Below are positions 1-64,000 of a DNA stretch of 64,000 nucleotides, piece after piece. The translations under genes were made by a program, and so were the position numbers. The notes under the pieces were generated by a model. That model did not search any database. It was given only the letters and a program-made list of their open reading frames with translations, and had not been told where the DNA came from. Positions within the stretch are counted from its first letter, which is position 1; each line of letters opens with the position of its first letter. The DNA is from Clostridiales bacterium (GTDB lineage Bacteria; Bacillota; Clostridia; Lachnospirales; Lachnospiraceae): positions 1-64,000 of the forward strand of contig JAAYJU010000092.1 in the NCBI GenBank assembly GCA_012522735.1, read 5' to 3'.

Positions 1-154
1 AATTATAAGTGTTATTGTTAACTAGTTGTTTTTAGATGCAAGTTTTGATTCACATATTTTTGTAAATCATTAACGAGTTTAATGCTTTACAAAAATATGT
101 GATTTTTTATTTTCAATCTTAAACTTCAAAATATAATAATAGGAGGTATCTTTA

Positions 155-358
155 ATGAATAAAGGTACAGTAAAATGGTTTAACGCACAAAAAGGTTTTG
201 GATTTATTACTAATAACGAATCTGGTGAAGATGTATTTGTACATTTCTCAGGTATTGCTACAGAAGGCTTCAAGTCTTTAGACGAAAATCAAGATGTTTT
301 GTTTGATATCGCTCAGGGTGCACGTGGCTTACAAGCTGTTAATGTAGTATTAGCTTAA
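155..358 (+). CDS. Cold-shock protein (CSD family)
   Basis: 67 aa [18 protein letters not shown]...[12 protein letters not shown]1/RNP2 motifs; AGGAGG RBS upstream. Confidence 0.97.
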
Positions 359-444
359 TATAGATTTGCAATCGTGTATGAACATTCGTACATTATTGCA
401 TAAGAATCGCTATACGCAGTTAATAAATATCACAAACTTTAAAA

Positions 445-489
445 TAATAGGCAGACATGGATATTCATCCTAGTCTGCCTATTATTTTA
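445..489 (+). terminator. Intrinsic terminator-like hairpin downstream of the cold-shock gene
   Basis: AATAATAGGCAGAC ... GTCTGCCTATTATTTTAT inverted repeat. Confidence 0.75.
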
Positions 490-739
490 TGGATTATGGC
501 GTTGATCGACTTTTTATACCACGAAAAGTATAATTAAGTACATTATTACTAAACGACATGATATTTAGGGTATTTGCCTAATCTTATGTTGCCATAAATA
601 CTAAAAGGGTAGCACAGAAATTGCAAAAAGAATATACGAGACAACTCATATTATAGGTGAATTTACTTTACGTTCGGGACATATAGCTTCTGTATCCATC
701 CTGATGCTGCCTTAAGCAATAGTTCCCAGTACTTCATTT

Positions 740-962
740 GTATTAGGATTAATTACCGTAACTGTGTTAGGATCCTGGATCGGCGGTGTATACCCTATCA
801 TGGGGCTAACGTTGAAGCTGACAGTGATGGCTTCCGGAAGCATGGTTTACAAAAAACTTTGAAGAAACCGGTCATCATTTTAAAAAGAAGGTTTATGAAT
901 ACACGAACAAACAGCAGGCAACTACTTACAATTTCTTTAGATTTGAGGATTATCTTGTTTAA
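740..962 (+). pseudogene. Degraded coding fragments of unknown family
   Basis: Start-less open stretch WFTKNFEETGHHFKKKVYEYTNKQQATTYNFFRFEDYLV* ending about 962, and ITVTVLGSWIGGVYPIMG upstream; no intact ORF. Confidence 0.35.
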
Positions 963-971
963 GAGTTATAA

Positions 972-1982
972 TTATGTTATCTTATTTTGTATCCTGCTAA
1001 TTTTATTCTTTAATTTTTGTTTGGATGTATAAATAGCTTTATTTTTACACCATTCATCTTCATGTTTTAATTGACAATATAATTTCCAGCGTTCATTTAA
1101 AATAATCTTGTTTTCAATTGCTTTTTTTACAGCGCAGCTAGGTTCTGTTGTATGTGTACAATTACTATATTTGCAATCTCCAAAAAGTTCCCTTATATCT
1201 GAAAAAGTATCATCAATCCCTTCGCTTGCTTCCCACATACCTAATTCTCTTATTCCCGGTGTATCAATAATTGCAACTCCTGATGGAAGCATTATCAATT
1301 GCCTGTGGCTGGTAGTATGACGTCCCTTTGAATCGTTTTCACGTATCTCACTGACTTCCATTAGTTCCTCACCTGCAATTGCATTTACAAGAGTAGACTT
1401 TCCAACACCTGATGAGCCAAGAAGTACAATTGTACTACCACGTTTCAAATAAGAATCAAGCTGCTTCATGCCAATTCCTGATTTTGCGCTTATGATACAG
1501 ATATCAATATTTTCTGATATGCTTTTGACTTCTTTAATATAATAATCAACGTTGTTGCATAAATCAGCTTTTGTTAAAATTACTACTGGTTTTGCCCCAC
1601 TTTTTAAAGCTACACTTATATATCTTGTGATACGATTCACATTAAAATTCTTATTGAGTGAATCAACTATAAAAACATAGTCAAAATTTGCTGCAAGCAC
1701 CTGCTCTTTTATTGTTTTTACATAACCTGCCGCATGTCCTGAAAAATCCGATCTTGAAAACTTACTTTTTCTTTCAAGAACTTTTTCAATAATAGAATCT
1801 CCGTTTTGATTAAAGTGAACTAATACCTTATCCCCTACAACTGGGAATATACAGTTTTCTTTGTAAAATACTCCCCTTAATTTGGCATGAATCTCTCCAT
1901 GTTCACATATCAACGTAAACAATTCTCGTTGAACTTCACAAACAATAGCATGCATTTGTATTACATTTTCTTTCATTTTCAA
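972..1982 (-). CDS. rsgA: Ribosome small subunit-dependent GTPase A (circularly permuted GTPase)
   Basis: TKADL (G4) precedes GSSGVGKSTLVNAI (G1) and DTPGIRELG (G3); C-terminal zinc-binding C-x-C-x-H-x-C region. Confidence 0.95.
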   Translation of the reverse strand: MKMKENVIQMHAIVCEVQRELFTLICEHGEIHAKLRGVFYKENCIFPVVGDKVLVHFNQNGDSIIEKVLERKSKFSRSDFSGHAAGYVKTIKEQVLAANFDYVFIVDSLNKNFNVNRITRYISVALKSGAKPVVILTKADLCNNVDYYIKEVKSISENIDICIISAKSGIGMKQLDSYLKRGSTIVLLGSSGVGKSTLVNAIAGEELMEVSEIRENDSKGRHTTSHRQLIMLPSGVAIIDTPGIRELGMWEASEGIDDTFSDIRELFGDCKYSNCTHTTEPSCAVKKAIENKIILNERWKLYCQLKHEDEWCKNKAIYTSKQKLKNKISRIQNKIT

Positions 1983-2320
1983 TGATTTTCCTCCAATTTT
2001 AGGTACAAAAAAACTTGCCCGTTGGCAAGTCTGTTTATACAGTATTTACTAAAGGGTTCCTTGTACGCAAGGAAGCGAATGCTTTTTGCATACTTCAATA
2101 TTAAATTATTGATTCATCACCATATCTACTTTTCTCATAATTTAATCAGCCCCTTTCGTAAGCAAATTGAAGTCGTTTATATCAACATAATTATTATAAA
2201 TCTAGTCGTATCTAAAATCAAGTATATATTTTCATTTCTAATATTAATGAAAATGAAAAAATGATATCTTATGACCCAATAGAGTGTCAACACAGGTTTA
2301 TTAATTCAGGCCAACTTACT

Positions 2321-2353
2321 GCGGAGTCGCGGGTTCGAATCCCGTCTCGCGCT
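2321..2353 (+). tRNA. Isolated tRNA 3' fragment (T-arm plus 3' acceptor strand), not a complete tRNA
   Basis: GCGGG-TTCGAAT-CCCGT T-arm followed by CTCGCGC-T; no matching 5' half (GCGCGAG...) upstream. Confidence 0.6.
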
Positions 2354-2367
2354 GTTACATTTATGTA

Positions 2368-2760
2368 CTAACTATCAAGAAGTGTCATAACAGCCATAAT
2401 ACCATCCCTATCAAATGTATTCAAATAAACAAGTAACTCCTCTATTACTCTTATCGCTTTTCCCTGTGCTTTTTGGATGTCTTTATAATTAATTCTTTTT
2501 GAATAAATAAGAGAGCTTTTTATAGAACCATTTTCTGTATGATAATGCCCCCATCTATCTACTGTTCTTACAGGCTCTTGAAAATCGCACCACCCCCAAC
2601 CATTAGGTAACTCCGGTAAAAGTGATTTGTTGTACTTTGTCTTAAATTCTATATCTAAACGAATCCTTTGATCAGTATATCCAATAATCTCAGACACAGA
2701 ATATGTAGCAGCTGCCAGTCCAAATCCCAAGTCATATAATTTATCAGCTATTCTACTCAT
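2368..2760 (-). CDS. Uncharacterised protein, possibly 5'-truncated or non-ATG start
   Basis: 130 aa ORF; coding-like reading continues upstream without an in-frame ATG (GGIDILYCLKHRVYLDENHKCESKDIIHVTENM...). Confidence 0.5.
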   Translation of the reverse strand: MSRIADKLYDLGFGLAAATYSVSEIIGYTDQRIRLDIEFKTKYNKSLLPELPNGWGWCDFQEPVRTVDRWGHYHTENGSIKSSLIYSKRINYKDIQKAQGKAIRVIEELLVYLNTFDRDGIMAVMTLLDS

Positions 2761-3306
2761 GTTTTCGGTTACATGAATGATGTCTTTGCTTTCACATTTA
2801 TGATTTTCATCAAGATAAACTCGATGCTTTAGACAATAAAGAATATCAATACCACCTTTCTAATTTTAGCTTCTCCTCATACCAACAATTATATCAAATG
2901 TTTGAATCAAAAGCTGCTAAATGATAATTTGCTAATCTTCTTTCGCTTACAGCAGACCAAACAACAAGAGTATGGCCTTCGTGCTGTTCTCATCAAGACC
3001 ATTTATCCAATCTTGCAATTTCTGTATATGCGATTCGATAATCAACGAAGTATTTGTGTTGTAAATCTCACTTTTTATCTCGGTCTCGAAGCATAATAAG
3101 CTCTTATCTTCATTCGCTGGTAATAATTCAAACCCAATAGGTAATTCATTGAATAGTTCTGGTGGATAAGCTTTGTTGAAAATAATTTCTATACATACTT
3201 TCTCTATCTTCGGGTTATCGCTTAATTTTGTTATCAGACCTAATGCAAGACTTTTTTTATTCCATATAAATTACTATAGCATAAATATATTTCCTATGGC
3301 CTACAA

Positions 3307-4605
3307 TTACTTTTTCGTTTCTGCATTATCCTTCCGATTTCTTTCATTCATTAATTTACCTGCACGAAAAAGTGGTAGTAAGGTGAATAAGGTCGCAGCG
3401 GCTGATGCTGCAAATAAAAATTCATTTGGTATCATTCCCTCTTTCCCATTTACAACACCTGCAACACCATAATTCGTAATAATGATGTTAGATAACATCG
3501 GGGCAATTATCATCGGAATACAGACATAAAATAACTGCTTTATACCTTCAAACTGCCCTCTCTGATCCTCCGGATATAAATTCTTATACCAGGCTGTTAA
3601 GGTCTGCAGAATGATTACATATCCTGCTCCGGTAAGCAGCATCCCTATTGCAAGTATAATAAGTGATTGGCTTATACAGATAACAATAAGTCCCACAACA
3701 TTAATAAGAAGCGCAACTGATATAACCCTTGTATTCTTCCCACTGTTGATAAGTTTTGCAGCTGGAATCGTAAGAAGGACGGCTAGTAGTAAGCTGATAC
3801 CCTGGATGATTCCAGTTAAGGTGAAATCCAGTTTTAGATAATTCACGAAATAAATCGTTATATATGGAAAATATACATTAAATCCAATGAAATATATCAT
3901 CATGACAATGAAAACCCAAAAGAGTTCCTTATTTCTATGTACGGTCTTAAAATTAAACACTGAAAAGAACTGGTGCCAAAAACCCCTCGGATCCTTTCTT
4001 GCCTTTAGGGTCGGAGAATCCTGTAGAGTAAACAGTGATAATACGCCGACCAGTGAAACGATACTCCCAATGATAATAAAGAAAGCAAAGAAGTCAAGTG
4101 CATCAATCAAAATTCCCGATACCACGGAACCGAATATCGTTGCCAGTACTGGCATAGTAGCAAATGCCCCGCCGATCTGTCCTCGGTTTCCTTTATTTGA
4201 AATATCGGTTGTCCATGCACAATATGCACTATCATACCCTACCGAGCCGAAGAAACTCATGATTGCATCCATGCCTACAACAAAGCATCCGGCTGCAAAT
4301 ATGGAGCTGATTGGAAGAAATTCCGATATGCCGAAAGCAATCGTAAATATTCCCCATAGGATATATCCCATTGCAATGAATGGTTTTCTTCTTCCCCTTC
4401 GATCGCCAGCCGTTCCGATAAGAAAGGTTGCAAAGGTCGTAACCGCTGCACTTACACCCACCATCCAAGAAACAATGGACGGATTTGGTGCAATCTTCTC
4501 ATACACAAATGAATTGAACCATGCATTCTCTACATTCCAGCAGAGCTGTCCTGCCAGCCCCAAAATCCAGATCAAAGCCCAGTTTTTCCTGCTAATCTTA
4601 TCCAT
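3307..4605 (-). CDS. MFS transporter
   Basis: 12-TM-like hydrophobic pattern, GTAGDRRGRRKPFI MFS loop motif; start set at MDKISRK because of AAGGGGG RBS. Confidence 0.9.
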   Translation of the reverse strand: MDKISRKNWALIWILGLAGQLCWNVENAWFNSFVYEKIAPNPSIVSWMVGVSAAVTTFATFLIGTAGDRRGRRKPFIAMGYILWGIFTIAFGISEFLPISSIFAAGCFVVGMDAIMSFFGSVGYDSAYCAWTTDISNKGNRGQIGGAFATMPVLATIFGSVVSGILIDALDFFAFFIIIGSIVSLVGVLSLFTLQDSPTLKARKDPRGFWHQFFSVFNFKTVHRNKELFWVFIVMMIYFIGFNVYFPYITIYFVNYLKLDFTLTGIIQGISLLLAVLLTIPAAKLINSGKNTRVISVALLINVVGLIVICISQSLIILAIGMLLTGAGYVIILQTLTAWYKNLYPEDQRGQFEGIKQLFYVCIPMIIAPMLSNIIITNYGVAGVVNGKEGMIPNEFLFAASAAATLFTLLPLFRAGKLMNERNRKDNAETKK

Positions 4606-4881
4606 AGCAACCCCCTTAGTATTTATATCGACAATCCTTGTCAAACTCCTCTGTTGATACTACCATCAACATTTATTGTACATTGTTGATTGATGTCATT
4701 CTCAACTAAATGTTCCTTTTCTACCTAGCTCATAATCTAATACTATTACGAGCTTTTCTTCATTCCCTATACATTCGCTAATAAGCAAAATGGGAAGTTC
4801 ATAGTTTAACCTCATTTCTAAGACATCTATTCTTCTGGGTACACACTTATATAAAACTTTGTTTTTAATTGCATTTCCTTA

Positions 4882-5601
4882 TTAGATAGTTATCTCCTCA
4901 TCCGGACTGATGGGTATTATAATATTCCGAAAGTCATTAAGTTTCACAAGCTCCCTCATAGAATGTTCATCAACAGACCAAGGAAAGCTTTGGAGATGTA
5001 TACCGATAACCTTTTTTGCCCTCCCTTCCGTTCTTACTTTTAGCAGATAACTTAATGTATGATGTATTGCCACCTCGGATTCCTCTAATCCTTTCAGATA
5101 CCCTTGTTCCACCAAATTACAAACAATTGCGTCCATCTCACCAATTATTTCTGCTATTTCCTTAGTTAATAGGCTGTCCCCTGTAATATATAGTCTCTTA
5201 TCAAAAATCTCTAATAGATAGCTGTTGTGTATCGGATCCCAATGATTAAAATGATATGTATGGTAACATGTAACTTTGATAGAATCAAATGTTATATTTG
5301 ACGGTTCTGCATAGCTGTTGGAATATAGAACCTCTATCTGATTCAAATCAACCTTTTCCTGCACAAGTATAGGCTTAACAATAGATGGTGGTCCTAAAAT
5401 CGTGATATTTTGTCCCTTAATGAAAGGTATTTTATCGGGGCTAAAGTGATCTCCATCGTCATGCGTAAATAGGATGATATCTCCAGGCAAAATATCAATC
5501 GGATTTATTAATGTGTTAAAAGCATCAACCAATATTCTTCTGACTCCTGCCTCTATAAGTAATGCACCAACACCAGGATTTCTTATAATGAGCTCTGACA
5601 T
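4882..5601 (-). CDS. MBL-fold metal-dependent hydrolase (beta-lactamase superfamily)
   Basis: FTHDDGDHFSPDK motif, TYHFNHWD, ITGDS. Confidence 0.85.
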   Translation of the reverse strand: MSELIIRNPGVGALLIEAGVRRILVDAFNTLINPIDILPGDIILFTHDDGDHFSPDKIPFIKGQNITILGPPSIVKPILVQEKVDLNQIEVLYSNSYAEPSNITFDSIKVTCYHTYHFNHWDPIHNSYLLEIFDKRLYITGDSLLTKEIAEIIGEMDAIVCNLVEQGYLKGLEESEVAIHHTLSYLLKVRTEGRAKKVIGIHLQSFPWSVDEHSMRELVKLNDFRNIIIPISPDEEITI

Positions 5602-6267
5602 ATTACTAATCCCCCTTATCCTTATTGTAAAAGTTATATCAGCAATAATAATATGAAATACTCCATACTTCTATAAGGCTACTATACCGAAGGACATGAC
5701 CAATATTTACAGTTTCTCCGACCAACACCATAATTAACAGCGTCAAAGTCATCAAACAATATTTCTACTGAATTTACTTTTGAGCCGCCTTTAGAATCAA
5801 AGTGTATTGTAATGGTATATGGACGCTTAACCATAATCCAACAGGTTAGTGCATTATATTTTATAGTATTAAGCTTAAAAAATATTATTAATTTACTTCT
5901 TGTGCTTATTTTAACATACTTGTGTTTAGTTGTTGTAACACCAAGTAATCTTCAAAAATGTATTTTTCGTCTTATTTGATATCAAATCAAGTTCCTATAT
6001 TCGACCAGATTTTACAACATTTAACTCATTTTAGCATATACATAAGGCACTTACAACATATAACGTTTTTACTTAAAACAATTGTAAACTGATTGTAGAC
6101 ACTTTGTAGACAGCGTGCTTTCCTCCTTGATTTAATAGGGTTTGCGTATCACGGAAATGTTCCATAATCGAGTGGCTGGATGAATGGTATTGTAATCTTT
6201 ATACATTCTTGTTATACTTTATTAAAATATTAAAACGTTAACTCGTTAAACTACTCAGGAGGAATAT

Positions 6268-7482
6268 ATGGATTATAGAACCTACTTACGAAACTATCCA
6301 GATACTAATGGTCGATTTGGTGTCTATGGGGGATCTTATCTTGCCGAAGAGCTCATACCTGCATTTGAAGAAATATCGGCAGCTTATCAAACTATCTGCC
6401 ATTCTTCTCAATTTATTAATGAGCTTAGAAGAATTCGTAAAGAATTCCAAGGTCGCCCTACACCTGTCTATCACTGTGAGCGCTTATCTTCCCATGTTGG
6501 TGGCGCACAAATATACTTAAAAAGAGAAGACTTAAATCATACTGGTGCACATAAGCTTAACCATTGCATGGGCGAAGGTCTTCTAGCTAAGTTCATGGGT
6601 AAGAAAAAGCTTATTGCGGAAACCGGTGCAGGTCAACATGGTGTTGCTCTTGCAACTGCTGCTGCCTTCTTCGGTTTAGAATGTGAAATTCATATGGGAG
6701 AAGTAGATATAGCAAAGCAGGCCCCAAATGTAACCCGAATGAAAATACTTGGGGCGAAAGTCGTTCCAGTTTCTCATGGTTTAAAAACACTTAAAGAAGC
6801 AGTCGATTCTGCATTTGAATCCTACGCAAAGAATTATAAAGACTCGATATATTGTATCGGGTCAGCTCTAGGACCTCATCCTTTTCCTTTGATGGTACGA
6901 GATTTCCAAACTGTAATTGGCTATGAAGCAAAGGATCAATTCATAGAAATGACCGGGTTACTTCCTGATGTTGTCTGTGCTTGTGTCGGAGGCGGTAGTA
7001 ATTCTGTGGGTATGTTTATTCCTTTCTTAAATGAGCCCGTAGATATTATTGGTGTAGAGCCCCTTGGTAAAGGCTCCAATCTAGGAGACCATGCTGCCTC
7101 TATGACTTATGGTGACAGAGGTGTTTTACATGGTTTTGAAAGTATTATGTTAAAGGATGAAAAAGGAGAGCCTGCTCCTGTATATTCGATTGCCAGTGGA
7201 CTTGACTATCCATCCGTAGGACCAGAGCACGCCTTCTTACACGACTTAGGTCGAGTTCAGTATCAAACAGCATCGGATGAAGAAGCCGTTGAAGCATTCT
7301 TTAGACTCTCAAAACTCGAAGGTATTATTCCTGCCCTTGAAAGCTCCCATGCGGTTGCTTATGCAATGAAGAAAGCAAAGGAGATGAAGCAGGGTTCCAT
7401 ACTAGTAAACTTAAGTGGACGAGGAGATAAGGATATTGATTATGTAGTGGAGCATTATAATTATGGCGAACAATATTTATAG
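6268..7482 (+). CDS. trpB: Tryptophan synthase beta chain (orphan; no trpA in window)
   Basis: [36 protein letters not shown] (PLP lysine), [30 protein letters not shown]. Confidence 0.93.
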
Positions 7483-7499
7483 ATTTATTGACAAATAGT

Positions 7500-7533
7500 A
7501 TGAAAAGGACTCTGTGAAGGGTCCTTTTCATAT
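7500..7533 (+). terminator. Terminator-like hairpin after trpB
   Basis: ATGAAAAGGAC-loop-GGTCCTTTTCAT. Confidence 0.7.
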
Positions 7534-8085
7534 CCATTTTAAACTTGATTCGTAGCGGTCAGTGTAGTTGTGAACATAGAAAGCATACATCCCGTCTGTA
7601 GGTGAGTAAATAGTCGTTGTTTCCGGACCATAGCTTGATACATCGTCCAGGTCTAAGTCTGCCATCTTTACATCATTCGAATAATATGACATGTTCGAAT
7701 AGTATATATGGAACTTTTCGCCACTTACATCAGGACCTACGAGGTGTGAATCCAAGTCAGATGGAAGCTCTCCCCAATAAAGCACAATACGTAGTTGGTT
7801 TTCGTTTAGCGAAGTAGTAACCGCACCGTTTTGCGCCGTTATCGTCTTGTTGCCGAGAACCTTTATATCAAAGCTGTTTGGCAGATATCGCTCATTTTCA
7901 TTGCCTAATGTGCGATTAGTCTGTCAAAAGGCATATTATAACTTTTCTGTCCAAGGTTATTGCTTAATGAGCCATAAGCCCCCGAAAAGTTTTTCTTCTG
8001 TAAATTGAAGCCCTTTTCGACATCTGTGGCTTTACTAAATGTCAGCGTTAATGTACCTTCGACGCTTCCGTCTAGATCCATAATT
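7528..8085 (-). pseudogene. Degraded secreted/YfaP-like protein fragment
   Basis: LYWGELPSDLDSHLVGP...GMYAFYVHNYTD; upstream reading frame (DGSVEGTLTLTFSKATDVEKG...) broken by frameshifts and stops. Confidence 0.55.
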
Positions 8086-8156
8086 ATTTATTAGTTTCTT
8101 ATAACTCCATCTTTGCCCACCATACAGCCATCTACGATAATAGATAAGACAGCAAA

Positions 8157-9866
8157 TTAAGCTATGTTTTCTGATATCTTTTTGTTATCGATTTGCAATT
8201 CCCTATCACAATAGCCTAGCACTGATTTTCGATGTGAAATGATAAGGCAGGTTATTCTTGGCTTTTGACTACGGATTCCTTCTATTACCTTTAGTTCTGT
8301 TGGCTCATCCAGTGCAGAGGTTGCCTCATCTAAAATCAATAATGGTGACTTTCGAATCAATGCTCTGGCAATTGCTATCCTCTGTGCCTGTCCCTCCGAT
8401 AAACCATGTCCTTTTTCACCAATTACGGTATCTAACCCATGTGGCAATTGTTGAACAAAATGCGCCGAGGCAGATAAGTTCAAAGCTTCCTGAATTTCAT
8501 CTTCCGTGGCAGTTAATTTTCCCATTTGAATATTATCTCTAACCGTACCGCTAAACAAAGTATTTCCTTGGGGAACATATGAAATAAATTCTCTAACACC
8601 AGCATTTACGTTTTCAGACTCACCTTTATTATTAATAAACTGAATCGATCCAGCTGCACTATGGATAAAGGACATAATCAAGCGGATTAGTGTTGTCTTT
8701 CCAATTCCAGAGGCTCCTACCACTGCTACAAACTCTCCGGGCTTCACCGTAAAGGAAATATTATCCAATACTATATCATCTGAATAGCCAAAACAAAGCT
8801 TCTCCACCTTGACACCAACATGGGTGGTGTCAATATAGGTTCTATCAGATATCTCCAGGGGCATATCCTGCAACTCTATGACTCTTCCTGCCGAAGCAAG
8901 AACAGATATGATACGTGGTATCGTATGTGCCAGTGCAAGAATCGGAGCTTGAATACGATTAACCAAGGTCATGAAGACGGACATAGTGCCAAAGGTAATT
9001 GCTTTCTTCGCCAAAAGAAAGGCTCCTATAGTAAAGGCTCCTATATAGCCCAGTTGAAAGGATAGGGATAAAACTGCTGAACTGACAAGGCTCATTTTGC
9101 TCTTTTTAAATACCCAATTAAAACGCTCCTGACGAAGCTCACCCAAGCGCTCTACAGAGTTATTTTCATTGGCAAAGGCTTTCACAATTAATAAATTGCT
9201 AAGACTCTCCTGTATAAAGGACCGATATTTCGATTCCGATTCCTGCACCTTAATCTGAAGCTTTTTAAGCTTCTTTCCTAAAATAAAGCAAATGAGACAA
9301 GAAATAGGTGCTAATACAAGTGCAAAAACAGCAAGACTTGGCTCAAAATAAAACAAGGTAAAGAATGTTATGATCAACTCAATGAATAGGCGGACGATGG
9401 TAGGTATCAGAACAACAATGCCCTCAGAAACAATTTCCGTATCACTAGTCATTCTAGTCAAAAGATCACCTGTATGATATTGCTTTACATCCATCCAGTA
9501 TGATCGGACAATTTTATCGTAAATCTGCTTTCTGATTCCAAAGGAAAACTTCTCATTCAATACAGTAGAGATTAACTGGCTAATGGCACCAATTAGCATA
9601 GACAACAATACTCCCCCGAGGTAGATTAGAATAACCTCCCCATTAATTCCACCGGAAGCTGCTCCATCAATAATTCTCTTTAATATGATTGCCAAGCCAA
9701 CAGAAAGTAAGGTATCCACAATACCTAAAGCCATAACTAATGCAATTTTCGGAATATAGGGTAGAGAATATGAAACAAGCCATACCAAATAACTACCCTG
9801 ATTTCTGCATTTTTTTATTACTTTCAAAAGCTTTCCCATCATGGTCACCTTCATTAATAATCTCAA
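8157..9866 (-). CDS. ABC transporter, fused TM-ATPase (candidate lasso peptide exporter, D protein)
   Basis: ABC TM domain, Walker A GASGIGKTT, signature LSEGQAQR, Walker B LLILDEATSALD; last gene of the minus-strand lasso operon. Confidence 0.93.
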   Translation of the reverse strand: MRLLMKVTMMGKLLKVIKKCRNQGSYLVWLVSYSLPYIPKIALVMALGIVDTLLSVGLAIILKRIIDGAASGGINGEVILIYLGGVLLSMLIGAISQLISTVLNEKFSFGIRKQIYDKIVRSYWMDVKQYHTGDLLTRMTSDTEIVSEGIVVLIPTIVRLFIELIITFFTLFYFEPSLAVFALVLAPISCLICFILGKKLKKLQIKVQESESKYRSFIQESLSNLLIVKAFANENNSVERLGELRQERFNWVFKKSKMSLVSSAVLSLSFQLGYIGAFTIGAFLLAKKAITFGTMSVFMTLVNRIQAPILALAHTIPRIISVLASAGRVIELQDMPLEISDRTYIDTTHVGVKVEKLCFGYSDDIVLDNISFTVKPGEFVAVVGASGIGKTTLIRLIMSFIHSAAGSIQFINNKGESENVNAGVREFISYVPQGNTLFSGTVRDNIQMGKLTATEDEIQEALNLSASAHFVQQLPHGLDTVIGEKGHGLSEGQAQRIAIARALIRKSPLLILDEATSALDEPTELKVIEGIRSQKPRITCLIISHRKSVLGYCDRELQIDNKKISENIA

Positions 9867-10672
9867 TTATTACGAGTATTCAAGGTAATACATACAAGCT
9901 CAGGTCGATTATAATATCTAGCAAATACTGAATCTCCAATTCCTCTGCTTACTATCATAGAGCTGCCGTTCATAGAAAAATTTCCACCATCAAACTTTGG
10001 AAAGAGAGATCTGTTATTGTTTAGTAGTCCTTCAATAAAAGGAAGTCGTATAATCCCTCCATGAGTGTGTCCCGATAGTACAAGATTATATCCATACAAG
10101 CTAATGTCTGAAAATGCATTCGGGTCATGACATAGAAGAATATTAAAGTTATCTATATTTTTATTTGGTCCTTTGATATCATTTTTCATAAGATTCCTAT
10201 CTCGATAAGCGATACCGTAGATCCCAATGTGCTCACCCTCCTTGTCAATCGTCTGATAGTCATCATCTAAAAAGTATACCCCATATTCCTCGTAACAATT
10301 TAGAAGCTCTTCATAATTTCGCAAATTATCCTTCTCATGATTGCCTGTTACGGCATACATTGGATAACTTCCTGAAAGTCCCGAAAGCAGATCCCTGATC
10401 GGTGATAAATCCTTATGGTATCCATCAGTTATATCTCCGGTAAATGCAATCATATCCGGATTACAGGACCTTATAGCTCTGATCAGCTTATGTTGATCCT
10501 TCCCAACCACCTTGCCATGTAAGTCTGAAATAAGGACGATTTTGAATCCATCAAATTTCTCATGTAGCTTCTCATACTGATAACTATAATTTGTTATTTC
10601 TAGTCCATTATAAAAACCACAAAGAAAATATATTAATATTAATGAAAAAATTACAATTATAAGTTTCCTCAT
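9863..10672 (-). CDS. Membrane-anchored calcineurin-like metallophosphoesterase
   Basis: SDLHG, TGDITDG, VTGNHE, SGHTHGG motifs; N-terminal hydrophobic segment; stop overlaps ABC transporter start (9863-9866). Confidence 0.92.
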   Translation of the reverse strand: MRKLIIVIFSLILIYFLCGFYNGLEITNYSYQYEKLHEKFDGFKIVLISDLHGKVVGKDQHKLIRAIRSCNPDMIAFTGDITDGYHKDLSPIRDLLSGLSGSYPMYAVTGNHEKDNLRNYEELLNCYEEYGVYFLDDDYQTIDKEGEHIGIYGIAYRDRNLMKNDIKGPNKNIDNFNILLCHDPNAFSDISLYGYNLVLSGHTHGGIIRLPFIEGLLNNNRSLFPKFDGGNFSMNGSSMIVSRGIGDSVFARYYNRPELVCITLNTRNN

Positions 10673-10701
10673 TACAATATCCTGTCTTACTTTATTTGAA
10701 A

Positions 10702-11601
10702 TTACTCAATTACATTAACTAACAAATTTATCTGTTTTTCGACTGTAAATTCACCAATCGGTCTGACCAAACGGAAGGCATGTATTTTCCTGGCAAGGTT
10801 TATAATCTTTTTAAAATAAGATGGTTTAAAATCCATCCGATAATAAAATTCCTTACAATATATATTTGATTTTATAAGATTAATCTTCTCAAAGCCGGTT
10901 AGTTCAGTTAAGGCCACATCTTCCACATCACCGGGAATGACTTGTATGATTCCAAAGAGTTCTACAGGGTGTTCCAGAAATTCTGCACTTATATCAATAT
11001 TATATTTCAAATCCTCCGAACATGCTCTTTGTAAAAAATTAGTGTCAATACCCAGCTTAACAGCCGTGTCATGACAAACCCTCTGTCTGGGAAAAGCCGG
11101 AGCCGACATTACTTGTCCACTATCTAGCAACATGACCGGAGAAATATCATCAGATAAAATATTGTATCCCTTTAAGCGAAGTGCAGTTGATAAGGTGGTT
11201 TTACCGGCACCACATTGACCCGTAATTATAATTGCCTGCCTATTTATTACAATAGCACTTCCATGTAGTGCTATCATTTCTTTTTGCACCAGAAGCACAC
11301 CCATACATGTTCCCAACAGGTATACTATAATAAGCTCCATATCGGCCTGATCGTAGGGGTCAATTTCAATTAGGCTTCCCCCGCTTATCTTATATTTTGC
11401 CACATTCCTGATATCACATAAAAATTCATTCTCATTCATAGTATAAAAAGTCTTGTAATCTTTCCCTTTTTCTGTATCCATATTAAATTTGCTTATGATA
11501 ATTTTTAAATCATAATCTAATGAAGTGCTCACAATACCTGGTAATTCTATTTCAGAGATAATATTCATCCCTAACATGTAATAAGTATAGCTTTTCTCCA
11601 T
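10702..11601 (-). CDS. HPr kinase-like protein of lasso type (K1)
   Basis: Walker A GQCGAGKTT, SDDISPVM; ~300 aa HprK C-terminal-like fold signature; adjacent to precursor and cyclase. Confidence 0.88.
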   Translation of the reverse strand: MEKSYTYYMLGMNIISEIELPGIVSTSLDYDLKIIISKFNMDTEKGKDYKTFYTMNENEFLCDIRNVAKYKISGGSLIEIDPYDQADMELIIVYLLGTCMGVLLVQKEMIALHGSAIVINRQAIIITGQCGAGKTTLSTALRLKGYNILSDDISPVMLLDSGQVMSAPAFPRQRVCHDTAVKLGIDTNFLQRACSEDLKYNIDISAEFLEHPVELFGIIQVIPGDVEDVALTELTGFEKINLIKSNIYCKEFYYRMDFKPSYFKKIINLARKIHAFRLVRPIGEFTVEKQINLLVNVIE

Positions 11602-11740
11602 ACATTCTTCCTTTTTTTATCTCTCTTTCTTTATAAAATCCGCTATGTAAACATCAAAGGGAAGGGTGTCAAATTGATGAAACTAATCATCGTTTGTTGA
11701 CATCCTTCCTTAAGACACGACATCAATTCACATATGCCTC

Positions 11741-11899
11741 TTATTCTTGAATTGGATAATCCAACGCAGGACCGCTAGTACCAACCATAATATCACCGTC
11801 TACATTGTATACAGTTCCATCTATTGGGAGGCCATAACCACCGGCATTTGTTAACTGTACATTTAGACTTAATAATTCTGGCTTGCTCCATTTTTTCAT
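11741..11899 (-). CDS. Candidate lasso peptide precursor A1 (absent from the ORF track)
   Basis: MKKWSKPELLSLNVQLTN|AGGYGLPIDGTVYNVDGDIMVGTSGPALDYPIQE; WSKP (YxxP-like) leader motif, Thr at -2, Asp at core position 9; strong AAGGAGGG RBS; between kinase and cyclase. Confidence 0.85.
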   Translation of the reverse strand: MKKWSKPELLSLNVQLTNAGGYGLPIDGTVYNVDGDIMVGTSGPALDYPIQE

Positions 11900-11944
11900 T
11901 CTTATCCCTCCTTTCCATAAGAAAATTTTATTATTCGATGCACT

Positions 11945-13867
11945 CTACTTAAGAAATCGATACAAACTTATGATTGTCATGATAGCTTGCACCTCGTAAT
12001 CTTCTTTATCCGGAGGCAATTCACTCATTTTTGAAAGTACTTCTTTTAATTTGTGAGTATCAGCAACATACTTTATCCTATCATTACTAATGGCTTGGGT
12101 AAATTCCTTCACTATACTTACCCAGTCCTGCTGCAGCCGTTGAACCCAATCGGCACTTTGCCTTCCACGCTCTCTCATATTTGTACGTATTAAGTCAGGA
12201 AGAATTCCTTTCATAGATCTCCTGATCAAGCTTCTATCAATCCCATCCTTAACAAACTGTTCCGAAGGTAAAGCCATACAAAACTCAATAACCCGTTTAT
12301 CTCTTGTAGGATCACGCCTCACCACACCATATTCGATTGACAACCTTGCCTCTGAAGCAGCTGATTGTGAAAACAACAAATTATTGCTTATAAAAAATCT
12401 TGCTTCCTTAACCGTCTGCCCTTTTTTATAATATTTATCTAACCTATTTTGCTTTAAGCATTTACTGATCTTCCACTTATGAGCCAACTTTTTATCAATT
12501 ATATGATTAATTGTATTGGATTCTCTCTTTGTCCTTCTAAACTCTTTAATAAATCGTGGCACATAAAGTAATATAAAATACTTAATAACACTTTTCGGTA
12601 TCCTATTATGTAATCTTGAATATTTCATTATTTCTTTATATGCAGTGATGAGCTTTAACCTATTAATCAAGGTAACAATATGATCCGTTATATTTCCATA
12701 TGAAATTGTATAATTACCTGATTGACCGTCAAGTAAAACTTTACAGCCATCTTCTTTTGCAAGCTGGGCGATCCTATCGATCCAGTAAAAATTAGCAAAA
12801 TATTTAAAAGGATACTCTTGTATTAATCTTAAATGTTCCATCTGATTATAAGAGTTTAGTTTATCAAAAGTACAATATTTCAGATCTATATTTTGATAAT
12901 TCTTGACTAATTCATTAATGTATTTACTCTCATCAGCCACTATCCCTTTGGGCAGCCAATCTACATAATCCGGCTTTGGTATTGAACTATATGCTCTCAG
13001 CTTTTTCGATTTCTGATTTAGATTTAGCGCAGCAACACATGCAATAGAGCCCGAGTCTAAGCCTCCGCTCAGCATTATTCCGATTTCATCATCAGCAACT
13101 AATCTACAGTTTACAGCTTCAAAGAACACCTTCCGGAAAGCTTCTTCATAGGCGGCATCACTACCGAGCTTTAATGGCTTCACTTCCATTGGATTCCAGT
13201 ATTTTTTGGCTTCTATTTTATCCTTTGTAAAAATCATATATGTAGCAGGCGGAAGCTGTTTTATACCTTCATAAAATGTTAACTCTAGATCCAATTCATT
13301 TATTGCTTCCAGAGCAGCCAAATAATTAGCGATCCATTGCTCAGAATATGATATATTTTTTTTAACATATAATAATGGATTGATTAAGGTGCTGAAAGCG
13401 ATTGTATTATCTTCCTGGGTATAATACAAAATCCTTTTTCCGACATGATCTCTGCATAGGTATAGCTCTTCTTTTTCTTTATTCCAAATAGCAAAAGCAA
13501 AGTCTCCTATCAAATGCTTAGGTACTTCTTTATTCCATAGTATATAGGCTTCTAAAATCAATTCACTATTTGTAATATCATATAAAGGTCTGTCTTCCAT
13601 ATGTAACTCGTGGTATAATTGTTCTCTGTTATCAATAATAGCATCTGCCACAATAATTAACTCATTATTATGTCCAAATCTAGGTAATTGCTCCATTTTA
13701 TCCTGAGCAGTAATAGGCTGTATTGTATTTCCAAGACATATTGTATCGCTTTCAAACTTGAACTCTATACTATTAGGAAATCTACTCAAATAATTAATCA
13801 TCAACCTAAAGTCTTCGATACATACCTCTTTCTTTCCCTTTCTTATCATTCCACATATCGTACTCAT
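11945..13867 (-). CDS. Lasso macrolactam synthetase C1 (asparagine synthase-like)
   Basis: Asn-synthase fold, PP-loop SGGLDSGS; adjacent to A1 and B2; start set at MSTICGMIRK by RBS. Confidence 0.9.
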   Translation of the reverse strand: MSTICGMIRKGKKEVCIEDFRLMINYLSRFPNSIEFKFESDTICLGNTIQPITAQDKMEQLPRFGHNNELIIVADAIIDNREQLYHELHMEDRPLYDITNSELILEAYILWNKEVPKHLIGDFAFAIWNKEKEELYLCRDHVGKRILYYTQEDNTIAFSTLINPLLYVKKNISYSEQWIANYLAALEAINELDLELTFYEGIKQLPPATYMIFTKDKIEAKKYWNPMEVKPLKLGSDAAYEEAFRKVFFEAVNCRLVADDEIGIMLSGGLDSGSIACVAALNLNQKSKKLRAYSSIPKPDYVDWLPKGIVADESKYINELVKNYQNIDLKYCTFDKLNSYNQMEHLRLIQEYPFKYFANFYWIDRIAQLAKEDGCKVLLDGQSGNYTISYGNITDHIVTLINRLKLITAYKEIMKYSRLHNRIPKSVIKYFILLYVPRFIKEFRRTKRESNTINHIIDKKLAHKWKISKCLKQNRLDKYYKKGQTVKEARFFISNNLLFSQSAASEARLSIEYGVVRRDPTRDKRVIEFCMALPSEQFVKDGIDRSLIRRSMKGILPDLIRTNMRERGRQSADWVQRLQQDWVSIVKEFTQAISNDRIKYVADTHKLKEVLSKMSELPPDKEDYEVQAIMTIISLYRFLK

Positions 13868-14035
13868 GGTAATGCTCCTCATCCTACAAGTTTAGTAATT
13901 CAGAATTTCAGTTTGACTTACCTAATTTTTATTAATTTCCCAGTTTTTTACATTATAGTATATTAAAAATATAATGTCAACAATATGCTTGATATCTATC
14001 ATATCTGTAAGCTTTTTATATAAGCTAGCCCCCAT

Positions 14036-14473
14036 CTATTTTCGAAATTTAGCGACCGTTGTATAATCACTCCCGTTACCACCTGTAACATAGTAGCAAC
14101 CGGTCCTTAACCAAGCATGAGCTACCATCTTATTTTCTTCACTTCTTATCCCAAGATATAATGTAGAGCTAACATCCTTCTTAGTAAGAAGCCTTTGGGC
14201 TGTCAGCGCACGAACCAGACACTTACTTTCCCAGGGCGTATGCTCTGAGACACGGTTCACATAATATGCGATTTTCCTAGCCCAGCCATAGCTTTCCTTA
14301 CTTTCAAGCTCAGGTGATTCCTCCCCGGATATACCATAATAGCCTTTCACATATTTAACAGGAACAATTAGAAGCACCAGCCTAAATACCGCCGCCCATA
14401 GCCATACCTGAATCGTTAGCCACTTATCTCGATTATATCTTATATAATTTGTTATCCGAATCATTCTTATCAC
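14036..14473 (-). CDS. Lasso peptide leader peptidase B2 (transglutaminase-like Cys protease)
   Basis: WESKCLVRALTAQRLL (Cys), VAHAWLRTG (His); 145 aa, typical B2 size. Confidence 0.92.
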   Translation of the reverse strand: MIRMIRITNYIRYNRDKWLTIQVWLWAAVFRLVLLIVPVKYVKGYYGISGEESPELESKESYGWARKIAYYVNRVSEHTPWESKCLVRALTAQRLLTKKDVSSTLYLGIRSEENKMVAHAWLRTGCYYVTGGNGSDYTTVAKFRK

Positions 14474-14567
14474 TCCTTAAAGTTTTCCACTATATTATGC
14501 AAAAATCTATTTAGCACCTTAATTTATATCTAATTTGTCGGGCAGGTATATATAAATCTGATATATA

Positions 14568-15473
14568 CTAATTAGTTATCGTAATTATATAATCAACAAT
14601 CTCTTTCAACATATTCGCTCCGACAGGTCTTCTTATTAAGTAAATCGGAGCTTTAGATGCGATTTCAAGACATTTACTAGCAGTAGCCGCCTCATATCTT
14701 TGTTCCCTTAGCAGCCTTCTAAGGAAAAGATTATTGACACAGGCACGAAGCTTGTCAAATCCCTTGAGCTCCATTAATAACAGCTCGTCCGCATTATCTC
14801 CTAATTCCAATAGGAAGATAGCCTTCAGAGGCTTTTCTTCTACACAAAACTCTGCTTCATAGGGTACTAGATATTTATCTTTCTCTTCATTAATGTAGAT
14901 CATAGATTGAGGACAATAGCCCCTTTGAGTAACAACATCTCTGCAGAGCTTTTGAAATGGAAAACTAGGTGCAGCTACGAATCTTCCTGAATCATTCATT
15001 CGAACTACAGCCATATCATCAGCCATGAGGGTAAAATCCATATCTAATAAGGCATTTGTTATTGTTGATTTGCCACTCCCACTCTCTCCTGCTATTAGAA
15101 TAGCTTCTCCTCCTTTGGATACTGCCGCACAATGAAATGCCATCTCTTTTCTTTGCAGGTATAGCATCGACAGGCCATATCCCAATATGTAGGTTCGAAG
15201 ATAATCTAGATCGGCACCTGCTCGAAGCTCATAGGTCACCCGATTTCCTTCCTCTACTAATAACCATGTAGTAGAGTTGGCAAGCCAGCTTCTCTTTTCA
15301 TTAAAACAATATTTACGTTCCTTTTCCTGTCTCTTAATATCCTCAGGTATCATTCCTGCCTGAATAATGATATCCAAAGGTTCACATTCAATATTTCTTA
15401 CCGTAACCAATTGAGGAAAAGGAATATCTGTTATTACTGTATTTCCATACAAACGATAGGAATACACATTCAC
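14568..15473 (-). CDS. HPr kinase-like protein of lasso type (K2)
   Basis: Walker A AGESGSGKST, ADDMAVV; paralogue of K1. Confidence 0.88.
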   Translation of the reverse strand: MNVYSYRLYGNTVITDIPFPQLVTVRNIECEPLDIIIQAGMIPEDIKRQEKERKYCFNEKRSWLANSTTWLLVEEGNRVTYELRAGADLDYLRTYILGYGLSMLYLQRKEMAFHCAAVSKGGEAILIAGESGSGKSTITNALLDMDFTLMADDMAVVRMNDSGRFVAAPSFPFQKLCRDVVTQRGYCPQSMIYINEEKDKYLVPYEAEFCVEEKPLKAIFLLELGDNADELLLMELKGFDKLRACVNNLFLRRLLREQRYEAATASKCLEIASKAPIYLIRRPVGANMLKEIVDYIITITN

Positions 15474-15558
15474 GCCTCCATAAATTAATTTTATATTGTC
15501 ATAACTGTAAATTTATGGTATCATATTTTACAAATATATACAATAGGGGTGTTGTACT

Positions 15559-17493
15559 ATGTCCGCAATCTGGGGAACTATATCATTCAATAATACCATT
15601 TCTGAAGATGCTGATTCCATAATGCGTTCTTATTATATAAGTAATTGCAAGATTGATCGCAGCAGCTTCCTTATGCAATCTAATTTTTACTTCGGCTGTG
15701 GTATTCAACATATAACACAAGAAGCATATGATGAGATTCTCCCTGTCTTTGATGCTAACCATAAGCTATGCTTTACTGCGGACTGTCTCCTTGACAATCG
15801 CGATGAATTACTTGAGCTGCTTAGTGAGACAAGAACCTCCTTGCCTGACGGTAAGCTTATGCTATCTGCTTACCTACGTTGGGGAATCGATTGCATAAAG
15901 TATTTCAGGGGCTTATTTAGCTTTGCTGTCTATGATATTGAGAAAAACACGATATATCTTGCTACTGACCAAGTCTCCAGTCGTTGTCTTTACTATTACT
16001 GGAGCAAAGAAGAACTTACCTTCTCAACCCTATTAATGCCTTTGCGTTTACTACATAGGAATATTTCTTATAATCAGCTCTATTTGAAGGATTTTCTGAC
16101 TGCACCGGGACTTATGCCAAGCATTGTATCAAAAGAAACTCCCTTCGAGCAGGTATTCAAATTAAATCCAGGAACTTATTTAGAGATTACATCTAAAGGT
16201 ATAAGGGAAGTGGAGTATTGGACTCCCAGCATGCCATTAACCAACTGTGACTGCAGTTCTCCTGAGGAATATGGTACATATTTTCGAGCCTTGTATGAAA
16301 GCTGCATACAGGATGCGCTTCGCACAGATAAAAATATAGGCATTGCCCTAAGCAGCGGCCTAGATTCCTCCAGTGTGGGTGCCATCGCCGCCAATTTTCT
16401 TCAAAAGAAGAATAAAAAGCTTTATACCTATACCTATGTACCCTATGAGCCGGTAGCTCAAGATAAAGACAAAAATAAAATCCATAACGAAGAAGAGGAT
16501 GTCATGAAAATCGTAAGCATGTATCCCAACATGGTTCCGCTCTTTCTTAATAATGATGGAAAAAACTGCTTTTATGGCATTACATTCGGAATAGATATCA
16601 TGGAAATTCCATATAAAGCATTTGGTAATCTTCCAAGCTTATTTGAAATCTATGATAAGGCTTCTATTAATTCCTGTAAGGTTGTGCTGTCTGGACAAAT
16701 GGGTAATAGTACGGTTTCCTCTGGTTATATTGAGGATATTTTATATGATCTTTATACAAAAAGAAAATACTTATCCTTTTTAAAATATTTGAATAGCTAT
16801 TGTAAAACCACAAAGAAGAGTCGAAAACATGCATTTAAGGAATTTGTTCGGTATTTTCATAATTCAAAAAAGATGTATTCCGATAACAATTTTAACTACG
16901 TCCCAGATAATCCATTTCTTAAGGATACGATATGTGATGACTACCCCATAAGGGAAAGATATGCAAGCGGTGATTTATCTTTATATAAAGGGAGTTTACC
17001 TGTTCCTAGACATCTGTATCTAAAGCAGCTTGGTTTGAAAACACCTTATACCTATATAGGTGAATTCGAGACAAAGGCTGGCCTGCATTATGGACTTGTC
17101 CTTCGCGACCCTACAAAGGATATGCGCATCCTAAGCTTTTGCTATCACCTACCGTATCACTTATTTGCATACGGAGGAACTCCGAGGTGGCTTATTCGTT
17201 CCCAATCAAAGGATATTTTACCTGATGACCTGCGAAATAATTGGTTACGTTATGGTATTCAAAATTCGGATTATCATACACGTCTTATTCGTGATTGGGA
17301 TAGGCTTTATCCTCTTTTGAAGGAGTCCTTGTACTCCTCAAAAATCCTTCCCTATATGAATGAGGAGGCAGTATCTGACTTCTTTAATAATACAAAATCA
17401 GCATTAAGTGCAAAAAATGAATTAGATTTAAAGTACTTAATGATAGTTCATGTGCTAAATTCTTTTTTGAATTTGCCTAAATGTATAGTATAA
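15559..17493 (+). CDS. Lasso macrolactam synthetase C2 (asparagine synthase-like)
   Basis: Asn-synthase fold, PP-loop SSGLDSSS; paralogue of C1; directly upstream of A2. Confidence 0.9.
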   Translation: MSAIWGTISFNNTISEDADSIMRSYYISNCKIDRSSFLMQSNFYFGCGIQHITQEAYDEILPVFDANHKLCFTADCLLDNRDELLELLSETRTSLPDGKLMLSAYLRWGIDCIKYFRGLFSFAVYDIEKNTIYLATDQVSSRCLYYYWSKEELTFSTLLMPLRLLHRNISYNQLYLKDFLTAPGLMPSIVSKETPFEQVFKLNPGTYLEITSKGIREVEYWTPSMPLTNCDCSSPEEYGTYFRALYESCIQDALRTDKNIGIALSSGLDSSSVGAIAANFLQKKNKKLYTYTYVPYEPVAQDKDKNKIHNEEEDVMKIVSMYPNMVPLFLNNDGKNCFYGITFGIDIMEIPYKAFGNLPSLFEIYDKASINSCKVVLSGQMGNSTVSSGYIEDILYDLYTKRKYLSFLKYLNSYCKTTKKSRKHAFKEFVRYFHNSKKMYSDNNFNYVPDNPFLKDTICDDYPIRERYASGDLSLYKGSLPVPRHLYLKQLGLKTPYTYIGEFETKAGLHYGLVLRDPTKDMRILSFCYHLPYHLFAYGGTPRWLIRSQSKDILPDDLRNNWLRYGIQNSDYHTRLIRDWDRLYPLLKESLYSSKILPYMNEEAVSDFFNNTKSALSAKNELDLKYLMIVHVLNSFLNLPKCIV

Positions 17494-17605
17494 AGATCTC
17501 TATCATATGAAACCTTACAATTCTGTTATAATATTTCTATATTTTACCTTTACATGGTATGATTATTATAGCAATAAAAATAAATTAAAAAGGAAGGTAA
17601 ATAAT

Positions 17606-17749
17606 ATGAAGACTTGGATGAACGCTGAATTACATGAATTAGAAATTAATCAAACCGAGCATAAATGGACCGGTTCAGACTGGGATGGTTTTTTTGTCGG
17701 GCGTTATACTCCCACACCAACCCCTAATCCGGAAGAAGAATTAAGCTAA
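17606..17749 (+). CDS. Candidate lasso peptide precursor A2
   Basis: MKTWMNAELHELEINQTE|HKWTGSDWDGFFVGRYTPTPTPNPEEELS; Thr17 at -2, Asp27 at core position 9, C-terminal Ser; AAGGAAGG RBS; ORF-track start (17507) is over-extended. Confidence 0.85.
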   Translation: MKTWMNAELHELEINQTEHKWTGSDWDGFFVGRYTPTPTPNPEEELS

Positions 17750-17767
17750 TTTCAGCATAAGGCAATA

Positions 17768-17803
17768 AAAAAACAAGAGCATGCTCTTGTTTTTTTCTTC
17801 ATT
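17768..17803 (+). terminator. Intrinsic terminator after A2
   Basis: AACAAGAGCATGCTCTTGTTTTTTT perfect inverted repeat plus T tract. Confidence 0.9.
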
Positions 17804-17840
17804 TATACGAACTTATCGTTGACTAGAATATATCTCAGTT

Positions 17841-19034
17841 TTATTCGAGACATACCGCTCTAAGAGTCATGCCTAAGGTAAAGGGCATATATTTGTAATC
17901 GTATGAATAATTACCTAAGGCGATACAATCTCCTTCTGTATTGATCACACGACCGTTTGGGAGTGTATTGCTCATTAGGCATTTTTCAGCAGCTTCGATA
18001 CACACCAAATAGGACTCTTTTTCGATTAGCTCCAGTTTGCATGCAAGCTTAATGAAATATAGGAATAACGCTGTGGCTGAAGTATCAGTTTGACTGCTTA
18101 TAACATTAACTGTTCCTCCCCATCCTCCATCATCCTTCTGATATTTTTTTATTGCTTCAGCAAGCTTTATAATGCTATTTTCCAGCTGTATTCTCTTATC
18201 GTCCTCTAATTCCTGATATGTATCGATCAATCCTAAGGCATACCAGCCCGTTCCACGACCCCAGCCATATTTCCCAAGGGGAGCATCTGATTCAAAATCA
18301 TACCCATGAAAGGGAAGATAATCATAATCGTCATTAAATGCTAACTCCTCATATTCCAGAAGCTGTGATAATGCCATTTCTTCATATTGTCCCTTATTCT
18401 CACCCTCCTCTATCCTAACTAAAAAGGGGCATACCAATCCTATCGTATCGATAAAACGAAAGCTAGGATATACTGTTCGATACATAAGTGTTCCTTTCTG
18501 TGTATCAAGATTAGCATATATACTTTCTAGAACCCGATTGTTAATTTGCTCTTTATCAGGATATTCGTCCTCTGTCACATAGCTTAATGCGTAAGCGAGT
18601 AATGCACTATCAATCTCTTCTCCTGTCAAATTCAACAAATCATTTCTCTTATTTACAATCTCTATAAACTCCTCCTCGGTTGTACATTCGTATATACCAA
18701 GCAGTAAACCGCCAGCCTGCCATGCATAAATCGGTGAATGCTTATCGATTCGAAATTGTGTCATCAATCTAGGAAAGCCTAGGTTCCCCTTCAGCCTAGG
18801 CATGTGCTTGTATTCCTTTATTGCCCTATTCTTCATCTGGTCAATCCATTCCGACCTATTTTCAAACTTGCCCATATTCTGTGCATTTATTTTATTCTCA
18901 ACCTTTAGTAAAATATCATAGCCGATAAAGACTAAAGCTAATAAGCTGACTGCTACAAAGCTAATTACAAATATTCTCTTTATACAAAAAATGACCTTCT
19001 TCTTATTATTCCTTAATCCATCCATCTCTTTCAC
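17841..19034 (-). CDS. Membrane-anchored GH88/GH105-like glycosidase
   Basis: N-terminal TM; YGWGRGTGWYALGLIDTYQEL resembles the unsaturated-uronyl hydrolase motif. Confidence 0.65.
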   Translation of the reverse strand: MKEMDGLRNNKKKVIFCIKRIFVISFVAVSLLALVFIGYDILLKVENKINAQNMGKFENRSEWIDQMKNRAIKEYKHMPRLKGNLGFPRLMTQFRIDKHSPIYAWQAGGLLLGIYECTTEEEFIEIVNKRNDLLNLTGEEIDSALLAYALSYVTEDEYPDKEQINNRVLESIYANLDTQKGTLMYRTVYPSFRFIDTIGLVCPFLVRIEEGENKGQYEEMALSQLLEYEELAFNDDYDYLPFHGYDFESDAPLGKYGWGRGTGWYALGLIDTYQELEDDKRIQLENSIIKLAEAIKKYQKDDGGWGGTVNVISSQTDTSATALFLYFIKLACKLELIEKESYLVCIEAAEKCLMSNTLPNGRVINTEGDCIALGNYSYDYKYMPFTLGMTLRAVCLE

Positions 19035-20604
19035 CCTTCACCGGTCTTGTATTCCGGAATTGTATTTTTGTGAATATGGAGGCAATTAGTCGTTTGATAT
19101 CAGAGAATTCCTCTAATCTACTATATAATAGGAAAAAGAGCAAATTCGATACAAGGCAGCATATAACACCCTTAACGACAAACCATAGGGCTCCATCCTT
19201 CGGCAGCTGATTGCATATGACATAGGTAATAATACATACAAAGGCAGTCGCACCTGTGTAGATTAGAAGTCTTCTGATATAAGCCCATGGGTTTCTTTTA
19301 AAAAGCACAGTAAAAAGATTATGTAACAGCCATGGCATTCCGACCACCACCATACTAAGCACACCGGAGATTAAGACCCCGTAAATTCCCCAAATCTGTA
19401 CCATAATTATACTTAGAATCAGATTAGTCAGTGCCGTTAACAGAGGCCTGAATCTGTCCTCATGCCAAATACCTGCAGCGTCCTTGTAAGTGATTAATAG
19501 ATTATTGATTTCATATATGAATATGTATAAGCAGAAGTAAATCACAGCATAAAATCCAAGCATCAAATCCTCTCCCACCCATAATTTCATAAAGCTCTGC
19601 ATTAGGCATAAGAAACCACTAGCACAAAAGCCTGCAATCCATGCTATGATGAGGGTGAACTTCTTTAAGTCCCTATAATTCTTTTCTTCGCTTTCTATGA
19701 TAATACTATTGCCAATTCCGGCGGTGCAGGAGGAAAATATAACTGCTACAAAACCAATTGCCGATGAAATTAAATAAAAATAATTCTGATATATAGCTAG
19801 AAATGTCAAGCCTAAAAAGGCTGATATTACTAAAGTAGCCGAGGCATTTACGATTACCAATCCCACCTTAGATGTAAATAAATCACGAATCCTATGATTT
19901 ATTTCCTTCACCTTATCCCTAGGTAGCCTCCCCTTGGCATGATATCTGGGATACATTTTATCTGTAATCAAAGCTGTAGCTATATTATTAGCGGCTTGAA
20001 GCACTAAGGTTGTGATAATATATAAATAGTAGTCTTTGAAGAGAAACAATAATAAGAACTGTAGCAGATAGGTAACCGTATTGGTGCATAAGGTTATTTT
20101 ACTTAAGATATCCGTCCGCTGATACGCTTGCAATAAGGAGTTCTTATATGCAAAGAGCCAGTAGGTCAGTACTGTTGCAGCCAAATTCAAAAGATACAAA
20201 ATATATATATTCATATCTACGGGAATACCGCTCTTTATTAAAGACGGCACAAAGGGACATAAGAGTAAGCCTACAATCAGCATAACCCCACCTATGATCC
20301 TGTAATAGATTTTATACAAATGCATTAATGAGCATATTGTTACGTCATCATCCTCTGATATAGGTTTATACATAGAAAAAACCATAGCCGTTCCAACGCC
20401 CAGCTCTGCTAAGTTTAGTACCTGCAATATGGAAGCAAACAGACCGTTTAAGCCCAAATACTCAATACCAAGCAGATATATCATTGTTGTTCTCATAAAG
20501 AAAGGGACTACAATCTGATATAATTTTAATACAAGGCCAAAAATAATATTTCGTGTAGCATTCTTAGCTCTCTCTATTTTCATTTTTTCTAACCTCCTCC
20601 TCAA
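19006..20604 (-). CDS. Polysaccharide flippase (Wzx/MATE-like)
   Basis: Multi-TM, MRTTMIYLLGIEYLGLNGLFASILQVLNLAELGVGTA. Confidence 0.87.
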   Translation of the reverse strand: MRRRLEKMKIERAKNATRNIIFGLVLKLYQIVVPFFMRTTMIYLLGIEYLGLNGLFASILQVLNLAELGVGTAMVFSMYKPISEDDDVTICSLMHLYKIYYRIIGGVMLIVGLLLCPFVPSLIKSGIPVDMNIYILYLLNLAATVLTYWLFAYKNSLLQAYQRTDILSKITLCTNTVTYLLQFLLLFLFKDYYLYIITTLVLQAANNIATALITDKMYPRYHAKGRLPRDKVKEINHRIRDLFTSKVGLVIVNASATLVISAFLGLTFLAIYQNYFYLISSAIGFVAVIFSSCTAGIGNSIIIESEEKNYRDLKKFTLIIAWIAGFCASGFLCLMQSFMKLWVGEDLMLGFYAVIYFCLYIFIYEINNLLITYKDAAGIWHEDRFRPLLTALTNLILSIIMVQIWGIYGVLISGVLSMVVVGMPWLLHNLFTVLFKRNPWAYIRRLLIYTGATAFVCIITYVICNQLPKDGALWFVVKGVICCLVSNLLFFLLYSRLEEFSDIKRLIASIFTKIQFRNTRPVKGERDGWIKE

Positions 20605-21655
20605 GATTGAAGGCTTTCATTAAATAGCTTAAGGCTTCCCTTCTTTTTGCCTTGAGTATATCCCCCACCTGAGAAAAATCACAGTAATCATCTAGCTTTT
20701 CTAACTGCTCTATGCTTTTTACCATTCTATTAGTCAAACGAAAGGTTGATAACAAGCTATCAAGTCTTGAGGTCATAAGACCCGCTCCCTCTTCATAGGG
20801 TCTCTCGAAAACAGCAAAGGGTTTAGAAAATAAAATTGAAAATACTGCACCATGAAAGGAATCCACATAGGTTCTTTCACTATGTGAGATAATATATATA
20901 AATTCTCTTGGTCCGATCTTTCTTTTTGTATTTCCCTTCTCATCAAGTAAATCGATAATCTCCAAACCCTCTGTTTTAGCTTTAATCTTTATAAGCTTTA
21001 TATATTCCGAGCTCCCAGCACCGAGAATATAATTAACAATATATCTGGACGGAAGCTCTAGGCTACACGAACTGATAAAAGCTTCCCACTCCTTCCTTGT
21101 TATTAGCATTGTAGGGTCAATGACGATTGGTACTCTTTTTCCGGTAAGAGTATAAACAATATCTGCTGCCTTTGTTTCCCGAACAGAGATATTCGGTATC
21201 TCATTCAAGTAGCCTTTATATCGTTCATGATACTCTATAGGTAATTGATCGATACCGATGCTTGCCGCATAGGTAATTCTTTTTTCCCTACTATAGGACC
21301 TAAGAAATTCACGCTCAGAATTAATCCAAAAGAGTGGATTCCATATCTGGTCACTTCCTGCAACAAAATAATCATATCGGTTGTTCCAATAAGAATCCTG
21401 TGATTTTATAGGTGTCCATTTTATGTATTTTCTGTTAAAATCCTCCCATACCCATCGATTGCGGCAATATTTAAATAAGTATATTAGAAACAAACGGATA
21501 CTTTCCTTTATTACCAATCTAAACTTTGTTTTGTAGGGCAATGTATAAACATCAAATTCTAATTTCTTAAGATACTCCTGCAAGGCATAGTTTTGTAATC
21601 TATTCCCATAATTCTTACTTATTATAGTTACAATACCCACCTTTTTCTTGTTCAT
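20564..21655 (-). CDS. Polysaccharide pyruvyl transferase family protein
   Basis: GIVTIISKNYGNRLQNYALQEYL, AGSDQIWNP, VDSFHGAVFSILFSKPF. Confidence 0.92.
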   Translation of the reverse strand: MNKKKVGIVTIISKNYGNRLQNYALQEYLKKLEFDVYTLPYKTKFRLVIKESIRLFLIYLFKYCRNRWVWEDFNRKYIKWTPIKSQDSYWNNRYDYFVAGSDQIWNPLFWINSEREFLRSYSREKRITYAASIGIDQLPIEYHERYKGYLNEIPNISVRETKAADIVYTLTGKRVPIVIDPTMLITRKEWEAFISSCSLELPSRYIVNYILGAGSSEYIKLIKIKAKTEGLEIIDLLDEKGNTKRKIGPREFIYIISHSERTYVDSFHGAVFSILFSKPFAVFERPYEEGAGLMTSRLDSLLSTFRLTNRMVKSIEQLEKLDDYCDFSQVGDILKAKRREALSYLMKAFNLEEEVRKNENRES

Positions 21656-21690
21656 CGTGTGCCTCCCAAAAATACGATAATTCTTATGAC

Positions 21691-22860
21691 TTAATCCTTC
21701 TTAAAATTAAGCTGCATATTCTTATATATATGATTGATGGTACTAACCTCTTCACTTTTAATACTTAGTAGCATTTTTCTCTTTTCTCTTCCTTCCTTAC
21801 TCAATAATCCATGTACTGCTCTGATTCCCCATGCTGCGAATAGCAAAAAAGGAGCCTTTTTAAGCCATGGATAATCGCTTACCATATAGGTTCTTGGTGG
21901 AAAGTAATACCATCTTTTTGCATAGGCTTTATAATTTTTTAGGTTAGCTTGGCTGTCTAAGGCGAACTTTCCCCATACACCATTTTCACCTTTTCCATAG
22001 ATACCGGAATCACTCATATAGTGAAATAGAACCTCTGAAAACGAATCCGCCTCCTGCCCTCCAAGCCATACCTTGGATAAGGTACATATTCTAGCTTCAA
22101 AGACAGAGAGATTACACTTAGATAACTCCTTTTCAATAATATCTTCGTCCCAGATTGGCTCGTATATGCTCCGATACATATAAACATCCATTATATTTCG
22201 TATGCCACAGCCAGTCTCATAAAAATGCTTTGCCATATGTGCTATCATATAAATATAAAAATCCTCGATACTAAATTGCAATGCATATTTTCTACCTTCT
22301 TTTACTCTTAACTGCTTTCTACTCCTATAGTACTCATATTGGACCTTATCTACATCCTTATCATACAGTGCATGATGCAGCTCCATTACCAGAAAGGGAG
22401 GTTTTCTATAAATGTCATGATGCTTTACGGATTTATATAATGAAAAACCCATCTCCTCAATAATACTTTTTGCTCTCCTTAAATCCTCATCATATATCAT
22501 GACATCCATATCACTCATCTCCCTTAGCTCAGGGGAAGGATAAAGGCCTTTTAGGACAGATCCCTTTAGTAATTGATGATAGATTCCTTCTTTTTCACAT
22601 CTCTCCTCAAATTCCAATAAACAGGCTGCCTGGGTCAGCGATCTCATAGCACCTTGTATGACATAGGCTTTAAATCTCTGCTTCTGAGTTCCATCCAGAT
22701 CTGTCCGAAGTAAAGCCCCAAGAAGTAGGTACTCCATATGATTTCTATGTGCAATAGCTTCCAATTCTTCTATATGAATTCCCTCCGGTATGTTTCCCGG
22801 CTTTGTTTCTTTCAATTGTGCATGAATTAATTCACTCAGATATTCCATCATCACGGACAT
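21691..22860 (-). CDS. Nucleotidyltransferase family protein (NTP_transf_5-like)
   Basis: LLKGSVLKGLYPSPELREMSDMDVMIYDED, ELHHAL. Confidence 0.85.
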   Translation of the reverse strand: MSVMMEYLSELIHAQLKETKPGNIPEGIHIEELEAIAHRNHMEYLLLGALLRTDLDGTQKQRFKAYVIQGAMRSLTQAACLLEFEERCEKEGIYHQLLKGSVLKGLYPSPELREMSDMDVMIYDEDLRRAKSIIEEMGFSLYKSVKHHDIYRKPPFLVMELHHALYDKDVDKVQYEYYRSRKQLRVKEGRKYALQFSIEDFYIYMIAHMAKHFYETGCGIRNIMDVYMYRSIYEPIWDEDIIEKELSKCNLSVFEARICTLSKVWLGGQEADSFSEVLFHYMSDSGIYGKGENGVWGKFALDSQANLKNYKAYAKRWYYFPPRTYMVSDYPWLKKAPFLLFAAWGIRAVHGLLSKEGREKRKMLLSIKSEEVSTINHIYKNMQLNFKKD

Positions 22861-24961
22861 TACTGATACCTCCCCAACTCATTACTTCCTCTGTATACAG
22901 TAATATAAATCTGCTTCGTTCTTGAAAAAAGCTTCTGATTTTATCAATCTCTGTTGTATAAAAAAAGTCTGATGGGTATCCAAAGTATCTTTTGTAGCTA
23001 CTTTCGACCATTCTTTTCATCTGCTCGAAAATCATATTAATTTCCTTATCCACTTGCTCATAGTTAAAGCATTCCTCTACCATTTTTGTCATCACTTTAT
23101 CTAGTAGCTCTTTAAACTTTTCATTTCCTATGAGCGATTGAAAATACACATCTTCGGTAACGCCTGTCTGTAAGAAGGTGTTAATACTACTGGAGGCCAA
23201 CTTACCAGCTACCTCATTCTTCATTGAATTGTCCAACCTCGGCATCAAAAACCTCCATCTGCCATCCTCAAAACCTCTACCCTGCTCATTGATAGTTCTC
23301 CACATAACCAAGGAATCCTCTCCATATTCTGCATTCGCCAGAAACATATTGGCACAAAAATACTCCAGATAATTTTCTATGTCCATATGTTCCTCAATCC
23401 ATGCATAGTTCTCCTCATCCTTTAAATCATTATTAATAATAAATTCCAGTAATTCGGTATATTCTTGCTGATAGTTAGGTATATTGGTTATTCTACTGTC
23501 CTTTGCAATTAATACATTCGATTCATCAATACCAAAACGCTTATTGATATAGGCTTCATCGTACTCCGCTCTAAGCATATATCCACCCCAATATTCACCA
23601 TCTATAAATACATTGCATGGCATAATATACGGAGTACCGACTGTAGTATTCGCCAGTAATTTCCCTGCAAGATATTCTCTTATCTTAAAGCTATTGTCAG
23701 TCCTGTTAGTTTGAAGAGTTAAAGAGTTGCTGATATCATTAAAATAATTTCTAAGCCCTGAACCAGGAAAGCCACCTCCCTTTGCTTTTAACAAAAGACT
23801 TTTTTGTGGTAAGGATATACTTAGATCCTGAATAATACGGATTGACATCATCCCTTCATAGGTCTTTTCTTTCTGAGCATCAAAATATTCTACGAATACC
23901 TCTCTCTCCCAATTATTGAGATAATTTGCCGACTCTTTACCATCTTCCCCTCTTGCCAGTGCGTCCTCATGACTACGACCGGTCACATAAATACCCTCAA
24001 AATAATCAAACAAAAGGTCCGGCTCTGTTGTAATAGATAGTACGGGAATGTTCTTTAGGTCACTCGCATTTTTAAATCCGATAAAATAGGATTGGGATTT
24101 GACTTCACTGCTTATACCATTAGGATCTATTGCTACTGCTCTGACGACCATTCCTATACTAATGCTGGATGGTCGATAGGAGCCTATGTAATCAATTCCA
24201 TCCGCTTTCGCATACTTCATATTAGAGCCGCTCTTATTCTCAATCAAAATCGGCTCTGTATATATATTAGATTGATTGCTAGGCTTTGTACCATCCAATG
24301 TATAATAAATAGTAGAACCCTCTGGGGCAGTGAGCATGAGGTCAAAGCTCTCATCATAAAAACCACCGGGGACTAAAAATGTTAACTGGTCTTTATCTAT
24401 CCTTTCGCTCTCACTGTTGCTAATACCCTTGGAGGCAGTCAAATAATCATAGCTTATATCTCCCTCCATTAGGCACCCATAGCTCTCCTCTTTCTCTAGG
24501 CCCGGAATCATAATATTCTTAAGGTTATTTCCATTCTCATCATATATTCCGATAATATCATGCTCTGAGCTACCTAATTTACCTATTCCTTCGATACACA
24601 GAAACTCCCCTGCATTTATGACATCCGTATCGTCAAAGGTATACTGATTTTTACCGTTCACAGCTATATAACAGCCTGATAACTCTATGCCCGTGTTCCT
24701 ATCTATATTATATAGTTCAATCCAACCGCCTTGATTTATCTCATTGAATACTAAATACTCTATCATTTCATACAATGGGTCATCCGACTTCATAAACTGA
24801 TTATTATTTTTTGCTTTTGCAAGCAGCTCATGCTCCATTCTGATTTGTGTGTTAGTATATTTCACTATAAATATCAATGCTGCTAGGGCAGCAAGACTTA
24901 TAATAGCGATAATGGCATCTATGAATGAAAACTTTTTATGTATTATCTTATTGGGCTTCAT
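22832..24961 (-). CDS. CotH kinase family protein with chitobiase-like (CHB_HEX_C) domain
   Basis: GSTIYYTLDGTKPS; NVFIDGEYWGGYMLRAEYDEAYINKRFG. Confidence 0.87.
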   Translation of the reverse strand: MKPNKIIHKKFSFIDAIIAIISLAALAALIFIVKYTNTQIRMEHELLAKAKNNNQFMKSDDPLYEMIEYLVFNEINQGGWIELYNIDRNTGIELSGCYIAVNGKNQYTFDDTDVINAGEFLCIEGIGKLGSSEHDIIGIYDENGNNLKNIMIPGLEKEESYGCLMEGDISYDYLTASKGISNSESERIDKDQLTFLVPGGFYDESFDLMLTAPEGSTIYYTLDGTKPSNQSNIYTEPILIENKSGSNMKYAKADGIDYIGSYRPSSISIGMVVRAVAIDPNGISSEVKSQSYFIGFKNASDLKNIPVLSITTEPDLLFDYFEGIYVTGRSHEDALARGEDGKESANYLNNWEREVFVEYFDAQKEKTYEGMMSIRIIQDLSISLPQKSLLLKAKGGGFPGSGLRNYFNDISNSLTLQTNRTDNSFKIREYLAGKLLANTTVGTPYIMPCNVFIDGEYWGGYMLRAEYDEAYINKRFGIDESNVLIAKDSRITNIPNYQQEYTELLEFIINNDLKDEENYAWIEEHMDIENYLEYFCANMFLANAEYGEDSLVMWRTINEQGRGFEDGRWRFLMPRLDNSMKNEVAGKLASSSINTFLQTGVTEDVYFQSLIGNEKFKELLDKVMTKMVEECFNYEQVDKEINMIFEQMKRMVESSYKRYFGYPSDFFYTTEIDKIRSFFQERSRFILLYTEEVMSWGGISNVRDDGISE

Positions 24962-24990
24962 ACTCCTTTACTCCCTCCGGATATACCGTT

Positions 24991-25860
24991 TTATAAATCA
25001 GGGATTTCCCTTCCCTCTTTTTGTGCTAAATAACAGTTATAAAAAGGAATGTCCTTTTTCAATTTATTATATCTATGTTTTCGAATAATAATTTGTAGCT
25101 TGTCGAATAAAGCCGGCCATTTAGTAATTACTCTTTTTAAATATCCTTTTATACTCTTTGTATCATCAGCTTTAATGCGCCATTCACCAGAGCATAAGTG
25201 AATGGCATAATGTCTGGAGGTTAGGGTTCCAATTTCAAAATATTCCTTAGGGAAGATTACAAAATCTCCAAGATCCTGAAATCGGTTATTTAATCGAAAT
25301 GACTTGTAATTCTTTAATATGTAGTAGGTATAATAATAATTACTGGTCGCATAGCTATTAACAAGTAGCCGGTCCCCTGACCACTCAAATACTTTTTCAC
25401 TTGCATTTTTCGTGAAGACCGTCGCGTCATACATATCCAATAGATTTTTAATCAATGGATTTTTCGCTTCTGCACCAATGATGGCTGAGCCAACCGAGCA
25501 ATCAAAGATAAAATTGAAAAAGGCCTTATAATGCAATAAATCATCAAAGGACTTATTCACCTTAACATCGGTATCTAAATATATTCCCCCATAGTCATAT
25601 AATGCCTTTAGTCTATAATAATCCCCGATATATCCAAGCTGCTTCTCCTGATAGGTTTTTATGACAAAATCATTTTCTTCAAAGCTGCAATTACTTTCAT
25701 CCCAACGCATAAGCTTATAGCCCTCTAAACGATTCCACGAATCAATACATTTTTGCAGTTTCTCGGGTATAGCATTACCTCCAAACCAGCAGTAATGAAT
25801 TATTTTTGGAATTCGACAGGCATTCTGGTTATGGCTTATATTACCTCTCACGAATATCAC
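24991..25860 (-). CDS. Glycosyltransferase with DXD sugar-binding motif (Gly_transf_sug / capsular)
   Basis: IPKIIHYCWFGG, YGGIYLDTDVKV. Confidence 0.92.
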   Translation of the reverse strand: MIFVRGNISHNQNACRIPKIIHYCWFGGNAIPEKLQKCIDSWNRLEGYKLMRWDESNCSFEENDFVIKTYQEKQLGYIGDYYRLKALYDYGGIYLDTDVKVNKSFDDLLHYKAFFNFIFDCSVGSAIIGAEAKNPLIKNLLDMYDATVFTKNASEKVFEWSGDRLLVNSYATSNYYYTYYILKNYKSFRLNNRFQDLGDFVIFPKEYFEIGTLTSRHYAIHLCSGEWRIKADDTKSIKGYLKRVITKWPALFDKLQIIIRKHRYNKLKKDIPFYNCYLAQKEGREIPDL

Positions 25861-26893
25861 CTCCTCCTATGCAATAGCTCTTGATAATTCGATCCTTCCA
25901 ATCTTTGATTTTAAATAACATAAAAATCATATTAACCTTCCTATTTTTGAGTAAATAGCACACTAGCTTCCTTTTGCGGGTAAGATTTGCACTTTTTACA
26001 GCTTTGAGGAATTTCTCCTTTTTCCCTATTTCGATAATCTTTTTATATCTGCTTCTTTTATCCCAAGGAGATTTCGTACATATTTGCTTAATAAACATAA
26101 TTGTCAAGTTCACATACAAGGTATCTATTATCTTCATCTGCTTACTATTTCTTCTAAATTTTTTACAGTAGCTATAAGCAGTATCATAAAAATGAGTCAC
26201 GGCCTCGAAATAATTATCATGAAACTTAAACACAAGTGTTCCTGATTTACTAATAAAATAGTTATAGTACATATTCCCTGTAAGTACTGTGGTCTTACTG
26301 GCGGATAAAAGCAGTGTGGAAAAGGTCATATCCTCACAAATGGAAAACTCCTCGTGAAATTGAATTAGGCGCTTATCTAATAATTCCTTTTTAATAAGCT
26401 TATTCCATGGGGGATTAAGAATCTCTTTCTCAACAAGTGTAATAAACCATTGATCAAATACTTCCCTAGCGCTACCACAGAAATCACTAGCTAAACTATT
26501 CTCAACCATTCGGTTGTTGTCATCCCTCATATAATAACGGAAGCTACATATGACTAAATCCGCTTTATTTTCATCTGCTAGCTCAATACAACCCTTTAGC
26601 ATATTAGGCTCTATGGAATCATCTGCATCGATGAACAAAACATACTTCCCTCTTGCGTGAGCCAGTCCAAAATTCCTCGATGCGCTTACTCCATGATTAT
26701 CTCTATGATAAACGGTAATCCTTTCATCCTTTTTTTCATACAAATCACAAATTCTGCCTGAGGCATCCTGGCTACCATCATCAACTAGGATGAGCTCAAA
26801 ATCCTGGTAGGTCTGTTTTAATATACTATCTAAGCAGACATCGATATATTTTTGTGCATTATAAATCGGAACTATGATACTTACTGTGTTCAT
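25841..26893 (-). CDS. Glycosyltransferase family 2
   Basis: VSIIVPIYNAQKYI, LILVDDGSQDASG, FIDADD; start set at MNTVSII (GAGGAAGAGG RBS). Confidence 0.95.
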   Translation of the reverse strand: MNTVSIIVPIYNAQKYIDVCLDSILKQTYQDFELILVDDGSQDASGRICDLYEKKDERITVYHRDNHGVSASRNFGLAHARGKYVLFIDADDSIEPNMLKGCIELADENKADLVICSFRYYMRDDNNRMVENSLASDFCGSAREVFDQWFITLVEKEILNPPWNKLIKKELLDKRLIQFHEEFSICEDMTFSTLLLSASKTTVLTGNMYYNYFISKSGTLVFKFHDNYFEAVTHFYDTAYSYCKKFRRNSKQMKIIDTLYVNLTIMFIKQICTKSPWDKRSRYKKIIEIGKKEKFLKAVKSANLTRKRKLVCYLLKNRKVNMIFMLFKIKDWKDRIIKSYCIGGGDIRER

Positions 26894-26907
26894 GACATAC
26901 CTCTTCC

Positions 26908-28269
26908 TCATTTGATGTATTTTGAAGGTATTTTCTTATTTACTTTCTTATGTTCTAGGACGCTGTCCGACGGTAAACAGCAAAATATAGCAAATAGAAC
27001 ATATAAGTATTTTAATGTTTGCAATGAATCCAGCCATAATAAATTAATGCAGTAGCATGTTGAACCTACTAGCAGCATCTTACTAATCTGTGACTTTTTC
27101 TGAATACTGCTTTTTAGCATATGAATCAAAAAATATAATAGAAAGCCAATATAGCAGATCATGCCAGGATAGGCATAACGTATAAATTCTGCGATATAAA
27201 AGTTATCAACTGACCTAATGAAGGAACCGTTAATCTCACAAGCAAAGCTCCTTTTACGACCTAACCCAATCAATGGATTAAGCCATTCCACCTTAAAAAT
27301 ATACTTTAATTGACTCCTGTAATGTGAGCTGCTTCCAAGTGCTTCAATATCCGCTCCATAAGCCACAGAGAAAGTGCTACCAAAAATTTCATCCAAAACA
27401 CTAGTTATCTGTAATAATATATACTGGGCTACCGATGTATTATGAAAAACTAACAAAAAGGCGGCAAACCCAGCTACAAATATACTTCCTGTCAATAGTA
27501 ATTTTTTTTTATTAATTCTTGAAGAAAATAAAACTAGCAAAATAATTTCCAGTATGAAAACACTTAGTGTGGAACGGGAACCTGTAAAGAATATATTTGC
27601 CGCTGCCATGGCAAACAATAATTTATGCTTCAAAATGTTGATTTCGTCTTTTTCTATGTCATAGCATATAATAGGAATCATAGTGATTAATATTAGTCCA
27701 TAACCTAAGGAGTGAATTGATGGTCCCATGATTCGATAATATCCGGACCTTATAAACTGTCCGGAGTATATTCCTTTTATTGTTTCCAAATAGGAGAAGG
27801 GTGATCGTTGCATTACATATTCCACTAATCCGAGCGCAGTTATTAAATATGAGAAAATCAAAATATATCTTAAGGTTTTTTTAACTCCAAAGTAATTCTG
27901 AATTATATACACCAGCAAATAGTAGGCTAGTATTTCAATAACCGGGTTTAAAAATGCATTAACATCCACTCTAAGGATAGTTGTATAGACTAAAACTATA
28001 ATATAAGGAAGTAATACCATACTATAGGGTGCCTTTACTATTAAGCCTAAAAACTCCTCCTGCTTCTGCTTTATCCCCAGTACAAACATAAACATAATCA
28101 GCATCATCACGCGGAGCACTGTAAAATCAAAGAAAAGAAGGGGTATCCCAAAATATTGAGGTAATACATAAAGAGTTATAAAAAACACGGTACATATAAA
28201 GGAAAATGTCGTTTCTTCTTTGGACGACTTAACATATTTGCTTTCTGCTAAAATGAATGCTTTCTCCAT
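26908..28269 (-). CDS. O-antigen ligase/polymerase-like membrane protein (Wzy)
   Basis: Multi-TM, GSRSTLSVFILEIILL motif. Confidence 0.82.
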   Translation of the reverse strand: MEKAFILAESKYVKSSKEETTFSFICTVFFITLYVLPQYFGIPLLFFDFTVLRVMMLIMFMFVLGIKQKQEEFLGLIVKAPYSMVLLPYIIVLVYTTILRVDVNAFLNPVIEILAYYLLVYIIQNYFGVKKTLRYILIFSYLITALGLVEYVMQRSPFSYLETIKGIYSGQFIRSGYYRIMGPSIHSLGYGLILITMIPIICYDIEKDEINILKHKLLFAMAAANIFFTGSRSTLSVFILEIILLVLFSSRINKKKLLLTGSIFVAGFAAFLLVFHNTSVAQYILLQITSVLDEIFGSTFSVAYGADIEALGSSSHYRSQLKYIFKVEWLNPLIGLGRKRSFACEINGSFIRSVDNFYIAEFIRYAYPGMICYIGFLLYFLIHMLKSSIQKKSQISKMLLVGSTCYCINLLWLDSLQTLKYLYVLFAIFCCLPSDSVLEHKKVNKKIPSKYIK

Positions 28270-28280
28270 ATCCTACTCCT

Positions 28281-29210
28281 TTATCCCCTTATAGCCATGT
28301 ATAGCTCCACCGGAATAGATTTTTGACTATGATAGTACCTAAAGTACCGAAAGACCAAAGGTAAGGTGTTCAGATACTTTTTCTCCTTTAATAATTCAAT
28401 TCTGAGTTTTACCGACTCTATATTTTTCTCAAGCAACCGAATCGCCTCATGACCCTTTGCATTATCCTTAGCAAGGCGAAGGGCTGCCTCATGACCTCTT
28501 AGCAAATCTTCTAAGAAATTAATACGCTTGATAAGATTTCTCATTTTACCCATACTGGTATTTGAAGAGTGCAAGCGCCTTCTTACGGTTATCCCGTGAT
28601 ATACATAGGCTCCATCTAAGACTAAGGCCAACTTCCAGACAAATTCATCATGTGCCCAGCCCTCAAACCAATAGGGTTTTATCAGACTAAAAAAGCTCCT
28701 CCGAATGCACATACAGCTTCCCAGGTATCCTATAAATATATTTTTTGCTTGAAGCTTTAAATGCTCTAGGGAGTGATCATTTTTAAACTTTACCAAATCC
28801 TTTGACGAGACTTTATATGCATCAGCTGTACTTTCAAAGGGTTCATATTCCGAGCCCAGCATCAATATAGCTGGATTTCTCTCCATAGCTTCCGTCATGG
28901 CCTCTACCCTGTTCAAGGTCCATATGTCATCCTGATCACAAAAGAATATAATGTCTCCTGTTGTTTTGGTTATTGCTTTAAAAAAATTTGAACCGAAACC
29001 TAAATTCTTCACATTTACCTCAATACTCCATTTGCTCTGCAGATTATGCTTGCAAATAAATGCCTCTACTATGGCTACGGTATTATCCTTAGAGCAATCA
29101 TCACAAATTATAACCTCATCAAGAGCTCTTGTTTGCTTTAGAACGGAGTCTAATTGTTCCTCTATATAATCTGCACCATTATAGGTAGCTATAGCAACTG
29201 ATAGTTTCAT
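28281..29210 (-). CDS. Glycosyltransferase family 2 (rhamnosyltransferase-like)
   Basis: LSVAIATYNGADYIEEQLDSVLKQT, FCDQDDIW. Confidence 0.94.
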   Translation of the reverse strand: MKLSVAIATYNGADYIEEQLDSVLKQTRALDEVIICDDCSKDNTVAIVEAFICKHNLQSKWSIEVNVKNLGFGSNFFKAITKTTGDIIFFCDQDDIWTLNRVEAMTEAMERNPAILMLGSEYEPFESTADAYKVSSKDLVKFKNDHSLEHLKLQAKNIFIGYLGSCMCIRRSFFSLIKPYWFEGWAHDEFVWKLALVLDGAYVYHGITVRRRLHSSNTSMGKMRNLIKRINFLEDLLRGHEAALRLAKDNAKGHEAIRLLEKNIESVKLRIELLKEKKYLNTLPLVFRYFRYYHSQKSIPVELYMAIRG

Positions 29211-29226
29211 GTTTGTATCCTTTCAT

Positions 29227-30213
29227 TTATCCCCTCAAAATCAAACCTAATGTTTTTCCTGCCAATTTACAATTCCATGGCTTTACACATCTGATATAGG
29301 CTCCAATCTTCCCTCGAAAATAGTGATTTTGCATATATCCCGGGAAATGATCCTCTATAAAGGAAAAAGTTGTTTCATATAAGTCCTCGGCTATGCTCTG
29401 ATCCTTGATTCTCCCGATCCTACTTAATGAGCTGCAAAATAATATCTTCACACAGAAATATTCCAGCTCCATCCTATATGTAGAATAGAAATTCGATTTC
29501 CTGTAAAACTCTATTATATTCTCTAAAACAGGAAATATATTACCAACCTTTCTGCTTCTATTTGCATTCATAGTTGAACCACCTCTAAGAAAATAGTAAT
29601 AGAAGTGCTCGTTTATATGTATTTCCTTCTTAATAAAGGGTATCGATTTTATATAGAAAGCTGTATCTTCATAAATAAAACCCTCTGGAAAGTCAACTCC
29701 TTCATGCATTAATACCTCTCTGCGAAATAGCTTATTGCAGGGTGATACCTGGGCGTTAATGAACATATCCCTCTGATTCTTGTATTGTCTGATATAGCCT
29801 CTTGCTCTATATTCCTTGGTTCTTTTTCCTTCCTCGCAGAGGTAACGGTAATGACACTCCACCATATCACACTGATTTTCTTCAGCAACCCTATACATTG
29901 TTTCATACATTCCGACATCAACATAATCATCAGAATCCACGAAGCCGATGTATTTTCCTCTGCTTCGTTGGATACCTAGATTTCTGGCAGTTGCCTGTCC
30001 GCCATTTTCTTTTGTATACACCTTGACCTTTTCAGGATATCTATTCTCATATTCAAGCATGATAGAAAGAGAATTATCCGTTGAACCATCATCCACAAGT
30101 AGAATCTCAACTTCCTTAAGAGTTTGATTTACTAAGGATTCCATACATCTACGCAGATACTTTTCTGTATTATATACGGGTATAATCACACTAACATGGA
30201 ACATGAAAGCCAC
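29227..30213 (-). CDS. Glycosyltransferase family 2
   Basis: VSVIIPVYNTEKYLRRC, VDDGSTDNS, FVDSDDYVD. Confidence 0.95.
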   Translation of the reverse strand: MAFMFHVSVIIPVYNTEKYLRRCMESLVNQTLKEVEILLVDDGSTDNSLSIMLEYENRYPEKVKVYTKENGGQATARNLGIQRSRGKYIGFVDSDDYVDVGMYETMYRVAEENQCDMVECHYRYLCEEGKRTKEYRARGYIRQYKNQRDMFINAQVSPCNKLFRREVLMHEGVDFPEGFIYEDTAFYIKSIPFIKKEIHINEHFYYYFLRGGSTMNANRSRKVGNIFPVLENIIEFYRKSNFYSTYRMELEYFCVKILFCSSLSRIGRIKDQSIAEDLYETTFSFIEDHFPGYMQNHYFRGKIGAYIRCVKPWNCKLAGKTLGLILRG

Positions 30214-30263
30214 CTCTTACTTCTTTTATGCTTAATGTGCATGATTTTTAGAGTGCATAAAAA

Positions 30264-31643
30264 TCAATTAAGATATTCCTTTCCATAATATTCATAGGGG
30301 TAATCCCGTGATTTTATCGATATACCATTGTATATAAATCCGCAGATATTCGCTCCTAACGCTTCTAATTTACTTACCATCATCTTCCCTCTGTCGTACC
30401 TTGAAACCTTTTCTCTCAAAACTAAAATGTATGCTGTCACATCCTTTGTTAACAGCAAAGCATCAGAAACAATTCCCGCCGGAGGTAAATCTATGAAAAT
30501 GGTATCATACTCCTTTTTACAGTTCTCCAATAATTCATTCCACCTATTGCTAGATAAGAGTTCTGTAGGGTTTGGTGGGATCTCACCTGAGGATATGATA
30601 GATAAATTAGTAAGATATTCAATTATGTATGGTGTATTAACAAAACCAGCTAGATACTCACTGAGTCCATCTATTAACTCAATGCCCAACATCATGCTTA
30701 TACTGCCCTTTCTCATATCAGCATCAATTACTAAGATTTTTTTGCCGATTTGAGTAAAGGATATGGCCAAATTAATTGCGTTTAATGTTTTGCCTTCTGC
30801 TATATCAGAGCTTGTAATCGCATAAACCGGACACTTTTCTAATTGTCCTGTAAACCGTAAATTAGTCCTAATATTGTTATAGGATTCCCTTAAGGCAAAT
30901 GGACTGTCCTCACCTAATATTTTATTTACCTTAATCTTCTTACTATCAGGAGGCATCAAAGGCACCTCGCCTAAAATAGGTATGGTAAACATGTCTCTGA
31001 TCTCAAATTCTTTCCTTATCGTTGTATCTAACAGTCCACGAAGCAGAAATAAAAAAATAGATAAAGCAAAACCACCTATACCCCCTATGGCTGACATTTT
31101 TAGGACACTGGTAGTCTGATATGGATAAGTGGGTAATTCAGCTCTATCTAGTACTTCTATTCCTCCTGATTTTACAATCCTTGTGATTTCATCCGGAGCC
31201 AAATCACCAATAGCATTTGCGATATTCATGGCGTTAACAGGATCCGGATTACGGACACTGACAATAAAGACTGCTGTATTTTCTATTGATGATGCAGTAA
31301 TGTTACCTTTAATATAGTCTGCAGAATAGGGTGACCCTGTTTCCTTAATCAATTTATTAAGAAATGTCTTGCTTCGCAGAATTTGCATGTAGCTTGATAC
31401 CAAATTCCTTGCTTGTGTAAAATCCGAACTGTTAATGTTCACAGTGGGGTCCGTAATATAAGCCGGGTTACTATAAACATAGAATGATATTTGAGCCAAA
31501 TAGACTGACGAGCGTGTGTATTTTGCATAAACCCCCGACAATAATGCTGCTATTACGGTAAATAATAATATGTATTTTAGCTTTACTTTTAAAATCCAGA
31601 AAATTTTCTCTAGATGGAAATTCGTTAATATGGTTTCAAACAT
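30264..31643 (-). CDS. Polysaccharide co-polymerase/BY-kinase fusion (Wzz plus CpsD-like)
   Basis: Wzz-like N-terminus; AITSSDIAEGKTLNAINLA, LVIDADMRKGS, FIDLPP. Confidence 0.92.
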   Translation of the reverse strand: MFETILTNFHLEKIFWILKVKLKYILLFTVIAALLSGVYAKYTRSSVYLAQISFYVYSNPAYITDPTVNINSSDFTQARNLVSSYMQILRSKTFLNKLIKETGSPYSADYIKGNITASSIENTAVFIVSVRNPDPVNAMNIANAIGDLAPDEITRIVKSGGIEVLDRAELPTYPYQTTSVLKMSAIGGIGGFALSIFLFLLRGLLDTTIRKEFEIRDMFTIPILGEVPLMPPDSKKIKVNKILGEDSPFALRESYNNIRTNLRFTGQLEKCPVYAITSSDIAEGKTLNAINLAISFTQIGKKILVIDADMRKGSISMMLGIELIDGLSEYLAGFVNTPYIIEYLTNLSIISSGEIPPNPTELLSSNRWNELLENCKKEYDTIFIDLPPAGIVSDALLLTKDVTAYILVLREKVSRYDRGKMMVSKLEALGANICGFIYNGISIKSRDYPYEYYGKEYLN

Positions 31644-31695
31644 GATTCTCTCCTCGTAAATAATTTTATTGTATCGTACCTTAATATGTACTTAT

Positions 31696-32157
31696 CTAGA
31701 AAATACCGCCCCCATATACGGCCTTTGGAAAGATTTTAAGCATCTCCTCCCATTGAACGATGAAGAGATCTGCGATCCGATACATAAGTTTCCCTGTAAG
31801 TGAAGCAGAATTTACCCTTGCAAAGGATTCAATATATATGATTTGCTTTCCCATAAGTTTACCTAACAAGCAGGTTGGATAGGTCGCTAAGGCGCCGGTT
31901 GAAATAATACTATAAGGCTTTTCTTTTACTAGTATGTAGAAGGATCTGAAAAAAATTTTAATGAACTTTGGTAAAAACAAGAGCTCCTTTCGATTTATAT
32001 GATTCAAAAAATATACTTGATTACAGAAGCTTAAAGTAGCGAACCCTCCCTTTTCCGTTACAAGATATAGATCATATTTATTTCCTAGCTCAGTAAGTCT
32101 TGCTATTTCCTCCAAATGTCCACCTAATGAAGCTGCAAGGCATATTTTCTGCTTCAT
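31696..32157 (-). CDS. Alg14-like glycosyltransferase subunit (PssD/CpsF type)
   Basis: CLAASLGGHLEEIARL, STGALATYPTCLLGKLMGKQIIYIESFARV. Confidence 0.9.
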   Translation of the reverse strand: MKQKICLAASLGGHLEEIARLTELGNKYDLYLVTEKGGFATLSFCNQVYFLNHINRKELLFLPKFIKIFFRSFYILVKEKPYSIISTGALATYPTCLLGKLMGKQIIYIESFARVNSASLTGKLMYRIADLFIVQWEEMLKIFPKAVYGGGIF

Positions 32158-32172
32158 AGCATCCTCCTTATA

Positions 32173-32670
32173 TTATATGGAAGTGTTATTATACTCCTTA
32201 TGTAAAAATGCATTAATAATGCCTGAAATCCTATTGGTATTTTCGACATATTCCGCGAAAGGGTATTGTTTACATCGATTCATGACCTCTGCTAAGGTAT
32301 CCTCCTTATGTCGGCATAAAACATAATTCATCTTTTCAAAGGCTTTGGCGATATCGAGCTGATGATCATCTACATGCTCATTGTATCTTCGTAATCTGGG
32401 ATAGACCACTACAGGTTTTTTTGCCTTCAGTGCTGTTATGATGGAACCAACACCGCTATGTGTTATAATAAGTGAAGCCTGAGTTATGTATTCATCAAAT
32501 TGATTTTTATCAATATAACGATGAAATTGATAATTCTTTGGTTCATAGTCAGAAACTCCAATTTGGGCAATCACCTCTTGGGTAATTCCACCCGTTTCAA
32601 TCAAATCGTCCATTTCTATTAACAGCCTGTTCAACTGAAACTTTTGTGTTCCTAATATTACAAATATCAT
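32173..32670 (-). CDS. Alg13-like glycosyltransferase subunit (PssE/CpsG type)
   Basis: MIFVILGTQKFQLNRLL, ITHSGVGSIITALKAKKPVVVYPRL; start moved to MIFVIL. Confidence 0.9.
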   Translation of the reverse strand: MIFVILGTQKFQLNRLLIEMDDLIETGGITQEVIAQIGVSDYEPKNYQFHRYIDKNQFDEYITQASLIITHSGVGSIITALKAKKPVVVYPRLRRYNEHVDDHQLDIAKAFEKMNYVLCRHKEDTLAEVMNRCKQYPFAEYVENTNRISGIINAFLHKEYNNTSI

Positions 32671-32805
32671 ACATATCCCCATTCCTTCGATTATCGAAAC
32701 ATGCGACATTTTTTTTTATTTGCTATTGAATTTATTTCCATATAATGTATAATAATAGCGGTAACGTATTATTATTTCCATTATTTTACATTATAACAGG
32801 GAGAT

Positions 32806-33498
32806 ATGAAGATGTCAAATATTCTTTTCGTTGATGATGATATTGACTTTCTTGAAATTAATGCCAGATATTTTACAAAGGAAGGTCATAATGTAAAAAT
32901 ATCATCAACATCGGAGCATGTATTTCGATTATTAAAAAGTTTTCAACCGGATTGTATTGTTCTAGATGTCATGATGCCCGGGATGAATGGGTTTGAGGTA
33001 TGCAAGCGAATTCGATCTTTTTCCAGGGTTCCGATTATCTTCCTAAGTGCTCGTACAGGCGAAAACGATAGAATAAAAGGCTTAATCCTTGGAGGAGATG
33101 ATTATCTTGTTAAGCCCTATAGCTTTCGTGAATTATCAGCCAGAATAAGGGTACAGCTGCGGCATAATTCGCGAATAGATGCTAACCGAATCAGCTACCC
33201 TCCCTTGTCTCTTGATTTAAAACAACACAAGGCATTTTATAATAATGAGGATATTTTACTAAGTAACCGTGAATATGATTTACTGCTACTTCTTGTTACA
33301 AACGCGAATCAAGTTGTAACCTATGAAGCAATCAGCAATCACATCTGGGGGACCTATACAGAAAGTGACCGTAAAACAATCATGGTAATAGCCAGTCGTC
33401 TTCGTAAAAAACTGGACAGCTACCAGGAGCTGACTAATAACATTGAGTCTGTCTGGTCAAAGGGATATACCTTTAATATAAAGCAGGAGTCTTTATGA
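32806..33498 (+). CDS. OmpR-family response regulator
   Basis: ILFVDDDIDFLE, DVMMPGMNG, LVKPYSF; winged-helix C-terminus. Confidence 0.96.
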   Translation: MKMSNILFVDDDIDFLEINARYFTKEGHNVKISSTSEHVFRLLKSFQPDCIVLDVMMPGMNGFEVCKRIRSFSRVPIIFLSARTGENDRIKGLILGGDDYLVKPYSFRELSARIRVQLRHNSRIDANRISYPPLSLDLKQHKAFYNNEDILLSNREYDLLLLLVTNANQVVTYEAISNHIWGTYTESDRKTIMVIASRLRKKLDSYQELTNNIESVWSKGYTFNIKQESL

Positions 33499-34343
33499 TT
33501 AATAGTGAAGCTAATAAAATGTTATTTACAAAGCCGGAGCTCACAGTCGAGGATTTGACGGTTGCTCTTCATCAGGCAAATTTGAAGCTAAGAGAAGCAA
33601 ATAGAAGATTGGTAGATAGCGAGAAGAAACGTACTGAGCTATTGGCTAACATTTCACATGATCTGAGATCTCCTATCACGACTTTAAGAGGATACGTGGA
33701 ATATCTTCTTTCTTATAATCTACAGGATCATGAAGAGGTTTTATTTATATTAAATCAAATGTATAAGAAATTTCTATCTCTAGATTACTTGTTAAATGAG
33801 ATGTTTATGATTACATCACTAGATGCTTTGGCAGAAATGATTATTCTAATCCCTTATCAGATTAAAAAATGTTTAGTAGATTTTTTTATTTCCTGTGAAA
33901 AGGACAAAAAGTATGCAAAACGTCGATTATCTCTAGAAATACCAGAGGATTTTACATACTATGTTTTACTTAACGTAGAGATGTTTGAACGTGTCTTAGA
34001 CAACCTCTTTACAAATGCCTTAAAGTATTCGAAAGAAAATGATGAAATTCTTATGCAAGCAACACTTAGGGGGAGGGAGATAACAATTGCAATCACTGAT
34101 ACCGGAATTGGTATAGAAGAGGATATGTTGACTAGGATTTTTGAACATACCTTTATGATTTCAGACTCACGTACACCGGAGGATGCTAAGGGCTGCGGAC
34201 TCGGTTTGTCCATTGCATCATCCATTATGGAAAAGCATAAGGGACGGATATGGTGCGAAAGCACCTTGGGCAAGGGAAGTACTTTTTATTTAAGCTTACC
34301 AATATATGAGGAGGAGGTAAAACCTCCGTTAAAAGCTATTTAA
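33495..34343 (+). CDS. Soluble sensor histidine kinase (no obvious TM segment)
   Basis: LLANISHDLRSPITTLRGY, NLFTNALKYS, DTGIGIEED, GCGLGLSI; overlaps RR stop. Confidence 0.95.
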   Translation: MINSEANKMLFTKPELTVEDLTVALHQANLKLREANRRLVDSEKKRTELLANISHDLRSPITTLRGYVEYLLSYNLQDHEEVLFILNQMYKKFLSLDYLLNEMFMITSLDALAEMIILIPYQIKKCLVDFFISCEKDKKYAKRRLSLEIPEDFTYYVLLNVEMFERVLDNLFTNALKYSKENDEILMQATLRGREITIAITDTGIGIEEDMLTRIFEHTFMISDSRTPEDAKGCGLGLSIASSIMEKHKGRIWCESTLGKGSTFYLSLPIYEEEVKPPLKAI

Positions 34344-34371
34344 AATCTATCATTTTATTAGGAGGTTTGAC

Positions 34372-34644
34372 ATGACTGAAAAAAGCAGAGTTAACTTGAT
34401 TAAAAAGCTAGAGGTAACCGACCTAGACGGAGAAAAGGTTATGATTGATTTTTCTTCAGGTAAATATTTTTTACTGAAAGGAGCAGCAAATGAAATATGG
34501 GATTATATCCAAACTCCCATTGTTGTTTCAGATATTTTACATAGGTTAATGAATGTGTATGATGTAGCTGAGGATACCTGCAGAGATAGTATTTTTTCAT
34601 TTCTGACGCAACTAAAGAGTTATGAGTTTATTACCATTGAATAA
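34372..34644 (+). CDS. PqqD-like / RRE protein (candidate lasso B1)
   Basis: 90 aa; KVMIDFSSGKYFLLKGAANEIWDYIQTPIVVSDILHRL...FLTQLKSYEFI, PqqD pattern; 28 bp after HK with AGGAGG RBS. Confidence 0.87.
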   Translation: MTEKSRVNLIKKLEVTDLDGEKVMIDFSSGKYFLLKGAANEIWDYIQTPIVVSDILHRLMNVYDVAEDTCRDSIFSFLTQLKSYEFITIE

Positions 34645-34662
34645 AAAGAGCTTCTCGCTTAC

Positions 34663-34692
34663 GAAATCCCTTGATTTTCAAGGGGTTTTTTG
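34663..34692 (+). terminator. Intrinsic terminator after PqqD-like gene
   Basis: CCCTTGATTTTCAAGGGGTTTTTT. Confidence 0.85.
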
Positions 34693-34794
34693 TTGCGCAG
34701 TAATAAAGGATATGACCTCTGACTCATTTTGATTCTTAAAATACCAGCCTTCAAAATAACTTCTCTTCGTTAAAGCTCCATAAAAATATGTCAT
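34678..34794 (-). pseudogene. N-terminal remnant of a tocopherol-cyclase-like gene
   Basis: MTYFYGALTKRSYFEGWYFKNQNESEVISFITAQQKTP*; KRSYFEGWYFK hallmark, truncated to 38 aa. Confidence 0.6.
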
Positions 34795-34895
34795 TTCACT
34801 ACTCCGTATATTGGAATTAATTATTAGGTAGAATTATTCTCTGATTTAATGTAGAATAGTTATATTCATTACTTTTATACATAAGAGGTATTATT

Positions 34896-35642
34896 ATGCT
34901 AAGATTTTATTATATTATGTTTCCTGCTATAATATTCAATATTTACTATCTGCCATTGATGTGGTACATAGCAAAAAATCCAGATAAATACTCAGAGCAG
35001 ACCCGTTACAAGGTAGGTCGTAGCCTGATAAGGATGATAAAAAGGCGAGGACGGATTACTACCATATCAAGCGGTCAGGAATTCCTACCGAAGGATGGTG
35101 GATATATCATGTACTCCAATCATCAGGGGAAATATGATATGCTGGGAATTGTATCTACTCATGATAGACCTTGTGCAATCGTCATAGATAAGAAAACCAC
35201 CAAAGAAATTCTTCCAAGGCTTTATACAAAGCTTGTAAAAGGTCAGAAGCTTGATAAAAAAGACCCAAGACAACAGGTAAAGGCAATCTCTCGGGTAATA
35301 AAAGAAATCATAGAAGGCCGAAGATACCTTCTCTTTCCCGAAGGTGGTTATACAGATAATAAGAATACTCTTCTGGAATTCCATCCGGGTTCCTTTAAGA
35401 TTCCTTTAAAGACAAAATGTCCGATTGTACCAGTTACTATATATGATTCCTATAAACCCTTTACTATCAATTCAGTCAAAAGGGTTACGACCCAGGTTCA
35501 TTATCTAGAACCAATTTATTATGAGCAGTATGCTGGAATGTCAACTAGGGAAATATGTGATATGGTATACGAACGAATCAGCAATAAGCTTGCTGAGATT
35601 GAAAAAGGTAAGTTGTTTCCAGAAAATAAAATGGTTGTGTAA
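34896..35642 (+). CDS. 1-acyl-sn-glycerol-3-phosphate acyltransferase (PlsC-like)
   Basis: MYSNHQGKYDMLG (NHxxxxD-like), LLFPEGGYTD. Confidence 0.9.
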   Translation: MLRFYYIMFPAIIFNIYYLPLMWYIAKNPDKYSEQTRYKVGRSLIRMIKRRGRITTISSGQEFLPKDGGYIMYSNHQGKYDMLGIVSTHDRPCAIVIDKKTTKEILPRLYTKLVKGQKLDKKDPRQQVKAISRVIKEIIEGRRYLLFPEGGYTDNKNTLLEFHPGSFKIPLKTKCPIVPVTIYDSYKPFTINSVKRVTTQVHYLEPIYYEQYAGMSTREICDMVYERISNKLAEIEKGKLFPENKMVV

Positions 35643-35739
35643 TTTACATACATCGCTTTGCCAATAATAATATGAATGTAACGCACATTTTAAAACGTAT
35701 ACAAAATAAACACATATAGGTTCCCTGAACTAAAGAAGT

Positions 35740-35835
35740 TGGGGATATGGTTGTAAATAAATTATAACATATAAGAACATCCCCTTGCTTCAGTATGTAT
35801 ATAGGTATACCTCCTCCTTTAACAAAGGAACAAAA
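35740..35835 (-). pseudogene. Remnant of a DUF3267-like gene (paralogue of 42602..43189)
   Basis: Reverse complement GAGGTATACCTATATACATACTGAAGCAAGGGGATGTT aligns with GAGGTATATCTATATACATATTGGAGAAAAGGGATGTT of the intact gene, with an in-frame stop. Confidence 0.6.
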
Positions 35836-35868
35836 TATGATATCGATTTTAGAAATCTATAGGTGTAA

Positions 35869-36984
35869 CTAGCGATTACGTTTTTCTGCTATCTTTAAAG
35901 GCTTAGGTTTAGGTAATGTTTTCACATATAATTCTAGAAGGGCCTTGATGGTTTTATTAACAAAGCGTCTGGTTTCTTTATCAATGCCTCTAATATTTTT
36001 GATTGCCAAAGCTGCTTTCTTTTGCCAATCCTCTGTAAAATCACTGTAATTCACTAATCCCACGGATTCTATTACGCTATAAAGCGTTGTTACAAATAGC
36101 TCTCTTTTTTCTTCATCTATAGATGAAATCCACTGATTAATAACTCTATTAAAATGCTCTGCACCCTCTGTAATACCTTGGGCATATATAAAGCCATCTT
36201 TTTTGACAGACCAAGAAAAGGGATCATGTTGCATAAACCAAAACTGCTTACTTTCTACTACAAGATAATCCTCCTGATGCTGCAGAAGCATTCCGACTAA
36301 AGAGGACTGAGGTAAGGTTTTGTGTATTCTATCTTTTATTCTTTTATATTTTTCACTTGAAAATACTTCATCTTTAAAGCCTGGACCGTCATGAGTGTAT
36401 ACACCTACAATACGGTCTTGTATAGAACTATGGCACTCCATGGAAGAGTAAACGGCTATATTTCCTCCCTTAGAATGACCTCCCACCATAAGCCTATGGG
36501 AAAGCCGCTTGGCTACAGCATTTAAGTACGATACTCCCTCCTGCTGTGCAGGTATGGGAGAAATAAATGCCATATTAAAGTCCTCTTTCCAACCAACAAA
36601 GGTTGTATCCGTACCTCGATAGGCAACATAAGCAGTTTCATCATCCAGCAGGTAGGTGACAGCCGCAAATTGCTTCTGCTCCACTATACTAAGGCTATCA
36701 ACGAAAAAACACATACGAATATTTCGAAACCTTGGGCTCATTCCTAGAGCGAGTAAAAGCTTTTGATTCTTTTTAGGATATCGAACATTATGTAGCATTT
36801 TCTTAAAATGCTCTGCCATCAGCAAATCTGCAATTCTCACGTGCGATTGTTCAGCATCAATCCCAGGTACGACATCATTAAAATTTATATAGGCAAATTG
36901 AGATAACACCAAGCTGTCTACCAGATTGAATTTAGTAGTATCAAAGTCATCCATTTGTGACTTAACATAATCTATTATATTCAT
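35869..36984 (-). CDS. DUF2974 / Mbeg1-like alpha/beta-hydrolase (lipase-like)
   Basis: VAYRGTDTTFVGWKEDFNMAF, VGGHSKGGNIAVY (GHSKGGN nucleophile elbow). Confidence 0.92.
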   Translation of the reverse strand: MNIIDYVKSQMDDFDTTKFNLVDSLVLSQFAYINFNDVVPGIDAEQSHVRIADLLMAEHFKKMLHNVRYPKKNQKLLLALGMSPRFRNIRMCFFVDSLSIVEQKQFAAVTYLLDDETAYVAYRGTDTTFVGWKEDFNMAFISPIPAQQEGVSYLNAVAKRLSHRLMVGGHSKGGNIAVYSSMECHSSIQDRIVGVYTHDGPGFKDEVFSSEKYKRIKDRIHKTLPQSSLVGMLLQHQEDYLVVESKQFWFMQHDPFSWSVKKDGFIYAQGITEGAEHFNRVINQWISSIDEEKRELFVTTLYSVIESVGLVNYSDFTEDWQKKAALAIKNIRGIDKETRRFVNKTIKALLELYVKTLPKPKPLKIAEKRNR

Positions 36985-37017
36985 GCTAAACCTCCTGAAT
37001 AAAGTAAATTCTTTTCA

Positions 37018-37098
37018 AAGCTTTCAACGGAGGTTTTAACCTCCTCGTATAGACTATATATTTTCATTGCTTATAACGGAGGTCTTAACATCCTCTTA
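37018..37098. repeat. Two direct copies of a short hairpin repeat
   Basis: GCTTTCAACGGAGGTTTTAACCTCCTC and GCTTATAACGGAGGTCTTAACATCCTC; a third copy, inverted, at about 34309..34336. Confidence 0.7.
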
Positions 37099-37311
37099 AA
37101 AATAAACTCATATGCTATTTACAACTTAGGTTTTATTCTCTTTAAAGGTAGATTAGTTAAAAAATATTCATATCATTACCTTACATTTTTATTTTGCAAA
37201 ATTCAAGTACAAGTAGAAAATATGTTGGGTTCTTACATATATATGGTATAATCTGTATAAAGTAGTGTTCATATGGTATTCAAAACGGGAACACGTATAG
37301 GAGGCTGTATA

Positions 37312-37788
37312 ATGTCTGGTATTTTTACACTAAAAGAAACCATTAACACCTTAGAGGCTATATTCGAAAGACATAAAGATGAAAGAATATATGTACTTGG
37401 GACTACGTGTTGTGGAAAGTCAACACTTATTTCACAGATACAAAATTGCATTGATATGGATTCAATTGCTTTCATAGATATAACAGCTGAAGAATCGGCA
37501 ATCATTAACCGAACACCATGGACCAAAGAAGTTGGAGATATGGTAGATAAGATAGTATATAGGAATGTAAAAATCCAGCCTGGCTTTCCCGTATTCGGAA
37601 CTGTTATCGTAGATTGCGAAGTTGTCGTATATCTAGACATTAGCGATGACCTACTTGCTAAACACTGCGAAAAGCGTGGTGCAAGTTTTAATGATGCTAA
37701 GCAAATGAAGGAAGCAATAGAGGATGATTGGAACAATCATAAAGCGCAAAATGATAAAATGTGTTATTACGTTATGATATTGGAATAG
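37312..37788 (+). CDS. Small P-loop NTPase/kinase-like protein
   Basis: VLGTTCCGKSTLISQI Walker A; AGGAGG RBS before MSGIFTL. Confidence 0.75.
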   Translation: MSGIFTLKETINTLEAIFERHKDERIYVLGTTCCGKSTLISQIQNCIDMDSIAFIDITAEESAIINRTPWTKEVGDMVDKIVYRNVKIQPGFPVFGTVIVDCEVVVYLDISDDLLAKHCEKRGASFNDAKQMKEAIEDDWNNHKAQNDKMCYYVMILE

Positions 37789-37872
37789 TATTTATAACAG
37801 ATAAATGTGTTTAAGGGATTATCCTCATAGATAATTCCTTAATATATATTGCAATTCTTAGAATATAAAAAC

Positions 37873-38802
37873 TTATCCTAAATACACATTATCATTATGC
37901 CATACTAAATAATCTGGATCTGGTAACTGCTCTGTTCTATCAGGCAATATAATAAGTCTACTCCCATGATGTGAATAGTACTCTTTTCCATTTCCAAAAT
38001 CCTCTTTGATGCGTCGACTCACTTCAATATTATATTTCTTATCAATTGTCATATATCCTCGATCAAATAATGTATGTATGTCTCTCCTAAGAAGAATACC
38101 ATTATTAATCTCATGAGGGCCATCAAGACTATATGGCTTAATATGTGCAGCCTCTAATACCGGTAAGGTTTTCTCACCAGTCACTGCACACCTTCTATGA
38201 TAAGCCTCGGTAATTAGAACCTTGAATGATCCTTGGCCTAATCTTGGCTTTATTATTTGCTCATTCCCATATCTACTATAATCGGAATTTTCTTTAATAA
38301 TATTATCACTATAATTTTGAGTATATATTTTATCTTGTACTTGATTAAATAATAACCTTCCGTAATATTCAGAGGTATCATATGTCTTACCTTGTACTAT
38401 ACTACTACTCCAATTATCCGGAACAGGAATCCAATCTTCTTCATCTAGATAAAAAGGCATGGACAATATGATACACCCTATCTGTGGATCTGGGTCGGAA
38501 ATTCGATTTGTCTTTTTGTATTTATAGATTCGGCTGTTTAGTTCCAAATGATTATATGCACCATTAGCCATACCAAAAGCTTCCCAGGCCAATGAAGATG
38601 GTAATAGTATATATTTCAGGAATAATCCACCACCTACAATATAATTTCTTGGACTATGTAATTTGAATAAGAATAATTCCCCTTCATTTAATGCTTTAAA
38701 ATTCGTTTTTCCTCCCGGCTTCCAGAAATTAATCTCATCACAGTTAGCTTGCCTTAATGTCATATACCAGTCATAATCAGTAATACCAACATACATTCTC
38801 AT
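37873..38802 (-). CDS. HNH endonuclease with N-terminal PUA/EVE-like region
   Basis: RCAVTGEKTLPVLEAAHIKPYSLDGPHEINNGILLRRDIHTLFDRG HNH motif; FWKPGGK...FLFKLHSPRNYIVGGG. Confidence 0.85.
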   Translation of the reverse strand: MRMYVGITDYDWYMTLRQANCDEINFWKPGGKTNFKALNEGELFLFKLHSPRNYIVGGGLFLKYILLPSSLAWEAFGMANGAYNHLELNSRIYKYKKTNRISDPDPQIGCIILSMPFYLDEEDWIPVPDNWSSSIVQGKTYDTSEYYGRLLFNQVQDKIYTQNYSDNIIKENSDYSRYGNEQIIKPRLGQGSFKVLITEAYHRRCAVTGEKTLPVLEAAHIKPYSLDGPHEINNGILLRRDIHTLFDRGYMTIDKKYNIEVSRRIKEDFGNGKEYYSHHGSRLIILPDRTEQLPDPDYLVWHNDNVYLG

Positions 38803-38966
38803 ATTCTATCACCGGCTTTCAAAAACATTAATTTTATATAGCTTTCTATATTAGTTTTATGAGATATAAGGAAATTATATATTGCTTTATTTACATCTTT
38901 AATAGAATTAGTTAAACGAAATTCAACTCTATCAGAATCAAAATTAGCTATACAGTTAATAATAAC

Positions 38967-39695
38967 TTATTTGTTATTCGTATACCTGCATTTGGGGTAA
39001 TTACTACATCCTGTAAAGACTCCATATCTTCCACGCCTTTGCACAAGTCTTCCTCCACACTTTGGGCAAACTCCCTGCGCAATTTTAAGATTATTATCTC
39101 TAACTTTAGTTCTTATTTGATTCACATGCTCTTTTTTTGCATCTTTATTTGTAACATTCGCCAAACGAATTTTTGTGACTATACCATCTAATTCATGCTC
39201 AGTAAATTTAATATCTGAGTAACTCTTAATTGTCCTACCTAATTGACCTGTGTATACAACAGGCTTACTTGTCTTTACCTTTATATCACTGTTTATTGAA
39301 AAAACTACTATCGGTATAAATTTATCTTCTGGAATATCTAGAGTTGCTACTAATGCTTTTACATGCGCATAATTCTGCTTTAATGGATTTCTGAATCTAT
39401 ATTTCTTACCATACATATTCTTAGTCCATTGATCTGCATATTCATTTCCTGTAATCCAACCCTTATAGTTCTTTGTTTCAATAACAAATATCCCATATAC
39501 AGAAACAACGATATGATCAATTTGAGTTGTCCCATATTCCGTTCTAAGCATAATGTTGTTTAATATTTTATATTGATCAATGGGAAGTCCCGAAAGCATG
39601 GTCGCAACTACTCTCTCTCCAAAATAACCCTTTATCTGAGGCAAAAAGATTACATACAAAATACTAATTATAAATAATATAATTAAAAATTCCAT
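38967..39695 (-). CDS. NERD-domain protein with C-terminal topoisomerase-type zinc finger
   Basis: [16 protein letters not shown]..., [57 protein letters not shown]. Confidence 0.93.
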
Positions 39696-39990
39696 GCTTT
39701 CTTCCCCTTATTCATTCAACTTGCCACCCAAATATATTATTTAATACCACGCTCGTTAAATGTCACTTTTTATAAAAAATTGTATAATATAATTATATTT
39801 ACTATTATAAGGGATTTCTCAAGTAAACACAATTGGAAATAGCCATTGCAATACCATATTTATAGCCTATCAAAAATCCCCACAACCTCTTCCACGAATT
39901 CACACCTATTCTGCTCATTGCTCAGGCGCATCCTCAAAACACCTTCTGTTATATAGCCCCTAGCAAGGGCTGTCATTAAATTGGCAGTCA

Positions 39991-42081
39991 TTATATATGA
40001 TTTTTTTCTTTTAGTATTGCAATTGCCGCATCTTCATCTAGTGGCTTACTAATCAGATATCCTTGGATTTTGTCGCATTTATATTTTTCCAAATACAATC
40101 TCTGCTCTTCATATTCTACTCCTTCAGCCACCACACAATGACCTAGCTTGTGTGCCATTGAAATAATAACGCCAGTGATAGCCTCCTCCTCCTTAAGTAA
40201 AAGGAGCTTGTCAATAAAGTATTTATCAATTTTAAGGCAGCTTATATTTAACTCCCTCTCTCTCGCTAAGGAGGAATACCCTGTCCCAAAATCATCGATA
40301 GCTATACGTATGCCGTAGCTCTTAAGCTCTCCTAAAATACGGTTTATTTCCTGGTAGTTATCAACAAATAAGGACTCTGTGATCTCAAGCCCAACATTTT
40401 CAGGATTCACATTCATATCTGCGATAATATCAAATAAGTCCCTGTTGAATTCTTCTCTTAGCAGTTGTATCGATGATACATTAATAGACATGTTAATCCC
40501 TCTATAGCCGCAATTTCTTAGCCTATTCAAAAAACCAAATGCTTTAATAATAATTTTTTGACCAATTGGAATTATAAGCTTCGTTTTTTCTGCTAATGGT
40601 ATGAATTCCAAGGGTGATACAAAGCCTAGCTTGTCACTTTTTAGTCTAGCTAAGGCCTCAAATCCACATATCTGATTTGATTTCAGATCCAAAATTGGCT
40701 GATATTGCAGATATAGTCCTCCATCGCTTTCGTCCGATTCGACTAGCATAAGCTCCTTTATAATATCCTCTTCACGCATAATTTCTGCTTCCATATCCTT
40801 ATCAAAAAAACAAAACCCTAAGCTATTATTAATATGATAAATCGCCTTTTCGGATGCGTTCAGAAGATTTTTTAATATTTGCCCTACATCATGCTTATTA
40901 TCCGCATCTATTTCAACAATACCTATACCACTACCTAATCCCTCTGCCGCAAATATAGTTCCTAACGTCTTATCAATCTCTTCACAAAATACAATCAACT
41001 CATCTTTATCTCTATAATCTTTTATATAGAATACGAATCGATTTTCATATGTATTAAATAATTTGCGTTTGTCGGTACAGAGCAAGCTAAGTGCTTTTGC
41101 GACTTTTTTAATCACTTCCTGGCTATAATGAAATCCATATGTCAAGCTCAATCTTTGGACAGCGCTTAAGTTAATACCTATAAGTGCTCTCTTATTCGTA
41201 GTTATCAATTCTGCATCATTAGCCAATAAGTTTTCTAAATATCTACGGTTATAAAGGCCTGTCCATTGGTCATGTTCATTGTTGTATCTAAGGTTGTTTT
41301 CAATCTCTTTCCTATCAGAAATATCAAGTATAATACCCTCAAGTGCTTCTACATCCCCTAGTTCGCTATAGATTCCTTGTCCCATCTCCAGAACCCATTT
41401 TCGCTCTCCATTAGCTGTTACAATCTCATATTCATATCTAAAAGGCAGTCTCTCACCAAGTATACGCTCCCATTCATTCCGAAGTGTTTCACGATACTTG
41501 GGTAAGATTATATCATTGTACGAAAGCCTTCTGTTATATAAAAGATCATCTGAGGTATATCCGGTCAATTGATAACAGCCTGCTGAAACAAATTGCATCG
41601 TCCAGTGGCAGTCATAATTACATTTATAGGCCATACCTGGGAGATTTGATAAAAGAACTGATTTACTTCTCTCACTCTCTAGTAGCTCCCTTTCTAATCT
41701 TTTACGTTCTGTGATATCCTGTACCAAACATATTTGGTTATTCATGTGTTCATCTGATAATGTCAGTGAAGCCACAACCATATCTACCCATACGATGGAG
41801 CCATCCGGTTTTATATACCTTTTCTCCATCGAATAGCTTTTAATTTCACCAGATTGAAGCTTATTAAAATTACTGATATCTTCCTCCACATCATCCGGGT
41901 GTGTGATCTTAATCCAACCTATCTTAATAAGTTCCTCCTTAGTTCTCCCTGTAATCTGTTGAAATATCTGATTTATGCTAACAAAGTTATTGTTGACATC
42001 ATCGGCACTGCTGTATGTAATAGCTATACCTATCGGTGCCTGTTGAAAAATCGTATCATATGTTAAACCCTTTACAGTCAT
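39991..42081 (-). CDS. PAS-PAS-GGDEF(degenerate)-EAL protein, probable c-di-GMP phosphodiesterase
   Basis: Two PAS modules (VWVDMVVASLT; WVLEMGQGIYS), YENRFVFYI at the GGDEF position, FEALARLKS, DDFGTGYSS, EGVEYEEQ. Confidence 0.92.
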   Translation of the reverse strand: MTVKGLTYDTIFQQAPIGIAITYSSADDVNNNFVSINQIFQQITGRTKEELIKIGWIKITHPDDVEEDISNFNKLQSGEIKSYSMEKRYIKPDGSIVWVDMVVASLTLSDEHMNNQICLVQDITERKRLERELLESERSKSVLLSNLPGMAYKCNYDCHWTMQFVSAGCYQLTGYTSDDLLYNRRLSYNDIILPKYRETLRNEWERILGERLPFRYEYEIVTANGERKWVLEMGQGIYSELGDVEALEGIILDISDRKEIENNLRYNNEHDQWTGLYNRRYLENLLANDAELITTNKRALIGINLSAVQRLSLTYGFHYSQEVIKKVAKALSLLCTDKRKLFNTYENRFVFYIKDYRDKDELIVFCEEIDKTLGTIFAAEGLGSGIGIVEIDADNKHDVGQILKNLLNASEKAIYHINNSLGFCFFDKDMEAEIMREEDIIKELMLVESDESDGGLYLQYQPILDLKSNQICGFEALARLKSDKLGFVSPLEFIPLAEKTKLIIPIGQKIIIKAFGFLNRLRNCGYRGINMSINVSSIQLLREEFNRDLFDIIADMNVNPENVGLEITESLFVDNYQEINRILGELKSYGIRIAIDDFGTGYSSLARERELNISCLKIDKYFIDKLLLLKEEEAITGVIISMAHKLGHCVVAEGVEYEEQRLYLEKYKCDKIQGYLISKPLDEDAAIAILKEKNHI

Positions 42082-42109
42082 AGTCTTCCTCCAATATTAA
42101 TTCATTACC

Positions 42110-42245
42110 CTTTCTAATATAGATACCAGATCTTGAGGATATTAGGATATCCACTTCCATCGAGGCGTTCATGGTGCTGTTCAACAAGATCCATATACTC
42201 CTTAGGAAGTTGATAACCTTCAAAAGCAACGGCCCCCAATTCCTA
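42110..42245 (-). pseudogene. HD-GYP domain remnant
   Basis: LGAVAFEGYQLPKEYMDLVEQHHERLDGSGYPNILKIWYLY; HHERLDGSGYP hallmark, no intact ORF. Confidence 0.75.
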
Positions 42246-42471
42246 AATTATTAAGCTTTCGTCGTCATTAAAAAATAGATATCTCTATTCTATATTATTT
42301 AGTTTATTTTCGCAAACTACGAAACCATAATATGCACATATTTTTACAGGAAAATCAATACATTGCCTTGCTTATCTACAATGGGAAATAAGTGGTATTA
42401 GAATAAATGGGTGGGATCTTTCTCAGAAATAGTATTGAATAAATATATTAATTACTAAAAATAAGATACTT

Positions 42472-42560
42472 AAGAGAAAATTATTATGTTGAGATTTTAT
42501 TATATTATGTTTCCAGCTATTATATTCAATATTTACTATCTACCATTGATGTGATACATA
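42472..42560 (+). pseudogene. plsC 5' fragment (truncated duplicate of 34896..)
   Basis: ATGTTGAGATTTTATTATATTATGTTTCCAGCTATTATATTCAATATTTACTATCTACCATTGATGTGATACATA, a few mismatches to plsC start, TGG to TGA stop. Confidence 0.85.
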
Positions 42561-42601
42561 TCCATATAACACACCTCTTAAATATTAGTATTTAATAACC
42601 A

Positions 42602-43189
42602 TCAATCCATATACCAATATGAATTAAACTTATGTAGATAAGTCTTAGCTCCCTTTGGCATCTGAGTTATTGCATTAAATATATTATAGTAATCTCCCAC
42701 ACCGCCACTAATTGATATGGCCCCAAACACACCTAAAAAATCAAGAGAGGGAAATATCATTGCAATTGTATATGGTATAAATCCAAATATCACATTAGGC
42801 AACAAGGACATAAAAATGAAGCGTCCTTTACTCATTGATTCAGGTCCTGTAACAAACAACATCCCTTTTCTCCAATATGTATATAGATATACCTCTTCCT
42901 TAAAGCATATACCATGTAATAGCTCATGAGGGAATAATATCAGAAGGGTTATCATAGCTCCTGCCATAAGGCTAGTAGTTGAAACCTTGGCACGCAATAA
43001 GAATAAGCCTAGAAAAATCGCTGCAATTACAAGAGCTAATAGATTAAAAAATATAGCCATTTTCTTAGGGTCATTAAATTCCTTAAATTTCACCGCTCCT
43101 GGCTTGTGTTCCTTGCATGGAAGTGATTCCATATCCCCGTTAAATTTTCCATTATAGATTAGTTTCATATATGCCTCCTTATAGTTCAT
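42602..43189 (-). CDS. DUF3267-like membrane metalloprotease
   Basis: LFPHELLHGICF (HELLH), 4 TM-like segments. Confidence 0.82.
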   Translation of the reverse strand: MNYKEAYMKLIYNGKFNGDMESLPCKEHKPGAVKFKEFNDPKKMAIFFNLLALVIAAIFLGLFLLRAKVSTTSLMAGAMITLLILFPHELLHGICFKEEVYLYTYWRKGMLFVTGPESMSKGRFIFMSLLPNVIFGFIPYTIAMIFPSLDFLGVFGAISISGGVGDYYNIFNAITQMPKGAKTYLHKFNSYWYMD

Positions 43190-43316
43190 ATCAATACCTT
43201 ACATTTTTATACCAGAAATTTCAAGTGCAAACAGAAAAATATGTTTGCTTCTTCCATATATATGGTATAATTCATATTGTAATATCGCAAATCATGGACA
43301 TAAAGGGGGACTTTAT

Positions 43317-45605
43317 ATGCGAATAAAGTGTGTATTTATAAAGATAGGTATGGCTCTTCTATTTCTTTTATTATTTATACTAGTTGGTATAGATGTAAAA
43401 GCTTTGCAAGCAAGCCAAAGCTCTGATACCCAGACGACTTCTAATTCTAATAAAATGATTACCATTATTAGCCATCCATCAAAAGTGTATGATAATCCAA
43501 ATGTTCAGAGGTTGATTATACCCAAAGAGATTGATTTTGTCTTGGATGAGATGTATTACGAGATAGATCCCTGGCTTGTAAAGAACTTTTCTTCGGTTAC
43601 TCCGAACTGTCCGAATCTGGAATATGTCCAGGTAGAAGAAGGAAATGAGACATTCACCAGCAAGGATGGTGTGCTATATAGTAAAGACATGACCATACTA
43701 TATTACTGTCCTCCCGGAAAAAAAGGGGAGCTGATAGTCCCTGAAGGGGTCACTAAAATCGAGCTTATGGCTTTTCAGGAATGTGCAAAGCTTACTGCTA
43801 TACATCTTCCTTCCACATTAACATATGTTAGTGGAGCTGCATTCGGCGGTAATACCAGTCTGAAAATACTAACTATAGCCGAAGAATGCCCCTCCTACAA
43901 AACTGAATCCAATGTTCTATTCACTAAGAACGGCGAATTGCTAGTCACTTATGCCGGAGGAAAAACAAACCGTAATTATACTGTTCCAAAGGATGTTAAG
44001 ATGATTGGAAATACAGCCTTCAAGGGATCTACTCATCTTACAAAGCTATCTACACAGGAGAATTTTACAACGGTTGGAATAGAAGCCTTTAGAGATTGTA
44101 CTAATCTTAGGGAGGTTAACTTTGTAGAAGGCCTCAGCGAAATCTACGCGGGAGCTTTCTTGAATTGCACGAAGTTATATAAAGTTACTTTACCAAATGG
44201 AACAAGATTAATTGCTCAGGATGCATTTACAGGCTGCAATAAGCTTTTAGATATATCATTGCCTGAGAGCTTATTGCAAGTAGAAAATGATATTTATAAT
44301 GTTCCTAACAGATGTATCCGAATATATAACCCATATCTCGATACTTATAGCTTTGATATGGCTAAGGGTGTAACTGTATACACCTATAGGGGATCACATG
44401 TTTTTTATTCCCTCATGGATAAGGGTATACCGATATATTATCTTGATGAACCCTATGGAACGGTATCTGAAACCACTAAAGCTCCTAAAGGTGCTATCAA
44501 GGGCAAGGGGAAGGCTGATACCTCCTGGTATAATGAAGCAGATAGTGTATATAATATAAGTAATCCCGATCAGTTAGCAGGACTTTCCACACTAGTTAAT
44601 AATGGTGTTAACTTTTTGGATAAAGAGATCGTCTTAACCAAGGATCTTGATTTGAGTTCTTATCCCAATTGGCAGCCAATTGGAACTTGGTCTCAATATG
44701 GTAGTCGGAATAATAGAACTAAAGCATTTATGGGTAGCTTTGATGGTAATAATCATGTAATCTATAATCTTCGTATTAGCAGAATACATGAGGATTATCA
44801 GGGTTTATTTGGGATAAACAAAGGTAATATTAAGGATTTATTCATTAGAAATGCAGATATTCTGGCCAAATCCTACGTCGGTATATTATCTGGTTATAGT
44901 GATAATGGAAGTATCAGTAACTGTCATATAAGTGGTGTTGTAAAAGGTTATGAAAAGGTTGGTGGTCTGATAGGTCAGTGCTCTATAAGTATTAGTCAGT
45001 GTACTGTTGATGTGAATGTATATGGAATTAGCAATGTCGGAGGCATCTCGGGCTATGGTAGTCCGAATCTAGTTGATTGTACAAATTCAGGAAGAATAAT
45101 AGGATATGACGGTGTCGGTGGCTATAATGGCTATACTACAGGTGGATCTATTAGCAACTGCGTCAATCAGATGACAGTATCCGGAGATATTAATGTAGGT
45201 GGTCTGTCAGGTAAATTAAGGGGTGAAGGCCTAGTATCAAATTGCAGGAACAAAGGAACAGTATCCGGAAGAGAAAAGGTAGGCGGCATCGCTGGTGCAT
45301 ATACATTTGATGGCGAAATAATGAATTGCAATAATGAGGGTAATGTATTCGGAACTTATTATGTAGGAGGAATAGCAGGTTACCTTTCAATTGGCAGAAT
45401 GGAAAATTGCAATAATTATGGTGAAGTCAAAGGTAGATATGGTGTGGGAGGCGTGCTCGGAATGCTGGGGCATAGAGATCCGATAATAGATCGAGTATTC
45501 AATTGCACCAATTCAGGGATGATTGACGGCCTGGTATATACTGATCAAATAATCGGAAAAGACATGAGTATTTTCGGTACATTCTGGTTACCAGATATTT
45601 ATTAA
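43317..45605 (+). CDS. Secreted BspA-like leucine-rich-repeat plus GLUG-repeat protein
   Basis: Signal peptide MRIKCVFIKIGMALLFLLLFILVGIDVKALQA; LRR_5 repeats (AFRDCTNLREVNF...); GLUG repeats (VGGLIGQC, VGGIAGY). Confidence 0.85.
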   Translation: MRIKCVFIKIGMALLFLLLFILVGIDVKALQASQSSDTQTTSNSNKMITIISHPSKVYDNPNVQRLIIPKEIDFVLDEMYYEIDPWLVKNFSSVTPNCPNLEYVQVEEGNETFTSKDGVLYSKDMTILYYCPPGKKGELIVPEGVTKIELMAFQECAKLTAIHLPSTLTYVSGAAFGGNTSLKILTIAEECPSYKTESNVLFTKNGELLVTYAGGKTNRNYTVPKDVKMIGNTAFKGSTHLTKLSTQENFTTVGIEAFRDCTNLREVNFVEGLSEIYAGAFLNCTKLYKVTLPNGTRLIAQDAFTGCNKLLDISLPESLLQVENDIYNVPNRCIRIYNPYLDTYSFDMAKGVTVYTYRGSHVFYSLMDKGIPIYYLDEPYGTVSETTKAPKGAIKGKGKADTSWYNEADSVYNISNPDQLAGLSTLVNNGVNFLDKEIVLTKDLDLSSYPNWQPIGTWSQYGSRNNRTKAFMGSFDGNNHVIYNLRISRIHEDYQGLFGINKGNIKDLFIRNADILAKSYVGILSGYSDNGSISNCHISGVVKGYEKVGGLIGQCSISISQCTVDVNVYGISNVGGISGYGSPNLVDCTNSGRIIGYDGVGGYNGYTTGGSISNCVNQMTVSGDINVGGLSGKLRGEGLVSNCRNKGTVSGREKVGGIAGAYTFDGEIMNCNNEGNVFGTYYVGGIAGYLSIGRMENCNNYGEVKGRYGVGGVLGMLGHRDPIIDRVFNCTNSGMIDGLVYTDQIIGKDMSIFGTFWLPDIY

Positions 45606-45612
45606 GAAAATG

Positions 45613-45712
45613 GCGTTATCTCGAATAAAGGTAACGCCATTATATAAGTTCGCTCAGCATGGGCGAACTTACGAAGAGGGTGTCCCATGGACACCCTCTT
45701 TTCTATACTATT
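45613..45712. terminator. Two strong hairpins between convergent genes
   Basis: ATGGCGTTA...TAACGCCAT and AGAGGGTGTCCCATGGACACCCTCTTTT. Confidence 0.85.
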
Positions 45713-45722
45713 ATTCAGGCTC

Positions 45723-47573
45723 TCAATTGCTCTGATATTCTTTTACAAATCTATCGAACACATCCTCTGAAGTCGCTGCTTTGATGCAATCTGCAAATTG
45801 CTTATCCAATATACTGCTCTGCGCTACATTGGTAGGGATATTCTTTTTGTATACATTTTCAAGAATTCGGTATACAGTATCATCTCCATAAGTTTCGTTT
45901 AGATATTTAGTAAAATAATACCCGATTATATATGATTCATCACCGCTAACTGTAAGGTAATAATCCTCAAAATTTTGCTTGTTTCTTTCAATCAAAGGAA
46001 CTACATTTCTTCTAAATGCATAAATGTCATCAGTGTTTATGTTCATTGATTTCATCACTTTTTCTGATAATGTTAAGGAATTACCTTCCGTCCATGCCTG
46101 TATAGAAAAACCGTAATGATATAGCTGACCCTCATAAAAATGTGTTAATTCATGAAAATGAACATAATAATCATATGGACCATCTAAATCAGTATACTCA
46201 GGTTCAACTGTTACCCCTCTGTTACCTCCTGTAGGAACTCCGTCCTGAACTTTTATAATCACTTTAGAGTCAAATATATTTTTATTAAAATATTTATATA
46301 AGCCCGCATTTTTTAATCCGTCCATAATTCTATTTAATTCGGATTCATAATTATAGGATTGGGAGTTGCTATAGCTATCATAAACCAAAAGCTTAGGATT
46401 ATCGATGGTTTTTTCCCATATTTTAAATTGAATTCCAAACCCTTCTCCGGTAATAAACGTCTCTGGTGAGGTAAAAAATATCACAGACAGAAGCTGGTAG
46501 GCACTGTTGAAATCATTCGGCTCCATATTATTACCTAAAATCTTATAATCATGAGTATAAGCTACCTGGGTTATCCAATTATAAAAGTTAAATACTGTAT
46601 ACGGAGGAAGTACAAAATATTTCCTTGAACACCCATCAGCTGATAACCAATCTATATCTTTAGGATCATGGGTTATAGTATCTGTAATTACGATGGGCTT
46701 TTCAGGGGTAAATCCGATATGAAGATTCTTTATTTTACCGGATATTATTAGAGTCTGGGCACCAGGAAAATCAACCATGAAATTTCTCTCCCTGATATTA
46801 GATTTTCCTACCACTTCCCCCTTATTGTTAACTCCCTCTATAGTAATATTCTCATCGCAGGAACCATATCCATATACTCCATCTGAAGGGAGCTTATTCT
46901 TGCGGTAGGTCTCCAATACATTTGATAGATCTAGCTTAAGTTTATCAGCCCCACTCACAATGGATACTGAGGCTTTTATTACCTGTGGCTTATAGCTCTC
47001 ATAATTATGTTGATAGGAAGAGGCCTTGACCTTTATTCCGAACATTATGTCCGAATTAGGTAATGTGGGAGTTTTCTGCTTTGCACTATATACTATAACT
47101 CCCTTATATCCATTACTATAATAACCCTGTACTTTTTCTGTATTAAAATAGCTACAGCCATAAAATGTACTGAGTGTACTATAATGAATCATATTTGTAG
47201 AGGCTATAAAGCTTTGTTTATAATTAGCAGTCTTTTTTTTATTTGATGTAGTGGTACTATAGTAATATGTTTTCGAATTTCTCGTAAATGCTAATTGCTT
47301 ATTTCCTAAGGATATCTTACAACCCTTTTTTGTTCCATTACCGTTCTGGTATTTCAGTCCCAATGCTTTAGCTGTTGGTTTTGCTTTTACTAATAGCTCA
47401 TTATCAGAAGTTTCATATACCAAGTTATCAAAGGTATTATAAGTACCATCTTTATCTTCAAATATAAGAAGATATCCCTTATCTGAATTAGCAGCTTTGG
47501 TACGATTTGGAAACCAGGCCAAGGCTATCAGAATAAATATTGCAATTATCTTAATGACATTCCTGTATTTCAT
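45723..47573 (-). CDS. Secreted HExxH metallopeptidase-like protein with CuAO-N-like domain
   Basis: Signal peptide; YVHFHELTHFYEG; YETSDNELLVKAKPTAKALGLKY. Confidence 0.65.
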   Translation of the reverse strand: MKYRNVIKIIAIFILIALAWFPNRTKAANSDKGYLLIFEDKDGTYNTFDNLVYETSDNELLVKAKPTAKALGLKYQNGNGTKKGCKISLGNKQLAFTRNSKTYYYSTTTSNKKKTANYKQSFIASTNMIHYSTLSTFYGCSYFNTEKVQGYYSNGYKGVIVYSAKQKTPTLPNSDIMFGIKVKASSYQHNYESYKPQVIKASVSIVSGADKLKLDLSNVLETYRKNKLPSDGVYGYGSCDENITIEGVNNKGEVVGKSNIRERNFMVDFPGAQTLIISGKIKNLHIGFTPEKPIVITDTITHDPKDIDWLSADGCSRKYFVLPPYTVFNFYNWITQVAYTHDYKILGNNMEPNDFNSAYQLLSVIFFTSPETFITGEGFGIQFKIWEKTIDNPKLLVYDSYSNSQSYNYESELNRIMDGLKNAGLYKYFNKNIFDSKVIIKVQDGVPTGGNRGVTVEPEYTDLDGPYDYYVHFHELTHFYEGQLYHYGFSIQAWTEGNSLTLSEKVMKSMNINTDDIYAFRRNVVPLIERNKQNFEDYYLTVSGDESYIIGYYFTKYLNETYGDDTVYRILENVYKKNIPTNVAQSSILDKQFADCIKAATSEDVFDRFVKEYQSN

Positions 47574-47777
47574 AATACACCCCCATTAAATATATATAAC
47601 AACCATATACTACCATATTCTATTATACTCCAATATTTCACAGATACAAGAATGTTTTGCTAATGCTTCCAAACTAAATAGTTTTTTGTCATATTGTTTT
47701 ATTATTTCATTATTTTATCTCGTATGGTATTATATTGTAATACAAGGCTATAAATGTAAATGATAAGGAGCTAGCAC

Positions 47778-48629
47778 ATGATAACAAATATAAATGAACT
47801 GCTGGATTTATATAATAGATCATTTCCGAATTTACAGACTGATGAAAAGAATTTTATAGAGCATCTAATGCTTAACGATGGTTCTATTGTCTTCGAACAT
47901 AGAGAATATGATATACTTGCTGGCTATAGTGTAATAAATGATGATGGAATTCTGCTCTTATGTGTCGATGAAAGCTACCGCAACAAAGGAATCGGAACAG
48001 AACTATTAAGAATATCTGAAAATCATATTAAGAAGAGCTTTGATAAGATTAGTCTGGGCCTTTCTAGGAATACTTATCTCCTATGCGGTGTACCTATGAG
48101 TGATAATTATGATTATCACACTTTCTTTATGCGTCGTGGATACCTTGAAAAATGGGTTTGCTTTGATATGGTTATAGATTTAAGCAAATACAATCGTATA
48201 CCTGAGCTTGATAATAAGGACGATAATATTATTATCAGACCCCACAGAAATGATAGGGTCGATATAGAAAAAATAGTTATATTCGGGGATACAGTAGATA
48301 AGTGGGGCCAGTATTATAAAGAAGCCTCCGATGTAATAGTCGCAGAGTTTAAGGGTGAAATAGTAGGAGCAATTATAATGGATCCTGACAATTGCATGTT
48401 TCCATTATCACTTAAAGGTGCTGGTACTATAGCTTGTCTTGGCGTTCTTAAGGAGTATAGAGAGCATGGTATCGGAATGAAGCTATGTCAGGAAGCATTT
48501 TCTAGGTTGAAGGATGCTGGATGTAAGACTTGCCATATAGGATATACCTGGCTTGATTGGTGGTATGGTAAGCTAGGAGCAGTAAAATATATAAATTATT
48601 GGATAGCAGAAAAGACTATTATTGATTAA
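47778..48629 (+). CDS. GNAT acetyltransferase (two GNAT-like halves)
   Basis: DESYRNKGIGTELLR; LGVLKEYREHGIGMKLCQEAF. Confidence 0.87.
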   Translation: MITNINELLDLYNRSFPNLQTDEKNFIEHLMLNDGSIVFEHREYDILAGYSVINDDGILLLCVDESYRNKGIGTELLRISENHIKKSFDKISLGLSRNTYLLCGVPMSDNYDYHTFFMRRGYLEKWVCFDMVIDLSKYNRIPELDNKDDNIIIRPHRNDRVDIEKIVIFGDTVDKWGQYYKEASDVIVAEFKGEIVGAIIMDPDNCMFPLSLKGAGTIACLGVLKEYREHGIGMKLCQEAFSRLKDAGCKTCHIGYTWLDWWYGKLGAVKYINYWIAEKTIID

Positions 48630-49159
48630 TGGAGGTATACGAAATGATTCGACTAGCCCAGGAAAGCGACTTAGAGCAAGCGGCACTTATTTATGATGAG
48701 ATATTGGATCTTGAAGAGCAGACCATAAGCTATACCAACTGGCAGAAAGGCAAATATCCTACCATAAATGATGCTAGAAAGGCATATTCACAAGGAACAT
48801 TTTATGTCGGTGATGATGATGGATTTATATGGGGTAGCATGATACTTAATGATGTACAGCTTTCGGAATATAGTAATATTCCTTGGTCCATAGAGGCTGA
48901 AAGGGTATTGGTTATTCATACTCTTTGCATTTCACCGCGTTTTACGGGAAAGGGTAAGGCAAAGGAAATGGTTCTCTTTGCTGAAAAGCTTGCGGCGGAT
49001 AATGGTTATGATGCTATCCGGCTTGATACCTATGAGGGTAATCTTCCTGCAAATACCATGTATCCCAAGCTAGGATATAAATTTGCAGGCTGTACTGAAT
49101 TCTTCTTCCAAGGATATATTTATGAGATTCTAAATTGCTACGAAAAGAAAATCCAATAA
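48629..49159 (+). CDS. GNAT acetyltransferase
   Basis: HTLCISPRFTGKGKAKEMV, LDTYEGNLPANTMYPKLGYKFAG. Confidence 0.9.
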   Translation: MEVYEMIRLAQESDLEQAALIYDEILDLEEQTISYTNWQKGKYPTINDARKAYSQGTFYVGDDDGFIWGSMILNDVQLSEYSNIPWSIEAERVLVIHTLCISPRFTGKGKAKEMVLFAEKLAADNGYDAIRLDTYEGNLPANTMYPKLGYKFAGCTEFFFQGYIYEILNCYEKKIQ

Positions 49160-49240
49160 TTTTTATCTATTAGAGCATAACAGTACTTTTTACTTAATCC
49201 AGATTGTGCCTGAGCCTTAGCGAAAGGAATGTGAGTTATT

Positions 49241-49441
49241 ATGAAAAAAACCCTTATAACATTTATTTGTATTCTAGGAATGTATGCTTTGGTGGCATGT
49301 AATAAAAATCCAGAACCGAAATATGATACAGACAGCTTTAAATTACCTACAGAGTACACATACAGTAGCTTTTATGAGATTAATGAAAGCTTTATTGGAT
49401 TGACAAAATGTGAAACTATCACAGAAGGGGACTCAGAGTAG
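49241..49441 (+). CDS. Small lipoprotein
   Basis: MKKTLITFICILGMYALVAC lipobox; RBS GAAAGGA. Confidence 0.65.
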   Translation: MKKTLITFICILGMYALVACNKNPEPKYDTDSFKLPTEYTYSSFYEINESFIGLTKCETITEGDSE

Positions 49442-49511
49442 ATAATCTTTCCTTCAAAAAAGGACCTTTATTTTATACCATTTTGTTTGTTGGATTAATT
49501 TAGAATAATAG

Positions 49512-49561
49512 AGGGACATACAGGTATATCCATGTTGTTGTGATTATACCTGTATGTCCCT
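49512..49561. terminator. 17-bp perfect inverted repeat between convergent genes
   Basis: AGGGACATACAGGTATA / TATACCTGTATGTCCCT. Confidence 0.65.
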
Positions 49562-49604
49562 AGTACAGTTTTGCATCAACCTCTTACTATGATATGTTTC
49601 AATT

Positions 49605-51245
49605 CTAGTTGATTCGCTTCATTCTCTTTACTAATGAGACGAATTCATCCTTGTATTCATCCTCCGAAATGTCCAGTTCCTCCACAATATCTATAATCAT
49701 ATCGTAGGAAGAATCCCCCTTCCACTTGCTTTCACGAAGAAGCATTCCGAATGCAGCGACTGAGCTTGCAAATGCCAGATTCTCAGGCATGGTAGATGTA
49801 TAATCACTCTCATCAACAGGGAATGATAGAAGCTGACTCTTATCTTCCTTAGGTTCCTTATATCTGATATTAACAGTAAGCCATTCATTACTATTTACTA
49901 GCTCCTTATCGGATTGATATTTTAAATCAGATTCAGCTATCTCCTGCTCGGATGAAGTCTCAATAATTTCATATAAAGCTGTTACCCTGTGACCTGCTCC
50001 AATTTCACCGGCATCCTTAGTATCATCGTTAAAATCCTCGGTATTTAGTAATCTGTTCTCATATCCGATAAGACGATACCCCTTAATATATGCGGGATTA
50101 AATTCCACCTGAAGCTTTACATCCTTAGCCACCGTAAATAGAGTTCCTCCCATTTCCTCTACGAGAACCTTCTTAGCCTCAAGTATCGAATCAATGTATG
50201 CATAATTACCATTGCCGTTATCGGCTAAGGTCTCCATCTTATTATCCTTAATATTACCTGTACCAAAACCAAGCACAGATAAGAATACACCCTTCTTTCT
50301 CTCTTTTTCAACTAGTCTCTTAAGCTCTCCTTCACTGGTTATACCGACATTCAAATCTCCGTCTGTAGCTAGTATTATTCGATTGTTTCCATCCTCAATG
50401 AAATACTCCTCCGCTAATTCATAAACTCTCTGGATTCCTGCTGCCCCGGCTGTCGATCCACCGGCAGATAAGTCCTCAATGGCAGAGACTATCTTCATAG
50501 TCTCATCGCCTCTGACACCTTCAAGAACCACTCTCTCACTTCCTGCATATGTTACTATGGATATCCTGTCATTCTCATTCAGATTCTCGGTAAGCATTAT
50601 AAATGCCTTCTGCATAAGAGGTAGCTTATCATCGGAGTACATCGATCCTGATACGTCAAGCAAAAATACTAAATTGGAGCTTGGACGGTCTGCTAGATCG
50701 ATATCCTTTGCCTGTAGTCCGATAAGCATAAGCTTTGCATCCTTATTCCATGGACATTCAGAAATCTCGGTATTTACTGAGAAAGGAACATCTCCACTTG
50801 GGCTCTCATAGTCATACCTAAAATAATTAATCATTTCCTCGATTCTTACTGCATCAGGAACAACCTTACCACCACTATTAATCATTCTTCTGATGTTACT
50901 GTAGGACGCTGTATCCACATCAATCGAAAATGTTGACATTGGATGATTTTTTACAGCCTTAAAATTATTCTCTGTTATCCCGCTATATTCCTCGGTATTA
51001 AATTCTTCATCGACGAATAAGCCATCCATTGTTTCATACTCAACCTCATACCCTGCAATACTATAGCTTGTGTTCAAATCAATAGTGGAATCCATATCCG
51101 ATTTTGTCTTGTAGCCATCGCTGTAAGTATAACTAGATTTGCCCGTGTCCTGGGTAAAGTTCTCGCTTTTTGCACAACCTGCAGCAATTAAAACCATTAC
51201 CACTACCATAAATACTGACAATAACCTCATAAATGTTTTCCTCAT
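49605..51245 (-). CDS. vWA-domain lipoprotein (YfbK-like)
   Basis: LIAAGCAKS lipobox; LVFLLDVSGSMYSDDKL MIDAS; HPMSTFSIDVDTASYSNIRRMI. Confidence 0.92.
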   Translation of the reverse strand: MRKTFMRLLSVFMVVVMVLIAAGCAKSENFTQDTGKSSYTYSDGYKTKSDMDSTIDLNTSYSIAGYEVEYETMDGLFVDEEFNTEEYSGITENNFKAVKNHPMSTFSIDVDTASYSNIRRMINSGGKVVPDAVRIEEMINYFRYDYESPSGDVPFSVNTEISECPWNKDAKLMLIGLQAKDIDLADRPSSNLVFLLDVSGSMYSDDKLPLMQKAFIMLTENLNENDRISIVTYAGSERVVLEGVRGDETMKIVSAIEDLSAGGSTAGAAGIQRVYELAEEYFIEDGNNRIILATDGDLNVGITSEGELKRLVEKERKKGVFLSVLGFGTGNIKDNKMETLADNGNGNYAYIDSILEAKKVLVEEMGGTLFTVAKDVKLQVEFNPAYIKGYRLIGYENRLLNTEDFNDDTKDAGEIGAGHRVTALYEIIETSSEQEIAESDLKYQSDKELVNSNEWLTVNIRYKEPKEDKSQLLSFPVDESDYTSTMPENLAFASSVAAFGMLLRESKWKGDSSYDMIIDIVEELDISEDEYKDEFVSLVKRMKRIN

Positions 51246-51433
51246 AAAAAACCCCTCCTCTATAACAATTTTTTCTTGTTAATAATTAGAAGAGAGGAAG
51301 AGGAAAAAGGTTCCATATGCAAAATAAATAAAAGTTTGTGCTAATAAAAATACATACGCTAACTTCCTTTAAAAAATAAAATGTGATATAATTATTGAAC
51401 ACAAACAACAAACATACATAACGGAGACTAAAA

Positions 51434-52225
51434 ATGAAAAGAACCTGGACAGAAGATTTTAAATATGGATTAAAGCGTGGACTGCCAATTGCCATGGGCT
51501 ATGTTCCCGTGTCATTTACCTTTGGGCTTATGGCTGTCTCGGGAGGAATACCGGCCTGGATGGCTATATTTATTTCTCTATCTAATCTGACCTCCGCTGG
51601 TCAGTTTGCGGGGACAAATCTGATTATTATGGGGGCTAGCTATCTTGAGATTACCTTAACCACATTTATTATTAATATTCGCTATATGCTTATGTCTTTA
51701 TCCTTAACGCAAAGGCTAGATAAAAGCATGAGTCTGCCTAAGCGCTTACTGGTTGGGTATGGTGTAACTGATGAGATTTTTTCGATTGCATCTATGGAGC
51801 AAGGAACACTTACCTTTCCATATCTTCTAGGTCTGATAATCGGTCCTGTACTTGGCTGGACCACGGGAACCGCCCTAGGGGCTATCATCAGCGCGGCTCT
51901 TTCAGAAAGTTTAAGTAGCGCCATGGGAATAGCTCTTTACGGGATGTTTATAGCTATTGTACTTCCAGTTGCAAAGAAATCAAAGCAGGTAACTATTATT
52001 GTAGCCATATCTGTAGCGATAGTATGTATCCTACGGTATATGCCCTTGTTTCAGATGATTTCATCAGGCTTTCGCGTTATTATTGCGACAATCATCGGCG
52101 CTGGAATCGGCGCTATCCTATTTCCCATTGAGGATGATAAGGTAGAGGATGAAGATAATTTAGGCGAACAGTATGTACCTTCTCGCTCTAGCTGTGAACA
52201 TGGGGGAAGGGGGTCTATAGAATGA
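51434..52225 (+). CDS. azlC: Branched-chain amino acid permease AzlC
   Basis: GLPIAMGYVPVSFTFGLMA, LSNLTSAGQFAG. Confidence 0.94.
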   Translation: MKRTWTEDFKYGLKRGLPIAMGYVPVSFTFGLMAVSGGIPAWMAIFISLSNLTSAGQFAGTNLIIMGASYLEITLTTFIINIRYMLMSLSLTQRLDKSMSLPKRLLVGYGVTDEIFSIASMEQGTLTFPYLLGLIIGPVLGWTTGTALGAIISAALSESLSSAMGIALYGMFIAIVLPVAKKSKQVTIIVAISVAIVCILRYMPLFQMISSGFRVIIATIIGAGIGAILFPIEDDKVEDEDNLGEQYVPSRSSCEHGGRGSIE

Positions 52226-52530
52226 ATCTAACATATGCTTTTATAGCTGTTATCCTTATGGCTTTAGTAACCTATTTCCCAAGAGTTCTGCCAATCGTGG
52301 TTTTTAGAAAAGAGATAAAATCAAAATATATAAAATCCTTCCTTAGATATGTACCCTATGCGGTACTTGGAGCACTAACATTTCCTGATATTTTCTATTC
52401 TACCAAAAATATTACCACCGCCATATGTGGGACTGTCGTTGCGTTATTTCTTGCATATAAAGAAAAAAGCCTGGTTGTGGTGGCTATCGGGGCAATACTT
52501 GCGGTTTATATAAGTGGGTTGTTTTTATAG
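52222..52530 (+). CDS. azlD: AzlD family protein
   Basis: YFPRVLPIVVFR, overlaps azlC. Confidence 0.92.
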   Translation: MNLTYAFIAVILMALVTYFPRVLPIVVFRKEIKSKYIKSFLRYVPYAVLGALTFPDIFYSTKNITTAICGTVVALFLAYKEKSLVVVAIGAILAVYISGLFL

Positions 52531-52589
52531 TTGTATCTATTGGGTAAAATATGGTATACTTAGCCATAAGTAGATTATATAAAATAATT

Positions 52590-52711
52590 TCCAAGGAGGC
52601 TTATATGAGAATAGGTATAAATCTTGCATAGCATTGGCTATTGCAGTTTAGTCAAATAAATTTGTTATAGCCATTGCTAATCCTAAGCAAATATATTATT
52701 AGGAGGGCAAA
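52590..52711 (+). promoter_or_regulatory. uORF-hairpin leader 1 (candidate translational attenuator)
   Basis: AAGGAGG-ATG AGA ATA GGT ATA AAT CTT GCA TAG (52605..52631), then TAGCATTGGCTAT...ATAGCCATTGCTA and TCCTAA...TTAGGA pairing at the downstream RBS. Confidence 0.75.
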
Positions 52712-52987
52712 ATGGGCTATTTTAGAGCAGAAGAAATTCTGCCATCGAATATTATTAAGTTAATTCAGAATTACATTGATGGGGAGAATATCTATATTCC
52801 GAGAAAAGAAAGTAATAAGAAGGAATGGGGTTCCCAGACATTGATTAGGCAAGAATTATCGGATAGAAATTCCTCGATTTATTGTGATTATCAGAAGGGT
52901 TATAAGGTATCCGAATTAGCAACAAAGTATTTCTTGTCAGAAAAAAGCATACATCGTATTGTACGTGAATGTAAAAATAATAACTAA
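52712..52987 (+). CDS. CD3324 family protein (HTH-like C-terminus)
   Basis: MGYFRAEEILPSNIIKLIQNYIDGENIYIPRKE...GYKVSELATKYFLSEKSIHRIVRECK. Confidence 0.88.
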   Translation: MGYFRAEEILPSNIIKLIQNYIDGENIYIPRKESNKKEWGSQTLIRQELSDRNSSIYCDYQKGYKVSELATKYFLSEKSIHRIVRECKNNN

Positions 52988-52989
52988 TT

Positions 52990-53027
52990 CATTGAGTCGG
53001 TTCTTAAAACCGGCTCAATCTTTTTTA
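52990..53027 (+). terminator. Intrinsic terminator after CD3324-like gene
   Basis: TTGAGTCGGTTCTTAAAACCGGCTCAATCTTTTTT. Confidence 0.9.
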
Positions 53028-53089
53028 TAAAAATACTTAAGATAGTTTTATAGATATATAAATGCTAGAATCTTATATGAAGAAAAACA

Positions 53090-53210
53090 AAGAAAGGATT
53101 TTATATATGACTACTCCCGTATGTTTTGCATAGCGAAGGCTATTGCAAATATAACAAATTAATATGTAATAGCCTTTGCAAATCCTAAGTCCAATATAAG
53201 GAGATGCAAA
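53090..53210 (+). promoter_or_regulatory. uORF-hairpin leader 2 (candidate translational attenuator)
   Basis: ATG ACT ACT CCC GTA TGT TTT GCA TAG (53107..53133), then AAGGCTATT...AATAGCCTT and AATCCTAAG...AAGGAG pairing. Confidence 0.75.
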
Positions 53211-53561
53211 ATGAGCTATTTAAAAAATAATAAATATATTTCATCCTCAAATGAATCATTTAGAGTAATTCGTAAATGCTCTGTCTGTGGAAAAAAGGCT
53301 ATATTTATTAATAGTAATAAATTTCGGGTTAATGCTAATGGTAGTCGAATTGATGTGTGGTTAATATATCAATGTAAGAAATGTAAGCATACTTACAATC
53401 TGACTATATACGAAAGGGTAAGAAAGGATGCTCTATCCTTAGAGCTATATACGGGCTTTATTGAAAATGATGATGAACTAGCTAGGGTATATGGTAGAGA
53501 TAAATCCCTATTTGTGAAAAACAAGGCTGAGATAGACCTTAGAAGTGGCCCAAGATATTAA
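53211..53561 (+). CDS. DUF1062-like zinc-ribbon protein
   Basis: KCSVCGKKAIFINSNKFRVNANGSRIDVWLIYQCKKCKHTYNLTIYERV. Confidence 0.82.
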   Translation: MSYLKNNKYISSSNESFRVIRKCSVCGKKAIFINSNKFRVNANGSRIDVWLIYQCKKCKHTYNLTIYERVRKDALSLELYTGFIENDDELARVYGRDKSLFVKNKAEIDLRSGPRY

Positions 53562-53590
53562 ATGATATTTATAGACTGTTTCAAAAAATA

Positions 53591-53640
53591 TATAGGAGGT
53601 TGCTTGTATTTCATATAAGCAACCTCCATACATTTTTATA
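53591..53640 (+). terminator. Intrinsic terminator after DUF1062-like gene
   Basis: GGAGGTTGCTT...AAGCAACCTCC followed by T-rich sequence. Confidence 0.85.
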
Positions 53641-53680
53641 TTCCGCTTCATTTGCGCTTAGTAACTTAACCTAATTATAA

Positions 53681-54127
53681 TTATATGATATGTCCGCCTG
53701 GTTCTGAAATGTTCTTTAGAGCTTCTTCAGCACTATTTTTCGCAGAGGACTCAAGAGATATGTCACCCAGAGAAACTATACCAACTAAGCTATTATTCTC
53801 GACTATAGGAAGTCTCCTAATCCTACGATCACTCATTATACTAGCTGCATCCTGAACATCCATATCAGGATTTCCTACAACCAGATTCGTAGACATAACA
53901 TCGCATACTCTTTGGTTGTCTACCTGTCCCGGTGCTACAGACCTTACGGCAATATCACGATCAGTTATAATGCCAATTATTTTATCATCGGTACATACAG
54001 GGATTGATCCAACATCATATTGCTTCATAAGCCTGGCCGCTCTCTCAATTGTATCGTCAGACCGAAGTGTGGCAATATCCTTTGTCATAATATCTCTAAT
54101 TTTCATAATATTCCTCCAATCTATCAT
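53681..54127 (-). CDS. CBS-domain protein
   Basis: Two CBS repeats: RDIMTKDIATLRSDDTIERAARLM, GIITDRDIAVR; CDVMSTNLVV, GIVSLGDIS. Confidence 0.95.
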   Translation of the reverse strand: MIDWRNIMKIRDIMTKDIATLRSDDTIERAARLMKQYDVGSIPVCTDDKIIGIITDRDIAVRSVAPGQVDNQRVCDVMSTNLVVGNPDMDVQDAASIMSDRRIRRLPIVENNSLVGIVSLGDISLESSAKNSAEEALKNISEPGGHII

Positions 54128-54248
54128 TTAGCTGCGAATTTGTGCTTCATCACTATTTAGCACTTTCATTGATAGATTTCCCTTGGAGGATTAATTTTAT
54201 TATAATATGTTGGCAAATTTCTTTCCTCTCCGGTTATTATCTTATAAC

Positions 54249-55049
54249 CTATAACATGAATTTCTCTATGACATGAGCCACCCCATCATCTTCATTTGAT
54301 AGGGTAATATAGTCTGCTATCGCCTTAACATCATCTGTGGCATTGCCCATGGCAATACCTAATCCTGCATATTCTATCATGGCGATATCATTTCCTGCAT
54401 CACCTATACATATTACTTCATCAGGTTCTATTCCTAGCTGTCTTGCAATAAGCGAGACTCCAACCCCTTTATCAACTCCCTTATTCAAGAACTCTAAGAA
54501 AATAGGCGCGCTTCTTAGTATACTGTATTTTTCTTCCACCCACTCCGGAATTAGAGGAATGATAGCATCTAATCTCTTGGGATCATCTATGAACATAACC
54601 TTAATAATATTCGTAGAACTATCTATGTCTTCTATAGGCTCTACGATAATTGGAATTTTATTAATAGTGGACTCTATAAGGGTATATGGATTACTCCTAG
54701 GTGTCAGCACACTGCTTTCGGTCAAAGCATGTATATAAACCCCCAACTCTTTACTTACTGTATATAATTCTTTATAGGAATCTAATGATAGGGGACTCAG
54801 TTTAAGGACCTTGCCAGCCTTTGTATTTTGAACGAGTGCTCCGTTATATGTAACCACAAAATCATTTTCACCCAATAAATTCAATTCCTCAATATAAGGT
54901 ATTATCCCATGAAAGGGTCTTCCTGTAGCCAGAACCACACTTATTCCTTTTTCCTTCAGTTTACGAATATCTTCCCTACATCTATTGGATATTTCCTTCT
55001 TTTCATTTAGAAGTGTTCCATCCATATCAATGGCAATCAATTTATACAT
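54249..55049 (-). CDS. Cof-type HAD-superfamily hydrolase
   Basis: IAIDMDGTLLNEKKEIS, ATGRPFHG, GVGVSLIARQLGI, GDAGNDIAMIEYAGLGIAMGNA. Confidence 0.96.
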   Translation of the reverse strand: MYKLIAIDMDGTLLNEKKEISNRCREDIRKLKEKGISVVLATGRPFHGIIPYIEELNLLGENDFVVTYNGALVQNTKAGKVLKLSPLSLDSYKELYTVSKELGVYIHALTESSVLTPRSNPYTLIESTINKIPIIVEPIEDIDSSTNIIKVMFIDDPKRLDAIIPLIPEWVEEKYSILRSAPIFLEFLNKGVDKGVGVSLIARQLGIEPDEVICIGDAGNDIAMIEYAGLGIAMGNATDDVKAIADYITLSNEDDGVAHVIEKFML

Positions 55050-55307
55050 TATCTGTCTCCTTACGCTGTGAATAATCTTGCTTCATGTCATTTGTTCTCT
55101 TCTTGAACAAAGACATTCCTATTCTATATTAAGTAGTCCTTTTATGCAAATTAATATAATAGATTGACATCTTTACTAATATTTCGCTTTTTATCTCTCT
55201 TGTTATCCTGTATAATAATATAAAATCATACTATGAATAAATTCTTAATGATTTAGGGAAAGCATGGTATAAGTCAGAGGGCGGGTTCACCCTGGGGAGG
55301 AAAGTAT

Positions 55308-55982
55308 ATGAAGGTTGCAGTATTGCACGGGCAAAAGCATAAAGGAAGTACATATCACATAACCAAATTATTAGTAGATAAGCTGGACTGTGCCAAAGAG
55401 GATGTCAAGGAATTTTGTGCAAATGACATCTCGGATTGTATTGGTTGCTTTCAGTGCATTATTAAGGGAGAAGAAAACTGTCCACATCGTAGTCAGACAG
55501 AAGAAATTATAAAAGCAATAGAGGAGGCTGATATTATTATATTTGATTCTCCGAATTACGTTATGAATATGTCGGGACAATTAAAAACCTTTTTTGATCA
55601 TATGGCATATCGGTGGATATCCCACAGACCACACCCTTCAATGAGGCGAAAAATCGGAGTTGCCATCTCAACTACCGCAGGAGCGGGTGCCGGTAGGGTA
55701 ACTAAGCTTATTTCATCTCAGATGTTTTGGTGGTCGGTAGGAAAAACATATAAGATACCTATGGCTGTAGCTGCTATGAACTGGGGAACAGTAAAAGATA
55801 AAATTAAGATCAAGGCCGAGAAGAAAACCACAAAAGTCGCCAATGCTATTAATAAAAAATATAGATATGTAAAGCCTGGTATTAAAGCCAGATTTATGTT
55901 TAATCTTATGAAGAATATGCAAAAGAGTAATGATTATAATCCGGTCGACTCAAATTATTGGAAGGAGCAGGGTTGGATTTAA
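55308..55982 (+). CDS. NAD(P)H-dependent FMN reductase / flavodoxin-fold protein
   Basis: VAVLHGQKHKGSTYHITKLLVDKL, CIGCFQCI, DSPNYVMNMSGQLKTFFDHMAYRW. Confidence 0.9.
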   Translation: MKVAVLHGQKHKGSTYHITKLLVDKLDCAKEDVKEFCANDISDCIGCFQCIIKGEENCPHRSQTEEIIKAIEEADIIIFDSPNYVMNMSGQLKTFFDHMAYRWISHRPHPSMRRKIGVAISTTAGAGAGRVTKLISSQMFWWSVGKTYKIPMAVAAMNWGTVKDKIKIKAEKKTTKVANAINKKYRYVKPGIKARFMFNLMKNMQKSNDYNPVDSNYWKEQGWI

Positions 55983-56095
55983 ATTATTTAGCTATATTAT
56001 TGATTTCTGATTGACTTCTTTACCTTTCAGTGCTAATATACTGATAAATTCGAAAGGATATATTTATCATGCATAGTCTATGTTTTAATAAGCTA

Positions 56096-56238
56096 AATAG
56101 GGACAACGATTTCTAGCGCATGTATCTATGAGTTAACAATCATAGGTGCAGGCGCTCTAAGTCTTGTGCCTATGTGGAAATATTTTTAAGAGCCACATTG
56201 GTATATAAATATTACTGATGAGGCTCTTATTTTATTAT
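56096..56238 (+). ncRNA. Long imperfect hairpin followed by an intrinsic terminator (candidate structured leader RNA)
   Basis: ATAGGGACAACGATTTCTAGCGC...GCGCTCTAAGTCTTGTGCCTAT with several U.G pairs on the + strand; AAGAGCC...GGCTCTTATTTTATT. Confidence 0.5.
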
Positions 56239-56419
56239 TCTTTATGAGCTATTATATGCTCTACAATGAAGGGAAGTGGTGGGATGAGACATTTTGACGA
56301 TGTCTTTATGGATATAAACATAATGAAGTTTTACTTATATGAAATGAAACCAATTATTCATGACTAAGAATTTCTAATTATATTATTATGCTATATGTCA
56401 TAAAATATGGAGGTTATAT

Positions 56420-57745
56420 ATGAAATTAATAGACGGGAATTTAGAAACTACAAATATAGAAGTAGAGAATACAATAAATCATATAGGCAAAAGAGTAAGT
56501 CTACACGGAAGTATTTATAAGATTAGAAGGATGAGCGGCTTTGCCTTTGTTCTGCTTAGGACCAAAAGAGAAATTATTCAATGCATATATAGTGAAGAAT
56601 TCTCTAATTTCAACCTAGAGACACTTAAAGAAGAAAGCTGTATAAAGCTAACCGCTGATGTAATTAAAGAGGAACGTTCCAAATTAGGATGGGAGCTTCG
56701 AATGGTAGAAATAGATATACTATCAGAGCCCCTAGCCGAGAGTCCTATTGTTATTAATAATAAGCTTGTTGATACTTCTCTTGAAAATCTGTTGGATTAT
56801 AGACCGATAACTCTACGAAATGAAAAGGAAAGAGCCATATTTAGGCTTCAGGCTGGTGTATGCAAGGGCTTTCGGAAGTTTTTATCAGAGCAAGGCTTTA
56901 CAGAAATACACTCTCCTAAAATAGTATCTGCCGGTGCAGAGGGAGGGGCCAACATCTTTCATCTGAACTATTTTGGAAAGGATGCATATCTGGCCCAGAG
57001 CCCACAGTTTTACAAGCAGATGATGGTTGGAGTATATGAAAGGGTCTATGAGATCGCCCCTGTATTTCGTGCAGAACAGCATGATACCTCAAGGCATCTT
57101 AATGAATATATAAGCGTTGACTTTGAAATGGGATATATCGAAAGCTTCGAAGACATTATGAACATGGAAGTTGGAATGCTAAGCTATGCTCTGGAAGAAC
57201 TAAAAGAAAATTATGTCCATGAACTGGAGCTACTAAAGGTAGCCCTTCCGAATGTATCAACTATTCCATCAATAAAATTTATGGTAGCCAAAGAATTAAT
57301 CTCAAAAAAGTATAACAGAGCTATTAAGGATTTCGAAGATTTCGAACCCGAAGAAGAAAAGCTACTCTCAGAAGCTATCAAGAAGGAAACCGGTTCAGAA
57401 TTCGTATTTGTGACCCATTATCCGACTGCAAAGAGACCATTTTATGCTATGGAAGACCCTAGTAATCCAACTGAAACCCTAAGCTTTGACCTGCTATTTC
57501 GCGGTCTTGAGATAACAACCGGTGGACAAAGGATTCATAACTACAAGGAACAGATATCGAAGATGAAAAGCCTGAATATGAAGGTAGAGCTATTTGAAAG
57601 TTACCTCATGATGCATAAGTATGGAATGCCACCCCACGGTGGTCTAGGCCTTGGCTTAGAACGTTTCACTAGCAAGCTACTTAATCAGGATAACGTAAGA
57701 TTATCAACCCTATTTCCTAGAGACATCAATCGAGTGACACCTTAA
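56420..57745 (+). CDS. Archaeal-type aspartate--tRNA(Asx) ligase / AsnRS-like
   Basis: class II motifs: YKQMMVGVYERVYEIAPVFRAEQHDTSRHLNEY; GGLGLGLERFTSKLL; OB-fold N-terminus. Confidence 0.93.
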   Translation: MKLIDGNLETTNIEVENTINHIGKRVSLHGSIYKIRRMSGFAFVLLRTKREIIQCIYSEEFSNFNLETLKEESCIKLTADVIKEERSKLGWELRMVEIDILSEPLAESPIVINNKLVDTSLENLLDYRPITLRNEKERAIFRLQAGVCKGFRKFLSEQGFTEIHSPKIVSAGAEGGANIFHLNYFGKDAYLAQSPQFYKQMMVGVYERVYEIAPVFRAEQHDTSRHLNEYISVDFEMGYIESFEDIMNMEVGMLSYALEELKENYVHELELLKVALPNVSTIPSIKFMVAKELISKKYNRAIKDFEDFEPEEEKLLSEAIKKETGSEFVFVTHYPTAKRPFYAMEDPSNPTETLSFDLLFRGLEITTGGQRIHNYKEQISKMKSLNMKVELFESYLMMHKYGMPPHGGLGLGLERFTSKLLNQDNVRLSTLFPRDINRVTP

Positions 57746-57763
57746 AAATTTAGTAACATATCT

Positions 57764-57836
57764 GTAATGGTGTCAGGCACCATTACGAATTTATTAAATG
57801 TTGTTAACATCCTTGTAATGGTGCCTGACACCATTA
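57764..57836. repeat. Pair of GGTGTCAGGCACC / GGTGCCTGACACC palindromic (REP-like) elements
   Basis: GTAATGGTGTCAGGCACCATTAC (57764..57786) and its reverse-complement core GTAATGGTGCCTGACACCATTA (57815..57836). Confidence 0.85.
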
Positions 57837-59554
57837 AATCTTTTTTCCTCTTCCTCTAAATCAAAGCCTAGAGTTCCTCCGGGATTCATGTTATATCCTG
57901 GGTCAAAGTATTCTTTGATCGCTCTAAAGACACCGTATTCCTTTCGACCAATCTGGCCTTCTAGCCATGGTGCGAACATTTTCCCTATACCGTGATGATG
58001 GCTCATGGTTGCGCCTGATTTTTGTATCGCATCAAGGATGCTACTGTGATATTCTTTAAAACTTTCCGCATCACTCATCTTAGTTATGAATATGAAATAG
58101 AGGTTCGCCCCCTGAGGATAGCAATGGGACATATGTGTAGTAACTATGGTATTGGGAAGCTTATGACAGACCTCTCTCACATCCCTATGTACCTGTGCCA
58201 TATTGGACCAGTTTACTGTACATTCTAGGGTGTCGGTTATGATACCGAAATCCATTAATGCGTCTCTAAGATAGGGATCGGTAAATCGTCCCTTCTCCCA
58301 GCTCCTTGTTACATATGATGTTAGGCTCATTCCCCCATGTTGCCTGGCTATCTTTTTAATATTCTTGGCTACATTTTTGGAGAAGCCCTTTTCTCCGTCG
58401 GTAAATCCAAGGAAAAGACAGCGTTCCATATCCTTATACCCACGCAAATCAAACAAGTGATGAAGCGGAGTATCATCTACATTGTAGAGGCGAAGCATCA
58501 AATTCGTTTCCTCAGGATCGGATAGACGAAAGACTGATGAACATCCTGCCTCACACTGCATCATCTCTCTAGCCGCTTCCATTGAGCTTTCCCAATCCTT
58601 GAATATAAAGGAGAAGCGTTTTCTATTCTGTGGCATATATCGAAATACCTTTAGTGTTACTTCTGTCAGCACTCCAAATGTACCCTCGCTGCCCATCATA
58701 ATCTGATTTAGATCAGGGCCTGTAGCTTCTCTAGGATAATGACTTGTCTCTATAGTCCCGATTGGAGTTGCATATCTTTGCCCCATAACAAGGTCTGATA
58801 TACAGCCATAATAGGTGCTGTTTTGCCCAGCCCCTCTTGTAACTACCCATCCACCGACACTACTGTATTCAAATGATTGTGGAAAATGCCCACAGGTATA
58901 TTGTCTCTTGGCACCGAACAATGTTGGAGCCTGATTAAGCGCATCCTCCAGCTGAGGACCGGACATACCAGCCTGAACCGTAATTGTCTGATCTATCTCG
59001 CTAAAGCTTACTACCTTATTAAATCTTAATCTCATATCTAGTGAGATTCCATCCTTTGTGGGTTCAACACCTCTTGTTACGGTACTGCCACCGCCATACA
59101 CATATAAAGGAATCTTATGCTTGCTACTGTAATCCACTATTTCCTCAACCTGCTCTCTTGTATCGGGATAAACCACAACATCCGGAACACAATCTACCCG
59201 CTTATCACGAAGCCGCAGAGCATCATATCCGGTCTTTCCGTAGGCTACGGCAAGGCGGGGATAATCCTCAGTCGTTACATAGTCACTTCCAACAATCCCT
59301 TTTAGAGCCTCTATATGTTCACTATCCAGCCCGCAGGGGATATCTAGCTTTACAGAATCCATTCCGATATCACCTGTGTAACTTTCGAAATCCTTATTTG
59401 TCATATCAAACTTTTCTTTCATCATCTTAAACAAAGATTCCTTAGGATACTTCACGTAATGCGGGTCTCCCCAGCGAAATATTGACCTATAGCTATCCTT
59501 GGGAGCAGCTTCCTTAACCCATTTTGGTTCAAATCCTTTATAAGGTTTACTCAT
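57794..59554 (-). CDS. FAD-binding oxidase (alkyldihydroxyacetonephosphate-synthase-like)
   Basis: PDTREQVEEIVDYSSKHKIPLYVYGGGSTVTRGVEP, GSEGTFGVLTEVTLKV, SHHHGIGKMFAPWL. Confidence 0.9.
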   Translation of the reverse strand: MSKPYKGFEPKWVKEAAPKDSYRSIFRWGDPHYVKYPKESLFKMMKEKFDMTNKDFESYTGDIGMDSVKLDIPCGLDSEHIEALKGIVGSDYVTTEDYPRLAVAYGKTGYDALRLRDKRVDCVPDVVVYPDTREQVEEIVDYSSKHKIPLYVYGGGSTVTRGVEPTKDGISLDMRLRFNKVVSFSEIDQTITVQAGMSGPQLEDALNQAPTLFGAKRQYTCGHFPQSFEYSSVGGWVVTRGAGQNSTYYGCISDLVMGQRYATPIGTIETSHYPREATGPDLNQIMMGSEGTFGVLTEVTLKVFRYMPQNRKRFSFIFKDWESSMEAAREMMQCEAGCSSVFRLSDPEETNLMLRLYNVDDTPLHHLFDLRGYKDMERCLFLGFTDGEKGFSKNVAKNIKKIARQHGGMSLTSYVTRSWEKGRFTDPYLRDALMDFGIITDTLECTVNWSNMAQVHRDVREVCHKLPNTIVTTHMSHCYPQGANLYFIFITKMSDAESFKEYHSSILDAIQKSGATMSHHHGIGKMFAPWLEGQIGRKEYGVFRAIKEYFDPGYNMNPGGTLGFDLEEEEKRFNGVRHHYKDVNNI

Positions 59555-59641
59555 TTTTCTTCTCTCCTTGTTTGATGTTTTATTTTAATATAGAGTTGTA
59601 ATAATCTTGGATTATTGCTTTATTAAGGCTGTGTCCATACC

Positions 59642-60013
59642 TTATTCTTTAAGCATATTACTTGATATGATACTGCTCGTAGCTATGATGTCAGCGTTTA
59701 GCCCCAATACATTTTCAATTATTACGTCTCCGATTGTTACCGCTTCTCTTATCACTACCTTGTTAATCTCCTTCATTACATCAAAGATTTTACCTTTTGG
59801 AATCTCATTAGATACTCTGACAGGAAGTACGGGTATACCCGGAAAGATGGTTTTCACTATTGAACTAATGGTGCGTGTTGGATTTCTAAGCTCATTTATG
59901 GCAAATATCTCACCGCGCTTACAGAGATTTCCCGATACAATTAATTCACTCCCATTTTCATTAATTATCATTTGACAGCTATTTGGACAATCAATGCATA
60001 TCATTTCTCTCAT
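59642..60013 (-). CDS. DUF1667 protein
   Basis: CIDCPNSCQMIINE...GNLCKRGEIFAINELRNPTRTISSIVKT. Confidence 0.93.
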   Translation of the reverse strand: MREMICIDCPNSCQMIINENGSELIVSGNLCKRGEIFAINELRNPTRTISSIVKTIFPGIPVLPVRVSNEIPKGKIFDVMKEINKVVIREAVTIGDVIIENVLGLNADIIATSSIISSNMLKE

Positions 60014-61338
60014 GGATTTTCTCCTTTCAAGGTGGCGGTAAGTCTATCATCCCTTCTTAGATTAAATTGGCTTATATCTAGTTTGAAGGATTCCATCTCA
60101 GGAGGCTTTAGGAATCTGTATTTTTTTTTTAATATCTCCTTACCATTAAGCGCTAAAGTAATATCAGCATTTTTTAGAACACGACTGCTTCTAAAGTAAA
60201 ATATCGTTTCACCCTTGCCATCTCCTATATGGATTCTTTGAGGTAAATAATACAGAAATTCCTTATCTATACCTATGGATACATACTCCTTATCTTGATA
60301 TCTATAGTGTGCAGCCGCTCTTCCTGCCAGCTCTCCGCTCTCTGATACATAGTCCACTAGGTCATTTACATGAAGTGCATTTCCACATATAAAGACACCA
60401 GGCTGATTTGTCATAAATTCCTGGTCGCAGACGGGTCCTTTGGTTCTAGGATCTATGTCAGTATGTAGGCTCTCTGCCAGTTCATTTTCAGGAATAAGCC
60501 CTACCGATAATATCAAGGCATCGCACTCAACTATTTCCTCGGTTCCGGGAATGGGGTCCATCCTCTCATCAACCTTCATAATCTCAACAGCCTCTAGTCG
60601 GTCATGGCCGTAAAGTCTCGTTACTGTATGGGAGAGATGAAGCGGAATGTCGTAATCATCAAGGCATTGCATGATATTCCTTGTTAATCCTGAGGGGGAA
60701 TCCTTTGCCTCATATACACCACATACCTTTCCCCCTTCTAATGTGATCCTTCTTGCCATTATAAGTCCTATATCACCGCTTCCTAATATCACGCACTTTT
60801 TAGTAGGCTTCTGGCCTAATATATTAATATAAGCCTGAGCGGTTCCTGCCGAAAATACTCCTGATGGTCTGGTTCCATGAATATTAATCTGCTTTGACGT
60901 CCGTTCCCTACAGCCTGTAGCTAGAACTATTGTCTTTGTTATATAGGCAGCCACTCCTTTTTTATTCACTACACGAACTTCATATTGATGTCCACTTTTA
61001 TATTCAGTATCATGTTCTAATTTATGTTCTATTCTTTGTTCAGTTTCATCCTGTATTTTATGGCCTAGCTTTTCTATACCTATAACATAAGTAAGTACAC
61101 AATAATCAATACCTCTTTTATGAAACTCATCAATAAACCGCTGCGCGTATTCCGGACCTGACAGCTTCTCTTTAAATCTGATTAATCCGAAACCATCATG
61201 AATACACTGTTTTAAAATGCCTCCAAGCTTAGCTTCTCTTTCTATTAAGAGGACTTTAGCACCTTCACTTTCAGCAGATATAGCTGCTGCCAGTCCTGCC
61301 GGTCCTCCTCCGATTACAATGACATCATAGCTTATCAT
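60010..61338 (-). CDS. NAD(P)/FAD-dependent oxidoreductase
   Basis: VIVIGGGPAGLAAAISAESEGAKVLLIER, GCRERT, GVFICGNALHVNDLVDYVSESG. Confidence 0.94.
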   Translation of the reverse strand: MISYDVIVIGGGPAGLAAAISAESEGAKVLLIEREAKLGGILKQCIHDGFGLIRFKEKLSGPEYAQRFIDEFHKRGIDYCVLTYVIGIEKLGHKIQDETEQRIEHKLEHDTEYKSGHQYEVRVVNKKGVAAYITKTIVLATGCRERTSKQINIHGTRPSGVFSAGTAQAYINILGQKPTKKCVILGSGDIGLIMARRITLEGGKVCGVYEAKDSPSGLTRNIMQCLDDYDIPLHLSHTVTRLYGHDRLEAVEIMKVDERMDPIPGTEEIVECDALILSVGLIPENELAESLHTDIDPRTKGPVCDQEFMTNQPGVFICGNALHVNDLVDYVSESGELAGRAAAHYRYQDKEYVSIGIDKEFLYYLPQRIHIGDGKGETIFYFRSSRVLKNADITLALNGKEILKKKYRFLKPPEMESFKLDISQFNLRRDDRLTATLKGENP

Positions 61339-63092
61339 AAGGATGCCTCCTTTACTTCACCAAGGGTAATATAGGACTCCGCATTCGTTTTGTACACTTT
61401 GTGCATTGGGATATCCTCATGTTCGCTAATTATCTGAGATATAAGCGGCATACAGAATCCTCCCTGGCATCTGCCCATTCCCGGACGTACACGTTTTTTT
61501 ATACCGTCTACAGTCGGAACTGGAATCGGAGAATTAAGAGCATCGATTATCTCCCCCTTACTGATCTCCTCACAACGGCATATTATCACTCCATAATCGG
61601 GGTTCTTTTCTATCATCTCAGTGCGCTTCGCATCTGTCATCTCTCTTAAGACCGGTATCCCCTCTCTTCTGGGATTGTAGCTTACATTCCTTGTCACCTC
61701 TTGTATACTTGATAATTCCTCTATCACCATCTTTTCTATGTCCAAGGCGATAGCAGGCGCAGTGGTAAGACCAGGAGACTGTATTCCCGCACAGTGGATA
61801 ATATTCTCTGTCCTTCTCCCCTTTTCAATAATAAAATCCTCTTCAAATGTTGCAGCCCTAACTCCCGTAAAATATGTAATGATATCTTTTTCCGATAATT
61901 CCTTGGCAGTGCTCTTATGCTTGCAAAACATCTCATCTATACTGCCTCGGTCAGTAGCAAAATCCTCTTTTTCATACGTTTCTATGGCATTTGGACCGAC
62001 AAGAATATTATCATCAACCGTTTTTAATATGCCCCCGCCCTTAGTATTGGTCTTTTTCTGTTTTAATAAGAACATAGCAGAAGCGATTGAATTAACTAAA
62101 TGAGCAGCTTTTTTATCCAATATGGAAATGGTCCCCTTTCTTGGATGAATGGAGTAAAATCTATCCTTTGCCATGGCTGCAATATCCTCTGCAAATGTTC
62201 CTGCGGCGTTGATAACTATCTTAGGATAAATTCTTCCTTTGTTAGTTCTCACTACTACAATCTTACCATCCTTAACATCCATATCTAAAACCGCTGTATT
62301 TAGGGAGACCCTTGCTCCGTTTTCTACTGCATTTTCGGCATATGCAATGGTTAATCCATAGGGACTAACACATCCCGCACTGGGGTTATATAAGGCAAAT
62401 GCAAAGCTATCATTAAGCTTAGGCTCCCTCTTTCGTAATTCCTTCCTTCCTACTATTCTTGTGTCCGTTACGCCGCAGATATGCTTTCGCTGCCATGCAT
62501 AGACAGCAATGAGTGGATATAAGTACCTGGACTCGAAGCATACATATTGACCTTTTCTTTTAAATGGGACAGCAAGCTCCTCACATATCCGGTCAAACAT
62601 CTGATTACCGGTAAGTACATAATGCTGTTTGAGACTACCCTTATTTAGGTCTATTCCGGGGTGTACTTCACCGTCATTTCTTCCGGAGGTTTGAAATGCC
62701 ACATCCGGCTCCTTTTCAACCAATAATATATTAAGCTTCCATTTTGATAATTCTCTTGCTATGCTTGCTCCTGATATACCTCCTCCTATTATAAGAACAT
62801 CAGGTCTTACCCCCTCCAACTCCTTGGTTTCCTCCTTAGGAGTTCTCATGGCAGGTATTGTCCTTCCTGTCAGCTCAATATCATTCACCACATGTAACCT
62901 CTTATCTTTACTGACGCACATACGACAAGCTTTAATAATATCATCCCAATTATTTAAGCTACCTGATACTCGAATACAGTCATTCTCAATCTGTACTCTT
63001 ACATTTTCGGAAAAGACTTTTCTAAGCTTCTTGTTCAGATGCCTTTCAGCATTGATTCTACTCATCCACTCACTTCTTTCCGAGTCGTACAT
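61335..63092 (-). CDS. GlpA-like FAD-dependent glycerol-3-phosphate dehydrogenase with BFD-like [2Fe-2S] domain
   Basis: VLIIGGGISGASIARELSKW; ICRCEEISKGEII...RCQGGFC. Confidence 0.92.
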   Translation of the reverse strand: MYDSERSEWMSRINAERHLNKKLRKVFSENVRVQIENDCIRVSGSLNNWDDIIKACRMCVSKDKRLHVVNDIELTGRTIPAMRTPKEETKELEGVRPDVLIIGGGISGASIARELSKWKLNILLVEKEPDVAFQTSGRNDGEVHPGIDLNKGSLKQHYVLTGNQMFDRICEELAVPFKRKGQYVCFESRYLYPLIAVYAWQRKHICGVTDTRIVGRKELRKREPKLNDSFAFALYNPSAGCVSPYGLTIAYAENAVENGARVSLNTAVLDMDVKDGKIVVVRTNKGRIYPKIVINAAGTFAEDIAAMAKDRFYSIHPRKGTISILDKKAAHLVNSIASAMFLLKQKKTNTKGGGILKTVDDNILVGPNAIETYEKEDFATDRGSIDEMFCKHKSTAKELSEKDIITYFTGVRAATFEEDFIIEKGRRTENIIHCAGIQSPGLTTAPAIALDIEKMVIEELSSIQEVTRNVSYNPRREGIPVLREMTDAKRTEMIEKNPDYGVIICRCEEISKGEIIDALNSPIPVPTVDGIKKRVRPGMGRCQGGFCMPLISQIISEHEDIPMHKVYKTNAESYITLGEVKEASL

Positions 63093-63235
63093 GCGTCCGA
63101 CTCTCTTTCCTATATATTAACATTTATTATAAAATATGTCAATTACCGCTCATCTAGTATTAGACAATTACAGGAAAAAAGACTATAATGAGTTAATGAT
63201 AAGATTGTAATGATTTAAGCAGAAGGGATTATACT

Positions 63236-63808
63236 ATGGCAGCCCCAAGAAAAGATAATGTTAAGGAATTAATCCTAAGTTCAACTGAGAAGCTATTAGA
63301 AACACAGAAGCTAACTGAGATTACATTTGCTCAGATAGCATCAGACGCTGGTATTTCAAAAGGTACTCTTTATTATCATTATAAGAGCAAAAATGATCTT
63401 ATGTTTGATTTGTCTGATAAATATCTACAACAACAGTGGGATGATTTTATAGCCTGGACGGAAGATCCGGATAAGGACACATCCTTGCATCGTCTTGTTC
63501 AATATGTTTTAGAACGGGATGTATCGAATCTAGGTATGCGTCTTCACTTTTTTTATGATGCAATGCTAGGGAATGAGGATATCCGCGTTAAGTTGATGAA
63601 AAAATATGCAGATTTTGCAGAATTAATTTCTAAAAAGATAGCCGAAAAAAATCCTAAGCTTCCTGCCGAATATATTACATGGCTAATCCTCTTGGCAAGC
63701 GATGGACTATTTATTCATAAAACCTTGAATAATGAAAATATAGATACCGATAAATTTATTAAGAAGAGCGGGCAATATGTAAAGTATATCATGTCCTACA
63801 TAGAATAA
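63236..63808 (+). CDS. TetR-family regulator
   Basis: TEITFAQIASDAGISKGTLYYHYKSKNDLMFDLSDKYL. Confidence 0.95.
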   Translation: MAAPRKDNVKELILSSTEKLLETQKLTEITFAQIASDAGISKGTLYYHYKSKNDLMFDLSDKYLQQQWDDFIAWTEDPDKDTSLHRLVQYVLERDVSNLGMRLHFFYDAMLGNEDIRVKLMKKYADFAELISKKIAEKNPKLPAEYITWLILLASDGLFIHKTLNNENIDTDKFIKKSGQYVKYIMSYIE

Positions 63809-64000
63809 ACGATACCTGGTATTGTTTGTTTTCATCTGTAAACGGTAGCAGGTACTTCTTTGTGCACCTGCACATAATTGGATACCATATTCTGGCAATT
63901 GCGCATTGTTACTCCCATTACATTGTTATATAATTAACAATTCCCGAAACCCGTGCAGCAATAGGTTACAGCCGTGACGGAGGATATGCTACAAAGCTTT

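Follow-up and report, generated by a model that had tools for sequence, protein, structure and literature searches.

Two tandem genes in a Lachnospiraceae contig each follow a short upstream open reading frame (uORF) and a series of complementary RNA arms. The questions this locus raises are whether the two leaders are switches, what they would sense, and why they precede these particular genes. To address them, we present here an analysis of the window, meaning the whole 64,000-nucleotide stretch of contig JAAYJU010000092.1 that was analyzed, together with related leaders from other genomes. From the comparison of leader sequences, each leader is, with a probability of roughly 80%, an erm/cat-like translational attenuator that would turn its gene on when a ribosome stalls in the uORF. 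A first-pass annotation made from the window had proposed an attenuator-type leader family, and the proposal is supported by 155 distinct leaders whose arms covary.

Organization of the two leaders

The genes, their 8-codon uORFs, and the corresponding ribosome-binding sites lie where the first-pass annotation placed them (Table 1). Leader 1 spans positions 52593-52720 and leader 2 spans 53093-53219. Both contain the sequence TTGCATAGC-3 nt-GGCTATTGCA (52624-52645 and 53126-53147); this common continuation had been recognized correctly, with a spacer given as 4 nt that is actually 3 nt. Exactly two copies occur in the 2.8-Mb genome, namely, the two leaders, and the reversed control sequence has zero copies in that genome. 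Each unit ends in its own terminator-like hairpin, in line with the annotated terminators. A scan of the window for a hairpin plus T run returned 3 sites, against 0.5 expected, and none inside leader 1 or leader 2; with no terminator in the leader, control appears purely translational. The branched-chain amino-acid transport genes azlC-azlD (51434-52530) lie directly upstream of unit 1, probably by chance.

Relative to shuffled sequences, leader 2 folds much better (z -3.8 to -4.7) and leader 1 moderately better (z -1.9 to -2.6), which for leader 1 is weak evidence when taken alone. The pairing of the anti-Shine-Dalgarno (anti-SD) element with the downstream Shine-Dalgarno sequence (SD) is as previously described in both leaders. 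Masking of arms 1 and 2 leaves the 3:4 hairpin as the minimum-energy fold (-17.6 kcal/mol for leader 1 and -14.5 kcal/mol for leader 2). The pairing of arm 3 extends to codons 2-3 of the gene, a feature overlooked earlier, which places the AUG within the sequestering hairpin. For leader 2, there is an additional closed form, in which arm 1 is paired to arm 4 over the 2:3 hairpin. In the free RNA, the 2:3 hairpin lies within the minimum-energy fold, so the off state would rely on kinetics or on arm 1:4 pairing.

Table 1. Positions in the window of the elements of the two leaders and their genes
Feature	Position	Strand	Remark
SD of uORF1, AAGGAGG	52593..52599	+	Read from sequence
uORF1, MRIGINLA*	52605..52631	+	Read from sequence; homologues keep length and Ala-UAG end
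Leader 1 arm 1, TTGCATAGC	52624..52632	+	uORF stop codon inside
Leader 1 arm 2 core, GGCTATTGCA	52636..52645	+	
Leader 1 arm 3, TATAGCCATTGC	52666..52677	+	
Leader 1 anti-SD, TAATCCTAA	52678..52686	+	
Leader 1 arm 4	52699..52720	+	SD, AUG, and gene 1 codons 2-3
Gene 1, CD3324 family	52712..52987	+	91 aa; Mor/Mga-like helix-turn-helix
Unit 1 terminator-like hairpin	52991..53019	+	T run after
SD of uORF2, AAAGGA	53093..53098	+	Read from sequence
uORF2, MTTPVCFA*	53107..53133	+	
Leader 2 arm 1, TTTTGCATAGC	53124..53134	+	uORF stop codon inside
Leader 2 arm 2 core, GGCTATTGCA	53138..53147	+	
Leader 2 arm 3, TGTAATAGCCTTTGC	53165..53179	+	
Leader 2 anti-SD, AATCCTAAG	53181..53189	+	
Leader 2 arm 4	53196..53219	+	SD, AUG, and gene 2 codons 2-3
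Gene 2, DUF1062	53211..53561	+	116 aa; without C-terminal S4-like domain of longer relatives
Unit 2 terminator-like hairpin	53595..53627	+	T run after

Co-evolution of the arms and the gene start

Arm pairing was assessed without an alignment in 100 non-redundant leaders by comparing the duplex energy of each leader's own arms with that of arms taken from other leaders. Own arms pair better than foreign ones for 1:2 (z -13.9), 2:3 (z -14.9), and 3:4 (z -8.9), in agreement with the annotated alternation of arm 2 between arms 1 and 3. Own arms are also better for 1:4, as the chain of complementarity implies, and the same-sense controls 1:3 and 2:4 show no own-arm advantage in these leaders. The advantage persists when arms are swapped between nearest relatives. 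By this comparison, inherited sequence similarity alone does not account for the pairing. Within the initial alignment, both sides had changed in 9 pairs of the 1:2 and 3:4 structure, and the percentage paired fell from 88 to 38-46 when partners were slid by 1-3 columns; the 2:3 helix is 94% paired in the alignment. Compensatory changes include the Ala codon with its arm 2 partner (GCA/UUGC to GCG/UCGC) and codon 7 (TTT/AAA to AAT/ATT), while in L078-L080 an arm 3 of AUAGUCC is matched by the gene start AUGGACUAU. The pairings 1:2, 2:3, and 3:4 are mutually exclusive as a set and co-evolve, with 3:4 complementary to the SD and start, as in the erm/cat class. Covariation and leader-peptide conservation, which the first-pass annotation had named as the results whose absence would count against it, were both positive.

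Arm 3 and the anti-SD together are complementary, with interruptions, to the SD, the AUG, and codons 2-3 (NGC-TAT). Of the 149 leadered genes, 140 have AGC, GGC, CGC, or TGC as codon 2, 8 have AAC or GAC, and 1 has GGT; TAT is codon 3 in 140. These counts are somewhat biased in that the covariance model described below includes this stretch. NGC at codon 2 covers four different amino acids, so that the residue changes while the nucleotides stay; CD3324 paralogues without the leader mostly have AAA, GAT, AAT, or GAA there. The CD3324 and DUF1062 proteins both begin M-x-Y because arm 4 covers the SD, AUG, and codons 2-3. Two unrelated proteins therefore have a common N-terminus, apparently due to an RNA constraint.

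Distribution of the leader family

A covariance model built from 26 leaders was run on genome sets of the order, family, and phylum, with the contig's own genome counted in each. Matches were obtained in 37 of 392, 53 of 397, and 3 of 399 genomes, respectively, so the search across Clostridia that had been suggested did find leaders in many relatives. Hosts include Lacrimispora, Anaerovirgula, Clostridium tunisiense, and a Peptococcaceae metagenome-assembled genome (MAG), and the leader is present on two Clostridium plasmids. Homologues of the CD3324 or DUF1062 protein in relatives have the same leader with their own uORFs. The 155 distinct leaders precede CD3324 genes in 110 cases and DUF1062 genes in 41, which confirms the position before both gene types noted in the window; the remaining 4 comprise L108 (before a CD3324 gene overlooked by the motif), the apparently broken copies L070 and L185, and one antisense match. 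The inclusion of arm 4 in the model may favor M-x-Y genes in the search. A pattern that omits arm 4, and is therefore blind to the gene start, occurs at 22 places, all within the known leader set, and the reversed arms 1-3 pattern gave no match. A DUF1062 gene lies inside the fetched locus (mostly ~1.5 kb on each side) at 56 of the 110 leadered CD3324 loci. The occurrence of the leader in front of CD3324 and DUF1062 genes only suggests that both act in an uncharacterised response to blocked protein synthesis.

Rfam 15 has no match in the window at the gathering score, and at E values up to 5 only spurious or far sub-threshold ones, consistent with the earlier view that this is not a named RNA family. 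The layout tolerates changes in its letters. In a Q-type variant, the uORF ends Ala-Gln-stop and the arms read GCTCAG-TAR-TCTGAGC...GCTCAGA, with the stop codon in the loop, the layout kept, and a CD3324 gene downstream. Two leaders (L036:1819-2002, minus strand, and L041:1325-1512, plus strand) keep the arms and carry ~60-70 extra bases in the loop between arms 2 and 3 or in that between the anti-SD and SD. At L004:1929-2129, DUF1062 is down to 67 aa and lacks a recognizable uORF, which gives the impression of a unit in decay.

Leader peptides and the proposed switch

As in erm/cat leaders, a short uORF, here of 6-10 codons with an SD-like motif and predicted to be translated, is present in 133 distinct leaders. 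It is 8 codons long in 95 (most others have 7 or 9), its last codon is Ala in 117, and its stop is UAG in 126, UAA in 7, and UGA in 0. The two main peptide classes are x-T-P-V, mostly before DUF1062, and x-(R/K)-(Y/L)-(V/I), mostly before CD3324; with these two classes at a minimum, and outliers besides, no single arrest motif covers all leaders. A set of 30 DUF1062 leaders, non-redundant and with 8-codon uORFs, includes 24 with Pro at codon 4. All four Pro codons are used, and the third base is far more variable than the first two, a pattern that points to selection on the amino acid. Counts within the x-T-P class are conditioned on the class definition, and unconditioned entropies were used instead. 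Codon 7 varies and is compensated in arm 2, which places the peptide signal in codons 3-5. Seven leaders (L078, L079, L080, L089, L092, L097, and L098) have good arms and no clear 8-codon uORF; in this group, one frame crosses the arms (ESVLCVARAIA*) and another ends R-Y-C-A-stop with no obvious nearby start.

The effect of a ribosome was modeled by limiting folding to the RNA downstream of its placed position and scoring the mean unpaired value at the start region. Predicted opening is maximal with the front edge 3-6 nt before the end of the stop, corresponding to about codon 3-4 of an 8-codon uORF in the P site; uncertainty in the effective footprint could shift this by roughly one codon. 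This was the best position in 69 of 96 cases. The predicted mean unpaired value is 0.42 at the best position and 0.28 for free RNA, a partial opening, since the short anti-SD:SD helix can persist. The peak is gone when the sequence between uORF and SD is shuffled. A ribosome at the stop is predicted to cover arm 2 and leave the gene start closed, while one parked on arm 1 is predicted to remove both closed forms of leader 2. With opening best near codons 3-4 and the peptides conserved there, a stall at codons 3-5 would open the gene.

The switch we propose starts from the conserved short uORF ending inside arm 1, as seen in the sequence comparison. When the uORF is freely translated, arm 1 would re-pair afterwards. 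Its partner would be either arm 2, in which case 3:4 would lock the start site, or arm 4 itself, and in both cases the gene would be off. When an elongating ribosome stalls near codons 3-5, arm 1 would be covered and arm 2 free to capture arm 3, thereby exposing the start site and allowing translation of the gene. The place and time of the stall would depend on the residues at codons 3-5 (T-P-V or R/K-Y/L-V). The signal would be a block of early elongation, most plausibly a ribosome-targeting antibiotic class or other translation stress, and the outputs would be a putative DNA-binding regulator (CD3324) and a Zn-ribbon/S4-like protein (DUF1062).

Signal and alternative explanations

Erythromycin stalls ribosomes at +X+ and XPX motifs, and chloramphenicol does so when the E site is occupied by Ala or, to a lesser degree, by Ser or Thr (PMC13410324). 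Pleuromutilins, lincosamides, and streptogramin A stall right after initiation and drive cplR (PMC10201436), and in the case of toiL, a single uORF responds to several drug classes (PMC12121999). The M-T-T-P-V of DUF1062 leaders fits XPX (macrolide) or Thr in the E site (chloramphenicol). The M-R-R-Y-V of CD3324-type leaders fits neither of these contexts nor any other found, so no drug can be named; on the evidence of the motifs, we commit to a translation stall as the signal class and to no particular drug.

The same layout would work for any stall at codons 3-5, including one caused by shortage of a particular charged tRNA or amino acid, as in classical starvation attenuation. Val5 is nearly always GTT, and the locus comes after azlC-azlD, both of which would suit such a sensor. 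We nevertheless consider it unlikely, as no codon is common to all leaders (codon 4 is Pro, with its four codons, Tyr, or Leu, and codon 5 varies), there is no single-codon run such as in biosynthetic leader peptides, and no azl genes were seen among the relatives' loci listed. The Ala-UAG end, the most conserved part of the uORF by the stop counts above, might instead mark slow RF1 release, with the leader sensing termination through a ribosome acting at the stop. That ribosome was rejected as the actor: its footprint covers arm 2, with the gene predicted closed, and pairing with arm 2 accounts for the Ala-UAG letters; moreover, Q-type leaders, whose stop is in the loop, do use UAA. Sensing of termination is accordingly a very improbable role. 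Slightly less credible still is a ligand riboswitch or protein-binding site to which the uORF is incidental. The strong conserved alternative structures upstream of a putative regulator gene speak for one, but the loops vary in length and sequence with no conserved unpaired core for a ligand, the uORF with its SD is nearly always present and shows coding-type conservation, and the Rfam search gave nothing beyond the spurious or far sub-threshold matches.

Relation to known systems

The switch logic of a stall-opened translational attenuator is already known from erm/cat attenuators. Like the CD3324/DUF1062 leaders, ermC and cat have a short uORF over arm 1, four alternating arms, and no terminator, with SD and start locked by 3:4 and freed by 2:3 (a prediction for the leaders here). 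The gene they control encodes a resistance enzyme directed at the inducer, either an rRNA methylase or an acetyltransferase, whereas the targets here are CD3324 and DUF1062 genes. The present leaders further differ in having no sequence match to a known family, a conserved T-P-V or R-Y-V, and an arm 1 that can also pair with arm 4.

The leaders of the ARE-ABCF genes cplR and vmlR likewise combine a short Gram-positive uORF, a stall that frees the gene, and an anti-SD element, but their uORFs have ~3 codons (MRI, MIN) versus ~8 here, and they act largely by transcription termination (PMC10201436, PMC9226507). No intrinsic terminator lies between uORF and gene in either leader of the window, and the leaders appear closer to erm/cat than to cplR/vmlR. 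In Escherichia coli toiL-topAI (PMC12121999), uORF sequence can likewise pair with the gene's ribosome-binding site (here arm 1:4) and uORF stalls relieve repression; that system is tied to Rho-dependent termination and a toxin-antitoxin operon in a different phylum, and the text consulted describes no competing 2:3 hairpin. The actinobacterial whiB7 uORF, as cited in PMC12121999, is likewise a translation-stress uORF controlling a small regulator; phylum and regulator family differ, and we claim no sequence or structural relationship.

In Rfam and the literature searched, which covered few subscription journals, the RNA family, its restriction to CD3324/DUF1062, and the two peptide classes appear undescribed, as does, in the sources searched, the pairing of a putative regulator with a Zn-ribbon/S4-like protein. 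The leaders give two widespread uncharacterised families a testable role in the response to blocked translation, and they could be used as reporters of early-elongation stalls in Clostridia. Among their peptides, M-T-T-P-V and M-R-R-Y-V are candidates for stall sequences; for one of the two, no matching drug context was found.

Target proteins

Gene 1 encodes a small helix-turn-helix protein that scores 113.1 bits against the CD3324 family model NF040785 (cut-off, 65) and has a Pfam Mor match. The AlphaFold2 model of CD3324 (mean pLDDT, 74) has weak Foldseek matches to helix-turn-helix activators, including phage Mu Mor and C; no CD3324 match was found in phages. Gene 2 scores 88.1 bits against DUF1062 (PF06353; cut-off, 23) and covers only profile positions 1-71 of 135. 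It and its nearest relatives in the same genus (112-118 aa) are DUF1062 proteins without the S4-like half. From the AlphaFold2 model of a full-length relative (mean pLDDT, 86), full-length DUF1062 appears to combine an N-terminal Zn-ribbon with a C-terminal S4-like domain. Foldseek matched this relative to E. coli RluD (probability, 0.98) and Hsp15 (0.94), all with E values above 0.1, and the DUF1062 sequence profile weakly matches RluD, YlmH, and a Zn-ribbon RNA polymerase subunit (E values, 0.04-0.8; 0.06-0.8 for RluD and YlmH). Full-length relatives have no Pfam S4 match. 50S subunits obstructed by a nascent chain are the target of Hsp15 and YlmH, and by analogy, a role of DUF1062 in translation stress would fit.

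In the literature searched, which covered few subscription journals, the CD3324 family is not discussed (only unrelated nematode-diagnostics papers matched), and DUF1062 appears only in two expression tables from distant bacteria. We tentatively suggest, as a possibility less probable than the switch itself, that the two form a dedicated Clostridia translation-stress module, in which an RNA stall sensor would switch on a WhiB7-like small DNA-binding activator and a Zn-ribbon/S4 protein acting on stalled or damaged ribosomes, the R-Y-V and T-P uORF classes being tuned to different stalls.

At 7 of 127 loci (L085:2211-2867, minus strand; L088; L131; L141; L142; L155; and L183), a class I methyltransferase gene (Methyltransf_25) separates the CD3324 and DUF1062 genes or adjoins them, too few cases to build on; the one in L085 has its own long inverted repeats upstream. 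On Clostridium acetobutylicum pSOL1 (L207:4001-5110), a chloramphenicol acetyltransferase gene is directly downstream of CD3324, and this leader family is absent there; on pCM027 (L209), a CatB-like acetyltransferase is near the plasmid CD3324 gene, and the leader is present.

Four CD3324 genes of the M-K-Y type (L017, L206, L207, and L210) lack this leader and have other, longer uORFs (ending, e.g., SSRQRL* or SSEQRL*). These overlap with a GCAAAGACTG arm, and in L210, an arm resembling CAGTCTTTG lies downstream. Control by a uORF may accordingly be a general feature of the CD3324 family and involve at least two types of leader. TTG-start CD3324 paralogues (L187-L190, L194-L196, and L198), of which L187 belongs to the contig's own genome (G000:C213), each lie downstream of AGGAGGTGGG(C/A)T and of a short ORF, mostly with an MKSL-like beginning, that seems to enter the gene start, possibly another regulated or coupled arrangement.
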